From the NCBI RefSeq assembly GCF_025602895.1, contig NW_026516280.1, forward strand, positions 1-64,000: DNA of 64,000 nucleotides, given 5' to 3'. This document shows, piece after piece, positions 1-64,000 of this stretch (positions are counted from its first letter, which is position 1; the number at the start of each line of letters is the position of its first letter). This DNA is from Polychytrium aggregatum. Taxonomy: Eukaryota > Chytridiomycota > Chytridiomycetes > Polychytriales. Both the position numbers and the translations under genes were made by a program. Below the pieces are notes generated by a model. The model was not told where the DNA came from. It saw only the letters and a program-made list of their open reading frames with translations, and searched no databases.

Positions 1-166
1 ATATCATGCAGTGAAGGGGAGGGAGAAGAGCCGGGCACCAGATGCCGAGACGTAGGCCAGTGGCGGGCGATGGCTATGCGGCGAAATTCTGGGAGATGGA
101 TCTTGGCAGGTTGGCATTTGCCCAGCGGGCTGAAGAATTGACACAATCGGCCGTCTCGCGGAGGAC

Positions 167-1604
167 TCAGTGTCTGTTTCCGCCGGTAGACTCGGGCGCG
201 ATCTCGTTCTCGATGGTCAGGTCGCTCTGGTTGGGCTCGAGGGTGTCCACGGGCTGCGATTCGAGGCGCTTCTTGGCCTTGTACTTGCGACGCAACTTCA
301 TCAGGGCAAAGCCGACGATGGAGGTAAGCCAGTAGGCACAGTACCCAACAACAGAGCCGATGGTGGCAACGTTGTTCCAGCCCAAGAGCGCGTTGAAGAT
401 TTGCCAGCCGATGTTGTTGGATGTGCTGAGCAACGGATTGCAGCAATTGAGATACCACAGCGTGGATCGAACGTCGACGAGAGGGATACCAACAACATTG
501 TCGGGATCGGAGATGCCAAGGTTGCGGGAGAACATCTGGGCCTCGAGGAGGTAGACGCCCTTTGAGAAGAGACCCGAGCCCATCAGCAGCATCACAGCGG
601 TGCTGCAGATGAAGAACCACTTGAGCTGGATCTTTCGGCCACCCCTAAAGTGGCATCGAGAGGAAGACGAGTGAACCAACGGCGATTAGTTCATGTCGAG
701 CACAAGCCAGCGCATCTCGGCCGATACTCGTGCGCTGCCAGACTGCCCTGTGCCCCGGCGGAGGTACTAGTTGCGACTGTGGCTGCTGCAGCTGGGTCGA
801 AGTACGACACTCACTTGTACATGATGTATCCGATCAGACAGCCCAAAAGGATGCCGCAGATGGTGGCCAGTGGAATAGCCCTGACGTCGTCCGTAAGCGA
901 AACCTATCCGTGGCAATACAATCGCTGATCAGTTCCTCATCCTGGCTTATGTGGCCGCGGATATCGAGGGAGACGGCACAATCGATGAGACTTACTCCGC
1001 CGACGATGAGAACACCCTCGACACCTTCACGCACGACCGAGACAAAGGGCAGGAGCATCAGGGCGTATTTGCCCTTGCCCCGCACGGTCGGGCGCTTCTC
1101 GTTGGTGTTCAGGGACTTTTCGAGCTTGTCTTTCCAGTGGTCGCGCTTGGACTCGGAGGCCAGCATTGTCAAGCTCATGCCGCCGATCAGGAACGAGGCG
1201 ATCAGCGAGAAGCTGCCTTCCCAAGCCAGCTCGTTCTGGGACCAGGCATTGGCGCTGTTGGCAGCCAGATAGAAGATGGCAATGAAGACGGCGCCGATGA
1301 TCAAGCTGACAAGCAGACCCAAGGCCGTTCCGATCCACACCTGAAGAGGAAACATGCCGCGCCAATCGGACGGGATATCAGCGATGCGCAACTCGATCCA
1401 AGACACGAGCCCAGGGCCAGGCGTACTCATTTGCAGGCAATGCACAGAGCGCGCCGACGGGCTTACTTGTTTGCGGAGGTGTTTGGAGATGATGGGATCC
1501 GGGAACGCTTGGGCGATGAACGTCAGGAGGACCGAGACGATGATGGCGGCCTCAAAGGTCTCGCGGAAGATGACAAAGAAGATGGGGATTGAAAAGTATC
1601 CCAT
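167..1604 (-). CDS. FTR1: High-affinity iron permease FTR1
   Basis: Plasma-membrane iron permease that takes up Fe(III) produced by a partner multicopper ferroxidase. I read four exons (1604-1467, 1340-996, 903-815, 644-167) with GT-AG introns. All junctions keep frame and give 349 residues, close to the usual size of the family. The N-terminal membrane segment carries FRETFEAA and a later one carries REGVE, the two RExxE iron-binding motifs of Ftr1/EfeU; REGVE replaces the common REGLE. Several hydrophobic segments follow, and the tail is charged and cytosolic-looking. It is divergent from FET3 at 3089, the classic fungal pairing for reductive iron uptake, so joint iron-responsive control is likely (inference). 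Confidence 0.95.
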
Positions 1605-3088
1605 GGTGCATCAACTGTGATTCGAGGGGAGGTAGCTTTGGACGGAGAGATACGGAAAGCTGTTCAGCGCAAGCGCAGGATACACTTGGACGAGAACAGG
1701 GGAGCGAAGAGTATGAGGAGCGATCCAGGCACGGCCCCAAAGCAAGCGGGAAGGAGAATGTATGGACGAAGACTCTGTGGAAGCAGAGAGGGACGAGGCA
1801 ACAACATTGATGCAAGGCCAGTGGCGGGAACGGAGGGCGGGAGCAATAGTGGCGGTGGTAACAGGGTTCGGCGGACGACCAAAGGGGCGGGTGCTGCAGA
1901 CGGCAAGGCAAGGGCAACTGCCAGTAGAGCGGGACACGAAGCCCGAGGCAAAGAAGCTCGAGGCAAGGCTCGATGGTGGACTTACCGATGCTACTTGAGG
2001 CCAGAGAGGACGATGATCGAGCTGAGGCCAAGCCGGATTGGGACGGACGAAGAGAGCAAAAAAAAATGAATGGGGCGAATGTACTGGCATGGCGAGCACG
2101 GCGGCGAACGGGCCCTGTTGCACAAACAGCCGCAGTCTGTGCGCATGGGTCGAAGGGACGGCGGGCCAATGGGGGGGCAGAAAAGTCAAGGAGGGATATC
2201 ATCACGGAGTGAATATCATCAGGGAGGGATGTCGTTATGGAGGGATGTCGTTATGGAGGGATGTCGTTATGGTGTGAATGTCATTATAGAGCGTATATCA
2301 CCATGGAGTGAACATCATCGAGTGAATGTCATCGAGACTGGCGGCCGAATCGATCCATCTCATCATCCGGGAGCGTCCACAGAGACAACGCAGCCAACAG
2401 AGACACAACAGAACCAGCGGTGAGTCACGTCGCACACGGCAGCGGATGAATCTGTCCCAACCGCAAAATGCGCGCACGGGTCGCCCGGCCAATCGGGCTG
2501 AGGGCGGCGCCGGCCAATCGCTGCGCCGCAGGTGTATGACAGCGCCGGCTGTGTCACCGGCACGGCGGGCTGTGCCAAGTGCGGGCCAGTCGCCGTTGTC
2601 TGTGTGCGCATCAGCAAGCCGCTGTGGCGCTTGGTTTCCCGCCCGAACGGGCTGCGCTTTTTTCTTGCGGCGGGTCTTTGGGCTCGGTTCATCTGGGCAA
2701 GCAACGATCTGATCCACGTTCGTCCAACGTCCATCCCGACAACGTCCATCCGACGACGTTCCAGCTCAGCGACGTTCGAGCTCGACCACACCCGGCCAAC
2801 CGTCGGCAATATCCACCTGGTCGGTATCCCTCGCAAGCACCTGCAGAGCCATCGCCGAGTACGGACACGCCCGATTGCCCCGCACTTCGTGGCAGCGGCA
2901 TTCATCCGCTGTTCGATCCGGCCTCCCGCCCTCGCCGTCCCGACAACACATCTCATCCCGCCGCCTGGGCTCCCTGCTTTGCCCCCGCCTTCCCAGCCAG
3001 ACTGCCATATTCGCACGTCGGCAACGCTGATCTCTGACACCTGCTCCACAGCCCATCCCGAACACTCGATCCCGAACACTCGATCCCA
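1605..3088. promoter_or_regulatory. Shared FTR1-FET3 divergent intergenic region
   Basis: This 1.48-kb stretch lies between the two start codons and must hold both promoters. It contains no convincing gene. Long open frames on the minus strand here are antisense to FET3 exons or simply compositional. Around 2190-2340 there is a tract of short direct repeats with several ATATCA/TATCAT motifs (GATA cores on one strand or the other). I did not find a clear fungal iron-factor site, so its regulatory meaning is inferred from gene arrangement only. Confidence 0.6.
2223..2270. repeat. 16-bp tandem repeat in the FTR1-FET3 promoter region
   Basis: Three consecutive identical copies of GGAGGGATGTCGTTAT, followed by degenerate copies (GGTGTGAATGTCATTA and similar) to about 2340. 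Confidence 0.85.
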
Positions 3089-5725
3089 ATGGCCAAAGCC
3101 AGCATCCTGGGCGTGTGGCTGTTGCTCGCCACTTTGGCCTTCGTCGCCAGAGCCGCAAACGTTACCGTGAACTGGGATATCACCTATGTCTACAACGTCA
3201 ACCCCGACGGCCTCGCCGCACGCTGGGTGATCGGCGTCAACGGATCGTGGCCGTGAGTACCCGCCGCTGCATTCGCTGGATGCGGTGTCTGCAATCGCTC
3301 CCAACCAGTGCTGCACTACTGGCTTCCTCGCCATGCTGGTTCTCATATTCCCGGATGACTCTTCATCGACTCCAGCATCCCCGCCATCAATGTCACCGAG
3401 GGCGATCTGCTCATTCTTAGTGTCGTAAGTGTGCATCGCCCACCCACGCATCTGCTCCATCCATCCATCTGGCTCGGCCGCATCTAACTCGGCCACCACT
3501 CGCTTGCAGAAAAACTCTCTCAACGTATCGACGTCCCTCCACACCCACGGCATGTTCCAGAACGGAACAGGATATTATGACGGCGTGCCCGGTGTGGTGC
3601 AGTGGTAGGTATATCTGGAATCGCTGCATCGCTGCATCGCTGCCGCAGTGCATGTGCTGCTATCCAACAGTATCTAGGCACCATCCCGCTCCAAGTGCAC
3701 CCCATGCACACTCCGTCCGACTTACAATCATATCATTCGGTGCCATCGTCGCATGCTGAAACAATGTCCTGCACGCACCTCTCAGCCCCATTCAGCCTGG
3801 CCAGTCCTTCACCTATCGCATCCCCATGCAGCAGCACGGCACCTACTGGATCCATGCCCACTACAAGGGCCAGTACGGCGATGGCCTGCGCACTGCCCTC
3901 ACCATCAAGCCGCAGACACCGGAATACTATCAGTACGATCAGGAGTATACCGTTGTCCTCTCCGACTGGTACCACACTCCTCATGACGACCTCATGGTCA
4001 AGTTCATGAGCCCTTACAATCCCACCGGATCCGAGCCCATTCCAGGTAATGTGCCCCGCCTTGAACATGCTGCTACAACTTCTTCCACACACATCGCAGA
4101 GCCACTTCCAGCCTGCATCCAAACCGCTCGCCGGACGCTCTCACTGACTCGTTCCTGTGATCCTCCTTGATCCAGACTCAGCTTTGATCAACGACAACTC
4201 GGACAACAGCACCTTCGCCATCACCGCCGGCAAGACTTATCGCTTCCGTCTGATCAACGTGTCGCTCATGCCATCAATGTTCATTTCCATCGACGGCCAC
4301 AACATGACCATCATCGAGGTCGACGGTGTATGTATTTAGTCAGATAGCAGTCCCGCTCTCATTCATCAGACCATTGACGCCTTCTTTTCACCACAATAGA
4401 TCGATGTTCAGCCGTACACTGTCCAGTCTCTGCCCATCACAACTGCCCAGCGATACTCGATCCTCGTCACGGCCCTCAACACCACCACACAGAACTTCCA
4501 GTTCCACGCTGACATTGACCCTAGCATGCTGGACTTTCCCGACAAGTGCACCAAGCCAAATGCGACTGCCACGTTGATCTACAACGCCACAGCTCCGACG
4601 GCCGTCATGGATCGTGTGCCCTGGAACATGACCTTCAACGACATGGAGCTGGTCCCGGTCGTCCCAGTCGCCGCGGTTGACCCTGACACATCCTTTGAGC
4701 TCAACGTCATTATTAATGTTTTCGACGATGCCTCCAACCACGCCACTTTCAACAATATTGTCTACGCTGCTCCTCCCGTCACTCCGGCTCTCTGGACTGC
4801 GCTGACCATGGGCCCGCAGGCCACCGATCCGACTGTCTATGGTCAGAACAGCCACCCTCTGGTTCTGCAGCATAACCAGATGGTGCAGGTCGTGATCAAC
4901 AATCTTGACAGCAAGGGCCATCCCTGTGAGTTTGAGTGCACTTGACCGTTGATGCTGTGGTGCGCTTCGGCGGCTGCTGCGAACCCCTTTTGGCAGTGTC
5001 CCGGACGATTTGCGATGCATGAAGCGGGTCCATGGAATGTATGCTGGCTCGATCGGCTCACCAGGCTGCTCTTCTCTCAGTCCATCTCCACGGCCACGTC
5101 TTCCAGGTTGTCTTCCGCTCCACCGAGGCGGGGCAGTACTACAACTCCAGCATCGTCATCCCTCCTCAGCCCAACCCTGTCCGGCGCGACACAGTCATTG
5201 TTCCTGGCACCGGCAGCGCCGTCTTGCGGTTCCGCGCCGACAATCCTGGCATCTGGTTGATCCACTGCCACATTGAATGGCACTGTGAGTATTGCTTGAG
5301 AGTTGGGTGTGAGCACTCCCACCCCCTGGCGCACAAATCATTGTTGCACTGCATCGAAGCGATGTCTTGTGTTTTGGACATTGGCAGCGCTGTGAAGTGA
5401 ACCTTGGCCACTTGCCCTGATATTTGATACCCTTTCATGCTCAACAGTCGAGGCAGGCTTGGCCGCCACTTTCATCGAAGCCCCGCTCGAGATTCAGTCC
5501 CGCATCGCCGTTCCACAGGAGCTCAGCGACTTTTGCACAAACAACGGCTTCAAGACCTCGGGCAACGCCATGGGCAACAACGGCACGGACCTGACCGGCT
5601 ACCAGCTCACGGCGCAACCCCTGAGCGGCAACTTTGAAACCAAGGGCATCATCTCGCTGGTCGTGACCATCGTCGTTGCCTTGCTCGGACTCGGCACCGT
5701 CGTGTGGTTCGGCCACCATCAGTAA
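3089..5725 (+). CDS. FET3: Fet3-type multicopper ferroxidase
   Basis: Oxidises Fe(II) at the cell surface and passes Fe(III) to Ftr1. Eight exons join in frame (3089-3252, 3376-3424, 3510-3604, 3786-4045, 4176-4327, 4400-4925, 5081-5284, 5448-5725) and give 575 residues. A signal peptide is followed by three cupredoxin domains. The four copper-binding motifs are visible: LHTHG, WIHAH, HPFHLHGH and HCHIEWH. A hydrophobic segment near the C-terminus (about residues 545-570) anchors the protein in the membrane, as in yeast Fet3 and unlike secreted laccases. Several Asn-X-Ser/Thr sites fit secretion. The divergent FTR1 neighbour supports ferroxidase over laccase. Confidence 0.95.
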
Positions 5726-6340
5726 CTCGGGATCGCTGAAGCTCCGACTTGCACCGATCCCTGCATGGCGATCGTTACCTCTGGACTACCAGGCCGTCCA
5801 AGCACCGCCGCGTGTTCTTTATTATTAGTACCCTTGAATTCGAACAGGCGACTCCTCACAGAGGCGCTCCTTCGCCCAGAAGATAGCCTCCCACTGACCA
5901 TAGATTCAGCATACTTGCAATCTTCATCTGCCGAGCGCCCTCACACCTCCCTTCTCCCTCGAATTGCTTTCACCATGCGTTCACTGCTTCGGCTCTTGCA
6001 CACCCGTCAATCCCTTTCTTTCCTGGCTGCGTCATGGTCCCTGTAGATTACCCGATAGACACGCTTATGGATACTGGTTGCTTCTTGCTGCGGATGATGA
6101 AGGGATTTGCAATTGGACTTGTGTCTCGCCGTACCCCCCCCCGCCCAAGATTCACTCTGCTGTCCATATTATACAATACTGTGCCGTCAGCCCCATTTGC
6201 GATCACATCTCTGCCCGTCCAGGACCAAAGTTGAAGCATCGGTCTGTGCAATATGAATGACACCATCGCCGCAATCGTGCCCCACAACACGGCAAAGTCG
6301 GATCATATCATACACCCAGTCAAGTGGATCTAATCGTTTC
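5726..6340. other. Intergenic region without recognised gene
   Basis: I see no gene, tRNA or clear repeat between the FET3 stop codon and the repeat that starts at 6341. Short open frames here lack codon bias or recognisable domains. Confidence 0.5.
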
Positions 6341-6493
6341 CCTGGGTGTCCCTGTGTGAGGGAGGAAGACACAGGGCAAAGAGCATAATCGCCACAGGAC
6401 ATCGGCGAGGGGATAAAAAGGGGGGCCGATCAATGTCGCCTGATTTACACAAGACACGCAAGTCATTCGTGCGTGAAAGTGTCCCATTGGCGG
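6341..6493 (-). repeat. Copy of a palindrome-containing dispersed repeat
   Basis: On the minus strand this matches 52386-52584: both start GGGACACTTTCAC, share GATGACTTGCG or AATGACTTGCG, then a CCTCTGGCGATTTTGCTC-like segment, and end in the inverted repeat CCCTGTGT...ACACAGGG (here 6350-6376) followed by ACACCCAG. The copy directly abuts the right end of the element at 6496. It may be part of a larger or sibling element. Confidence 0.75.
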
Positions 6494-6495
6494 TA

Positions 6496-6771
6496 CACTG
6501 TATTCAGGGGGAAATGGGTGAAGACCGCCGGTCGCTCTCCAGTCTCCACAATCGACCTGCACACTAGTCTCGGAGTGCCAGCGGTGAATGGTGCTTTTGG
6601 ACACACTGAAGATGGTGGCGACCTTGTGCAAGCTGCCGAGCTGCGATGCGGGAATCGAGGGTGCTGTGTTTGGCCATGAATGCGATGAGTGGGTGGGTGT
6701 ATTCAGGTCACAGAAAAAAACCCCTGTCATGGCTCAAAACGGGGGTGTCCCGTTTCATTTTGGAAACGCGG
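6496..6771 (-). mobile_element. 276-bp deletion derivative of the Fanzor/mariner element (subfamily I)
   Basis: The left end at 6771 and the right end at 6496 are flanked by TA (6772-6773 and 6494-6495). Both ends resemble those of the full element at 52615-56111; the right end CACTGTATTCAG aligns with CACTTTATTCAG there. Inside, on the minus strand, is a piece encoding a helix-turn-helix like that of a Tc1/IS630 transposase (VATIFSVSKSTIHRWHSE). It is joined directly to the last codons of Fanzor; the segment encoding VCRSIVEIGERPAVFT in the full copy is nearly identical here. Everything between is missing, so it cannot move on its own. It lies 118 bp before the next start codon. Confidence 0.85.
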
Positions 6772-6889
6772 TAAAACCCGCCAATATGGAATCGCTACGA
6801 GTTCAAGATCTGCTGCTTGGCTGTGGCCACCTTGAGCCCCTCCCTTCCTCAAGTCTCCACGCACATCCCCCCCCCAGCAGCCCACAGCG

Positions 6890-9800
6890 ATGCCACCCAA
6901 GAGCAAAGGCTCTGAGTCAGACTGGGACATTGATGACGATGATCTTAACGACCTTCTTGGCGACTCGGACAACGAGCGGCCCCCTTCCAAGGGCCCACCC
7001 AAGCCTGCTGTGTCCGCTGCAACGACCGACAGCGATCCCTCGTCCAGAGCGCGGACGGGCTTTCTCGACGGCGACACCAAGCCAAACCACTCGCCATCGA
7101 TGCAAGTAAAGTGCACCCGTCCCTTGCACTGCAACTTCACATGGCTGCCCATAGTCCACCCACACCCCCTGACTCTCATGACGCGCCCGTCAGCCATCTC
7201 ATGTCATGTCCAACGGGCTGATTTGGCATCGTCGCGACATGGGTTCCATGCATCGCCTTTCCCAATCCAACTCGCCCGCGCTCAAGGGTCCTGCATTCCA
7301 GCACCGCTCGCAATCCATCATCACCAGCGGCCACTCTGCCATTCGTCGCGTGGATATATATGCCATAGCGTTCTCGTTGGATTCTCGTCCGCGTTCGCGC
7401 ACCTCTCTCATTACATCTTTGTCTGTCCGCTGGCCTCATTGCAGAGAAAGCAGCCCGAGGTCAATACCGTGGGCTCGGCTGTCCCCACGTTGTCGACGCA
7501 GCCCACTGGCATGCACCCGAAGCCCTTTGATGCCGGAGCAGCACCCAAGCCCAGTGTGTCGATGCCGCCACACGGACCGAGCCCAGGGACTACCGACAAC
7601 GACTTGGACTCGCTCGACTCGGCGCTCTTTGGCCTCTCGGGCATGAAAAAGTCGCAGTCGAGCGGCATTGGATCGATTCGTATGCCACCCGAATCCAAAT
7701 CGGGGGTCCAGGCGGTTGGATCGGCTGCCAAGGCCAACATAGAGAGCCGAGGGACGCTCAACTCGACGCTGGGCGAAGGTCTCAAGACGAACGGTAGGGC
7801 TTCTGGGGACAACGGATGCTGAACGACCGCCCATCGGCAGCTTCTCGAGCATTCACCAGCCAGCCGAGCTGTACAAACAGCCATGCACTAGCAAGCAATC
7901 CACACTGTCGTCTCGGCCACGTCCCTGCTCATTTTCAATCCGTCATATCATTCCTGTGCTGCAGCCCCGTCTCCACTTGCTTACATTCACCTTGTTTTGT
8001 CGCGACAATACCACAATCCTCATCTCCGCGATCGAAATGCCATCAATATCCAAATCAGAGCTATCCAGCAGTTTGGTAAGCCGATCGAGTGCCCAGACGG
8101 CCAGGCAACCTCATCGACCCGAATGTCATCGCTAAACTGCAATGCACCTTACACGCACCCACAGCTCTCGGTCGGTTCTCAAGAGATATCCATCCCGTCG
8201 TTTCTCCTGAGCAATTCAACAGCGGGAAACAGGCGCCCCAGCCGACGAGGGACTGCTGGCAGCCTCGGCGCCGACGAGAGTGGTGCCGCCGGCTTGACCA
8301 CAGGTGCCGCCGGTAGTGAGAACCATCTTTCCTTTGGCGGGCTCGCCCCCCAACCCGACACCCATGGAGCTTCGCTATTAGCTCAAGGTAGACCACCAAC
8401 CTTCGACGCTCTTCCGTTGTATTGCCATGGCCACGTCCAACGGAGTGGCTTGGATGGGCTGGTCTTGACTGATTTATCTGAATGTGGTCGCCGGCTCCAA
8501 TGCAGACAGACCTCGCTCGGCACTGGGCTCATCTACTGCCGATGGAATCTCCCGAAGGGTAAGATGCACTTTTGGAGGCGGGCTGGATACACGCTGTCCC
8601 TTGCTCCTTTCTTGCACAAGCGCTTGCGATGATGCGTCAGCGGGTAGTAGCCCCTGACGATTTTGCAAAGCTGTCTTGTGCTCGTTGTCTCGACAATCGA
8701 TGTGCTTGCTGACTTTGTTGATGCAGCCATCGGCGGCCCAGCACAAGGACAGCGACAACGATGATGATCTCTTTGACAGTCTTGGGCTCGGGGAAAGTCG
8801 ACCTCGGACTGCCCCAGCCCCAGCCCCAGCCCCAGCTTCAAGCACCTCCGGGACGGGACCGGTGTCTATGCCAGGGTATGTGGCAATCTCGAACGAGCTC
8901 AATAGTCTGGCTTCGATTCCGCCCGGCCGTTTGTTTTGGATGCAAGAAGATCGACTGTGCACCACATCCATTCAACAGCAACAACAATGGCACCATGATT
9001 GCCATCGTTTCGCCATCGACCGTGAGACCCGAGGAAACCATCGGTGTGACCGGCTTTGAGTTAGCACATCTGACGACATATTTCTTGCGGCCGGCAGAGC
9101 CTCAAGGTTCGGCGGCTCCAACGAGCCTAATATTGCCGGGGCTTTGCACACAGGTGTTCCAAGCCTCCGTTTCAACGACGCAGATCCATCCGGACGCACC
9201 GCCCAACCCACCAAGGTTATTTCGGAGCGCAAGGCACCGGATGTAGCACCGAGGGTAGCCCCTGTTTCGAAAAAGTCAGGCGAGGACGACGAGTACATCC
9301 CGGCGTTCTTGCTCGAGGCATCTGGGCGACGCCGGTCGAGAGGCGATGCGGCCGGGCGCTCCGGGCTCGGGCTGCCGATGGGTCCTGGTATGTTTCCGTG
9401 TGATTTTGGGTCGGAGGAGGAAACAGCTGTGTGGTGCTAGCCGCGTGTTTGAGTTGTTTCTGGAAGACCAAGCTAGTTGCCGGAGACATTGATCAACGGA
9501 TCTGGCGACACTAGCTGCCGTAGATGACCCCAAGATTGGCCAGGGCCCAATTTCTTTCAAGAACGACATTCCTGAAGGTAGCTAACCTCGCCGCTCCAAT
9601 GCCGCAAGCACTGATCCGATCGTCACCAGAGATACCCCTGCATGGGGTATTCTCGCATGCTGGAGACTGTTTCTAGCAAACCCATGACAGCAACGAGCCT
9701 GGCGCACCCAATCGTCTGCAGCGCCTGACACATCAATAACCACGTCGCTCCATTCTTGCTCGTTGATGCCGCTTTGCCGAGACAGCGCCGGTCTCCAAAT

Positions 9801-12800
9801 CCAACATCGATCTGCCGTTTTTGAGTATGAGCTGTCGCGCCGATTGACAAACCAGCTTTGTTTCAACGATCTCTGGCGACTGACGAGATCCTTGCACCGA
9901 CAACTGCGTTCAGAAAGCGGCCCCGAGGTCAAGAACAGCTCGACGCTTCCATGTAAGGGAAGCGCATTTGGGTCGAGGGCTCCATGTTCGTCATCGTGCG
10001 CCTTGTCAATAGCTGCCTTTCCACCAGCAGCAGCCCATGCATGTGATTCACTGTCATTCAATCATTTGCCTCTTTAGTTTTCAGCGAGACGCCAAAGTTT
10101 TTGCTTGGAAGTCAAAGGATCAAACGGGATGAAGGTGAGTTCAGCGCACCGCCAGGTGTATCCATGTGGCTATCAAAGACACTCGACGCTCTTGCTCAAC
10201 GATACGTGCATGCTGTTCCATCTCCCAGACGCAAAGCTAGTTCAGGTGAGAGCATGATGCCGGTCGTGCCGGATGCTCGTTGTGTGCTGCCACGGGCCGA
10301 TGACCAGTCGGCTCTCTCCGGCAGAGCGAGGAGAAAGGGGCCCAAAACGTCCCCCGAAGTACCTCGCGCACGAGTCTCAAAGCTCGATCCGAAAAGCAAG
10401 CCCATCCTGCCCTCGTCTCCAAGCAGAGCACTTCGCGCCAGGGCAGCAAGCCTGCTGAAGAGGTACGGCGGCCGCATCATCGCCGCAGGCATCGGCGACA
10501 TCCTTTCGTGTCTCTTCGTCAGGTACCGATCTTACCAACGAATGTCAAGCGGTTAATCTATCGCCTCATTTCAGCCTCACGACTCGGACTCGGGTACGTC
10601 GTTGTCGTCGGTGGCTCTAAGCCTCAGCTCGGATGAGGACGAAGTTGAACCTGAAGCCGAACCCAGCGACGCCACAAAGTTACCTAAGCATGGTCCAACC
10701 CGGGACAAAGCTACCGAGAAAAGAGCCAAGAAGACCAAGATGCCAGAGAATGGCCGTGCTGCTACCGAAATCGACGGACGGATGATTGCAGGTCTGTCGG
10801 GGGTCGTAGCGCCAAAGCGCCAGTTGGCGAGGCAGCTGCTGTGCTTCGGATCGATGTACATCTCTGCTCGGTCAACGAATCGACCGTTTATGGCTCTGGG
10901 TGCACAATCAGATGTCCTGATGGAGAAAATATCAGGGCCGGAGTCAATGAAACGCTGCTTCGGGTGCGTGGGCTTGACCACAGCCTCCCAAATACAGAGT
11001 GATTTCCACTGATCACCAGCTACTCATGCAGATGCCACCAAGCGGACGGAGGAGCTTCATTCAGAGATTCAAAGTCTGTCCCTCACGCTCAAATCGGCGA
11101 TGGAAGACTTTGAAACGCGCAAGAAGGGCTATGAGGAGCAAATCGACTCTCTACACAAGAGGATCAAGGAGTTGGAGGGTAGTCTCGTCGCCAAGGATAA
11201 GCAGGTCTTGTAACGATTCCACCGTGGACAGAGCAGGCAGCAGTAATGGTCTGTCTTGATATTTCGCACCGGGGCTGAAGTGAGTATACGCGCCGCCGTT
11301 TCAACTCCCACTATAGTTCACAGAGGAGAAATCGGAGATCAACAAGCTCCATCTCGACGAAATCAACAAAGTGATCGAAAAGTACCAGGGCCTGCTCGAT
11401 GATTTGCGAGCGTCCCATCTCAAGGATAAGGAGCAGATCACGGCGTACCACCAAGAACACGTAGGCATCCACGCAAAATATCCTGCTGTGCTCTGCCTTG
11501 CTGACAGCAAACGTCCATGACACGCCGGTTTGTGTTGCCCAAACAGCTACAGAAGCTTATCCAGATCGAGACGGACAAGCTGAAGGTTGAGCACGAGAAG
11601 CAGCTGTCCGAGCTGAAGCACCATCATCTGGAAGAGGTAGATGGCATTTCGATTGGCGACCATCGTTGCACATCTTTTATCAAGCCAAGCCAAGCCAACT
11701 AACTCGACTGTTCGTCCTGGCAGCTCAACAAGACCATTTCAAACGCGGAATCGACGCGGCAGATTGCCCTCCTGGCAGAGAGACTCGAGACAAGCTCGCG
11801 ACTTGTGGATTGCATGCAGCTTAAGCTGGAAAGCGACCATAGCTACAGTATCAAGGTGGGCATGGGCAACGATCCCGAATGTCGATGGGGGCTATTTTGT
11901 CTCCATACACCAATGCATCCATGCATCCATGCATCTTTCGATTCCACTGACGCCGTCTCCATGAGCAGGAGCGCGAAGCCGCCTTCCAGATCCGAGAGAA
12001 GCAAATTTCGGAGGTGTGCTCCCCAGTGAATACCCTGCTCCGTAGTACCGATTGAGCAATCCGATCCGTTTGTGGCGATTCTTGAGTACTCTCGAGTGCC
12101 GGGACTGCGTAAGCCGGAGCTGATCATATGGGATCGACATCCGTTTTCTTACCGACAGATGCAGCAGGCTCTGAATGCCCAACAGAAGGAAATCGAGGTG
12201 GAGAGAGAGAAGGTCTGTATGCTCAGAGTGGCTGTTACAAGCGGGAAGGGAGTATCAATGTTTGGCTGATGTCCGCATAACCGGAAGCCTAGACGTCGAT
12301 GGTGACATGTGCATACACAGTTACAAGCATGTGGTCGTTGTGCTTGCTGACGCAGCTCTGCTTCATAAATGACACCTCCGATTGATATCCAAAGATACAA
12401 GAGCTCGTCAAATCGCTCGATCAGAGTATGATCGAAGCCAAGGAGCAGCATCTGAAAGAAAGACAAAAGATTCTTGATGAGCAGACGAAGCTGGAACAGC
12501 AAATGGTACGTACTGTCCATGTTTCTGCGCGGGGAGTGTCTCCATAGTACTCCACTTTGGGCTACTCCTGGGACCTCGTTACTTTCGGGAAGAAATTACA
12601 GACCGCACAGACATATACGCAACAAAAATCCTGAAACTAATGCCAATCAATAACCACACAGGACTCAGTTGCCAAGGAAAAGGAGGCATATAAACAAGAG
12701 CTCAACTTTGAGCGGCTGGAGTTTGTCAAAGTTCGCGAAGAGTGGACACTAGAGAAGCGACGAGTGCTGAACCAGATGAACGAGGTCTGTCCGCCAATAC

Positions 12801-14476
12801 GGCCGAGAAGAGTGCCCACCTATCCGAGATGGCTTGTGGATGTGGATTCTCAGACGCGAGTCGTGACACTCGCAGCGATGATCGACCCTCCACGAATTAT
12901 AGCGCCAATCGCTAGCGCCCTTGATGCCACCCAGCTAACTCCACACCTGCGACCGCCTTATATAGGAACGCAAGGCGATCGCGCTCGAGAGAGCCGAGCT
13001 CGAGGCGCAACGAACCTCGATGGGCAACATCGAGATCGATCTACGACATCTCAAAGAGCGGGAAGAGGCCCAGCTCAAGGCCGGTGTGTATCCGTGCGTC
13101 TGGATCCACAGCTCCACCATAATCGACCGATGTTCGCACAGCAGTCGTTGCCCAACTTTACTGACATGACCGTCGCAACCGGGTTAGATCGCATCATCCT
13201 CGATCGTGAACTCCGAGCACTTCGGGTGAAACAAGACGAGTATCATCGCGAATCTGCTCTGATCCGTGCGGGACATTCCAGCTTGGACATGCTCAAATCC
13301 AGACTGGAGACAGAGCACAATGTCTTTGAGGCACAACGAAAGGAGTTCGAGGCCAAGATCCAGGATGCCATAAAGATGCACGCGGAAGCCAGTTAAGTGG
13401 CGCATGTCGGCCCCAAGTTAATGGCGGTGCTATGTACAAGAGCTGACCGGGAATGGATGTCCCATCCTCCGATTGTGCATCGGCCGCTCCTCAGTGAACG
13501 CCAAGCAGGCCGCTCAGTCTGTCCTGAGACAGGCACAAATGTCCACCACGGCTCTGGAAGAAGAGCGGAACCGAGTAGGTCCATTCGCCGCCGATGGCCT
13601 AACCCAAGCATCTGCGGAATGGAGCAGAGCGAAGAGAGATGGGGAAGATGGCTATCGAACAGCACCCAGGCGAGCGAGGTGTGGAAGTCGCCAAGATGGT
13701 GTGCTGTGCCGGGATTTCGATTCCGAGTGCCGACCTCGACACTTCGTCGATTCAGCATGATATCCAACCCCAGGGAACTGACACCGCCCTTGGAATCCAT
13801 ACACTATTAGTTGGCACAACAGAAGCACGATATCGAGGAAGAGAAGAAGAAGCATGTCGAGGACAGACTGGCCCTCGCCAACCAGCGTTGTGTGAGCCTT
13901 CGGGAGCAAGGCTCGCTTGAGCCCACAACAGCACGGGTCCGCCTGGGTCCGTCGGATGGCCAAGTTGTTCGTATTGCCTCGATGCGATCGGCGACACCCT
14001 CTGCCGAAGTGCTGCAAGGAGCATACGTGATGCCAAAGCCATCCAAGGCCCACCTGTACTTTGGCGCCCGACACGTTCCGAATGCCCGCCCAAGGCCCAG
14101 CTCAATCTCAGCAAGCACACAGCTCGGCAAAGGTCGGACGAGCTCTCGCACTCTTGCCTGGGCACGTACAGAGCCTCACGCCCGAGATTCATCGCCACCA
14201 TCCTTACCACTCCCGTGGTCGAGCCGGGTGGCAAGTCGCGGAGTAAATGGAGGGATACTGACGATGCTGCTGGACACGCCTGAGCGAGGACCGGGCTTCG
14301 CGGCGAGGTTATCGTCGGGGTGGCACCAAGACTCGATGGAGCTTGAGATCGACTCGTATCTGCAGACGCCGCTGCCCAAGTGTCCTCCCGACGACACTGA
14401 GAAGATCGACGGCCAGCCCGGTGCGGCCCAGAATGCAGTGCGGGGCATGAATGCAACTGTGCTTGCCCAGCCGTGA
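6890..14476 (+). CDS. Long coiled-coil protein, FBF1-like (candidate ciliary transition-fibre protein)
   Basis: A gene of many short exons. Exon 1 (6890 to about 7105) starts MPPKSKG and continues with an acidic DDDDLNDLLGD stretch, similar in style to the N-terminus of animal FBF1. Low-complexity Ser/Pro exons follow (about 7444-7793, 8728-8878, 9100-9390), including EDDEYIPAFLLE. From about 11030 to 13890 a series of exons encodes continuous heptad-rich Glu/Lys/Gln coiled coil, such as EREAAFQIREKQIS and HDIEEEKKKHVEDRLAL. FBF1 anchors cilia in flagellated cells, which would suit a zoosporic fungus. The end is uncertain: the last clear coding exon is near 13811-13890, and 14476 is the furthest plausible stop. 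It could be another long coiled-coil centrosomal protein. Confidence 0.5.
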
Positions 14477-14541
14477 ACATGACCGCCTGTTGCGCAGACC
14501 GAATACAAGAGCACAGCGCGCCGCTCAGTCGGGGTGGGAGC

Positions 14542-14602
14542 GCGCTGGTTGGCTGTGGCGGTCGCGCACCCGCCTCCGCCCCCCGCCACAGCCAACCAGC
14601 GC
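14542..14602. promoter_or_regulatory. Perfect 20-bp inverted repeat upstream of the MFSD5-like gene
   Basis: The arms at 14542-14561 (GCGCTGGTTGGCTGTGGCGG) and 14583-14602 are exact reverse complements with a 21-base spacer. Just downstream are a CCAAT motif (14605-14609), a second 7-bp inverted repeat (14620-14626 with 14640-14646) and an E-box CACGTG (14637-14642). The cluster lies 190-290 bp before the start codon at 14829, so a promoter role is inferred from position. Confidence 0.6.
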
Positions 14603-14828
14603 AGCCAATCACCGTGCGAGCGCCACACCCACCACCCACGTGGCGCAGTCCCTATTGGCGGGCGCGCCTTTGTTTGTTGGCGGACTTGGCGGAGCGCTGC
14701 CCACCCATGCCCAAAGTCCCGCTCCATCGCCATATCTTGCCACCCGTCCTTGCGCCAGGTGGCTTCTCTTCGTCGTCCCCCCCCTGCCTGCCTGCATTCC
14801 CGGCCGATCCGATCTCCTCTACGTCGCC

Positions 14829-17268
14829 ATGGCTGAAAACCCGATCTATCTGGCTGGATTCATCCTGCTGTCGCTGACCTGTGCGCTGGTGTCGTACTAC
14901 TACCGAAACGTCAAGACCCCCGAGTCCACCGAGACGCTCGAGCCTCTGACGGCCGCGACAGAAGGCGATGAGGACAGCGATCGTCTCATGAGCACTCTTG
15001 CCGATGCTCCGGCGGGCAAGGTCGCCTCGTCCTTCGCCAACACCGCAAACTTTGACTCCTTCAAGAAGAACTATCTGCTCGTCTACTCCCTGGTCATGAG
15101 TGCGTGAGCCCATTTTCCACCGTTTTCGTCCTGTAGCAGCCGAAGAGAGGGGCGATGCGGTGCACTGCAGCTGGAGGTGGCGTTCGCATATCTGGTCCTA
15201 TCCGGCTCACACAGACTCCCCCCCCCAGTGTCGGACTGGCTCCAGGGACCCTATATCTACCAGCTCTACCGCGACTACGGCTATGACCTCAACGACATTG
15301 CCATCCTGTTCATCACTGGGTTTCTGTCCTCTGCCGTTCTCGGCACCGTCGTCGGATCGATTGCCGACAGAGTGTATGTCTCTGGAGCCTCGCTTCCCCC
15401 TTCCCTCCATCCACCAGCCTCTCAAGACGCTGCCCTGTCGAACTGGGTCGCCGAGCTTGCACAGCTCGGTTGCGCTGACCACCTTTATCCTATCCTCTCT
15501 TATATCATACCTGCGAACCGATCCGTGGCTGCGTCGCCAGTGGCCGCAAGACAATGTGCCTGGCCTTCTGTGTCGTCTACACCGTCTCCTGCTTGACAAA
15601 GCTCTCCCCGGCCTTCTCGGTGCTTTTGCTTGGCCGAGTCACTGGCGGAGTCGCAACGTCGCTCCTGTTTTCTACTTTCGAGGCATGGATGGTCAGCGAG
15701 CACTTTTCGAGAGGTCTGCATCATCCCAGAGCCCAATCTGCTGCTGCTGCTTCCATGTCGTCGGTGTCTCCTGCCATGGCTTCCAATGCACATGGATGGC
15801 TGACCATGCCGCTCCCCTCAGGCTTCAAGGATTCTCTGCTTTCCGACACCTTCTCGTGGGCAACTTTCTTGAACGGCCTCGTCGCCATCATCTCTGGTAG
15901 GCTTTGATTCCGCGTAGCGACGCCGCCTGCTCATGATTCCAGCCCTCTGACGATGTTGCTTCCCAGGCGTCCTGGCCAACTTCCTCGCCAACATCTGGGG
16001 ACCTGTGTCTCCGTTCATGGCATCAATCGTCTTCCAAGGTGCCGCTGCGGCCGTGATCTCAACGACCTGGTCCGAAAACTACGGCAGCGAGGTAATTGTG
16101 CACCCCTTCGGTGGACGAGGAGAATCACGCTGGCGCTTGAGTTGGTTTGGGAGCTAACGTCTGAACACCCCCCCACAGAAGCCCAAGGCCAGCTCTTCAT
16201 CGCTCAAACAGGCCATTTCGGTGATTTTCAATGGTGAGTTCGGCCACAATCTGCAGTCCCAGCAGCCGCCCTGCCGCTCAATCGTATTGGCGACTATGGC
16301 CTCGCTCGCACCACTGCTTGGCCAGCTGTCTGCGCTGAGACATGGGCTTGTCGCTAACACATTTGCATCGATACAGACTCGAACATCCGCTCAACCGGAC
16401 TGATGCAAACCTTCTTTGAAAGCGCCATGTACACGTTTGTGTTCCTCTGGTCGCCAGTCCTTGAGAACATTACCCGTAAGCCATCCCTCGAGCTTCGGCC
16501 GATTGGCCTGCCATTTGCATCTGCATCTCTGTGTCTGCATCTGTGTCTGCATCCGATGATCGCAATCGCAATGATCGGCTACAACGGGCAATTTGAAGGT
16601 GCACTAAGACTACGTGCCTACACAGCGACGTCGCTCTCACTTCCCTACGGCATCATCTTTGCCGCCTTCATGGTGTCAATCATGATCGGCTCGGTCATCT
16701 TCCGTGTGCTCAACGCCGAGCGTATGAGCCACAAGATCATTGCCCGCAATCTCTTCCTGGCGGCTGGAGTCTCGCTCGTCATCCCGGCTCTCTTCATCCA
16801 GGTGCGGACGCTCCTCCGTGTCCACAGACTTGCTGTTGCCGACGGCTGTGGGCGGCGCGCGGCATCGGTGTTGATGACGCACTATGCTATGCCATGCCTG
16901 ACTTGCTGACCAATAACTCCCGACCACACCAGAATGCCACGATTCTGTTTGCCGCCTTCAACCTCTTTGAGCTCTGCTGTGGTATCTACTATCCCACCCT
17001 GGGCACGATCCGATCCAAAGTGATTCCCGAAGAGATCCGCGCCACCGTCATGAACATCTTCAGAGTCCCGCTGAACCTGATCGTTGTCGTTACATTGCTG
17101 AAGGTCAAGGATATTAGCCAGAGCCTCCTGTTTGTTCTCTGCGCTGCGTCTGTGATTGTGGCGGCATACTATGCCACCGTCGTCTCTGTCCAGACCAAGG
17201 ATGTAGTCAAGATCGTCGACAAGGATACGACTGAGATGTCATCAATTGCCGTTGCCGAAGACGAGTGA
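14829..17268 (+). CDS. MFSD5: MFSD5-type molybdate-anion transporter (major facilitator)
   Basis: Multi-pass membrane protein of the MFS_5/MFSD5 family, whose members transport molybdate anion. Nine exons join in frame (14829-15099, 15229-15373, 15541-15713, 15822-15896, 15967-16091, 16179-16233, 16377-16475, 16626-16801, 16933-17268) and give 484 residues. Family hallmarks are DWLQGPYIYQLYRDYG after the first membrane segment, the GSIADRVGRK loop between segments 2 and 3, GRVTGGVATSLLFSTFE, and a late CCGIYYPTLGTIRSKVIPEE segment. The C-terminal tail is short and acidic. A truncated Fanzor-element end lies 260 bp past the stop codon. Substrate is known for the family, not shown here. Confidence 0.93.
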
Positions 17269-17527
17269 GCGATCGCATACCACACGCGAGGGATGCGCGG
17301 CCTTTGGAAACATGGCCACTTCCTTTCCCATAATTTTTGAACTATACTCAGATGCCCACTGATACCAGAGTCGCGCAGGACTTTAAGTGAAGGGGAGCAG
17401 GGCACCATAACTTCCCGCCAGACCAATGCACATTTGGAAGAGTGTCGCTCGGGGCAAGGCTCGGGAGTATTGGCTCTCTCGATGTGATCCGGAGCGGCCA
17501 AGCAGAGGACCACAGTGCGGCTTGATA

Positions 17528-17783
17528 CAGTCGGTCCAGAAAGAAACGGGACAGTTCCTTCCTGGCTTCAGATGTCTGAAACCCGCTGACTGACTGTAGG
17601 CCCCAGTGAGCAAGCTGTGAGATTGTTTCCTGTCTTCGTTGGCAATCGAGCGGTTTTGGTTGGATGGGAAGCATGGTCTTGAATACACCCGGTCGATCTC
17701 CTGTGGCGATGATCGACTGGCACACCGAGATCATGTTCCTGGCTGCATTGATGTCTCGATCCCACAGCGTATGGCAGCTTGCA
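17528..17783 (-). mobile_element. Truncated right end of Fanzor element, subfamily II
   Basis: The right terminus starts at 17528 after TA (17526-17527) with CAGTCGGTCCAGAAAGAAAC then GGGACAG, matching the 40176 copy. On the minus strand it keeps the codons for CHTLWDRDINAARNMISVC and TGDRPGVFKT, the RuvC-III end of Fanzor, then a tail with a hairpin at 17563-17582. Homology stops near 17783 and no left end is present. It lies about 200 bp upstream of the WDR24 start codon. Confidence 0.85.
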
Positions 17784-17981
17784 GCGGCCGAGGAGGCCAG
17801 GCGGGCCCGATGTTGGATCCAAGCCCACGTCCTTGCGGCCCTGGTCTTCTCTGGCCGCTGGACCAATCGCCTTGATCTGCCGCTGAAGCCCCACGACCCG
17901 GCTGCCTCGACACCAGCCCGGCCACCATAGCATCCGCTGCTCTCTCTCCGTCACCATCTGTATCTGCCGACGTCGCCAGCG

Positions 17982-20900
17982 ATGAGCCACCAGTCGAGGA
18001 CTGCCCGAAGCCGTGGCCAAAACCAAGTCCAGAGCCAGAGCCGCAGCCAGAGCCTGAGCCAAGTCGCAGGCCAGTCTTACAGCCAGAGCCAAAGCCAAAG
18101 CCAAAGCCAGAACCGCTATGATCTTCTATCGGAAGCCCCGCTCCCCTCGGAGGAGGACACCGATGTTGGCTCGATGGCCTCGAACAAGCTCTCGAGCGTC
18201 AGCTCCAGCATGCGCTCCCAGCTGGCCTCCACCACCCAAAGTCCTCCCAACCATGCTCACGGCGGCCCGCGGATAGGCTTTCCGGGAGGCGACCACTTTG
18301 CGCATTCCGAGCACCACTCGCACGAGTCGCTGCGATATCATCTCGGCAGCTCTCTGACGGCCCTTGCCGCCAACTCTGAAAAGAACCATGTTGTCGTCGT
18401 CGGGAAAAACGGTATGCGGTCGTGAGGTGGTTGCGAGGCGTCTCTGCAATCAACATCCAATATCCCCGGTGCATCCTCTCGTCTCGCTCTGACTCTCTTG
18501 TGTCCTTCAACAGTCATCAAGATCCTCGGCGTTGCTGGCTCGTCCATCACGGAATATATGAATCTGCGAGTTGGATTCCAGTCGAGTCAAACCTTCCAAT
18601 GCAGCGATGTCCAGTGGGGACGAGGAGGTTCGTTGGCTTGAGCAGGGCAACAGCAGCAACAGCAGCAACAGCAGCAGCATTGGGCGTACCCGACAGCCGA
18701 CCATATCAGCCTCCAACGGCTCAGATGATTGCATCGACTGAGGCCCATGTTTTCAACTGGGTATCGCTCATGCGACTACGTCCTTACATAACCCTGCCCT
18801 CGTGGACACTTCACTCCATCCTCTCGACAACCCTCTGAACGCTCATACGTGCCGACAGAACTGTCCAGCACCATCGTCGCTGCCACAATGAGCAACTCGA
18901 TTCTCGCCTGGGATATTCAGCGGACAAGCCCGATCAAGTTTGGTACGCTGTCCGTGCGATCCAGTCGCTGAGCAACCATGCCGGTGAATCTGGCTTCAGC
19001 AACACTTTGCCATCGAGGACACTCTGATGGCAGCACAGACGCTGATCTCCTCCGCCTTGCCCACCGGTGCTCCAGACAGATCCATCGCCGACTTTGATCA
19101 AGTTGTCAACCGCCTCTCGTTTCATCCAACTCAGAATCGCCTCCTCTTGTGCGGGTCGCAAGACGGCATCATTCGGCTCCTCGATCTGCGCGAACGGTCA
19201 TCCCATGCCACAGCATTTGAGGGACGTGCCGAAGGAGTTCGGGATGTGCAGTTTTCCCCTGTCAACGGCCACGAATTTGCGGCTGCGTTCGAGAGTGGCA
19301 TAATTCAGGTATGGGCCTTTCAGGACATGCGCCATCTGCTCAAGCTCCTGACGAACATGCCATCGGAGCCTGCCGATTGACGCCATACGACAACAGAGGA
19401 CATGCATTGGTGCCGAGCCTGGTGGCTGATGCCTGTGGACATGGATTTCGATATCCCCTGCTTGCAGAAATGGGATCTGCGCCATCAATCCGCGTGGGTG
19501 AAGAAATGGGCTGCCCACAATGCAGTTACGCTCTCACTCGACTGGCATCATAGCGGCAAGTACCTCGCCAGTGGCGGTCGCGACAAAATCATCAAGGCAA
19601 GTACTACGAGTCTGATGGAGTCCTCGGCCGTCCTTGTTGAAGAAGCGCCTGCATCGCCGGCACTGTTGATGCAGTCAGCGGCGAGAGACTGAGATGCGAC
19701 TTTTCGCTGGCTCTGTTCCCCTGCCACTAGGTCTGGGATGCCACCGGTGACGCTCGCAAGCCCGTTGCCAGTATCCAGGCCACCATGCCTGTATCCCGGG
19801 TTCAGTGGCGACCAGGCTACGATTGGCAGCTGGCTTCGTGCTATCTCAACACGGACAACCGCATCAATATCTGGGATCTCGGCCGGCCATTCATCCCGTA
19901 TTGCAGCATCGAGAAGCCCGACAATACGACAACCGGTATATGCAGCGTCGTTGCATTTGCTTGCAACAGTCATCATCGCAACCGCACTGGCGGTTGGTTC
20001 GACGCTCCTGTTTTGGGGGCGAGCGGGAGGGCACACACAATGCCGGGTGCAGAGTCTGCATTAGCAGCAACTAACTGGCCTGTATTCTCGAAACAAACGA
20101 CCGCAGGGCTCCTGTGGGCGAACGAAGACACAATGTGGACGTGCTCGAAGGAGCAGTACTTTTTCAGATTCAACATTGACAAATGCAGCGCGCGCCCCTT
20201 TGACCAGATGAGCCGAGTCGGGATTGCATGGAGCCCTGACAACACCTTGGCGTTCGCAGCCGACCAGCATGAGGCCCATGAGCAGAGTATCGCCTATTAC
20301 CGGTAGGGCGAGGCTCTCGTCTGCGCATTATTCCTCGCAATGTTGCAACGCAGCACACAACCAAGGCCAATGCCCGCCCTCCCTATCCTGCACGCACCTT
20401 TGACACCTGTTTACCACCGTTTCCTCTACCGCCACCATTGCCATCGGAACCAACCTATTCCAAGCCACAAACCGAGTGCGCCGACCATCCAGCCGCAGCG
20501 CCCAGGGTCCGATGTCGATCCCCCGCAAATCCAGGTCTACCACCCCCAGCAGCTCTCCGGATACATAGAGCGCTTCGGCTTCGATTTCGGAAACTTTTCT
20601 CTCTTTGCGGAAAGCTACAGACTGGACTCGGATCCCGATAAGCTCTACGAAACCTGCGGGCAGAATGCAATGATTTCTGCAAAGGTGGGCCAGCGGACCG
20701 CGTGCCAGACCTGGCGAATGCTGCAGCTCCTCATTGCAGACCATGCGGCCGGTGAGGCCTCTCGCTCGAGAGGACGCAACCTCACTGCCCTTCTTGGAGC
20801 GGTCCACGATATCGATGAGAGCGACGAGCCCCACAACCCTCTCGGGGACCCGATGCAGCAGGACCCATTCTACACCCACGAGGACTCGAGTGTAGCATGG

Positions 20901-22780
20901 CTCCCCCTTCCTCAAGACAAATTGTCGCGCCACATCGGCAACACCGATTCGGAGGAGAATAGCGAAGAGGAGCCGTACGAGCCGCGAGAACGCCACGAAC
21001 ACGATCAGGACGACGGTGGCGACGAATACGACGCAGGCCCGTTGCCATCCGACCCCGAGTCCGGCTCGCCGCTCGGCAATGCAGACTATCCTAAAGACGC
21101 CTCTAGGCAGAGAAGAAAGGCTGGCAGCCCACGCCACGACGGCAGCAAGCATCGTGTCCATGAGCGCGACAGCGATAATGACGACGACGACGGCGGATAT
21201 GAAGAAGATCGCGACGAAAGTGACGAAGGCGAAGGGGCTGAAAACGACAGCCTCTACGATGGAAAGCGGATCCCGATACCTCGCTCCGACCTCGCGGCCG
21301 GCATTGCTGAGTCTTCGACCCCAAACACCACCCGCCTGGCCTTTGGCGACCACTTCGACGTCGGCACTTTGCCTAGCAGCCTCCGGGCCACGCCGCTGCA
21401 TTCCCGTCCAACCTCGGCGTCCAAGGCACGGACAAAGCATTCACGGAGCAGGGATCGTCCACGCAGCGCTGGACGGGGGAGGCGAACGCCATCTCCCGTG
21501 ACCGACGAGCCCCTGCTCCGACGATCTGGGACGGCCAAAAGCAGTTCGAAGCCGGCGATACCCGAGTTTATCATTCCCGAGTGGGACTGGAAGGACTATT
21601 TGGAAGGCGTGCTGACGTACTATTCGAATCTGGTAAGGCTCGCGACCTCTGCTCCCTCCCCTGCCTCAAACGTGCAACCGAAGCAGGAGCTGCGTTTCGC
21701 TGCTTTGCGCTGCAGCACCATGGCGCCGTGATGCCACAGCTGCACTATATGTGCTGTGCATATTGGGATGGATGATCCTGCGCTGATTCACTCTCACCAT
21801 GCTACCCTCGACTCCAGGGAAACGTCCAAATGTGTGTCGCACTCTCGTTTGTGATGGAACAAGTTGTCGAAATCGACCAGGAGAGACTCAAGCGATGGGT
21901 GTGGGCGTATATCGGTAATGCCAGTGCCCTACCATCGCAACAGTAATATCTGGGCCCTCGACTGCGATAGCCGTACGGGTGGCTTATTTTGACGGTATTT
22001 CTTCCAGATTTGCTCTGTCGTTTTAGAATGTGGACACTGGCAACAGAAATCATCAAGCGATGCTCAATTCCGGAAATCCAAGAGAAGAGCCAGGCATGTA
22101 TCGGTGCTCCGTGCCCTCGGGGCGAATGGGAAAGCCATTTGCGGCGGAGCGGTGTGGTTGTAATGCCAGACACATGGAGACAGGGCGCAATTCAGCGGCG
22201 CGGACTCATAGCGCCATCGGGCACATCTATTGTGTAGGAATCGACCGTGATACACCAGTCGTGCCAAGTATGCAAAAGCTCGATCACAAATGCGCCATTT
22301 AACAAATGTGCCAAATGCAAGACCAAGTTGCGGTGCTCGCTGTGGTGGGTGTCGAGGCAGCTGTCATTGTCCGGGAGCACTCCTCCCGCTCACGGCACTC
22401 GACCAGCGAGATCCTCGTTTTGACATCTATGTCCAACACAGCCACAAGGCAATCGAGGGTCTGTTTGTGTGGTGCCAAGGCTGCTCGCATGGTGGGCATA
22501 TCGAGTGCCTCAAAGGTAAGCGTTTGCTTGTGACCCTCCGCGAATGTACACAGTCGGCCTGGCGCTCTCCGACGCGGACGATTGCCCTTTGGCTGGCTGT
22601 GTGCTCGAATATTCGTGGTGCCTTGCCTGAGTCTGGCGGCGGGATATGGGTGACTGAAGCAGCGATTCCTGTTTCGCTTATGTGATTCGTCAAGACTGGT
22701 TCGCCAACAACACCGAATGCTGCACCGGATGTGGCCACCAGTGTCTGCCCGAGACGTTTGTCGAGAAGATTGGAGAATAA
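17982..22780 (+). CDS. WDR24: WDR24/Sea2-like GATOR2 (SEACAT) subunit
   Basis: Scaffold subunit of the vacuole/lysosome-bound complex that controls TORC1 in response to amino acids. The N-terminus is a Ser/Gln-rich low-complexity run (about residues 14-45). WD40 repeats follow across exons from about 18514 to 20306, for example GVRDVQFSPVNGHEFAAAF and HSGKYLASGGRD, then a long disordered acidic linker (about 20500-21560). A helical segment contains IDLLCRFRMWTLATEIIKR once spliced. The C-terminal zinc region shows CNKCAKCKTKLRC, GLFVWCQGCSHGGHIECL and CCTGCGHQCLP, as in the RING of WDR24. The stop codon is at 22778-22780. I did not resolve every junction. Confidence 0.9.
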
Positions 22781-23289
22781 TGTGCTCGGTCAGCGTTTTG
22801 CTTGGCGACCGTAGCCTATCACTGAGGAGCACTGTGAACAGCCACCTCGGCCGCAGTGCTCAGGAGAAGCCAGCCAGATGCGAATGGGATCACCGACTCC
22901 TGGTACACGGATGGGTTGCAACCTGCTTTGTAGCCGTGACGCTTTCACCCTCCACAAGCCCAAAGCGGAGAGATGCCCGATAGGGATTGGGAACACACCC
23001 AGATGCATGCGCACATGTCCGGATTCGTTTCACTTCATTGTTTGCGATACAGTCTATCAGTCTTGCGTCTCTCGCCTCGAAAACAAACCCGTGCGGAATC
23101 ATATGATATAGAATTCGGTAAATACAAGCTGGTTCGCTAGGGCGATACAGTCAAAGTGGAGGAGAAATCGAGAGAGGAGTTGCGCTGCTGTCTGAGCCCA
23201 GAGAGCCTATGCGCTGTCCGCAACGTTTACAGCGGGCACAGGCTTCTTGAGGAAATCAGTGCATTGCAGAGACCCAGAGCTGCTGCCAG
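22781..23289. other. Convergent intergenic region
   Basis: This stretch lies between the 3' ends of WDR24 and the GT15 gene. I see nothing coding or repetitive in it. Confidence 0.5.
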
Positions 23290-25559
23290 CTACGACCAGT
23301 ATTTGGTCAGCCACTCCATATAATGCTCAAAGTGGCCCCTCCATGGATCGTTGCGGTATGCCCACAGATCCCGGTATTTCTGGACATTGAGGCGAGAGGG
23401 AGAAATCCGGGGCACGGTTAGGTACGGCGAGAAGAGGCCGATTGCGATGGGGTTTCGGAACAAAGCCGCTGGCCCCTTTCACACAAGCCCATACGTATGC
23501 CAAGGGCCCTTTCGATCGGCGAGATCAGGCGATGCTACTCTCACAGCCCACCTTCTGCCGCAGGTCACACGTGCACTTGTTCTGGACAATGTATCCCTTG
23601 GATGGGATGTCTTGAGGGCAATGCAGACGGTCGCTGTGGCGGTATCCTAGATGAGGTGGGGGGGGGCCATCAGTGATGGTGGATGGCACAGGACAGGGGG
23701 AAGCAAGCAAACACATCCGTAGACAACACCGGCTTCAAGACGTTCGCAGCACACAGACCCGACACAGCACTGACGCCAGCAGATGCAGCGGCGGTGGATC
23801 CTCACCAATGTCGTAAAAGTAGTGCATTTGGTTTTCGTTGAGCAGCAGGCCGGCCGCCAAGGTGTGCACGGGAGCATCGCCCCACCGCTCAAAGAAGAAC
23901 CCGCCCGTTCGATCGAGATAGTCAAAGTAGTCGTTGTACTCTTTGCTGCGGAACCACTTGAGATCGGCAATCTCAAAGTTGGTCCAGAAGTGGATGCCGT
24001 TGTAGTCATTCTTCTTTGTGTCGTGGAAGGCCATGAGATGTCGCGGCACAGCCTTGCCTTTCTTGAGCTTGATATAATCCATCGTAGATTTCCACAGGCC
24101 GCGGACGGTCTGGAGATATTCGTTGGCGATGATGGTGAAGCCGTAGACCTTGTTGTTCTTCTTCATCAGCAGAAACGGATCAAAGTCGATGTAACAGTAG
24201 TAATCTGTGCTTGGCTCGATCTGAAGAAGGGGATTGCAGGGCAAGCACAGCCGCATTAGTCGGCTGACGCTCAGGCGCATTGGCGGCGATTAAGCATGGA
24301 TAGCGATGGGTACATATGGGTGCAGATGGGTGCAGATGGGTACAAATGGGTGCAAATGGGCCGATCCGAATGCCTCAGCAATCACTGGACGAGCCATTGA
24401 GCCATGCAATTGAACCGAGCAACCGAACCAAGCAATTGGACGGAGCGTGGCATTTGCAAAGATCGGAAGCAAAGGATCGTCCGTTCCCCCTCGGCTTTAC
24501 GCAAGCCGCGCTTACCCGCCAGTAGTACTCATATTTCTCCATCAGTGGGTGCTTGTAGAAGAACCCAGAGTTCCATCGGCACATGTGGTGGTAGCTCTCG
24601 AGGCCACCATAGAGATAGCCCTCAAACTCCTGGCGCGCCATCTCGCGATGGGCACGCTTTGGATCGATGAAGGACGGCAGCGACCAGTGCTCCTTTGGGA
24701 TCAGGGCAAACTCGACGGTCGCCTGGGTTGCATTGCGGACGCGATCGATAAACTCCTGGGTAAAGGGCTGATCGTTAAAGATGGCATAGGGATAGCGGTA
24801 ACGGGAGTTGAAGGTGCGCTCAAAGGACTCCATCGTCGCGAGGAGATCGTCGAGCTCGCGGTTGCGCACGACAGAGAGGATCACGGCGTTGACCCGCTCT
24901 TCGGTCTTGGTCGAAGGACAGTGCTCCATGGCGGTTTTGGCGGCCGCGCCCGAGTCGATGATCTTGTGCTGGTCCAGCAGCTCTTTGAGGTAGCGGTTCT
25001 GATTATAGAGCTCGATCGTGAGGTTGAACGAGTCGCGCTGGCTCTGCTCAACGAGATCGGACCGGAGCTGCTCGAGCTCGCTCTGGACCATGAGCCGCGT
25101 TCGCTTGAGCTCGTCGGCAACGGCAGGGTCCGACAGGGCCTGGACATGGTTCAAGACGGGCTGCTTGGGCTGGTTTTGCTCGGGCCGCTTGGTGCGGTCT
25201 TGGCTGGGCAGCTTCGCGTGGTCTTTGCTCTGTTGCGGGACATGATCATGGCTCGGCTTCTGGCCATTCGCAGAGCCCTGGGCTGTCCAGCCGGCGCGAT
25301 CAGCCCTCACAGCCTGCGGCGGCCGATCGTTCGCCTTGGAAGTCGCAGCCGGAGGCTGCTTGCGGACATCATTCGTGCGCTTGGGATTCAGGACTACAGG
25401 GCCCTGCTGCTCGACGCTCTCGTCCACGGCGCTCATCGCCGCTGGCGAGAATAGCGTGAGCACCGCGATGACAATAACACCCAACAGCAGGACGGTCTGA
25501 AGCCGCCGAGATATCAAGCGAGAGAAGGGCAAGGCAGCCCGATATCGGTGGAGAATCAT
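23290..25559 (-). CDS. GT15 family alpha-1,2-mannosyltransferase (Kre2/Mnt1-like)
   Basis: Golgi type II membrane enzyme that adds mannose to protein glycans. Exon 1 (25559-24516) encodes a short cytosolic tail, one membrane anchor (about residues 20-42), a Pro/Lys/Gln-rich stem and the start of the catalytic domain (NAVILSVVRNRELDDLL, HMCRWNSGFFYKHPLM). Exon 2 (24220-23806) holds the hallmark core: DYYCYIDFDPFLLMK, FHFW-equivalent GIHFWTNFEIADL, and GGFFFERWGDAPVH. Exon 3 starts at 23646 and has a Cys-rich end (CPQD, CTCD). The last exon is probably about 23370-23290, ending EHYMEWLTKYWS; its acceptor is uncertain. The donor pairing at 24516/24220 is in frame. Confidence 0.9.
24305..24360. 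repeat. 10-bp tandem repeat inside a GT15 intron
   Basis: Five to six imperfect copies of ATGGGTRCAR lie in the intron between exons 1 and 2 of the GT15 gene. Confidence 0.75.
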
Positions 25560-26211
25560 CTTGCAAGCGGCAACCGACCAAGCTGGCTGTCGAATATCTG
25601 ACTCGAACGCAAGTTAGGATGTAGCCAGAGAGACAGCAGAGCGACGACACAGGCGCTGTGGCCGCGGGAGTTGTCTGAATCGCTGGAGCGAAAGGCAAGA
25701 AGGGAGATCGGCCGGATGGGAGGGTGCTTTTCCTTGGCCAGGGAAGATGATGTTGTTGTGGGGGGGGGGTCAAGATCACTCTGTTTCTGGCGGCATTCTT
25801 GGTTGGCTCGCAGCTGTGAAGGAATGGGGTTCTGGCGGCATCGGGAGCGAGGGGGATGTTTGGCGCGAATGCCAGAAGGCGGCGGCGGACTGCAGCGAGT
25901 GCGAGCCCTATTCGCCGAGCCAAGGTGCATCTCCACGACAGCATGAAGTGCGCAGAAGCAAGCGGGGAGGTTGTGGAGATGCCCGGATCGAGCGGATCAG
26001 CCCGATCGAGGTCCAGATGGATCGTGTCGACGGCGCTGGTGATCGCAGAGCGAAACGGAGCCATTTGGGTTTTCTGGATGTGAATCCACCCCATCCATCA
26101 CCAGAGACACCCAAGGCCCAGAGTGCATGGCGGACGACCACGGTTGTGAACTAGAATGTGGGCACCACACCGGCACCCGTGGTACATCCGGACTGTCTTG
26201 CGGCATCTGTA
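25560..26211. other. Intergenic region
   Basis: Holds the upstream region of the GT15 gene and the downstream region of the oxygenase gene (both minus strand). I see no further gene. A run of G bases occurs near 25760. Confidence 0.5.
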
Positions 26212-27847
26212 TTAAGCCATCAGTTTCAACAAGCCCAGCTCGGTCTGAACCTGCGAGCCAGCCTCGGTGGGCGGGTACCGAGCGGCGCGATCGCTGTTCT
26301 TGAATTTACCGAGGGGCTCCAGTATCTGATCCGAAGCAATGTGGAAAAACATTGTCGACGAGACTCTCCACAGCGGGCGTCCGAGTGCCTCTTGTGTTTC
26401 GATGGCCTGTTCGGAACGGCTGTGAGTCGGCAGCTCGAGAACAGCAGCAAAGGGCAAGAACCGCATGGCAAGAATGGCATGGCAAGACATTGCATGGTGT
26501 AGTGGTTGCAGACACGAACCTTGAGCGTTTCAGGCAAGACAGCAACCTCATGGAAGCCTGCTGGGATCTCACCACCGGTCAGCCACTCCATCTGCTTGCC
26601 CGCTTGGACCAACAGGCAGCCGTCGGGGATCTGGACCCTGAGCCGCTTGCCCTGCTTGGTCCAGATTCTCAGACCGGGATATCTCGATTTCCCGTGGATG
26701 GTCAGGAAGTTGAGATCGGTATGGAAGCCTGCGGAGGAAATGGTCGGGTCAGCAAGAGGGGCTCGATGGGACACAGCTGTCCGATTGATGAGGCTGGCAG
26801 AATACCGCCGATGCGCATGCCTCTCGTTCAACCATCGAGCGCAACAGAGCTATAGACGTCCGGTCAAATCGGCAGCACTTACCAGCAAGCACCGTGCCGG
26901 GTTTGCTGTAGGTGGCAAGATCGCTGCCGGTCGGGGCAAGCAGATGCGGGCCGAGGTTGGTCATCCTGGCAAAGGTGTCTCTGGGCATATCAAATCCAAT
27001 GGCCAGCATCTCGGCAAGGGTGTTGATGGCACCGAACAGCTTGGATCCCCAGGCGTTCATCTCCTCCGGCCATTGAGGAAACTCTGCAGCGACATCCAAA
27101 AGAGGGCCGATTAGTTCGAGCCCCTGCACAGCGTTGCAGTCTGCTCACATACCCTTTGGGATGACCTGGGGTGCGTTAAGCTCCCTGTACTTGGTGTGCT
27201 CGGGACGGTCCCCCATTCTCCAGAAGAAACGCCACTTTGGGTCAGGGCCTGAGAAGTCGATCGGCTTGTCGTTCGGACTCAGCTGTTGAGTACACGCATT
27301 AGAACAGCGAGTCAGTCAACCGGTTGGCCAGACCATCCAGTCGACCGGACCGGCACATGCCAGAGAAGAAGGCAATCATGCTCTGGACAAGAGCCCCACA
27401 GACAGGCGCCCGGGTCTGTCGATGCTGTCCGGCAGGGACCCGACCCAACCATACCCGGCCAACGACAAGAGCGTGATCAGTCAGGCGGACATTGCAAGCG
27501 CGGGCTATTCTTACCGCCTCGACTCGCTTCAGGCACTCAGGATCCCTGCCGCAGACGGGCAGCTCGGTGCGCTCGGGGGTGGCTCCGACTTGGTAGCCGA
27601 GCTCCGGTCGGACGTCCAGCATCTTGAGGTCCAGAGGCTGGTCAAAGTAGGCCTCCATGAGATTCAGGAAGCGGTCGTTGTCGGACTCGGAGACGCGTGG
27701 GTCTCTGAGGATCAGGATAGAGTATTTGAGCAGCGACTCGGCAGCCGAGCGGCACTCTTGCATGGCCTCGGGCGAGAGATTGGCGGAGGTACAGGACAGG
27801 AAGGGTGTCAGGTCGACGGTGGGGAGGGTCAGGGTGGTGTCCTGCAT
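26212..27847 (-). CDS. 2-oxoglutarate/Fe(II)-dependent oxygenase (isopenicillin-N-synthase / clavaminate-synthase fold)
   Basis: Five exons (27847-27515, 27282-27153, 27083-26883, 26728-26520, 26406-26212) join in frame and give 355 residues. The iron ligands are visible as FHTDLNFLT (HxD) and the distal His in STMFFHIASD; a RYPP motif follows shortly and may supply the Arg that holds 2-oxoglutarate. The N-terminus PTVDLTPFL resembles the start of the DIOX_N domain. This layout is typical of a broad fungal oxygenase family whose substrates are mostly unknown, so I do not assign a reaction. The start codon follows directly on an 11-bp repeat tract, which probably forms part of the promoter or 5' leader. 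Confidence 0.88.
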
Positions 27848-27860
27848 GGCTGGCTGGCTG

Positions 27861-27950
27861 GGTATGGATACGGATGTGATATGGATGTGATACGGATGTG
27901 ATACGGATGTGATATGGATGTGATATGGATGTGATATGGATGTGGATGTC
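27861..27950. repeat. 11-bp GATA-containing tandem repeat upstream of the oxygenase
   Basis: About seven copies of GATAYGGATGT lie immediately upstream (minus-strand sense) of the start codon at 27847. The period of 11 bases is close to one DNA turn. Confidence 0.85.
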
Positions 27951-28378
27951 GCTGGCTGGGAGAGAGCAGGGCAGAGCACGGTGAGCCGAGCGCATGCGAC
28001 GGGAGCAGCAGGCCGAGTTGCAGCGGCGATGGACAGACCTCCGAGGCAGATGGTGGACAGACCTGCGGGGCCGATGGCGGAGCCGACAGGGCCGGTTTTG
28101 TACCAGGGCGGTGCGCAGTCGCATGTCGCACCAATGCGCTGTCATGTGTCAGCGTGTGTGTGTGGCGCCAGTGCATCGCCACACACATCGCCACGCACTA
28201 CACGCACTGCCACACACACACACACACGCCCTCCGAACGCAAATTTTTCTTCCACCGATCCGCAGCCGGGACAACCGCTGCCTGCACACCATCTGCCGCC
28301 GAGCTGCCGAGCCGAGCTGCTGTCTCGACCACGACCATCAGCGCAGCCGCCAAACTCTCTCGCCGCACTCTTGCCAGC

Positions 28379-29161
28379 ATGAGCTCGGTCTCTATCCGAT
28401 CGCGGGTTCTCGCCTCCTACAAAGAGCTCCTCAGGGCGCAGCAAGTGACATTCGCGGGCGATCTGCCCCAGCTTCGAGGTGGCCAAATTGCTCCCCCCCC
28501 CTTTCAGTGTCCTGTCCACTGTGCAAAACGCATAAGGCAGCGGCCCGAGCACCAGAGAGTTACCGCCATTTGAGCTTGCCGGCACTGCTCCTGCTTGCTG
28601 TCCGGTCAGCGTCCAGTCAGCGTCCAGCCCGGGCCCGTTCGGCCGATCATCCGGCATTCCTCCTGATCCCATCTGCCTCCATGTCTGCACTTGGGATTGT
28701 TGTCTGACCCATCATCTCGGCCTCTGTTCGCCGCTCATCATGGCTGCTCTGCCTGTCTCTCTCCAGCCTCTCGTGTGCACACCCGAAACGAATACATCAA
28801 AAACAAGGATGTCGCCGATGCCGCCCAACTCGAGCAGATGATCAAGGTCGCTCAGCAGGCCGCCACCATCATCCGGAAGAACATTGTCCAGGGTGTCAAG
28901 TCCTCGGAAAGCGAAAAGTTCCGTACGTATTCCGTTCACTGCCCACGAACTGGATCTGTGGCCTCCGCTGCCCTGCTGCACCTGTTCCTGACCCTTGGCC
29001 GCAACATTGTGTCTGCCCCGACAGAGATCCGCATCCATGAAGACACCGAAATCAACAGCAACGACACCATCTTCAAGCACAAGCGCGAGAAGATGGCCAA
29101 AGAGGGAGCTGCTGCCCCTGGATGCTGCGGCAGCCAAGGACAGCCCCCTCAGCGAGCGTAA
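28379..29161 (+). CDS. MZM1: Mzm1/LYRM7-like complex III assembly factor
   Basis: Small mitochondrial LYR-family chaperone that holds the Rieske Fe-S protein before insertion into respiratory complex III. Three exons (28379-28478, 28767-28922, 29025-29161) join in frame and give 130 residues. The first exon has the LYR-type start RSRVLASYKELLRAQ followed by FAGD; in this position Tyr-Lys takes the place of Leu-Tyr-Arg, as in other Mzm1 proteins. Exon 2 continues RVHTRNEYIKNK and a helical stretch, and exon 3 contains EIRIHEDTEIN as in the family. The tail is Ala/Gly/Cys-rich. Confidence 0.87.
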
Positions 29162-29772
29162 TATCCCTCGGCCTCAAGCTCCTCCGTCTCTCGCTGCATC
29201 ACACCATTGACCTCCGCCTCCGCCTCCGCTCCCATAATATCGACTCTGTACCATTGGAAACGGGGCACTCGGTCGAGTCCCCGGTCAATCTCTCCTCCCG
29301 GGTCCTGAATACACACGTTCATTCATCGCTCATGATGGATATTGCAGCACCACATCGCCGTCAGCAGCGCACGATTCATCGTTCCAACTTTTGGCAGGCT
29401 CATGAGCGCCACCAACTCGTCTCTGTGTCTGAGGGACAGTTACAAAGCAATGACAACACAGCAACGGACACAGCAGCCAAGCACCGAGTGCGAGATTGAA
29501 TCTTCGAGGCCGAGATACAAGAAACGATTGCCGACAAGCGTCGGTGCCGATGACAGCTGCTGCGGCGGTGACTTGTTAGATTTCATAGATGAGCGCCACC
29601 GACCGATTGCGAGTCCTTGGCCAGAGCCATTGGGGTGCTGGTTTGATCATCCAAGAGTCCGCATTGGTCGTTGGACGACAGTGTGGCATTTGATGACTGC
29701 ATATCACTGGACGCTGTGCAGGCATCGGGAGGACGGTGCACCCGGCAGCTCTGCGGTGGTGCCACCAGGTAA
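29162..29772. other. Convergent intergenic region
   Basis: Between the 3' ends of MZM1 and the receptor gene. No gene or repeat is recognised. Confidence 0.5.
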
Positions 29773-32700
29773 TCACCATTCCTTTGGCATAACGCTGCTG
29801 CCAAGGTCCCAGAGCCGGAACGTTGTTGGCTCGGTCTCGAGACGAGCCCGGGTCAGTGTCTTGAGCAGATTCAGCAGCTGTGCGTCACCGGTGGTAGCGA
29901 CAGAAGGACTCGGCGATGCATCTGGCTGGCTCGTTTTGATCCTGTCAATGGCGCTTGTCGCAAGCGAGGTCAGTGTTGCCTGATGCCCTGCCGTTTGGAG
30001 CCCCATCACCGTATCGAGAGATTCCTGAGCATGAGCCAGGGCGTCGCTGGACATGCCCTCGGCAGCCTCGGCCAGTCCCAGGGCCATCAGCGTTGTCGCA
30101 ACGTCGACGTGCTTGCGAGTCGGATGGACCTCGACAAGGTAGCTCAGCGCCTCGCGGTAGTGCTTGATGGCATCTCGAGGACGGCCTTGGGCGCTGTCAA
30201 TGTGGCCGAGGTTGACGAGTGCGACGGCGATCTGCGTTTGGCTCTGGGCATCGCCGAGGTTGCCGAGAACGCCGACAAGCTCCCGGGAGTACTGAAAGGC
30301 ATCGTCATAATTGTCCGTGACGTGGGCCACGGGCCCGAGTTTGGTCAGCACAGCGGCAACATCGACATGGGCTTGGGTGCCGAGAACTTTGGTGAGAGTG
30401 TTGAGCGACTCGTGATAAAGTTCCAGAGCAAGCTTGTAGTCGCCCAGGGCGCGGGCCAGGTCGCCCTGGACACTGAGCAGCTTGGCCACATCGGCGTGCT
30501 CACGAGTCTCGTGGACCTGAGCCAGGATATCGATTGCATGCCCCAGATACGCGGAGGCTTGCTCGAGTTGGCTTCGACTTTCGGCGATGGCGCTCATACG
30601 GATAAGCACCACAGCAGCGCCGGGGTGCGTTGTGGCGCCGCGGGCTTGAGTAACTAGCTCCAGCGATTCTTGATAGAGCTTCAGAGCCTTGTCGGACCGC
30701 CCTTGGCTCTGGGCAAGATCGCCGGTGTTGAGGACGATCGCGGCAACTTTTGGATGCTGCCTGGTGCCAAAGTAAGCGGCATTGATCTCGATGGCTTCCT
30801 GGTAAAAGCTGTAAGCTTCGTCGTAGTGCCCGTTTGCAGTCGCAAGGCCGCCGAGATCCGCCAACACAGCTGCGATTTCGAGGCGCATCCTGGTGCCGAA
30901 GACTCTTGCCTGGATCTCAAGCCCTTCTTGGTGATATCGAAGGGCATCTTTATACTTGCCCATGTGGGACTGCAGCTTTGCGCGCTCGTGGAGGAATCGC
31001 GCGACGTCCAAGTGGTCCCTGGTCCCAAAGACGGCGAGTTGGATGCCCAGCAGGTCTTCGTACAGCGTGTGTGCCTCGTCATGCCGGCCTTGCTCTCGAA
31101 GGGCACTCGCGAGACTGCCGAGAATGTCCGCAATCTGGGCGTGGCTTCGGGTGCCGTAAAACGCAATGGCGCCTTCCAGAGTCGACGACAGGATCTCCTC
31201 GGCTCTCTGGAATTGGCATTTGGCGCTGGAGGCTTCTCCGAGTATCGTCAGAGCATGGATCTGGTGCTCCTCTGTGAAGACACTTGGGACAGCGTGCTGG
31301 ATATAGGGTTTCAGGTGACGGGCTGTGTCGAGGATGTACCGGCCAGACTGCTCCTTGGCGTAGGCGACAAGTGCAATCCCCACGCTTGTCTTGATGTCGT
31401 CCATCTCTGCTTCGTGATGCGACTGTATATACTCGCGGACTGCGTGCTGAGTCAAGGGGTGCATCCGGCAGCGACCAGCAGCGGCGAGCTGCAACAATCG
31501 GCTCGCAGCAAGAACTTCAACCAGGGCGTCGACTGCGGGATATTCAAGGGATGATACATCAGCGATTCGTTCGGTTAGTTGCTACAGGCACAACCAAATG
31601 CGGAAGCCCGTGCACACAGTACGAAGTCGACGACAGGCCAATATTTGCGCCAATCTGGGCCAGATCGTTGTGCGTCTCTCAACTAGACGAGATCGTCACC
31701 AGTCAGGTATCGATGCTCAGTGCAATAGCTCGTCACTCAGAGCACATCGTCCTTGGCAAGCAGGATCGTTGCCAAAACAAAGCACCAGCAGGCTCCACAA
31801 GAGAACGGTCGTTGGCAAGTGCTTCATCATCGCACAGTACCCCCAGCTATCGCACAACCACCAAATCACCGCTCCGCAACAAGCATTGTGCATATCGGTT
31901 GCCTAATAACTTACCATCGTCGGAAATCTTCAGCTGAAGCGCGATGAAGCGAATCAACTCGAGCGAAATGCCCTCTGGCGACAGAAGTGCCGCAGAACCA
32001 AGCATCCGGATGGCGTTCATTTTATAGGCACTTTCCTTCGACAGCAGATCCATCGATAACTCCACCAACGATTTGAACGTGAGCTTGGACGAAGGTGCCT
32101 CGCCAAACTGCTGGCTCAGAGACGCGAGAGAGCGGGCGCCAGCGACAATGCCAATGAACGTTTGGATCGCAAGCGGTGATGGGTCGATTTTGGAGACGAT
32201 CGTCTGCAGGGTTTCCTTGGCGGTCTGTGAGGAAACATGGCTTGCCATGGCGGGATGGGCAAGGAGATATTGCAGCGCCGTGTCCTCGGTCCACGAGCCG
32301 AGGTGGAGCGGTTCCTGTCTGAACTTGAGCATCCTGGTCTTGAGCGCAACCAGAAAGTGGCCGCTGGCAATGGTCTGGAACCGAGTCGCTACGACGACAT
32401 CGCCGCCGAATCCGGTGGCTCGACAGTATTCAAAGGCAAAGTTGGCGACCTTGGGGTCATCTACGTGGTCGACGATGAGGAGGTAGCCTCGGTTCTGGGC
32501 AAAGAACGCGGCGGCATGACGACGGATGACGCTCTGATCAACACCTGGAAAGATCTCGCTCAGATCGTCCAGGACCGAGGCCGTGCTGGAGCAATCGATC
32601 CAGTAGATGCGGGCGTATTGCGGGTGACGGCCGATCGTTTCGGTGATCTGGTGGTCGAGCTCGTCGCGATTAAGCGACTGCAGCTGGCCAGACATGTAGA

Positions 32701-33686
32701 GCATGAACTGGCGGGCCAGGACGGACTTGCCAGAGCCCTCGGGCCCGGAAATGATGGCCCGGCCGTTCATGGTGACCTGGCGGAGGAGGTAGTCGAGATG
32801 ATCTGGATTGACGCGATGGGTTGGCTCGCAAAAGTGGCGACTGTCCAGCTTGGCTTGCAGCTCTCTCCCGATTCGGTTTGGCAGCAGTGTGCTGAGGATC
32901 TGATATATTCTCTTGTGGGCTTGCTTTGGGTAGTAGCTGTAGTGAGGTAGGCGCATCATGCGCTCGATGACCTGCTTGACAGAGTCGAAGACAGGATCGC
33001 CTGGAAACAGGGTTGCGTCTGGAACGAAGGGACTGAAGGTGCCCTGACGAGTGAAGGGTCAGACCAAGAGCGAGATGAGACATTAGAGAAGGGATATGTG
33101 CCGACCAGAGATGATTTGAGCACGCCGCATGGATTGGGCCTGGGATTCATTCAGGCATCCAAAGATCGGGCAGACAGCGGGGCGATTGACGGGATTTGAA
33201 CGGGCATTGCAGGGAGCTGCGGGCGACAGAAACAGCTCTGTCGATTGCATTGGCTGCTGACCAGACAAAACTCACTGTGGATTCGTCCTGGGTGGCAACG
33301 AGCAGCGGCACGACCTTGAAGGTCTTGCCACTTTCCATCAAGTCCATCGTCGTCTTGATCTCGAGGATGACATTGTCTTCCTGGCCCTTTGCAGCCTTGT
33401 CCTTCATCATCTTGGCAGAGCCGAGGCTGACCAGCAGGACGATAACCGAGCTCTTGGGAAGCGCACCCAGGAATCCGTCACGCCAGGCGTTGGCATCGAC
33501 GAGACAGTCGACATCATGGAAAACAGCGATGCTCTTGCCGTGACGGGGGCCGATCGTGCCGAGGTGCTTCTTCAGATCCGAGACGGTGCCGAACTCGGTG
33601 GCGACCCGGTAAGAGAGGAAATAGTCGTGCTTGGGTCCATGCGTCGTGCAGACATAGGTTCTGCCAAGGCCCTCTTCGTCCGGCAT
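29773..33686 (-). CDS. TIR / NB-ARC / TPR NLR-like receptor
   Basis: Exon 1 (33686-33276) encodes a TIR domain: HDYFLSYR (box 1), a VFHDVDCLVD box 2, then VIVLLVS. NVILEIK sits where the catalytic Glu of NAD-cleaving TIR domains lies. Exon 2 starts at 33043 in frame and encodes an NB-ARC ATPase: P-loop GPEGSGKS, Walker B GYLLIVDHVDD, sensor VVVATRF and a GLPL-like PSPLAIQTF. Exon 3 (31581-29773) begins near an MHD-like MHPLTQHAVREY and continues with about ten kinesin-light-chain-type TPR repeats. The obvious donor (31914) and acceptor (31582) between exons 2 and 3 differ by one base in frame, so a small exon or a frameshift is possible. Known NLRs of this layout sense foreign or modified molecules and oligomerise; that role here is inference. 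Confidence 0.85.
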
Positions 33687-34009
33687 GACAGCGCGATGGA
33701 GGTGGGCGAGAATGAATCGATGGACTCGGATGCAGGGGTTTTTGGGGGACGGAGGCCAAGGCCAAGATCGAGATGCAGACCGAGGCGACGGACTGACAGG
33801 GGCAAGCCACCGCGGGATGCACAGCCCAAGAGCGGGAACTGTGGGGGTCGGGTCCGATCGCTTGCCATGGAGGATGGCCTTGGTGGCAGAAGTTCAGGCT
33901 GAAATCGATGTTGGGCTGCTTCTCGATTACGGAAGGCATGTGGGACAAAAACGAGGCCATTGCTCCGCACGAGTCGATATGAAGTCGGATTTGCTGATGC
34001 TGTGTTATC

Positions 34010-34080
34010 GCATGGTTGGTCCAGTGGTAGAATTGCCGCCTGCCACGCGGCAGACCCGGGTTCGATTCCCGGACCATGCA
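34010..34080 (+). tRNA. tRNA-Gly(GCC): tRNA-Gly (anticodon GCC)
   Basis: A 71-nt cloverleaf: acceptor GCATGGT (34010-34016) pairs with ACCATGC (34073-34079), and A is the discriminator. The anticodon loop CTGCCAC gives GCC on the stem GCCGC/GCGGC. The T arm is CCGGGTTCGATTCCCGG. There is no intron. Confidence 0.97.
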
Positions 34081-34265
34081 CTTTTGCTCTGTTCGTCAGT
34101 CGCAGACACGATCGTTGCTTTTGAACTTGAATTGGGTGACCACGGGTGTGTTTTGTGGAGGGAAGCTGGGAAAGGCGCGGCATCTCATCTTGGGCCTGCT
34201 TGAAGCTCATATTTACGTATTTGGCAGTGCTACTTCCGTGGCGAGGGATTGCCGGAGGACAGCAG

Positions 34266-34412
34266 AAGGCGCTCGAGTGGCTCGGCAAGTCGGCCGAGCA
34301 AGGCAATCAATACGGGCAAGATTGGCTCGGTGACTGTTACAGAGATGGATATGGAGTCGCTCAGAATATCAACACTGCCGTCCTCTGGTACAGCAAATGG
34401 ATATATGAGTGA
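34266..34412 (+). pseudogene. Sel1-like repeat fragment
   Basis: One frame encodes about 1.3 Sel1 repeats (ALEWLGKSAEQGNQYGQ and WLGDCYRDGYGVAQN) and then stops. No upstream start, flanking repeats or clear splice sites are seen, so I read it as a broken remnant of a Sel1 protein between the receptor and the LRR gene. It could be one exon of a gene I cannot assemble. Confidence 0.55.
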
Positions 34413-34962
34413 GAGCTGCAACTGGGGCGGATGAGCCAACTTTCTCACTCGCTGCTAGGCACCGCACGGTACTGATCGACGACTGGTTAAAATCAATATC
34501 AATATCATAAACAATATCAGCAGTGCCCCGATGTCATGCCGTCACTCGTTTTCTCTCTCAGCACTAAATCTGGAACCATGCTCAGAGTATCGTTAACAGT
34601 CTGGTCGAATGGATCAGGACCAGCTGTCGGTATGATGTCGGTGTGGCTTTCTTTAGCTGCACCCCAGACCACGACCTCATCACTGAGTCGCCGACAATCC
34701 CCTGAGGCGGGTTGTATGTACTGATGTATTGATGTGCCAGAGCAATCCGATACACCGAGGCATTGTACTAGTCGGTCGTTCTATACTGCCACATAATCGC
34801 ACCCAAGATTTGCTCCAGGAAAGTAACTCCGGTCACGATGTATCAACAGAGCGCTATCGATGAATCCACTACCACTCAAGCACCACCCAAGTTGTGCTTC
34901 TATATCCAGTTCATTTATTGCCACCATCTGAACTGAGGCTGATCGATAAATATGTGATGGCT
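34413..34962. other. Intergenic region, relatively AT-rich
   Basis: No gene or clear repeat is seen here. The composition is visibly richer in A and T than most of the window, like the LRR gene next to it. Confidence 0.5.
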
Positions 34963-37884
34963 TTATATTAATACCCTCAGTTGCGGTGAATCAGCCCTCA
35001 GTCGGACGAACAACACATTGAATATCGATTGCTGCATGCCACTGCAAATCAATATCCGGAGCAAGGGCATAGGTGGGATTCCTTCGATCGATCGCAAATT
35101 GGAGCATGAGTATAGATTCAGTTCCAAGAGCCTCATCAGGGACGCAGGAAACCCCTCCAGCGACGTAAGCGAGGGGCACCAGACAGAGAGGATCTGAAGC
35201 GACGGCATACAGCTTGGCAGTCCACGGAGGTTGCAAAATGAACCGTTCAGATACAGAATCTTCAATTTGGGTGTGTATGGAAAGCGATCAAGCGACTCGA
35301 GACTTGACGAGTGCGACATATCGAGCACCTCAAGCGAGTCGATGTGATTCAGGGGTATGTCCAAGATCTTCAGTCCTTTGGGGGTAATCAATTTTCTCAA
35401 GTTTGGGAGACAAGGAATCCCCTTGAGTGATGCAAGCTCAGAACAGCTTGAGAAACCAATGTGTTGAAGCGAGTAGAGTATCCTGGGCATCCATTGCAGA
35501 CTCCGTATCGATGGAGGCAGTATCAATGTTGTCAATTTGGGCATCTCAGGCATTCCCTTGAGCGACCTTAGTCGAGCGCAATCACTTATATCCAAATGTA
35601 CAAGGGACGGAAGTACTGGCGACAGTCCTTGAAGATCCTCAATCTTTGCACTGAGAGTCAGTGTTTCGAGTAAATGCATCTCGGGCATGCCTCTGAGAGA
35701 CTTGAGAATATGCCAGCTGACATCCAAGTGCTTTAGATAATCGAATCTTGGTGGCATTCCCACAAGACACTCGGCTTTACTGTCCCTCCAGACCATCTTT
35801 TCCGCCGTTTGGTCGATGCGCAGTACATAGTTGATATCGCGATGACAACTTTCACGAGATTGAGGGTGAACTGTGATTTTCGTCAAGGGACATTTCCAGT
35901 TCACCAGCCCTGTGGGAATATCCAGCACAGACAGCATGGAGTCATATTTCTGAGTGTAGCATCCGATGTATGTTTTGCCTCGATCGATGCCAAGCAACTG
36001 AATATTCAATTCTGCTGACATGTCTCTTGCCATGCGAGTGCCACCGATTAGTTCGTTGGAGTTCCCGACTCCTGATGTCCTCAAGAAGCGACTGAGTAGC
36101 TCGTTTGGTTCCTCCATGAGTACATTGAGACATTTGCTTGATAGGTTCGACTCCGACAATGCATCGATGACCACCAGGCTCAGCAATATCCAGAATTGAT
36201 TGAATGCTAGACGGGTAGTGTGCGACCGACGCTTCGCAGAACAACTCCTCCATTGGGGCGATGTTTGAAACCAATTAATGATATCAACAGCATTCTTCAG
36301 ACAGATCGATTGAGGAAGCCAGATGCTCCTCAATCCCGGCATCGGTGGTAGTCGCTCGAGCGACTCGAGTCGATCGCATGTCCACATGTTCAAGTACGTT
36401 AGCGAGTCAAGTTGGCTTGGAAATCTGTACAGGCTCTGGATGGATCTTGGAAGTCTGAGCTCATTCAATTTTCGCAACGGAGGAAACCCAACAAGAGATG
36501 TGATTCGACTGCAGCGGCTCAGATCCAACACCTTCAACTGGCCAAAGTATTGATAGAGAGGTTCGATGTTCTCGATGAGTGGAGGGAGGCTCACTCTGAT
36601 AACACTTGGTATCTGGGAGAGTCCGTTGAGGCTCTGGATGTTCGCACACTCGGATAAATCGAGACGAGTCAATTTCGGCAAGGTATTCGACATTCCTTCG
36701 AGAGTGACAATGTTGCACCGAATCCTCAGGTAATCGAGTTGCTGCATCTCGGGAAAGCCAGAAAAGTCCGTGACTTCGTTGGTTGAGTTATCAATGATGA
36801 GAGTTCTGATGCGGTGAGAGATCTCTGGCCAGTCGGAAAACACAGAGACCCCACAGTCGACCAATCTGATACATGGCGCATGAGATGCATCTTGAAGAAA
36901 ATACAGTTCGTGTGGGAGGAGCTTGGATATTTGTTCGTCGGTGTGATATGGGTGATGATCGAATCGGACAATGTTCAGAAATAGTGCGTACGGGTTGTGT
37001 CCAATATTAATTCTCCTGGAGCGTCTATATGACGGCAGCAACAAAATGGAACTGTCGAGTATTTTGAATTGGTCTTGTGGGCTAAGGGAGCGAAGATCAT
37101 CGGAAGACTTGAAACGTTCATTTCGGACCACTTTCAGATATTCAACGGAGGTGAATGGATACTGAAGACCTAAACCATACCTCTCGTGGCTGATGATGCA
37201 CCGAAGCGACCTTGAATTGGCGAAAGCCCACCAGAGAGGCAGTTCCTTCTGATATGCCTCAAAGCTCGCTGGATATCCGTTCCTGCGTGTGAGGAAGAAG
37301 AAAACACCCTGGAGGAGGTCCTTGGCATCGATGAATCCTTTGACCTTGTCAAGTACATCGCGGAACTTGGCTCTCTTGGAGTTGGGAATAGATGCCCTGC
37401 CATCGATGTGAGATTTAACAGCACGGAGCCTTCCAGCTTCGGAAACGAGCGAGAGGATGTCCTTGTACTGTGGCGCCAGGCGAGGAAGGAGAGCCAGAGT
37501 CGCGATGCCGATGGTTGCGACAAAGGCATCGTTGCAGACCAAGATCGTGAGGATGTCGTGGGAGGCGAGTAAGGCACAAACGTGGCTGGGATAGCCGGAA
37601 TGGGTGTTGCCGGGTGGATCGGTCTCGGCGACAGCATCTGGACTCGTATCGAGGCGGGCGATCTTGGCGGGACTGCTGTCTGTGAGATCACAGCTGGGGG
37701 TGCGTTTTTGAGACATGCTGGATTGGCTTGGCTTGGCGGATGGTGTGCGTGGGATGGGAACGAGGACGGCGGTTTTGTGCTTGGTCCGAGATGCTGCTTC
37801 GCTCTGGATACCCTGCTTCGCTTGCTGCGCAACAGTTCGGACATTCCGCTCGACAGCTCCGTCGCCATGTTGTCTGGTTGTCAT
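34963..37884 (-). CDS. Long leucine-rich-repeat protein, function unknown
   Basis: One uninterrupted frame of about 970 residues. I chose the Met at 37884 (MTTRQ); an in-frame Met further upstream at 38016 and one downstream at 37716 (MSQKRT) are alternatives. The N-terminal 250 residues are Ser/Pro-rich with a basic KIARLD segment, then a helical region. From about residue 380 there are two blocks of irregular LRRs of the type LTRLDLSECANIQSLNGL and LVHLDISDCARLRSLKGM, split by a non-repeat insert of roughly 170 residues. The repeats alternate with a conserved GxPxMPxL phrase. It has no intron, and it is more AT-rich with looser codon use than its neighbours, which suggests transfer or weak selection. 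No signal peptide or kinase domain is seen. Confidence 0.75.
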   Translation of the reverse strand: MTTRQHGDGAVERNVRTVAQQAKQGIQSEAASRTKHKTAVLVPIPRTPSAKPSQSSMSQKRTPSCDLTDSSPAKIARLDTSPDAVAETDPPGNTHSGYPSHVCALLASHDILTILVCNDAFVATIGIATLALLPRLAPQYKDILSLVSEAGRLRAVKSHIDGRASIPNSKRAKFRDVLDKVKGFIDAKDLLQGVFFFLTRRNGYPASFEAYQKELPLWWAFANSRSLRCIISHERYGLGLQYPFTSVEYLKVVRNERFKSSDDLRSLSPQDQFKILDSSILLLPSYRRSRRINIGHNPYALFLNIVRFDHHPYHTDEQISKLLPHELYFLQDASHAPCIRLVDCGVSVFSDWPEISHRIRTLIIDNSTNEVTDFSGFPEMQQLDYLRIRCNIVTLEGMSNTLPKLTRLDLSECANIQSLNGLSQIPSVIRVSLPPLIENIEPLYQYFGQLKVLDLSRCSRITSLVGFPPLRKLNELRLPRSIQSLYRFPSQLDSLTYLNMWTCDRLESLERLPPMPGLRSIWLPQSICLKNAVDIINWFQTSPQWRSCSAKRRSHTTRLAFNQFWILLSLVVIDALSESNLSSKCLNVLMEEPNELLSRFLRTSGVGNSNELIGGTRMARDMSAELNIQLLGIDRGKTYIGCYTQKYDSMLSVLDIPTGLVNWKCPLTKITVHPQSRESCHRDINYVLRIDQTAEKMVWRDSKAECLVGMPPRFDYLKHLDVSWHILKSLRGMPEMHLLETLTLSAKIEDLQGLSPVLPSLVHLDISDCARLRSLKGMPEMPKLTTLILPPSIRSLQWMPRILYSLQHIGFSSCSELASLKGIPCLPNLRKLITPKGLKILDIPLNHIDSLEVLDMSHSSSLESLDRFPYTPKLKILYLNGSFCNLRGLPSCMPSLQILSVWCPSLTSLEGFPASLMRLLELNLYSCSNLRSIEGIPPMPLLRILICSGMQQSIFNVLFVRLRADSPQLRVLI

Positions 37885-38466
37885 GGTTCCCACGCCGGGG
37901 ATTGTGTGAGGAGTTTGGCGGCAACATTCTGGACATGTGCGAAAGGCGCTGTGGAAGGTTGGTGAGGCATGGAACGACCGTGGGTGAAACATGGGAGCCG
38001 ATAGTCCACCTCCCAAGTTGCCATGTCTTACTTCTCTCCTCTATGTACTACTTGGGCGGACCAGGCCTTGATGGCTTTCGATTGAAATACAACAATCCAG
38101 TCGAGAGGGACTTGTTTCCCCAGCATTGGTTCTGGTGTGCTACGAGATGCAAGGGAGCATTGCACTGTCCCATCGTGAGGGCCAGGGGGCAAACTGCGGG
38201 TGTCAGCAACGCACATCTTGCTGATGGCCAAGGAGGCGGGAGGAACCGTCGGCCATGCGATCAGCCTGAATGCCATTTTCATGCCGGCCGACCGCGAGCG
38301 CTCCTCGTTGTCTGTTGCTGCCGTCGAATCCACCCGCCGTCGACGCATCGGCCTCGATCATACCCGCCTCTATCCATTCACACATACACTGATCGATCTA
38401 TCAATCGACTGATCAAGAACATCTGCCGCCGATTCGCTCTCAGGGACACCTCCACCCACTTTGCCG
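37885..38466. other. Divergent intergenic region between LRR gene and nitronate monooxygenase
   Basis: Holds the promoters of both genes. Frames in this stretch lack recognisable domains, and I see nothing else. Confidence 0.5.
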
Positions 38467-40158
38467 ATGCCAGCGCACTCCCTGGCTCCAAGCCGTTTGC
38501 GGCTGCCCGTCATTGTCGCCCCCATGTTTTTGATCTCCAACCCAGCCATGGTTGTGGCAGCTTGTCGGCAAGGCAAGTCGCCGCCCAATGCGACGATCGC
38601 CTTTTGCGATGGACATGAGCGCTGACGCCCTGTTCTTTGCCTCGGGATAGGGGTGGTGGGCACCTTTCCGGCCCTGAACACCCGCACCGATACTCAGCTC
38701 AAGGACTGGATCAAGACGATTCGGCACGAGCTTGGCAGACTCCGGAACAGCCTTCCGGAGCAGCCTGTTGCCCCGTTTGGCGTCAATCTGATCGTCCACA
38801 AGACCAACAAGCGGCTGGAACAGAACCTCGAGAGCATCGTGGAGGGACAGGTTCCCCTCGTCATCACGTCGCTGGGGGCTGCACCGGTGAGCATGCCTTG
38901 TTGGAATCAGGCCGCTCACTCGGATCGCAGGATATGGACAGCGAATGCAGTGTGAGCACCATCTATCAGTGCATTGGCTTTCCGTCGGAGCCCCTGTGAA
39001 TGACCGTCGATATGGATGCCCGCCGCGATGCTTCGTATGCAGAATGTCATCAATCACATCCACGCCTATGGCGGGAAGGTCTTCCATGACGTCACCAACC
39101 TTCACCATGCCCGCAAAGCCGCCGAGGTATGCATATTATTCGAAACTGGACCGCTTCGCTGCATGGCGCCGGTACTCGGCCAGAGACCAGGGCTGCTGAT
39201 CGGGCTGTCGGTGGTGATGACTCGTTGGTGAGATCAAATGACATGCCAGGTACCCTGACGATCTTTCTCGAATCTTGCTTGCAGGCTGGTGTCGACGGAC
39301 TCATCGTTGTTTGTGCCGGGGCGGGTGGGCATGCTGGAGTCGCAAGCCCGTTCGCGCTGATTCCCAAGGCAAGTTCATGTCTGTTGAAGAACACAACTCC
39401 CCTCGGCCTGGATGCATCGCATCTGCAGCCGGCCCCAGTGCAGTTTCGGAATAACGCAGTGTTGGCGGTTGTACCTCTGCACCAGATCCGTGCGTTTTTC
39501 AAGGGCACTGTTGTCATGGCTGGGGCTATTAGCGACGGCGCCGGCATCCGGGCAGCGCAAGTGCTCGGTGCAGATCTGGCCTACATGGGCACCCGATTCA
39601 TAGCCACCCAGGAGAGCGGCGCTCCGGCCGAATACAAGAGAATGATCCTCGAAAGCGAGATGGGCTCAGCACCGGACTACCTGCCCGTGGTGTACACTGA
39701 TCGAATCAGGCAAGTGCAACCACTTCCCGAGGGAATGTGGGCGGCTCTCTGATGCAACGCATCGCCCGCTCAACCGAGGCACCGGGATTCGCAACGGACT
39801 GGTGCCGTGGGCTCGATCGTGCTCACTCTCGATTTGTGCCCACAGTGGTATCCACGCCAACTTCTTGAAAAAGAGCATCGAGTCGGCAGGCATCAAGCTG
39901 AACGACGCATCAACCCTGAACCCGATCGAAGATTTTTCAAAGCCCGAGGGTGAGCTGTTTGCAGCCATAGTATGCGAGGTGGTCGTCGACGAGGCCATGC
40001 TCCTGACGACCATGTGTTTTGTTTGGACTGCTACAGGCCACAAAGCGTGGAAAGACATTTGGTCCGCCGGACACGGCGTCATTGCGATCAACGATCTGCC
40101 GTCGATCGAGGGTCTGGTCGGGCGGCTCGAGAGCGAGTACCGCAACAGCACGATCTGA
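38467..40158 (+). CDS. Nitronate monooxygenase (2-nitropropane dioxygenase family)
   Basis: FMN-dependent TIM-barrel enzyme that oxidises alkyl nitronates such as propionate-3-nitronate. Seven exons (38467-38572, 38651-38886, 39043-39126, 39285-39368, 39486-39709, 39846-39949, 40037-40158) keep frame and give 319 residues. Hallmarks are LPVIVAPMFLISNPAM at the N-terminus, GKVFHDVTN, GVDGLIVVCAGAGGHAG around the expected catalytic His, VVMAGAISDGAGIRAA, and LGADLAYMGTRFIAT. Three of the six introns (38573, 39369, 39710) begin with GC in an AG/GCAAGT context instead of GT. The stop codon lies 17 bases before a Fanzor-type element. Confidence 0.93.
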
Positions 40159-40175
40159 TGTTGCAATCGCCTGTA

Positions 40176-40301
40176 CAGTCGGTCCAGAAAGAAATGGGAC
40201 AGTCACTTTCTGGCTTCAGCGGCCTGCAGCCTACTGAACTTCCATAGGCCCAGCGGGCAGGCCGTGAGATTGTTTCCCGTCCTGGTTGGCAATCTCTTTG
40301 T
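40176..40301 (-). ncRNA. Candidate guide-scaffold RNA region of Fanzor subfamily II
   Basis: The 126 bases between the Fanzor stop codon and the right end are shared with the copies at 17528 and 60349. Each copy has a hairpin 35-43 bases from the right end; here it is 40212-40231 (GGCTTCAG-CGGC-CTGCAGCC). In Fanzor and TnpB systems the guide RNA scaffold comes from this end of the element. Transcription is inferred, not shown. Confidence 0.4.
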
Positions 40302-40727
40302 TTAGGTTGGTTTGGGAAGCACAGTCTTGAATACACCCGGTCGATCTCCTGTGGCGATGATCGACTGGCATACCGAGATCATGTTCCGTGAGGCATTGAT
40401 GTCTCGATCCCACAGCGTATGGCAGCTTGTACAGCTCCGGACAATGTGTGGTTTTTCGATATCAAGGTATTCGACCTTCTCGAGTCGCTTGGCTTCCGAC
40501 AATGTGAGCATACCTGGGATGTGTTGAACTCGTTCACCGAGCACACATGGATCTTGGGACTTGGTGTGGTGCTCATCCAGCGCATCTTGAGCTGGAAGCG
40601 ATTCCCACAATGGCGTCCTTGATTCAAATCACAGAATGATCATGGCCAGCGCGCGATTGCATTGGGTAACAAAATATTTGATCAATCGTCAAAATCACGG
40701 GTGTCCCGTTTTTTATTGGATTGACTG
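40176..40727 (-). mobile_element. 552-bp non-autonomous Fanzor/mariner element, subfamily II, with both ends
   Basis: A complete element bounded by TA on both sides (40174-40175 and 40728-40729). Terminal inverted repeats match at 20 of 27 positions; the left end reads CAGTCAATCCAATAAAAAAC then GGGACA on the minus strand. The first 95 bases after the left end match 52615-52710 of the full element. The interior fuses WMSTTPSPK directly to NEFNTSQVCSHC, skipping about 120 Fanzor residues and keeping the late Glu, zinc-finger and RuvC-III parts (LWDRDINASRNM) before a stop at 40304-40302. It is too deleted to encode an active nuclease. Confidence 0.92.
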
Positions 40728-41055
40728 TAATCGCACCGGATGAGCCAGGGCAGTGACAGCCAGCAGCCTACCGATGTCGCCCGGCAGTCACTCCAAGAAG
40801 AAACAGTATCCACGTTTGTGCAGAGATGACGGCGTTCGAAACGGGACCTGAATACACACGCCATGGCCAAACAGTATGCCCAAGGAGACCGAGGTCGTGC
40901 TCACAAGCAAACGGGATGCTGCCCTGTTCCAAGCGAGCATGTCGTCTATGATTGCATCTGCCCAATACGTCCATGGATTTGCACTCCGGGCGTCTCGGTG
41001 CATCCCTGTCCTTGCTCCCCTGGTCCCAGAGCAGCGTGCCTCGGACCTGTGCTTT

Positions 41056-41177
<122 letters not shown>

Positions 41178-41732
41178 ACATGCGCCAGCGTCCGTGCAAT
41201 CAATCAACCGGATCTGGCAGCCCCGCCAAGGCCAGGCCGATCGGCATCCCAACCCTTGCTTGCGCCAGAGCGCACGTGAAGAACGCGCCCGCAGCAAGGG
41301 GCGATTTCACATGCCTGGGCCCGAGCCCGAGCAGCAGCGACACGTGAAAGACATGTGCGTTCTGCCGCCACACGCACACACGGCACTGTGGCGCAACACG
41401 CGCCCCGGGTATGACATTGTGTGACATTGTGTGACAGAGAGTGTGCGCACTGAGAACAACGGCGCCAACGCTGAGCAATTCGGATGCGATTAGGATGCGA
41501 CTCGGATGAGATTCGGATGCGACTCGGATGCGATTAACATGAGATTCGGATGCAGGCGATGCGGAAAGCGCAAGCGTCTGCGCTGGCCCGATCCGCAGCG
41601 CCGCCATCGCTCTCACTGTCGCTGTCGCTTCTGCTGGCCCCCCGCACACTCCCTTGCACCCCCACGCGCTCGCCACCCGCCACCCGCCGCGCGCATCGCA
41701 CAATCCACACACACACGCTCACCCTGGCCACT

Positions 41733-41739
41733 TATATAA
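41733..41739 (+). promoter_or_regulatory. TATA box of the perilipin-like gene
   Basis: TATATAA lies 104 bases before the start codon at 41843. Pyrimidine-rich sequence separates it from the gene, as in highly expressed fungal genes. Confidence 0.6.
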
Positions 41740-41842
41740 CCCACGCGCCGACCCGTCGTCCTTCGGCGCCATCGCATTCTCCGTTGTCGTTCGTTGTCTT
41801 TCGTCGTCTTCCCCGTCGCCCATCCTCGTCTCCATCGCAGCC

Positions 41843-42460
41843 ATGTCTTCCTACACCGATAAGGCCAAGGACGCCGCCAACTACGTCGCCGCCGTCGCCG
41901 ACCCCTACCTTCCCCAGACCGTCAAGACCGCCGTCTCGACCGTCGTCGACAAGGCCGTCGCTGCCTACCCCCAGGTCCACTCCTACGCCACCGAAAAGTA
42001 CACCCAGGTCGTCGACTACGGCAAGGTTGCCTACAACGGCGTCACCACCACCATCACCGCCTACACCCCTGGCCCCGTCATGACCATCGTCAACCAGACC
42101 CTCGAGTCCACAAAGTCCGTCCGCGAGACCCCCGTCGAGGCCATCAAGCAGTACGTTCCCACCTTTGTCGTCGAGTCGGGCGAGAAGACCTACGAGATCG
42201 TCAAGGGCCAGATCCACGCCACCCGCGAAAAGGTCGATGCCACCTCCGGATACATCGTCGAGAAGGTCAACGGCACCGTCTCCCAGCTCGTCCACATCCC
42301 CCAGGTCGAATCCATCATCCACCAGCTCCAGACCCTCACCGAGCCTGTCCTGTCCAAGATCGGCGTCCACCTGCCTGAGCTGAGCCACTCGACCGAGGCC
42401 GCCACCGACGATGCTGCTCCGGCCGCCACCGAGGCTGTTCCTTCGGCCGAGTCTCAGTAA
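41843..42460 (+). CDS. Amphipathic-helix protein, perilipin-like (candidate lipid-droplet protein)
   Basis: Single-exon gene of 205 residues starting MSSYTDKAKDAANYVAAVAD. The sequence is a run of short helices rich in Val, Thr, Tyr and Lys, with repeated YxxV/YVP units (VHSYATEKYTQVVDYGKVAY, AIKQYVPTFV) and a Pro/Ala/Glu-rich tail. This resembles fungal perilipins, which coat lipid droplets, but no signature is decisive. Nearly every codon ends in C or G, much stronger bias than in the neighbours, and a clear TATA box precedes it, so high expression is likely (inference). No signal peptide or membrane segment is visible. Confidence 0.55.
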   Translation: MSSYTDKAKDAANYVAAVADPYLPQTVKTAVSTVVDKAVAAYPQVHSYATEKYTQVVDYGKVAYNGVTTTITAYTPGPVMTIVNQTLESTKSVRETPVEAIKQYVPTFVVESGEKTYEIVKGQIHATREKVDATSGYIVEKVNGTVSQLVHIPQVESIIHQLQTLTEPVLSKIGVHLPELSHSTEAATDDAAPAATEAVPSAESQ

Positions 42461-42854
42461 ACGTGCCCGTTGCCTGTTCGCTTGCTTAACCTGCTGTTGG
42501 TTTGGTTTGGTTTGGTTTGGTTTGTCTTTCCATCTCCCATCAGACTCGCTCTTGACGGCTGGCACACACCGCTGACGTGCGGGTGCCGTTACCGACCTTT
42601 TCCTCTTCCCCCTCATTTTTGCTCTCTCCATTCCTCTCGCTACTCGGTCTCGTCCCCGGCCCGACAGAACACCTTGTATATTGCTGCAGGCCGGGATTGC
42701 TCCTGGCGCCTGAATACACACTCGTCACAGCGACGATCCACAACCGCATCGAGCTCTTCTGCCGCTCTCAGCAATCTGGATCCGATGCAGCCTTCCCATA
42801 GCTTCCCGGCAATTCGCGTTCGCCCATTCGGGACTTGATTTTGCCAGTCGGTGC
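42461..42854. other. Convergent intergenic region
   Basis: Contains five copies of GGTTT/TGGTT near 42498-42525, probably in the 3' UTR of the perilipin-like gene. Nothing else is seen. Confidence 0.5.
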
Positions 42855-44262
42855 TCAGGCCGCTGATTCGATGATCTCGGCTCCGAACGTGATCTTGGCG
42901 ACCCCAGCCAGTGTTCCATGCACACCGCAGTACTTTTCTGCCGACAGCTGGATGGCCGATTCGACCTGCGTTCAAGTTCGCGGTGGATGAGAACAGAGTA
43001 CGCCGTTTGACTGCACTTTGATTGCACTTTGATTGCACTTGGCGATCTGTATGTGCCCTCGTCATTGTGCATTCTTGCAACCCCCCCGGCAAATCCCCCA
43101 GACCCACCTTGGACTGCTGCAGGGACTTGCCCTCGACAACAAACACCATGTGGATCCGCTCAAACGGCCGGGGGTATTCGGTGCCGCGTTGCCCATCGAT
43201 GCGGATCTGCCAGGGGTCGGAGAAGCACATGAGTTGACTGTGGTTGGCTTTGCGGGTTATTTCGTCGAGGCTTTCGAGCGTCTCCGAAACACATACTCGG
43301 AAGACGATATGGCCATGCCGCTACTCACCCTGATTTGCTCCACAACCTGCTTCTGCTTCTTGAGGATGCTGATGACGTCAATCTGCGCAGGACCGTCCTG
43401 GGCTTGAGTATCTTGGGCTGGCATCACAGTACCAACGACAGTAGCAGCGTCAAAGGCCCGTATGAAGCCCGAGAAGCACTCACCGCGGCACACCCTCCAA
43501 GGGCCATCAGCAGCATGTTCATAGGGCCAACGCCGGGCATATCAGCCGAGGCCTGTGGGCAAAGGCGGTCAGTCTGGATTGTCTCGGCTTCTCTGCAACC
43601 GCTCGCAATTCTGCCGACAGCATGCATCCGAGTTGACTATGGCCACAGAGCTGCTCTGTCGGACTGTCCCGGCTTCGGTTCCGGCTTCAGCTTCGACAAC
43701 CTGTCTGCTCAGACAAATGCCGTCCATATAGTTCTGCGGCTCAACCACACCGTACCGACATCTGGAGCTCGTGGCCCCGCTCGTCCCGTCCGATGAAACC
43801 AAGGGTGCCTGGAATCCAGTCCACCTGCGGGATGAGAACGCTGCTGTGAGGACTCGGCATAACGGCTTTTACTGATCTGCTCTCACTCGGGGCACTGCTC
43901 TCACTCGGGGCACTGATCGCACTCCCAAGGATTGAGTGCTCCTCCGTTCATCGTCATCCCATACGCCGACCAAACTTGGAGGCACCGAACATATCCCATC
44001 TCCGACGGATCCCAGCCCCCCACCTGCATCTGCTTGCACGGCAAGCGAGCCAACATCCCACCTCTGTTTTCGATACCGGGCGGCTCGGATCAAACTCGGG
44101 CTTGCTTGGGCCTCCGTGCGAACAAATCAATGTCGTAGCAAAGCCCCGGCGAGCGCCCGGACCCGCACATGGCTGGATGGCAGCAGCCGCAAATCTGGCG
44201 AAAGAACCGGGCCTGAAACGGGCCGATCCAGTGATGCGCTGGGCGGCTCGGTGGGCAAGCAT
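42855..44262 (-). CDS. OsmC/Ohr-family thiol peroxidase-like protein, mitochondrial
   Basis: Six exons (44262-44062, 43824-43756, 43552-43484, 43382-43329, 43206-43108, 42965-42855) all join in phase 0 and give 200 residues. The first 45 residues are rich in Arg, Ala and Ser with no acids (MLAHRAAQRITGSARFRPG), a typical mitochondrial presequence. The OsmC domain shows WIPGTLGFIGRDERGHELQM, the first Cys motif MLLMALGGCAA, a long helix DVISILKKQKQVVEQIR, and the second Cys in SAEKYCGVHGTLAG. Both redox cysteines of the family are present. OsmC proteins remove organic peroxides; the substrate here is unknown. Confidence 0.88.
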
Positions 44263-45022
44263 GGCTGAGAGTCGAAGGGGGTGGAGGAGAGGAAGAAGCG
44301 AACGGACGGCGATCGACAGAAATCGGCAAGCAGCGGGGTGAAGTGATGCAGTCGACGTAACCCAAAGAGGACGAGCAATGCTGATTGGGGATGACGAGCC
44401 AACCAACCCGGCATCGGAAAGACACTCCCGAGTTGCAACCCCACCCCCGGGTCAGTTCCTGCCAGTGCCAGAGCAGTGCCAACAAACATCCCAAGCAAAA
44501 ACGAGATACTCGCGCCGACTGTTGTAATTCAATGTATTTGCATTCGGCCATGTTTCGGGAAAGACATTCTAATCAATTCGGGAAAGTACCGCCCTCTCGT
44601 ATCCCGGAACATACAGCTTTTTGGCGGCCCTTGGCATCGAAGAAGATTCGTGTTGGAAAAAAGTGAAAGCAATATTGCAGCGGAACGGAACGGCCGACTT
44701 GGTGGGGGTGCCAAGTAAGCAAGCAAGAAAAGAAGCTCAGGAGGTACCACCTGATGGTAAACTTATCCAAGGAGGTATCGGATTGCTGCGGAGCCACAGC
44801 CGTCAAAGCAGCCCAGTTGGTGACATCAGGATGCAAGACCAGTCACACCGCATAGGCGGAGCAGAGCCGCCGGATCCATGATGGCAGCGAGAGCTCTTCT
44901 CTTCCGACATGGACGATCGCAGTCGGCTTACTGTTGGAGCCGTGCCCAACACTGCGTCGTCCGAAAGAGAGTGAGTCGGCAGCCGATGTGCAGACTGAGA
45001 CAGAGTCGCCAGGGTTGCCAGA
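44263..45022. other. Intergenic region
   Basis: Upstream of the OsmC gene and downstream of the gene ending at 45023. I see no supported gene or repeat. Confidence 0.5.
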
Positions 45023-48000
45023 CTAGAACTTGGTCTGCTCCACCTCAGAGATGATTTGTTCGAGTGAATTAGCCGAGCCCTCGCCGTTCTGTAGTGTGTT
45101 GGAGGACTTGAGGATCGATGAAATCGAGCCGCCGCCGTCGCCCAGGTTGGTGCTCATGGTACTCTTGTTGAACGACTCGATGTTGGGCTCGCCGGCTTTG
45201 GTGCTGTTGCCGGAATCACCGGACTGGAGCTGGAAGACCGAGGGCGACAGCGATGACAGCGTCGAGGTAGACTGTCGCTCGTCCTTGCGGGCGGGTCCCG
45301 AGGTAATGTCGTCGCTGGACTGGAAGGGCTTGACCGGGGTGGCCTCGATCACCTTGGAAGCGGCAGGGGGACCGCTGCCGGGTCCCACAGTCCCCCAGAG
45401 GCTGATATTGCTTTGGCCGACCGAAGCAGCCCGGACCAGCTCTCCGTCTTCGTCTGGCTTTGGGTCTACAGTCTTGGGGACCGGGGCCTTGGGTGCCCAC
45501 AGGTTGATGTTGCTCTGGCCAATCGATGGTGATCGGACGAGGTCTTCGTCTTCAAAATGTGCGGCCGGGCCCTTGGCGACCTTGTCGTCCTTACTCGGCA
45601 CCCGGACCGACGACGACGACGAGGACAGGGACCAGGGCGAGGGCTGCTTACCGGCATTGTCGACCTGGCTCTTGTAAAAGCTGCCCTGGAGCGTTGGCAG
45701 AATGTTGTCCTGTCCCAGCGACGGAGCTCGGACCAGCTCCTCTTCGTCGAGCATCTTGGCGACAGCAGGCGGCCTGCCCTTGACGGACTTTCTCAGGTTG
45801 CCGGCCGAGCCTGTGACGGTACTCCGGGCCTCGGTCTTGCGGGTGCCTTCGAGCTGCTCGACCGAGTACGACACCTTCGAGGCCTCCGTAGCTGCACCTT
45901 TGGATTCGCTCAGCTTGGGAAGGGCAGGCTCAGCGGCAGCCGCTCGACCAGCCGGAGCCTGATCTCGGACCAGGCTCTGCCTCTGGCTCTCTTGCGCTTG
46001 CGCCTCCCAGATCTGGTCCCCAATGTCGAGGACAGCGTCGAGGTCGCCGCGCTTGAAGCCCGCAACGACCTCACGGTAAAACTTGAGCATAGTCAAGTCC
46101 GTGGCCGAGCGCTTGTACAGCTCCTTGCTGGCCGTGGTGAGCATGTGCATCCAGTCCTCGTCCATCATGTAGGATACGGGCTGCGGGTCATGCACATCGG
46201 TGCGGAGCTTTTCGAGCCGATGCTCGATCCAGCTCAGGATCTCCTTCGGGGTCCTCCACCACTGCGACAGATCGAATGAGTCAGAGCAGCACACGGTTGA
46301 AAACTCGGACGCCGCCGAGGCCTCCAGGAACTTGAGCTCCTCGTCCATCTCGAGGAAGGACAACGGACCAAAGGCGGCGGCCTGGGGCTGCAGCGTCGCG
46401 CGCATCTCTTGGACGCAGGACCATAGGCTGTTCTTGAACTCGGCCGTGGGAATCTGCGGCTCCTTGTGCAGGAGCTCGTGCCCAAAGCTAAGGGCGGTCT
46501 CCAAGACCAGGAGCACTGGCGGCTTAGACAGCGTCTGGCTGGCTTCCAGCGACAGCCGCGAGGTGGCTTTGCTCTGGATGCGCTTCTGGTGGATCCGGCG
46601 GATGACCTTGTTGACGACGGCAAGGATCTGACTAACCTGGATGCTCGAGTCGAGGTTGATCGACTGGTTCAGCGGCCGATCGTAGACCTGAAAGATCGAT
46701 CGCAAGGTGTCGGAATAGTCGGCAAAATCAAAGCCCAAGAGCTGGCAAAAGCGGTCCAGGCTGAAGGGCATCTTCTTCTGCTTGACGACAAGGTCAAAGC
46801 AAGGACTCAGGAACTTTTGGATGTGGTAGGAGATGTACTCGGCGCGCATCACTTGGAACTGTAGCAGCGGGATGCTTGCCGGCCTGTTGTGCACATTCCA
46901 CAGCTGCAGCGGGGCCGAAGCACCCTCGCTGAGCTTGATGCCGGTGGTGCCACCGGGCGGGAGCCATCCCAGAGCCTCGGCCGTCTGCTCGATCTTGGGC
47001 AAGACCTCTGCGATCTTGGCAACCAGGCGCTCAATGTCCGAGAATCCAACGAGCTTTGACGGGATTTTGGAGACTGGCTCGAGGCAGGCCTCGAGGGTCG
47101 GGGCGGTCGGCAAGACTGAGCCAATGGCAGCGTTTCCGGTCGCATAGATCTCGAGCATGCGCCCGTGCAGAGCGGTATTCAAAAACTCGAGGGTTACAAA
47201 GCCGGCGGCGCCTGTCAGCGGCAGCAAAAAGTCGTGCAGGTAGCTCAGGCTCTTGATGACCATCCAGCTGTCGGTCTTGAAGCTCGACGGGAGATTCTTT
47301 GGCAGCGATTCAAGAAAGAAGGGCTTGATATTTGTGTTGACGCCGGCTAGCTGGGTACCGATATGGACCATCCACTTGACCCAGTCCGACAGAGCCGAGT
47401 CCTTGAAGCCAAACGATGGCGGACCGACGTCGCCTCTGAAGCGCGACTTTGTCAGAAACGAGAACTGGAGTTCCTTGACATGGATGCGGTACGAGGCGTC
47501 AAACAGATCGAGTTTGGACAGCAGGATTGGCGGGTAAAAGTGGGTCTCATCAAAGTGAGCCTCGAAGATGGCACCCTGCGCGGTGTTGATCAGGATGTCA
47601 TGCAGGATCTTGGCCTCGTTCGCTGCCAGACCAGCACGGCCCTCCATCAGCACCGTTCGGATGGTGGCCGTTTGGTTAGAGTTGATCTCGCAGCCACACA
47701 GGCAGCCAGCGGGATGGCCCGACAGATTATCAAACAAGCGCTGGAGCTTTCCGATGGCGAGCGCCAGGTTCTCGTACACTGCTTCCTTGGACTCGGGCAA
47801 GGACGAGACGCAAAACACCTTCAGGCGCTCCAGGAACTTTGACTCGTCGCGCTTCATAAACGACGACTCGCTGAAGCCGCATTGGTAGCAGATCGAGCGA
47901 AAGGTGGTGTCGGGAATATCGGCCCACTGGATGCGCAGGACAGACTCGTAGTAGCTCGGATCGACGCGCTGGAGCTGATGGAGCAGCAGGAAGACAAGGA

Positions 48001-48415
48001 CAATGGTGGACTCGCTGAGGGTGCTGGGGTCGACTGGGGTGGTGTAGGGATTGGCTGGATGGATCTGAGCTGTGGTCCTCTTTGATTTGCGCTGAAAGAG
48101 GCCACCTAGACACTAGCGGGACGGACATGCAAGGACATGTTAGCAATGTGCAATGTGCAATGTGCAATGTGCAATGTGCAATGTGCAATGTGCAATGTGC
48201 AATGTGCAATGTGCAATGTGCAATGTGCAATGTGCAATGTGCAATGTGCAATGTGCAATGTGCAATGTGCAGTATGACAGAGCCTCGGCACCAAGGCCTG
48301 TGGACATTTGAGGCCAGAGCCGTATTAACAATGATTTACTCACGCCGGTGCTCTCTGGGCCGCCTCCCTTGGCAGCGCCAGCCTTATCTTTGTTTGGACT
48401 TGATACTTTGGACAT
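45023..48415 (-). CDS. Unrecognised large conserved-looking protein (1053 residues)
   Basis: Exon 1 (48415-48344) encodes 24 residues starting MSKVSSPNKDKAG. Intron 1 (48343-48113) is largely filled by a heptamer minisatellite. Exon 2 (48112-45023) is one long frame, in phase. Residues 1-720 look globular and helical (LLLHQLQRVDPSYYESVL, SQWWRTPKEILSWIEHRLEK) with a small Cys cluster CLCGCEIN. The last 330 residues are disordered and carry three copies of a motif of the form (E/D)(E/G)(E/D)LVRxxSxGQxNI. I do not recognise the family; helical scaffold proteins of actin-regulating complexes came to mind but I could not match any. No signal peptide or membrane segment is seen. Confidence 0.8.
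48142..48271. repeat. Heptanucleotide minisatellite (GTGCAAT)n in intron 1
   Basis: About 18.5 perfect tandem copies of GTGCAAT, entirely inside intron 1 (48343-48113) of the gene at 45023-48415. It shares the core GCAAT with the array at 41057. Confidence 0.97.
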
Positions 48416-49585
48416 TCTACCCCGAATGCCGCTGTCATATACCCAAGAAGTGGTTGTGAGTGCCAAAATGAGTCTGGAATACAGGGCCAGCACAATGTCG
48501 ATGCTCCGCTGTCGAGTGCAAGCGGCCTGGGTGCGTCTTGGACTTCAGAGGCACCCGTGGGAATGGTCAAAGCGAATGAACGGGAAGCAATAGCGACAGA
48601 GCATGAGGCGATGCAGCGACGGCTCGATGCGAGGGATATGGAAGCTTGCTTCGTACCTGGCAAAGTGGATAGCTGTTCAAAGCAGTAGATGGTCGTGCGT
48701 TCGCTGCTGATACCACTACCGATCGATGGCAAGGGTGTGTCCGGAGCCTCGCTCACTCTTGGTCGGGTCTCGTATCTATGAGAATATCGACCAGGGCTTT
48801 TCCGCTGGAGGGGCAAAGGGCGAATGCGAAAAGGTGTGCAGATGGAGAGATGAGGAGATGTCGAGAGGCTGAGGAGGGTCGTGGAGGGTCGCTCGGTTCT
48901 ATTGCGGAGCTGAACGGCACAACAATATCGATCAGGCCCGGTCGACTGGCTGCGGGAGTACAGAGATTGGTGTGCTTTGACTGTTGGGCTGAGAGACGCC
49001 TGGTGCTGGCGACCAAGACTCGAGAGCGAGAGGGGCGAGAGCTAGAACAATACCCATTTGCGCAGAGTTGCCGTCGGTGCACCGCCGATCACCGAAGGGA
49101 CATATTGTGTGCGTCGAATGCATTTGTCGGCATTGTAAAGGACGGGCGATATGCGAGCAGGCCATTGAAGGGAGCGACGTTGCTTCGCCGAATCAGACAA
49201 TATGTATTCGAGTGAATTGATTGGCCACGGCCATCGATACATTTCGCACAGCGAAAGCTGGCTGCTCCAGGTACAATCTTGAGATTATCATCGTTGCCAT
49301 ACGATGCAGCGACCTGGTGCGCGATGCTACTCCATGAGAGAGCGAGGGACACGCCGTCGTTCGCCCTCGACCTTGGACTGGCATCGCAGATCTGGCCAAG
49401 GGCACGTTCATTGTGTAGAGCCTGATCAAGGGGGATCGGCGGATGTCCATATCTTCGTGGGACCGGCACGTTTGGTATGCGCTGTGATGCGCTGTGATGG
49501 CTCGAGGGGCGACTTTTTCTTCCAGGGAAGCAGCCGTAATCGTGCCGAGCCAACAAAGGCGGGGCGGTTTTACATTGAACGAGGC
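48416..49585. other. Intergenic region of 1.2 kb
   Basis: Lies between the start of the 1053-residue gene and the 3' end of the cyclic-nucleotide-binding gene. Only short unsupported frames occur. I see no RNA gene or repeat. Confidence 0.5.
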
Positions 49586-52081
49586 TCATAAATTGCTCTC
49601 AAGCTCAGCCTTGGACTCATCTTCCACTTCCTCTGCATGGTAAAAGTCGAGCCAGAGTATGTTGGTTCGAGCAAAGACGAAGGGCCGGTGTGCGAACCGG
49701 GCGTTAGGGCGGGGACAGAGGACACATCGAGCAGTCCACGAGTACGTACCCTCCACAAACTCCATCGTCGGAACGTCGGAAACAGGTGCTCGCTTTGAGC
49801 GCTTGGAGTTGACCTCGGTCATTCGCTGCTCGACAACCTATTGAGCGAGGCCGCAAGATATGTGAAGGGAGATGAGTTGGGTCGTCGGTCTGCAGCGGGG
49901 CGGCCTGCGACTCTGTCGCTGGTATCACGCTTACCTTCTTGAATCGAGAAGCAATCGCCGGGAACGCTTTCAGGGACGTCTCCAGGTTGTTCCGAGTCAG
50001 CACGAGGCACTGACATGGCTCCAGTGCTCGAATGGAGGCTGTTCGTGGAATGTCAAACAGCACGCCGAGTTCACCTGTTGATATATGACAATGCCGACTC
50101 AGCGCAAGCCCCTGTGGCACTCCATCGCTGCCGTGGTCCCATCTCTCAACTGCATGTCGAGTGGCTCACCAAAGAACGAGCCCTGATTAATCTGGCTGTA
50201 CTGCGTCGTTGCGTCCGTCGACAGAACTTCGACCTTGCCACGCAGCAGAAAGTACATTTCGCGGCCAATTTCCCGCTTCCGGATGATGAACTCGCCCTTG
50301 GAAAAGATGGCCATCTTCATCCCCGATTTCAGTTGGCGCTCAAACTCGGGCAGCTCCGTGGCGATGGCGATTTCCTCTGGCGACGTGAGTTCTTGGACCC
50401 CTCCGCTGTTGGATTTTGAGCTATCCGGGCTAATCCGAAAGGCATTGGAGCTGGATGATCGGGCGATCATGTCTGGCAATGACGAGGGCTTTGTCCCGTC
50501 GGTAGTTATATCATGAAGGCGCCTCGACGGCGTACGCTTCCCCTTGCCTGAGCTCCGGGTTGATGTTCGGGAGACCCCAACGTTCTGCAGCGAGTTCGGA
50601 GGCGGTGACTTGTCCTGTGGACTGCTCAAATCGGTCGAGAGAGTGATCTGGATGGTGGGATCCGAGCGCTGGCGCCGAGGATTCGTTATCGTGTGAAAAG
50701 CTCGGAGTCTTGGACTGCCTGTGGCATCCTCAACACAGCCAACGGACCACCGCCGGCGTCCTTGCGGAGTAGACTGTTGTGGCTGCACTGCAGGCTGTTG
50801 TGGTGTCGGGCTTGGGATGACGACTCCAAAGGCCGAGAAGGTGTTCAGAGGATCGGCCGGGGAGGACTCTGTGGCCGCAAATACGTTCCTGGCTTCCGGC
50901 AGCTCGGTCGAGCCACTGCGACACATGCTACTGCTCTCTCGAAGCGACACAGATGTACTTCCAGCCTCCCGGCGACGGCCAGAGGAGTGGCGGCTGACCC
51001 CGACTTCGCTGTTGAGCGAGCTTGTTGGCGACGTTCCTCTGATCGAACTTCGAACGGATTGTGCTGGACTGGATACGGATGCTATCGAAGAGCGAGGGCT
51101 TCCTCGCACCGCCGGCGATTGAGACGGGAAGTTGGTGTTTGCATGAAACGACGGACGTGCATTGAATCGAGGTGAAGGAATCGGCGATGTTCGGATGATT
51201 GACGTGGTCGAGGATTGATGCTCGGAGACCCCGAGGAGACTGCGGATGTGCTGGGGCATATCGTCGACGTTTTTGAAACTACCATCGGTGGACATGATAC
51301 TGCCGGAGAGCTGTTCTGGATAGTCGTCGGAAAGGTGGCGGCGGGTGATGCTGGAGAACGGACTACTGGAGGAGATGCGGTGTGTGTTTGGACGAGGCAT
51401 CGATGACGGGTTCGATGGTACGAATGATGCCTGGCTCAGCAAGCTGTTGCCCGAGTCTTTTGCTTTGATATCGCTGCCACTCGAGGCGACACTGTTGTTG
51501 GAGATTTTGTAGGTTACTGAGCTGATGTTGATGCTCTGCCGCCTCACACTGCTCCTTACAAGAATCTCTGCCTCGGTGCGGTAGTTCAGGGTGCTTGGCC
51601 GCTGGATAGATTTCCCAGAACGGCTGGTTCCAGTAGCCATATAAGAGCGAATTGTAATGGATGTTTCAGGAAGCGACATTCTCCTATTTGAGACGCTGCG
51701 CAACTCTGGATTGGCGGGAGGTGTGGTGGCCGCGGTGTGCAGTATGGAAGGCGGGCCGACCTGCGATGCAGGAGGTATGTGGGATGCTTGTGCCATGGTA
51801 TCTTGTTGGGCCTTGCTTTTGATATCGTGGGACGCTTCACTTTGGGTGTTGGATTCGTCATGCGACTTTCTGCGCGAGTGATGGAAGAGTTTGAGGAAGG
51901 CATCGGAGGCCCGTCGCGACTTGCGTCTGGGCGGCTGGTTGAGGAAGCTCCGGGTGCGCTCGCTTATGTCTTCGGGAGCGGATGGGGTTTGGTGGGCGGG
52001 ATCGGGTGCGGGTGGCTGCTGCGTGAGCCCACCCAAAGCCTCCTCGCCTTGGACTTCGACTCGGGAGGTATTTTGGCCCAT
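49586..52081 (-). CDS. Cyclic-nucleotide-binding domain protein with N-myristoylation-type start
   Basis: I chose the Met at 52081 over the in-frame Met at 52345 because it gives MGQNTSRVEV, a textbook N-myristoylation signal. Exons 52081-50170 and 50074-49935 join in frame; a third starts at 49837 and runs to a stop at 49586 (a further intron near the end is possible). Residues 1-540 are Ser/Pro/Arg-rich and disordered, with many basic RRKS-type phosphorylation sites. One cNMP-binding domain follows: FSKGEFIIRKREIGREMYFL, GKVEVLS, then the phosphate-binding cassette FFGELGVLFDIPRTASIRA with its Glu and Arg. It binds a cyclic nucleotide or is a degenerate sensor. It is not a PKA regulatory subunit, since no docking domain and only one binding domain are present. 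Confidence 0.82.
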
Positions 52082-52385
52082 GTGTGGGAACAGCGGAGCC
52101 AAAGATTTGTGCTGTTTGGATCTGGATGAAAATGCTTCAGTGAGGGAGGGTACGAGGCTCCAGCAAGAGCAGGCCGATATTTTCGCGCAATCGGTAAAGA
52201 AGGCAAGCGAAGAAAAGGTGCCGCTGAGCCTCTTCGGAATTACGGCTGGCCCTGGATGTGGCAGAGCGTAGGAAGAGAGAGGATCGGAGATTGATTGGAG
52301 ACCCACCCGAGGGGGGAATTCCAAGTGGCTCGTACAATCGGCCACTCGAAAGCTGAAAGCGGGGAAAGTCGGGGATTTGATTACA

Positions 52386-52584
52386 GAAACGGGACACTTT
52401 CACACACGGATGACTTGCGTGGGTTGTGTGGGTTGCTTGGTTGTGTGGGCTGTGTGGACGGTGTTGGTTGTGTGAATCGGACGACTTTGATGGCACCCAA
52501 AACCCTATATAATCCGCTCGCCGAGGTCCTCTGGCGATTTTGCTCTTTGCCCTGTGTCTCGCTTCCTCACACAGGGACACCCAG
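52386..52584 (+). repeat. Copy of a palindrome-containing dispersed repeat
   Basis: Matches the minus strand of 6341-6493. It begins ACGGGACACTTTCACACAC and ends with the inverted repeat CCCTGTGT (52550-52557) / ACACAGGG (52569-52576) plus ACACCCAG. The Fanzor element starts 30 bases downstream. Between the conserved ends is a TG-rich stretch that differs between copies. Confidence 0.75.
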
Positions 52585-52614
52585 CAGCACTATCGACGAG
52601 GCTTTGGGGTATTA

Positions 52615-52641
52615 CGGGCGATCCAATAAAAAACGGGACAC
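52615..52641 (+). repeat. Left terminal inverted repeat of the Fanzor transposon
   Basis: Begins CGGGCGATCCAATAAAAAAC then GGGACAC after TA. Positions 52615-52710 also match the left end of the 40176-40727 element. Confidence 0.88.
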
Positions 52642-52698
52642 CCGGGTTTTTGACCATTCATCGAATATTTTGTTACCCAATGTTATCGCGCGCTGGCC

Positions 52699-53388
52699 AT
52701 GACCATTCGCCACACAACCACTCTCCAGAGGAAAGTTTCACTCTCACTCTGCCACACTGCCATCCACCGAGCAGGTCTCTCACACAAGAGGGCAACACAC
52801 CTCTACAAGTCCAAGCGACTGGATGAGCGAGTGGCACAGTTCAGGGACCAAGTCCACTCCATCGATCCACGGCGGCTCGTTTTTGTCGATGAGACGGGGA
52901 TCAGGAGATCCATTTTCCCTCTTTACGGATACTCACCGAAGGGTGCTCCGCTTCGCCAGCGCAATCACATGAAGCACAAGTCTGTCTCGGCTGCATTTGC
53001 CATCAACCACTCTGGTGTGCTGCATCGCATGTACATCCCCACATCATTCAAGACACACTCGATGGTCGAGTTCTTTGAGCGAGCGAGCTTCCCAGACGAC
53101 TCTGTGATTGTGATGGACAATGTCAGCATGCACAAGACACGGGCTGTCCTGGACTGCATCGATCGCCGAGGGTGGTCAGTGATCTTCACCCCACCTGCTT
53201 CACCCGACTTCAATCCCATCGAGAACTTCTTTGGGATTGTGAAGCATCAGTACAGGAAGGCAGCAGCGCTGAATGCGTCCGAGGGGTTCAAGATCGGGAT
53301 GGTGACCCTGTTTGAGTCTGCCGTTCGGAGGGTGCTTCCGGATGTCTTCCCACGGCTGATTGAGCGAGCGATGCGCTTCTGGGGTTGA
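52699..53388 (+). pseudogene. Tc1/mariner (IS630-type) DD34E transposase, N-terminally truncated
   Basis: The frame encodes 229 residues; complete relatives usually have about 330-350. The catalytic triad is visible: Asp64 in VFVDETG, Asp140 in VIVMDNVSMHK and Glu175 in PDFNPIENFFG, with 34 residues between the last two. The HKSVSAAFAI strand also fits the RNase-H-like fold. The N-terminus starts inside the second DNA-binding part (CHTAIHRAGLSHKRAT). The first helix-turn-helix is missing from this copy, although a fragment of one survives in the 6496-6771 derivative. Terminal-repeat binding is therefore probably lost. Confidence 0.9.
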
Positions 53389-53640
53389 GCTCCCTCCAAT
53401 CAAGCCGCCATTTTCGCGTTCACATCCCTGGCTTGAACCTCTCGGCGATTTTTGAACAGGGTCGCTTCCCCAACCAGCCCGCAACGACGGGCTCCTGCTC
53501 TCGGGTATAAATGCCGCACCTTCGTCCTGCTGCTTTCTTCCCTCATCTCGCCTTGATCTGATCATCGCGCTATTGTACGATAAAAAAAAGTCTCTGCTCT
53601 GACCAGTACCACTGGCAGGCATCCAGCATCCTCTGCCCCC

Positions 53641-56013
53641 ATGCCTCCGAAGCGCAAGGGTGCCGGTGATGGCCAGCCTCGGCCACCCAGGCCCAAGAAA
53701 GCCAAGTCACAGTCGGAGCCTGTCTCTGGTTCGTATTCTGACCCCACGCATGCTTGGTCGTCTGTTGCTCCGTCGCTCACCACCACTGCTTCTGCAGATC
53801 CAATGGATGTCGATCCCACCGAGCCTGGTCCATCTACTTCCTCGAGTACCGGCAAGCGATGTCGCCAGTGCGATGGTACCGATCACGAGCGAAGCAACAC
53901 TAGCAAGTGTCCCAAATACCGGCCCCTCAAGAGCTCCGTCGTCCCACTCGTGGATGGAAGGTCATCCGCCCCTCAGTTCAGCTGCTTCAAGCAGACCATG
54001 GATGGCTGTTGTCTCAATCCCGCTCTCCGCGACAAGATCCAGGCCACCGTCGAGGCCATGACCCAGATCCAGTTCGAGGCATCCAGGCTGCTCAACCTGC
54101 ACATCCTCCGGTGCATCGAGCAGGATCTTCCCGTCCCCGTCATCTCCAAGCCCACCCCTGCTTTCATCCGCCAATGCTTCAAGATCGTCCAGGACGGTGC
54201 CCTCTCCCCGACCGGGGACAATGAGAAATACAACGAGCATCTGGTCGCTTCCTTTCGCGGCTACCAGACCTCTCGGCACGCAGACCTGCCTCCGGCCCCT
54301 CGTCTGCCTGATGGCACTCACAGTCAGCTTCTCACCCTGGCTGTCAATGCCTATGCCACCAACTGCACCACCCACCTCAACCTGGCCTACTGGCGACTCC
54401 TTCGCCGCTTCTGCGCTGCCGTCTTCCCAGCCAACAAGCACAAGCACGAAGCCATCGAGGCCTGTCTCGAGCTCTTTGAGAAACCAGGGCAGACTCCACC
54501 CAAGGCCGATCTCGAGTTCCTCTATCCAGACTTTGGCCACATCCTGGACGAGTTTCGGTACAGCAACGACCAGGACCGCTTCCGGGCCCTCCATCGCCTC
54601 TCACACCATGTGGGAATCCTCGCCCGAGACAAGATGGTCGACGATGTCCACAAGTGGATCGACTGTGACATGCCCGCCCTCCGAGTCACCGAGTTGCAGC
54701 GCCAGGCCAAGCTGGACGAGCTCACTACCCAAGGCATTCCCTCCGACGACAAGAGGTTCACCACGGCCAAGTCTGAGCTCGGCACCACCAAGTCCAAGAT
54801 CAACAAGCTGGCATCCAGACTCAAGTGGGCACTCAAGCAGCTCGCTCTGGACACTCCTCCGGCCGTGTGCACGATGGTCCCTCTGTGCACTGCAAGGGCC
54901 AAGTACATCAAGATTGACACGGCCACTCTCTGGGATCTCCTTGACACCGAACATCGTCTTGGACTCACCCGGGACAAGCTCAAGGAAGAAGGTGAGGACG
55001 GCATCAACAACCAGGATCGTCTCTGGCGTAGTTGCTTCAAGCTGCGTAGTTCCCTCTTCCAAGAGCGGGACGTGGACAAGAAGCTCTTCAACTACGAGAT
55101 CAGCACCGATGGCATTGGATGCACCATCGGCCTCGTCAAGTTTGTGCGTCGAACCGATCGCTCCGAGACCATCGAGCCTCCTCCGACTGCCGAGCAGCGC
55201 ATCCAAGCCCACATCGGCGACCCAGACCCCGATCGCACCACTTGGATTGGCATCGATCCTGGAGTCGGCTCCATCTTCACGGCGGTCATCCAAGCACCGG
55301 GCCACCAAGACGAGGTGGTCTCATTCTCCAATGGCCACTACCAGCAAATGTGTGGCCATACGTCCAATACCAAGTGGCACAATATCATGAAGTATCGACT
55401 CAGCATCGAGACCTGGATGTCGACCACCCCCTCGCCCAAGGTGCAGTCCTCGGAGGCCTTCAAGATCCATCTCACCCATGTCCTGCGACCGGAGCTGCGA
55501 GTGTAGCTCGACTTCCACCTTGGCAAGAAGGCCCGTCACCATCGATTCACAGGCCACAAGAGGCGCCAAGTGGCCGTCGACAAGATGTGCAAGGCCGTCC
55601 TGAAGCACGTCCCGATACGGACCGATGTGGTGATCGCCTTTGGCAATGCGTCATGGCGTCAAGGCAAGGGCTATGCATCCAGCCCTCGGAGGCAGCGGTT
55701 TGCTCAGTACTTTGAGCAGTTCGAGCACCACCGACGCCGTCCCAATCACCATCATGGAAGCGTCAAGGTGGCCTCGACGAACGAGTTCAACACCTCGCAA
55801 GTGTGCTCCAAGTGCCTGGAGCCAGTTCGGTTGGAAGGACTCGATGCGCCCAGTGTTGCGAATTCCCACTTTGTCAGGAGCTGCAAGAATCCCAGCTGCC
55901 GGACAGTGTGGAATCGCGACGTCAATGCGGCGCGCAACATGATCATAGTGTGCAGGTCGATTGTGGAGATCGGAGAGCGACCGGCGGTCTTCACTCGGAG
56001 GCTGCCAAAGTGA
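53641..56013 (+). pseudogene. Fanzor nuclease (eukaryotic TnpB-like RNA-guided endonuclease) with one in-frame TAG
   Basis: A single frame of 790 codons plus stop, interrupted only by TAG at 55504-55506 (codon 622). The first 70 residues are basic and Ser/Pro-rich (KRKGAGDGQPRPPRPKKAK, nuclear-signal-like). A zinc-knuckle-like CX2CX4HX7C follows (Cys74, Cys77, His82, Cys90). A helical recognition region spans about residues 110-530. RuvC-I Asp539 is in WIGIDPGVGSIF. The Glu of the TnpB position is absent (VVIAFGNAS), but the Fanzor-type alternative Glu715 is in NEFNTSQVC. Zinc Cys722, Cys725, Cys748 and Cys753 follow, and RuvC-III Asp760 is in RDVNAARN. The TAG separates RuvC-I from the rest, so this copy is probably inactive unless it is read through, spliced out or miscalled. 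Confidence 0.93.
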
Positions 56014-56111
56014 TCTGTTTTATTTCTTGTGGCTTTGCTTGACGCAAGCACAGCACATACTACATGTTCATGGAAACGGCTATGCTGTCCCGTTTTTTTC
56101 TGAATAAAGTG
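56014..56111 (+). ncRNA. Candidate guide-scaffold RNA end of Fanzor subfamily I
   Basis: The 98 bases from the Fanzor stop to the right terminus contain a perfect 6-bp hairpin TGCTTG-ACG-CAAGCA at 56036-56050. Fanzor and TnpB guide scaffolds are known to overlap the 3' part of the gene and this end. The sequence differs from subfamily II, but the hairpin position is comparable. RNA production is inferred. Confidence 0.35.
56085..56111 (-). repeat. Right terminal inverted repeat of the Fanzor transposon
   Basis: Read inward from TA it is CACTTTATTCAGAAAAAAAC then GGGACAG. It aligns with the right ends at 6496 and 40176. Confidence 0.88.
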
Positions 56112-56553
56112 TAGAGTTGCAGCGGCCGCATGGGCCAGTGGTGCTGGCGGCGGGTCCATTACAGCGCATCGAATAGGCAATCAGACACCATTTCCCTGGG
56201 ACAAACCACTCTGCACATGGATCAAATCGCACTCGGCCAACAACGGCCAAGGCCACATCATCTCATAGAGTCAGTCCAAGACTTGCAATACCGCTGCGGT
56301 CATGTCGGTCTGGGTGGTTTTCGCCTTTGCTCCGCGCCTCATGGCCCACGCCACCGCGGCTGGTGTCGCACCAGCCCACTCGCGGCTGTTTTGGTCACCT
56401 GCCTTTGCGCTCTTGCCATGCCCAAGACCTGCATCCTCCGCCCACACCTCTGCCCTGTTTCGTCGTCCATCCCGCTCTCTCCAGCCCCCATCGGCACCGT
56501 CTCATATCCCTCCCCCTCATTTCTCACCATCACACTCCCTCCAGCGATCTGCC
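56112..56553. other. Intergenic region
   Basis: Upstream region of the secreted protein gene at 56554. No other feature is recognised. Confidence 0.5.
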
Positions 56554-57501
56554 ATGAAACTGCAGGTGTCTCATCTCTGCCTGGCTCTGGCTAGCCTCGG
56601 TAAGACCATCGTTGCCGTCGTTGCCGTCGTTGCCGTCCTCACATTCGAGACTGACTAGAGCTCTGGTTTGAATAGCCGGCTCGGCCCTGGCTGACGCCGG
56701 ACCGGGACAGACTTGCGGCGGTCTTTTGATGACTCTCTGCAACAGCGACTTGACCTGCATCGTGGACAGCTACATGATCTCCGACAACACCGGCGTCTGT
56801 GTGGCCACCTCGAACGTGAGTCGCTCTGCTCGTCCTGTCGGTGCTGCTGCCGCTGATTCACAAGGGCTCCTGAGCACTCGCTGGGATCTGCGGTGGTGCC
56901 AGATCACCGAACAGCACCATGAGGAACGTGCAAGATGGAAAAACGGATGGGCCGAACGTGAAGCGTGTCCCTGGAACGTGGTATCCCCGATCGATTGCCT
57001 TCTCATCTGGCTGCGTATCTGTCTATTTGGTCGATATCTCGTCTCCGCGCTCTTCGTCACGCCAGGTCGTCGATGCCAACCAAGCCTGCGGCGGGAACTT
57101 TGTGTGCAACAATAGTTTGATGTGCGTCGTCGCTGATCCTGCCAACGCGACGGCCACCGTCTGCAAGCCCTATGTAAGATTTGCTATCGCCGATGGTTGG
57201 GTGTGTCGGAACCGATGCGGGTGCGATCCGGAGATACACTGACGCGGGCGCGGATTCCTCCCGAGCAGACCGAAATTGCTTTGGATGGAAGCCAGTGCGG
57301 ACCAACCATCAACAAGTACTGCAACCCGAAGACGGCACAGTGCATTGGCGGAACATGCAAGACAGGGTGCGTCGCGATCGAGCAGCGATGAGCACCGGGG
57401 CGACCCGATTGTCGGGAAGAGGGTGATGCAGCACGACACCGAGAATGTTCTTGGAGCAAGCGCCGCCGTGTCGACTAATCCGGATTTGCACCACCGGTTC
57501 C

Positions 57502-57535
<34 letters not shown>

Positions 57536-57705
57536 CGGCAGCCACCGTGACCACCGGTCCGTCCCAGACGGCCTCGACTTTGGCAACGGCAACACCGGCT
57601 GCTGCGTCGCCGACTTCCAAGAGCCCCGCCTTCCGTGTCGTGCCGGCCGCTGTCCAAATGATTGCCCTCGGCGGGATGGCTTGGATGCTCGGCACACTGG
57701 TCTGA
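56554..57705 (+). CDS. Secreted cysteine-rich protein with GPI-anchor-type C-terminus
   Basis: Five exons (56554-56599, 56676-56815, 57066-57173, 57269-57366, 57432-57705) join in frame and give 221 residues. The first 20 residues are a signal peptide (MKLQVSHLCLALASLAGSALA). Three similar cysteine modules follow, one per exon: QTCGGLLMTLCNSDLTC, QACGGNFVCNNSLMC and SQCGPTINKYCNPKTAQC. Exon 5 encodes a Ser/Thr-rich stretch including a 12-Ser run, then a hydrophobic end (MIALGGMAWMLGTLV), the pattern of a GPI-anchored surface protein. Repeated CG...C...C modules occur in fungal cell-wall or host-contact proteins, but I recognise no named family. The exon 5 acceptor decides between Ser and Gln readings of a CAG repeat. 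Confidence 0.75.
57506..57535 (+). repeat. (CAG)10 trinucleotide repeat in coding sequence
   Basis: About ten uninterrupted CAG units. In the frame I prefer they are read AGC and encode poly-Ser. Confidence 0.95.
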
Positions 57706-59002
57706 AACAGCGACTGGATGCTCAGAGATCGTTGCCTGGAGTCGCGGATCGCTGTTGTATGTCTCGTTTCGTGTGAATGTCAATATCTATGGTTTGTAGT
57801 TTGCTGTATGAGGTCCTGGTTTCCACCGTGAGTTGCGTCGATGCACGGAGGCGGCGTGTGGGATATCATTGGGGGAGGTCCTGAGGTCTATTGCGATGGC
57901 GATGAATGCACCACAAACACAAGACATGAGACATCAGACGCGAAACACCAAACAAGACACCAAACAAGACACCAACCCTGAAACACCAAACAAAACACCA
58001 AACGTGAGACACTGGCCTGTCTTCATTGGACGGATTCGCGGACTGTGCATGGCCCGACGCGCGCTGTGCCATACAGCGTCGCGCAACTGTGGGACAAGTG
58101 CAAGTGGATTGTCTGTTGGGCAATCCTGTGGTGGAGACATGTACTCTTCGCGGCACTGGCGTCGCTGAACGATATGCGTCATTCACATCATTGGAGGCGC
58201 CATTAGCATCATTGGAAGTGCCATTAGCATTAGCATTAGCATCATTAGCATCAGAATTATCGGCATTAGCATCAGCATCACTGGCAGCATCGTCGACAGC
58301 AGTGCTGGCGGGCCCGCGCCTGTCCCGGCCAACAACGAGGAGCACAGTCGCGTCGCCCCCGGTCTCGCTGCCGTCTCGTTGCCGTCTCGCTGCCGTCTCG
58401 TTGCTGTCTCGCTGTTCTATTTCAGGACCGCCTCGCCTTTGATCCTCCAAATGTCCTCTTTGCTCTCCATCGCCCTGCCCCTGCCTGTGTCGCTTCTTCT
58501 GCCCACCCCGGCGACTCGTCGATCCGACGACTGCCTCCATCTGCTCGCCTGGGCCGCATCGCCTCGATCACGCTGCTGCGTCTCTGTCGCCCCAGTCCCG
58601 GCCTCCAGGTCAGCTACGCCCACTGCGCTCGCCAGCAGCGTCTGCACCGTCTGCGTCAGCCCGTTGTATCCAACTGCATGTCTGCTTGCTTTCTGGCCTG
58701 CTTTCTGGCCTGCCTGGTCGGCGGCCTCGTTCTAACGCTTGCTCTCGATTCCGATTTGTTCTTGTTCCTGCTCTTGTCTTTGCTGCGATGCATCGACATC
58801 CGTCGGCTGCTGCATCTGGTGCCCATTACGTCTGTCAACCTCATCCTCAACTCCCTCTTTAACCGGTCACCGTCGTCGCCCACATTACGGCACTCTTCTC
58901 TCTCTCGACCATCGAACTTTCGCCTCGTCGCTCTCCGACCGGCACTTGCTATCCTTGATACACTCGGGCCTCCGTCTGCTCTCAGCGTACATCGTTCTTC
59001 CC
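57706..59002. other. Low-complexity intergenic region
   Basis: No gene is recognised. It holds an ACACCAAACAAG-type degenerate repeat (57925-58005), an ATTAGCATCATTAGCATT tract (58195-58285), GTCTCGCTGCCGTCTCGTTG repeats (58363-58415) and a pyrimidine-rich leader before 59003. Confidence 0.55.
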
Positions 59003-59959
59003 ATGGATTCCAGCGGCGATCCTTCGGCCGGCACCAACACCACCCTCGTCGTCGTCGTCGTCGTCGCTTCGTTGGTGACACTCTTCTTGAGCTTTGTCGG
59101 CTATCGATATGTGCGTGCAAAGTTCATCCCGAGTCCGGCTCGTCGTCCAAGCGATGACGCTCCCGAACGCTCGACCTCTCAGCGCAAACTCGTCAGCGTG
59201 CTCTTCCACTCCAGCAACTCTCCCACCGGCAGCACAACCTCGCCCGGCATCACCGCTACCTCGCCCAGCATGCACCCGGTCCTGCCCCAGTCCAGTTCGT
59301 CCATGCCTCTTCCTCCCATTCCCGAGTTTCTGGCCCAGCCTTCCTCGGACCAACGCAGCGACCGTAGCGACCGCAGCGACTATGAGACGGACAGCAAGCG
59401 GTCTCTCGACTATGTTCCAGGCAAAACAAGGGCCCGTGCCCTCTCCCATGTTTCGTCCGTCTCTTCCTTTGGCCACCAGGACTCGGAGAACGGCGTGATA
59501 TACTATCGTGTGCGGATTGCCCACAATGCGCAGCGGCCCGACGAGCTGACGCTTGTCCCTGGCGAGTCGGTGTCTGTCTGGAAGGTCTTTGAGGATGCCT
59601 GGTGCCACGGATACTCGATCGATTCAGAAAAGACCGGGTTCTTCCCGCTCTCGTGCATCCGCAATTCTCCAAAGCTGTACACCCACTCGTCGTCCAAGAG
59701 CTCTCGATCGATCGCCGGCAGCCGCGCGCCAACCCACTCTGACGACAGCTTCAAGCCCGACGGCAAGCCTCTGACTCCTCTGGCCTCTTCTCCGCTATCG
59801 CAAATAGTGTCCGTCAACAACTCCTTGAACAGAAATCGTCTCTCGAGCTCGAGTGCACTCAGCTTCGAATCCAGCAACGTCGCAACGATGCTCCGACCGC
59901 AGAAGCGCGACGCCAGCTTGAGCTATGTGCCTCCAGCTGTGCCTGAGGGCCAACCCTGA
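59003..59959 (+). CDS. Single-pass membrane protein with cytosolic SH3 domain
   Basis: Single exon, 318 residues. A short Ser/Gly/Asn-rich N-terminus is followed by one membrane segment (about residues 14-36, LVVVVVVASLVTLFLSFVGY) and a basic stop-transfer (RYVRAKF). There is no separate signal peptide. A disordered Ser/Pro linker includes a polyproline-like PLPPIPEF and SDRSDRSD. The SH3 domain lies at about residues 168-222: YRVRIAHNAQRPDELTLVPG, VFEDAWCHGYS and KTGFFPLSCI, with the conserved acidic RT loop, Trp and Pro. The tail is Ser-rich. Fungal proteins of this build act as membrane scaffolds or osmosensor-like adaptors; four-pass Sho1 is ruled out because only one membrane segment exists. 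Confidence 0.85.
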   Translation: MDSSGDPSAGTNTTLVVVVVVASLVTLFLSFVGYRYVRAKFIPSPARRPSDDAPERSTSQRKLVSVLFHSSNSPTGSTTSPGITATSPSMHPVLPQSSSSMPLPPIPEFLAQPSSDQRSDRSDRSDYETDSKRSLDYVPGKTRARALSHVSSVSSFGHQDSENGVIYYRVRIAHNAQRPDELTLVPGESVSVWKVFEDAWCHGYSIDSEKTGFFPLSCIRNSPKLYTHSSSKSSRSIAGSRAPTHSDDSFKPDGKPLTPLASSPLSQIVSVNNSLNRNRLSSSSALSFESSNVATMLRPQKRDASLSYVPPAVPEGQP

Positions 59960-60348
59960 GGCCGCAGCAGTGCATCCTCTGCATCATTCATATTCCCTAT
60001 CCCACCCCTCCACGAATGGCCAGAGCCTGTGGCCAACCGATGCTTGGTCCGTGCGCCCTGCCGTCGGCCGCCCGTCCGCCTGGTCGGGCATAATTTTGCA
60101 CTCACCCGTCTCTATTACTTTCCTCTGCCTTGTTTGAACCACTCCTTCGTCCCCAACTCTGCTCAACTCGACCCCCGCCGGTCGGCCATGTACCTTACTT
60201 GTCACTTTCACTGTCATCATGCTATGAATTTCAACTCGTGCTCCCCTCCTCCCAGCGCTGGCTGCCTGCATGCATGGATCGATGCGGACCCTTCTCCTTT
60301 GGTGCAGTGCGCGGCTCTTGCGACAGGATGGGACACCCGGATTCTGTA
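59960..60348. other. Intergenic region
   Basis: 3' region of the SH3 gene. At 60327-60345 a short GGGACACCCGG stretch resembles the left-end core of the Fanzor element. Otherwise nothing is seen. Confidence 0.5.
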
Positions 60349-60555
60349 CAGTTGTTCCAGGAAAATACTGGGGCAGTGTCATTTTTTCTCTGGCACCAGA
60401 GGCCTGAAGCCTGCTGAACTCCCGTAGACCCCCCCCCTCGTAGGCAAGCCGTGCGATTGATTCCGGTCTTCGTTGGCAATGGCTTTGCTTCCGTTGGTTT
60501 CGAGAGCACAATCTTGAATACACCCGGTCGATCTCCTGTGGCAATGATCGACGGA
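60349..60555 (-). mobile_element. Truncated right end of Fanzor element, subfamily II (diverged)
   Basis: Starts after TA (60347-60348) with CAGTTGTTCCAGGAAAATAC, a diverged right terminus. On the minus strand it keeps the tail and hairpin (60392-60411) and the codons for IIATGDRPGVFK. Homology ends near 60555. It is the most diverged of the three subfamily II copies. Confidence 0.8.
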
Positions 60556-61917
60556 CACGGTGCCTCGATACGGCAGGTTGGTGGATGCATTCGACTCCTT
60601 GGACCTCCCGAGTCACTTGGCCTCCATTATCCTTGGGTGCACTGTTCGGTTATGGTGGATGAGTGGTGCACCCAGGACCCAGAAAGAAACGGCGGCCCTG
60701 GCTCGGACAGCGTGTCCCGCTTCGCTTTGGGATCGGCGTAAACTCGGTCGTCACAAACTCGACTGTCATAAGCTCGGTCGTCATGAGCAATGCCGAGCGT
60801 GCCGGCTGCATTGTCGCTGTTCTGGGCCATGGTGCGTGCTTTGTGCCGACAGCTGCCGTGCTCCCACCGTCCTGCCGGCACTGTTGGCGATTTGGGCAGC
60901 AGCGAGGCAGCAGCGGGCATCCTTGCGCCTGGCAACCACATGTGCGGTGGCGGGGCGATGTTGATCAGCCAGGAGGCGACGGAAGCCCAGATGCGGTTGA
61001 CATTCGACACAATCCCCTGCTTCATCCAATCAAACTTGCGTAAACAATGATAGAGACCCAACGTCGCCGTGGATCCCATTATTGCTCTGTATGCAGTTGT
61101 GCTGCCGCTCGCTACAATGCCATTGAGCGCCGTTCGCTGCTTGCTGTTGGTCCTCACTCGTCCGCCCCTCTGATCTTGCGCTGCTCTGTGATTCGGGGGC
61201 CTACGCAAATAAACACAATAGATCACTTCGATCGACCAGCGTGCTGGGTGAATGTGGGCGAGGCTTTCTCTGCTCTGCTTTCCCATCCCCGCTCCGTCGT
61301 CGCATCCGGATTTTGCAGCCACAGGCCAGAGTCCATACCAGGACCAGCACTGGCTATCAGTATCGATCCTTGTTTCTCATCAGCCCGCGGCTCCCTCGGC
61401 CTGTCCTGTCGCCAATACCGTGAGCGAGTACTTTTCTGGTCACCATCAGGTTTGTGGGTGTCTCTTGCCGACGGAGGGTGGAGGCTGCACCGCCCAGGAC
61501 GGGCTTGGTGATGCGGCTGGAGCCTATGTTTACCATAGGCACCGTCGCTGTTGCCGCACCGAGGTTGTTGTTGTCCGTCGACAAACCACTGCGGCTGGGC
61601 CGCTGCCTCGCCCAGAGCTCGTTGGCTCAACCGAACGAATGAGTATTCAATGTACCGTCGCCTTACTCAACGGCCTGCCTTGATCTCCACCCTGCCCGGC
61701 TCCCTCCCATCCCCCGCCAGCACCCGCACTGGATAGCGAAGCGGTTTTGCCTCCCCCTCCCTGCCTCGCCTGCACTGTCCTCGACCAAGTACTTTGACAC
61801 CAAGCATCGCTCATCGGGCCTGTCCATATCCAACCTCGGTTCTCCGCGTGTCCGCACAGCAATTCTCGATCTGCGACTGCGATCCAAGTCGGCCCCACAT
61901 CCTGTCAGCTCAAAGCG
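60556..61917. other. Intergenic region of 1.4 kb upstream of the kinase gene
   Basis: No supported gene, repeat or RNA is seen. Open frames on both strands here lack domains and mostly mirror one another. Confidence 0.5.

Positions 61918-64000
<2,083 letters not shown>

Follow-up and report, generated by a model that had tools for sequence, protein, structure and literature searches.

Junctions of mariner transposons carrying a Fanzor1 nuclease in Polychytrium aggregatum: a probable natural trace of RNA-guided homing

Copies of a mariner transposon in the genome of Polychytrium aggregatum are best explained, in our assessment, as carrying their Fanzor1 as a homing nuclease, and the junctions of these copies with host DNA are probably a natural trace of RNA-guided homing. 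This proposal stands on five observations: the anatomy of the element, a TTA rule that applies to the left junction only, the change of this rule with the Fanzor half of the element, scars that are found on the left side only, and low nucleotide diversity at the 3′ end.

The element occupies positions 52615 to 56111 of the window, by which we mean the whole 64,000-nucleotide stretch of DNA analyzed, within a 64.7-Mb genome assembly of 418 contigs; it and all of its features described here lie on the forward strand. It is a Tc1/mariner (DD34E) transposon with a Fanzor1, which is a known kind of element. The preliminary description had correctly reported a TA on either side (positions 52613 to 52614 and 56112 to 56113, the latter being the right copy of the target duplication). 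With the preceding T, the left junction reads TTA (positions 52612 to 52614), and from the left-flank counts given below we propose this trinucleotide as the target-adjacent motif (TAM) of the Fanzor. The terminal repeats (positions 52615 to 52642 on the left and 56084 to 56111 on the right; comparison of the ends and pattern searches) had been described as matching. Their inner core is indeed shared exactly and the ends recur across the genome, but the inverted repeats are imperfect, with 19 of 28 bases identical. The left repeat is of the CGGGCGATCC... type, with the core AAAAAACGGGACA. The sequence AAAAACGGGACA is present exactly in both ends of the window element, and it has five matches in the window at up to one mismatch (0.17 expected). 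The outer bases of the left end differ among copies, and a good match between the two ends is confined to their inner half. The same insertion site apparently exists also on contig C257, where the right flank is identical and the transposase frame has 325 amino acids versus 244 in the window copy. Of the several relatives earlier noted within the 64 kb, related stretches do exist near 6.3 to 6.8, 17.5 to 17.8, 40.2 to 40.7, and 60.4 to 60.6 kb, but they are short relics and not whole elements. The 60.4-kb relic is a repeat of the same piece as other relics in the window.

The transposase reading frame (positions 52699 to 53388) matches the DDE_3 domain (PF13358, E = 5.9e−24), and its catalytic D and E are separated by 34 residues, as counted by eye on the translation, in agreement with the DD34E assignment made earlier. 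Its N-terminal region is shortened by a deletion: 243 nt near the start are missing relative to the reference copy L011. Behind an intergenic spacer (positions 53389 to 53640) follows the Fanzor1 gene (positions 53641 to 56013), the zinc-binding cysteines of which are corroborated by a match to the TNB domain, a C4 zinc ribbon (PF07282, E = 3.1e−10, 40.5 bits versus a cutoff of 26.3). The RuvC residues D539 (in GIDPG), E715 (in NEFNTSQVC), and D760 (in NRD) are placed exactly as first described, but their numbering requires reading through an in-frame TAG at codon 622 (positions 55504 to 55506) that had escaped notice. We take E715 to be the alternative Glu (Ealt) of this Fanzor, placed beside the zinc ribbon in a D-Ealt-D arrangement. 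A DPG motif together with Ealt forms the Fanzor signature, according to the available text of PMC10711439. The window copy holds no complete gene pair, its Fanzor frame being broken and its transposase short; the initial picture of two whole genes had overlooked both the stop codon and the shortening. The best solved-structure chain for the window Fanzor was SpuFz1, a weak match restricted to the C terminus (E = 0.3), and a single-sequence structure model of the C-terminal half had a mean pLDDT of 31.5. Among 7,995 scored candidates from proteins predicted from public genomes and metagenomes, no Fanzor homologues were found at E ≤ 0.001, and six peptide patterns had no match in viral contigs.

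Across the genome, searches with the two genes, based on the best-scoring candidates, yielded at least 150 matches for the transposase (497 candidates), at least 71 for the N-terminal part of the Fanzor (554 candidates), and at least 150 for its C-terminal part (1,259 candidates). These matches merge into at least 235 loci, of which at least 96 contain the two genes with the spacing and strand expected of them. The claim that one TA-flanked element carries a Fanzor and a mariner-type transposase is thereby upheld, and a chance neighborhood is not what the window contains. Counts of loci with a single gene among the matches listed are unreliable. Fanzor frames of at least 700 amino acids were present at 107 of the 150 best C-terminal matches. 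In 29 copies, which are the best Fanzor matches and not a fair sample of gene decay, dN/dS was 0.29 for the Fanzor and 0.38 for the transposase, with overlapping intervals and no clear difference; the intervals also overlapped between transposase-deleted and whole copies.

A genome-wide search for the ends bore out the existence of the family: allowing two mismatches at most, it found 480 left ends versus 260 right ends, and the reversed-pattern controls found 0. For 46 of the first 100 left ends listed, there was no corresponding merged locus, and the surplus of left over right ends is partly explained by the left end being common to other families as well. Some copies are short derivatives of 0.3 to 0.4 kb in which both ends persist, together with the 3′ end of the Fanzor and a small part of the 5′ region. 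Copies lacking either gene, which would sit uneasily with one element bearing both, therefore exist; their ends, however, are the same, and from their sequences they are more suggestive of internally deleted copies than of separate elements.

The pairing of a Fanzor with a mariner transposase, first presented to us as the news, was already described in 2013 by Bao and Jurka, who reported the mariner elements PGv-1 and PUl-1 with a Fanzor1 and SPu-1 with a Fanzor alone (PMC3627910). Like PGv-1 and PUl-1, the element described here combines a Fanzor1 with a mariner transposase, is flanked by TA, and has inverted ends (PMC3627910). As far as the available text on PGv-1, PUl-1, and SPu-1 goes, it differs from them in that its ends number in the hundreds within a single genome, nearly the same transposase is paired with two Fanzors, and some junctions are scarred. 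What is new here is the junction evidence across copies, given that mariner-borne Fanzor1 has been known since 2013. Our search of the open-access literature, which mostly does not extend to subscription journals, found no paper on Fanzor junction scars.

To compile junctions, we examined 122 end pairs (30 loci; sets of 39, 40, and 5 pairs; and 8 short copies). Thirteen pairs were not entered because an end was missed by the pattern, an end lay outside the stretch, or the right TA was absent. By inspection, six of these read TTA (L015, L029, L157, L187, L195, and L207), three read GTA or ATA and have no right TA (L163, L171, and L175), and four have no left end (L028, L035, L217, and L219). 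Dropping 15 repeats of the same right flank reduced the 109 entered rows to 94 loci of the family of the window element (family A).

A T precedes the left TA at 92 of these 94 loci, the exceptions being L133 (ATA) and L130 (CTA), a 0.3-kb derivative; as background, 13.5% of all TAs in the window are preceded by T. One position farther out, 71 of the 94 loci have A or T. The rule is one-sided, since the first base of the right flank is A at only 19 of the 94 loci, and no mirrored rule exists on the right. There, GTA stands at the junction of 93 loci; the remaining locus (L117) has TT in place of TA, and the G before the right dinucleotide is present in all 94. Genome-wide, the commonest left end is preceded by T in 172 of 178 copies. 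Three of the six non-T copies (L163, L171, and L175, the last two being the same locus) have no right TA either and may not be normal insertions. Left ends of the CRGGCG type have two non-T cases genome-wide, and T was found at 12 of 13 sampled loci. We considered whether the T is a base of the element and rejected this possibility, because the scars described below read TTA and right flank contiguously and because half of the complete family B loci have no T. A search with the joined flanks from 31 of these loci gave no clean empty site, which would have shown the TA duplication directly, among the best 40 of 434 candidates scored. A full-length match to the joined flanks of L022 (82%) was discarded as an empty site, being a neighboring unit of the tandem repeat around that locus.

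A sister family (family B) combines nearly the same transposase with another Fanzor. Two of its members, L125 and L126, are 97.6% identical over 3,654 nt. The left 1,006 nt of L125, transposase included, are 96.8% identical to L011, while the family B Fanzor (of L126) is 42% identical to the window Fanzor, and the right end differs. Two window relics (positions 17526 to 17781 and 40174 to 40732) resemble family B, including its right end. Judging from these sequences, a single block made up of the Fanzor, its 3′ end, and the right end seems to have been swapped while the transposase in front of it stayed nearly the same. Among family B copies found by pattern, T precedes the left TA in 7 of 13 and another base in 6 (Fisher's test versus family A, P = 2e−5). 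The family B rows consist of nine pairs plus L125 and L126, with L241 repeating L126. Distinct loci with both ends number six, with T in three (P = 0.001), C in two, and G in one (the latter three reading CTA, CTA, and GTA); outside these six, the rows without a right end are L125 (ATA), L231, which equals L233 (ATA), and L239 (TTA). Given that family B has nearly the same transposase, a different Fanzor, and T at only three of six loci, the TTA rule looks to follow the Fanzor half, six loci being few. The proportion of T in family B (7/13) nevertheless exceeds the background (P = 7e−4), and the transposase may share in the preference.

We suggest by analogy that TTA is the TAM of the family A Fanzor: the left end of SPu-1 in Spizellomyces is preceded by a conserved CA, which together with TA equals the measured SpuFz1 TAM, CATA (PMC10432273).

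In 8 of the 94 loci (L010, L011, L012, L017, L030, L141, L181, and L193), the left end opens with 5 to 10 bases that duplicate those of the right flank, x. The scar in L017 is only one base off the consensus. When right flanks were shuffled among loci 20,000 times, scar-like loci averaged 0.16, with a maximum of 3. Scarred right ends occur in none of the 94 loci (0 right versus 8 left, P = 0.008), although entry of rows by the right-end pattern would favor unscarred right ends. Of the copies set aside, five have odd right ends (L029, L157, L163, L171, and L175), at which inspection by eye reveals no duplicate of the left flank. Locus L141 belongs to a batch chosen in part because its left ends were unusual; if the four distinct loci of this batch are left out, scars number 7 in 90.

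Five of the eight scars preserve the normal spacing, with the switch to element sequence at 2 to 5 common bases; in L193 and L181, the left end has 2 and 3 additional bases, respectively. Counted by script, the switch falls at 1 to 5 matching bases in seven of the eight; L010 has 6 by eye. The L010 scar reads TTA-C-TA-x, like what would be expected of a refilled excision footprint; it also totals 26 bases, by way of a shorter A run. Four of the eight scarred sites also exist on a second contig (L011 as L013; L012 and L193 at 100%; L181 at 96%). Two other kinds of unusual left ends were not accepted as scars: L021 and L191 share the variant CAGCGTATCCACC, which does not equal their flanks, and the CGGGCG left ends occur at seven loci with differing flanks. 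An exact right junction (TA followed by the first base of x) implies that the repair template already held the element at that site. We therefore consider it fairly probable that the scars are repair marks of a TTA-target site that had been cut by the Fanzor and refilled from an element-bearing allele.

The 3′ end of the element is conserved among copies. Nucleotide diversity in 29 copies is 0.021 in the 100 nt after the Fanzor stop, compared with 0.069 at third codon positions and 0.054 in the intergenic spacer. Within the final 50 Fanzor codons, third positions have a diversity of 0.019 versus 0.072 elsewhere, near the minimum (0.0175) of 69 sliding windows. The predicted fold of positions 55940 to 56113 is mildly above chance (z = −2.0; equally good folds in 5 of 200 shuffles). 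The low diversity fits a guide RNA scaffold that overlaps the gene end, and constraint on the terminal repeat could by itself contribute. The candidate omegaRNA scaffold (positions 55860 to 56113, limits that are a guess) would comprise the last Fanzor codons, the 3′ untranslated region, and the right end, and the right flank at positions 56114 to 56133 would be the predicted guide of the window copy, its length set by analogy with the SpuFz1 guide of 14 to 15 nt (PMC10432273).

From these patterns we infer that the Fanzor cuts, at what distance it does so, that an omegaRNA is made, and the following order of events. The transposase would insert the element at a TA. The omegaRNA would be encoded at the right end, with the host sequence to the right of each copy as its guide, and would then match the empty version of the same site, TTA-x. 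If the Fanzor requires TTA beside its target, empty alleles and re-closed excision sites would be cut, whereas the filled site would be spared, its right flank being preceded by GTGTA, with G before TA. A cut some 15 to 20 nt beyond TTA would leave a left broken end of TTA plus part of x and a right end with the remainder; in SpuFz1, cuts fall after bases 16 to 17 on one strand and 20 to 21 on the other (PMC10432273). Repair from the element-bearing allele would restore or copy the element. On the filled template, the right broken end would match fully, while the tail of x on the left would be unmatched. Usually, the left broken end would be trimmed back to TTA; occasionally, a portion of the tail would be retained and, from a few bases matching the element, be extended along it, yielding a scar on the left only. 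Most such scars would keep the register, which is fixed by the flank. If the cut fell at the transposon ends, the left side would be left without x.

The chief rival to homing is template switching after the action of the transposase alone, with the Fanzor as a passenger: following excision, the left end (TTA) would pair with the right end (TA), copy bases of x, and switch to the element on the sister chromatid. Microhomology-mediated template switching near transposons with terminal inverted repeats is documented (PMC8277862), and the few matching bases at which the scars switch agree with it. Such a process should mark the right ends equally, however, in conflict with the absence of scarred right ends among the 94 loci (subject to the bias of row entry stated above), and it accounts neither for the left-only TTA nor for its change with the Fanzor. 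We regard this explanation as rather unlikely, if the most credible of the rivals.

Less likely again is a target preference of the transposase, whereby an asymmetric complex would insert at TTA, sometimes with a longer duplication (7 to 12 bp) and loss of the outermost left bases. Every effect does sit at the junctions, the non-identical ends make an asymmetric complex possible, and the T excess extends to family B. Yet family B, in which the transposase and left end are almost wholly shared, reads CTA, CTA, and GTA at three of six loci, and a variable duplication would not require the exact normal spacing and matching switch bases of five of the eight scars. A third reading, in which the Fanzor cuts in order to defend against related elements or to remove competitors and the scars arise incidentally, is very improbable: by eye, right flanks of L030, L059, L099, L121, and a few others resemble other mariner-like ends, and the guides of such copies would be directed at other transposons, but the remaining right flanks have no such end by eye, and the scars restore the element at its own site.

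Taking homing as the preferred explanation, we tentatively extend it to the genome as a whole, which could well be a natural homing record, although we hold this more loosely than the homing of single copies. Sites would obey the TAM of the nuclease and not the transposase, empty or excised alleles would be refilled, a swap of the Fanzor would reset the rule, and exchange in short tracts would maintain one gene pool through repair. Linkage between common variants in 29 copies is entirely lost within 15 to 30 bp in the Fanzor, with clear decay over distance, and within some 50 to 250 bp in the left 1.27 kb, which contains the transposase. This loss means either that copies exchange sequence very often or that the assembly has mixed them, and we count it for neither side; it was rejected as proof of gene conversion, because an assembly that mixes repeat copies could give the same pattern.

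The closest characterized system is SpuFz1 of Spizellomyces punctatus, likewise a Fanzor1 with conserved left-flank bases (there equal to the TAM) and a conserved 3′ end (PMC10432273). In SpuFz1 the conserved 3′ end is the guide RNA scaffold, whereas here the scaffold is a candidate, and the short gene-less ghost loci of Spizellomyces are similar to our 0.3- to 0.4-kb derivatives (PMC10432273). The two systems differ in that the TAM-like motif is TTA here and not CATA, in that SPu-1 has, in the text available on it, a single open reading frame and no transposase, and in their weak sequence match. With the TnpB of IS200/IS605, for which gene drive in bacterial plasmids is described (PMC11870625), the likeness lies in a site-programmed nuclease that cuts element-free DNA, here a prediction; that system is prokaryotic, whereas ours is a eukaryotic cut-and-paste DDE transposon.

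The benefit of Fanzors to their transposons is stated in PMC10432273 to be unknown. The family is indeed suited, as was suggested at the outset, to the study of how the nuclease helps the transposon persist, by way of the junctions of many copies, which are invisible in one window. With ends in the hundreds, nearly the same transposase paired with two Fanzors, and scars on the side where the cut is predicted, the role of the Fanzor becomes a testable question. The TAM becomes predictable from junctions (TTA for family A and a looser NTA for family B), and the repair route from scars. If homing is true, RNA-guided drive of the TnpB type would extend to eukaryotic cut-and-paste transposons, and the junctions would help to answer what RNA-guided cutters are for: copying the element back into sites without it.

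Among the 29 element copies fetched as best Fanzor matches (loci L009-L038 of G000, the genome assembly containing the window), common variants of the Fanzor gene are at linkage equilibrium beyond 15 to 30 bp. This holds even though the copies are about 4% different from one another and the gene's dN/dS is 0.29. The loss of linkage across the gene reflects either intense gene conversion between copies or mixing of copies in the assembly.

Shortened derivatives of the element are also present in the genome. A derivative of about 1.1 kb that has both ends is found on several contigs, as locus L131 on contig C9, on C13, at two places on C57, and on C135. Because the flanks of L131 are common to a longer copy (L105, contig C79), the recurrence of this derivative is at least partly due to duplication of the surrounding region. 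At two apparently shared insertion sites, a 0.3-kb derivative occupies one contig and a long copy the other (C156:29244-29637 and L012 on C223; C246:75520-75914 and L023 on C398), which suggests internal deletion in place.

Copy L022 (contig C346) lies within a tandem repeat. Ten bases, AAGTGGTGTC, are found both to its left and to its right; they represent either a scar (a putative repair trace in which bases inside the left end repeat the right flank) or just the tandem repeat. The right flanks of seven copies (L014, L030, L049, L059, L099, L119, and L121) open with, or soon reach, what appears by eye to be the terminus of a different mariner-like element, with a AAACGGGACA-type core.

Within the window, an 82-nt repeat (87%) is common to positions 52381-52590, just left of the element, and 6342-6500, and near 6.4 kb it lies on the opposite strand relative to the stretch left of the element. 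A further mariner-like end, TTACAGAAACGGGACACTTTC, adjoins this repeat. Relics resembling family B, the sister family with nearly the same transposase and another Fanzor, are located at 40174-40732, apparently with both ends kept in 0.56 kb, and at 17526-17781; a relic at 60443-60557, recognised solely through repeating the same piece, is grouped with them.

Other zinc-ribbon proteins of the assembly score higher in matches to PF07282 than families A (that of the element) and B do. These proteins are encoded in frames of differing length (224, 447, and 477 aa, among others), which suggests that the genome contains additional families of the Fanzor or TnpB-like kind.
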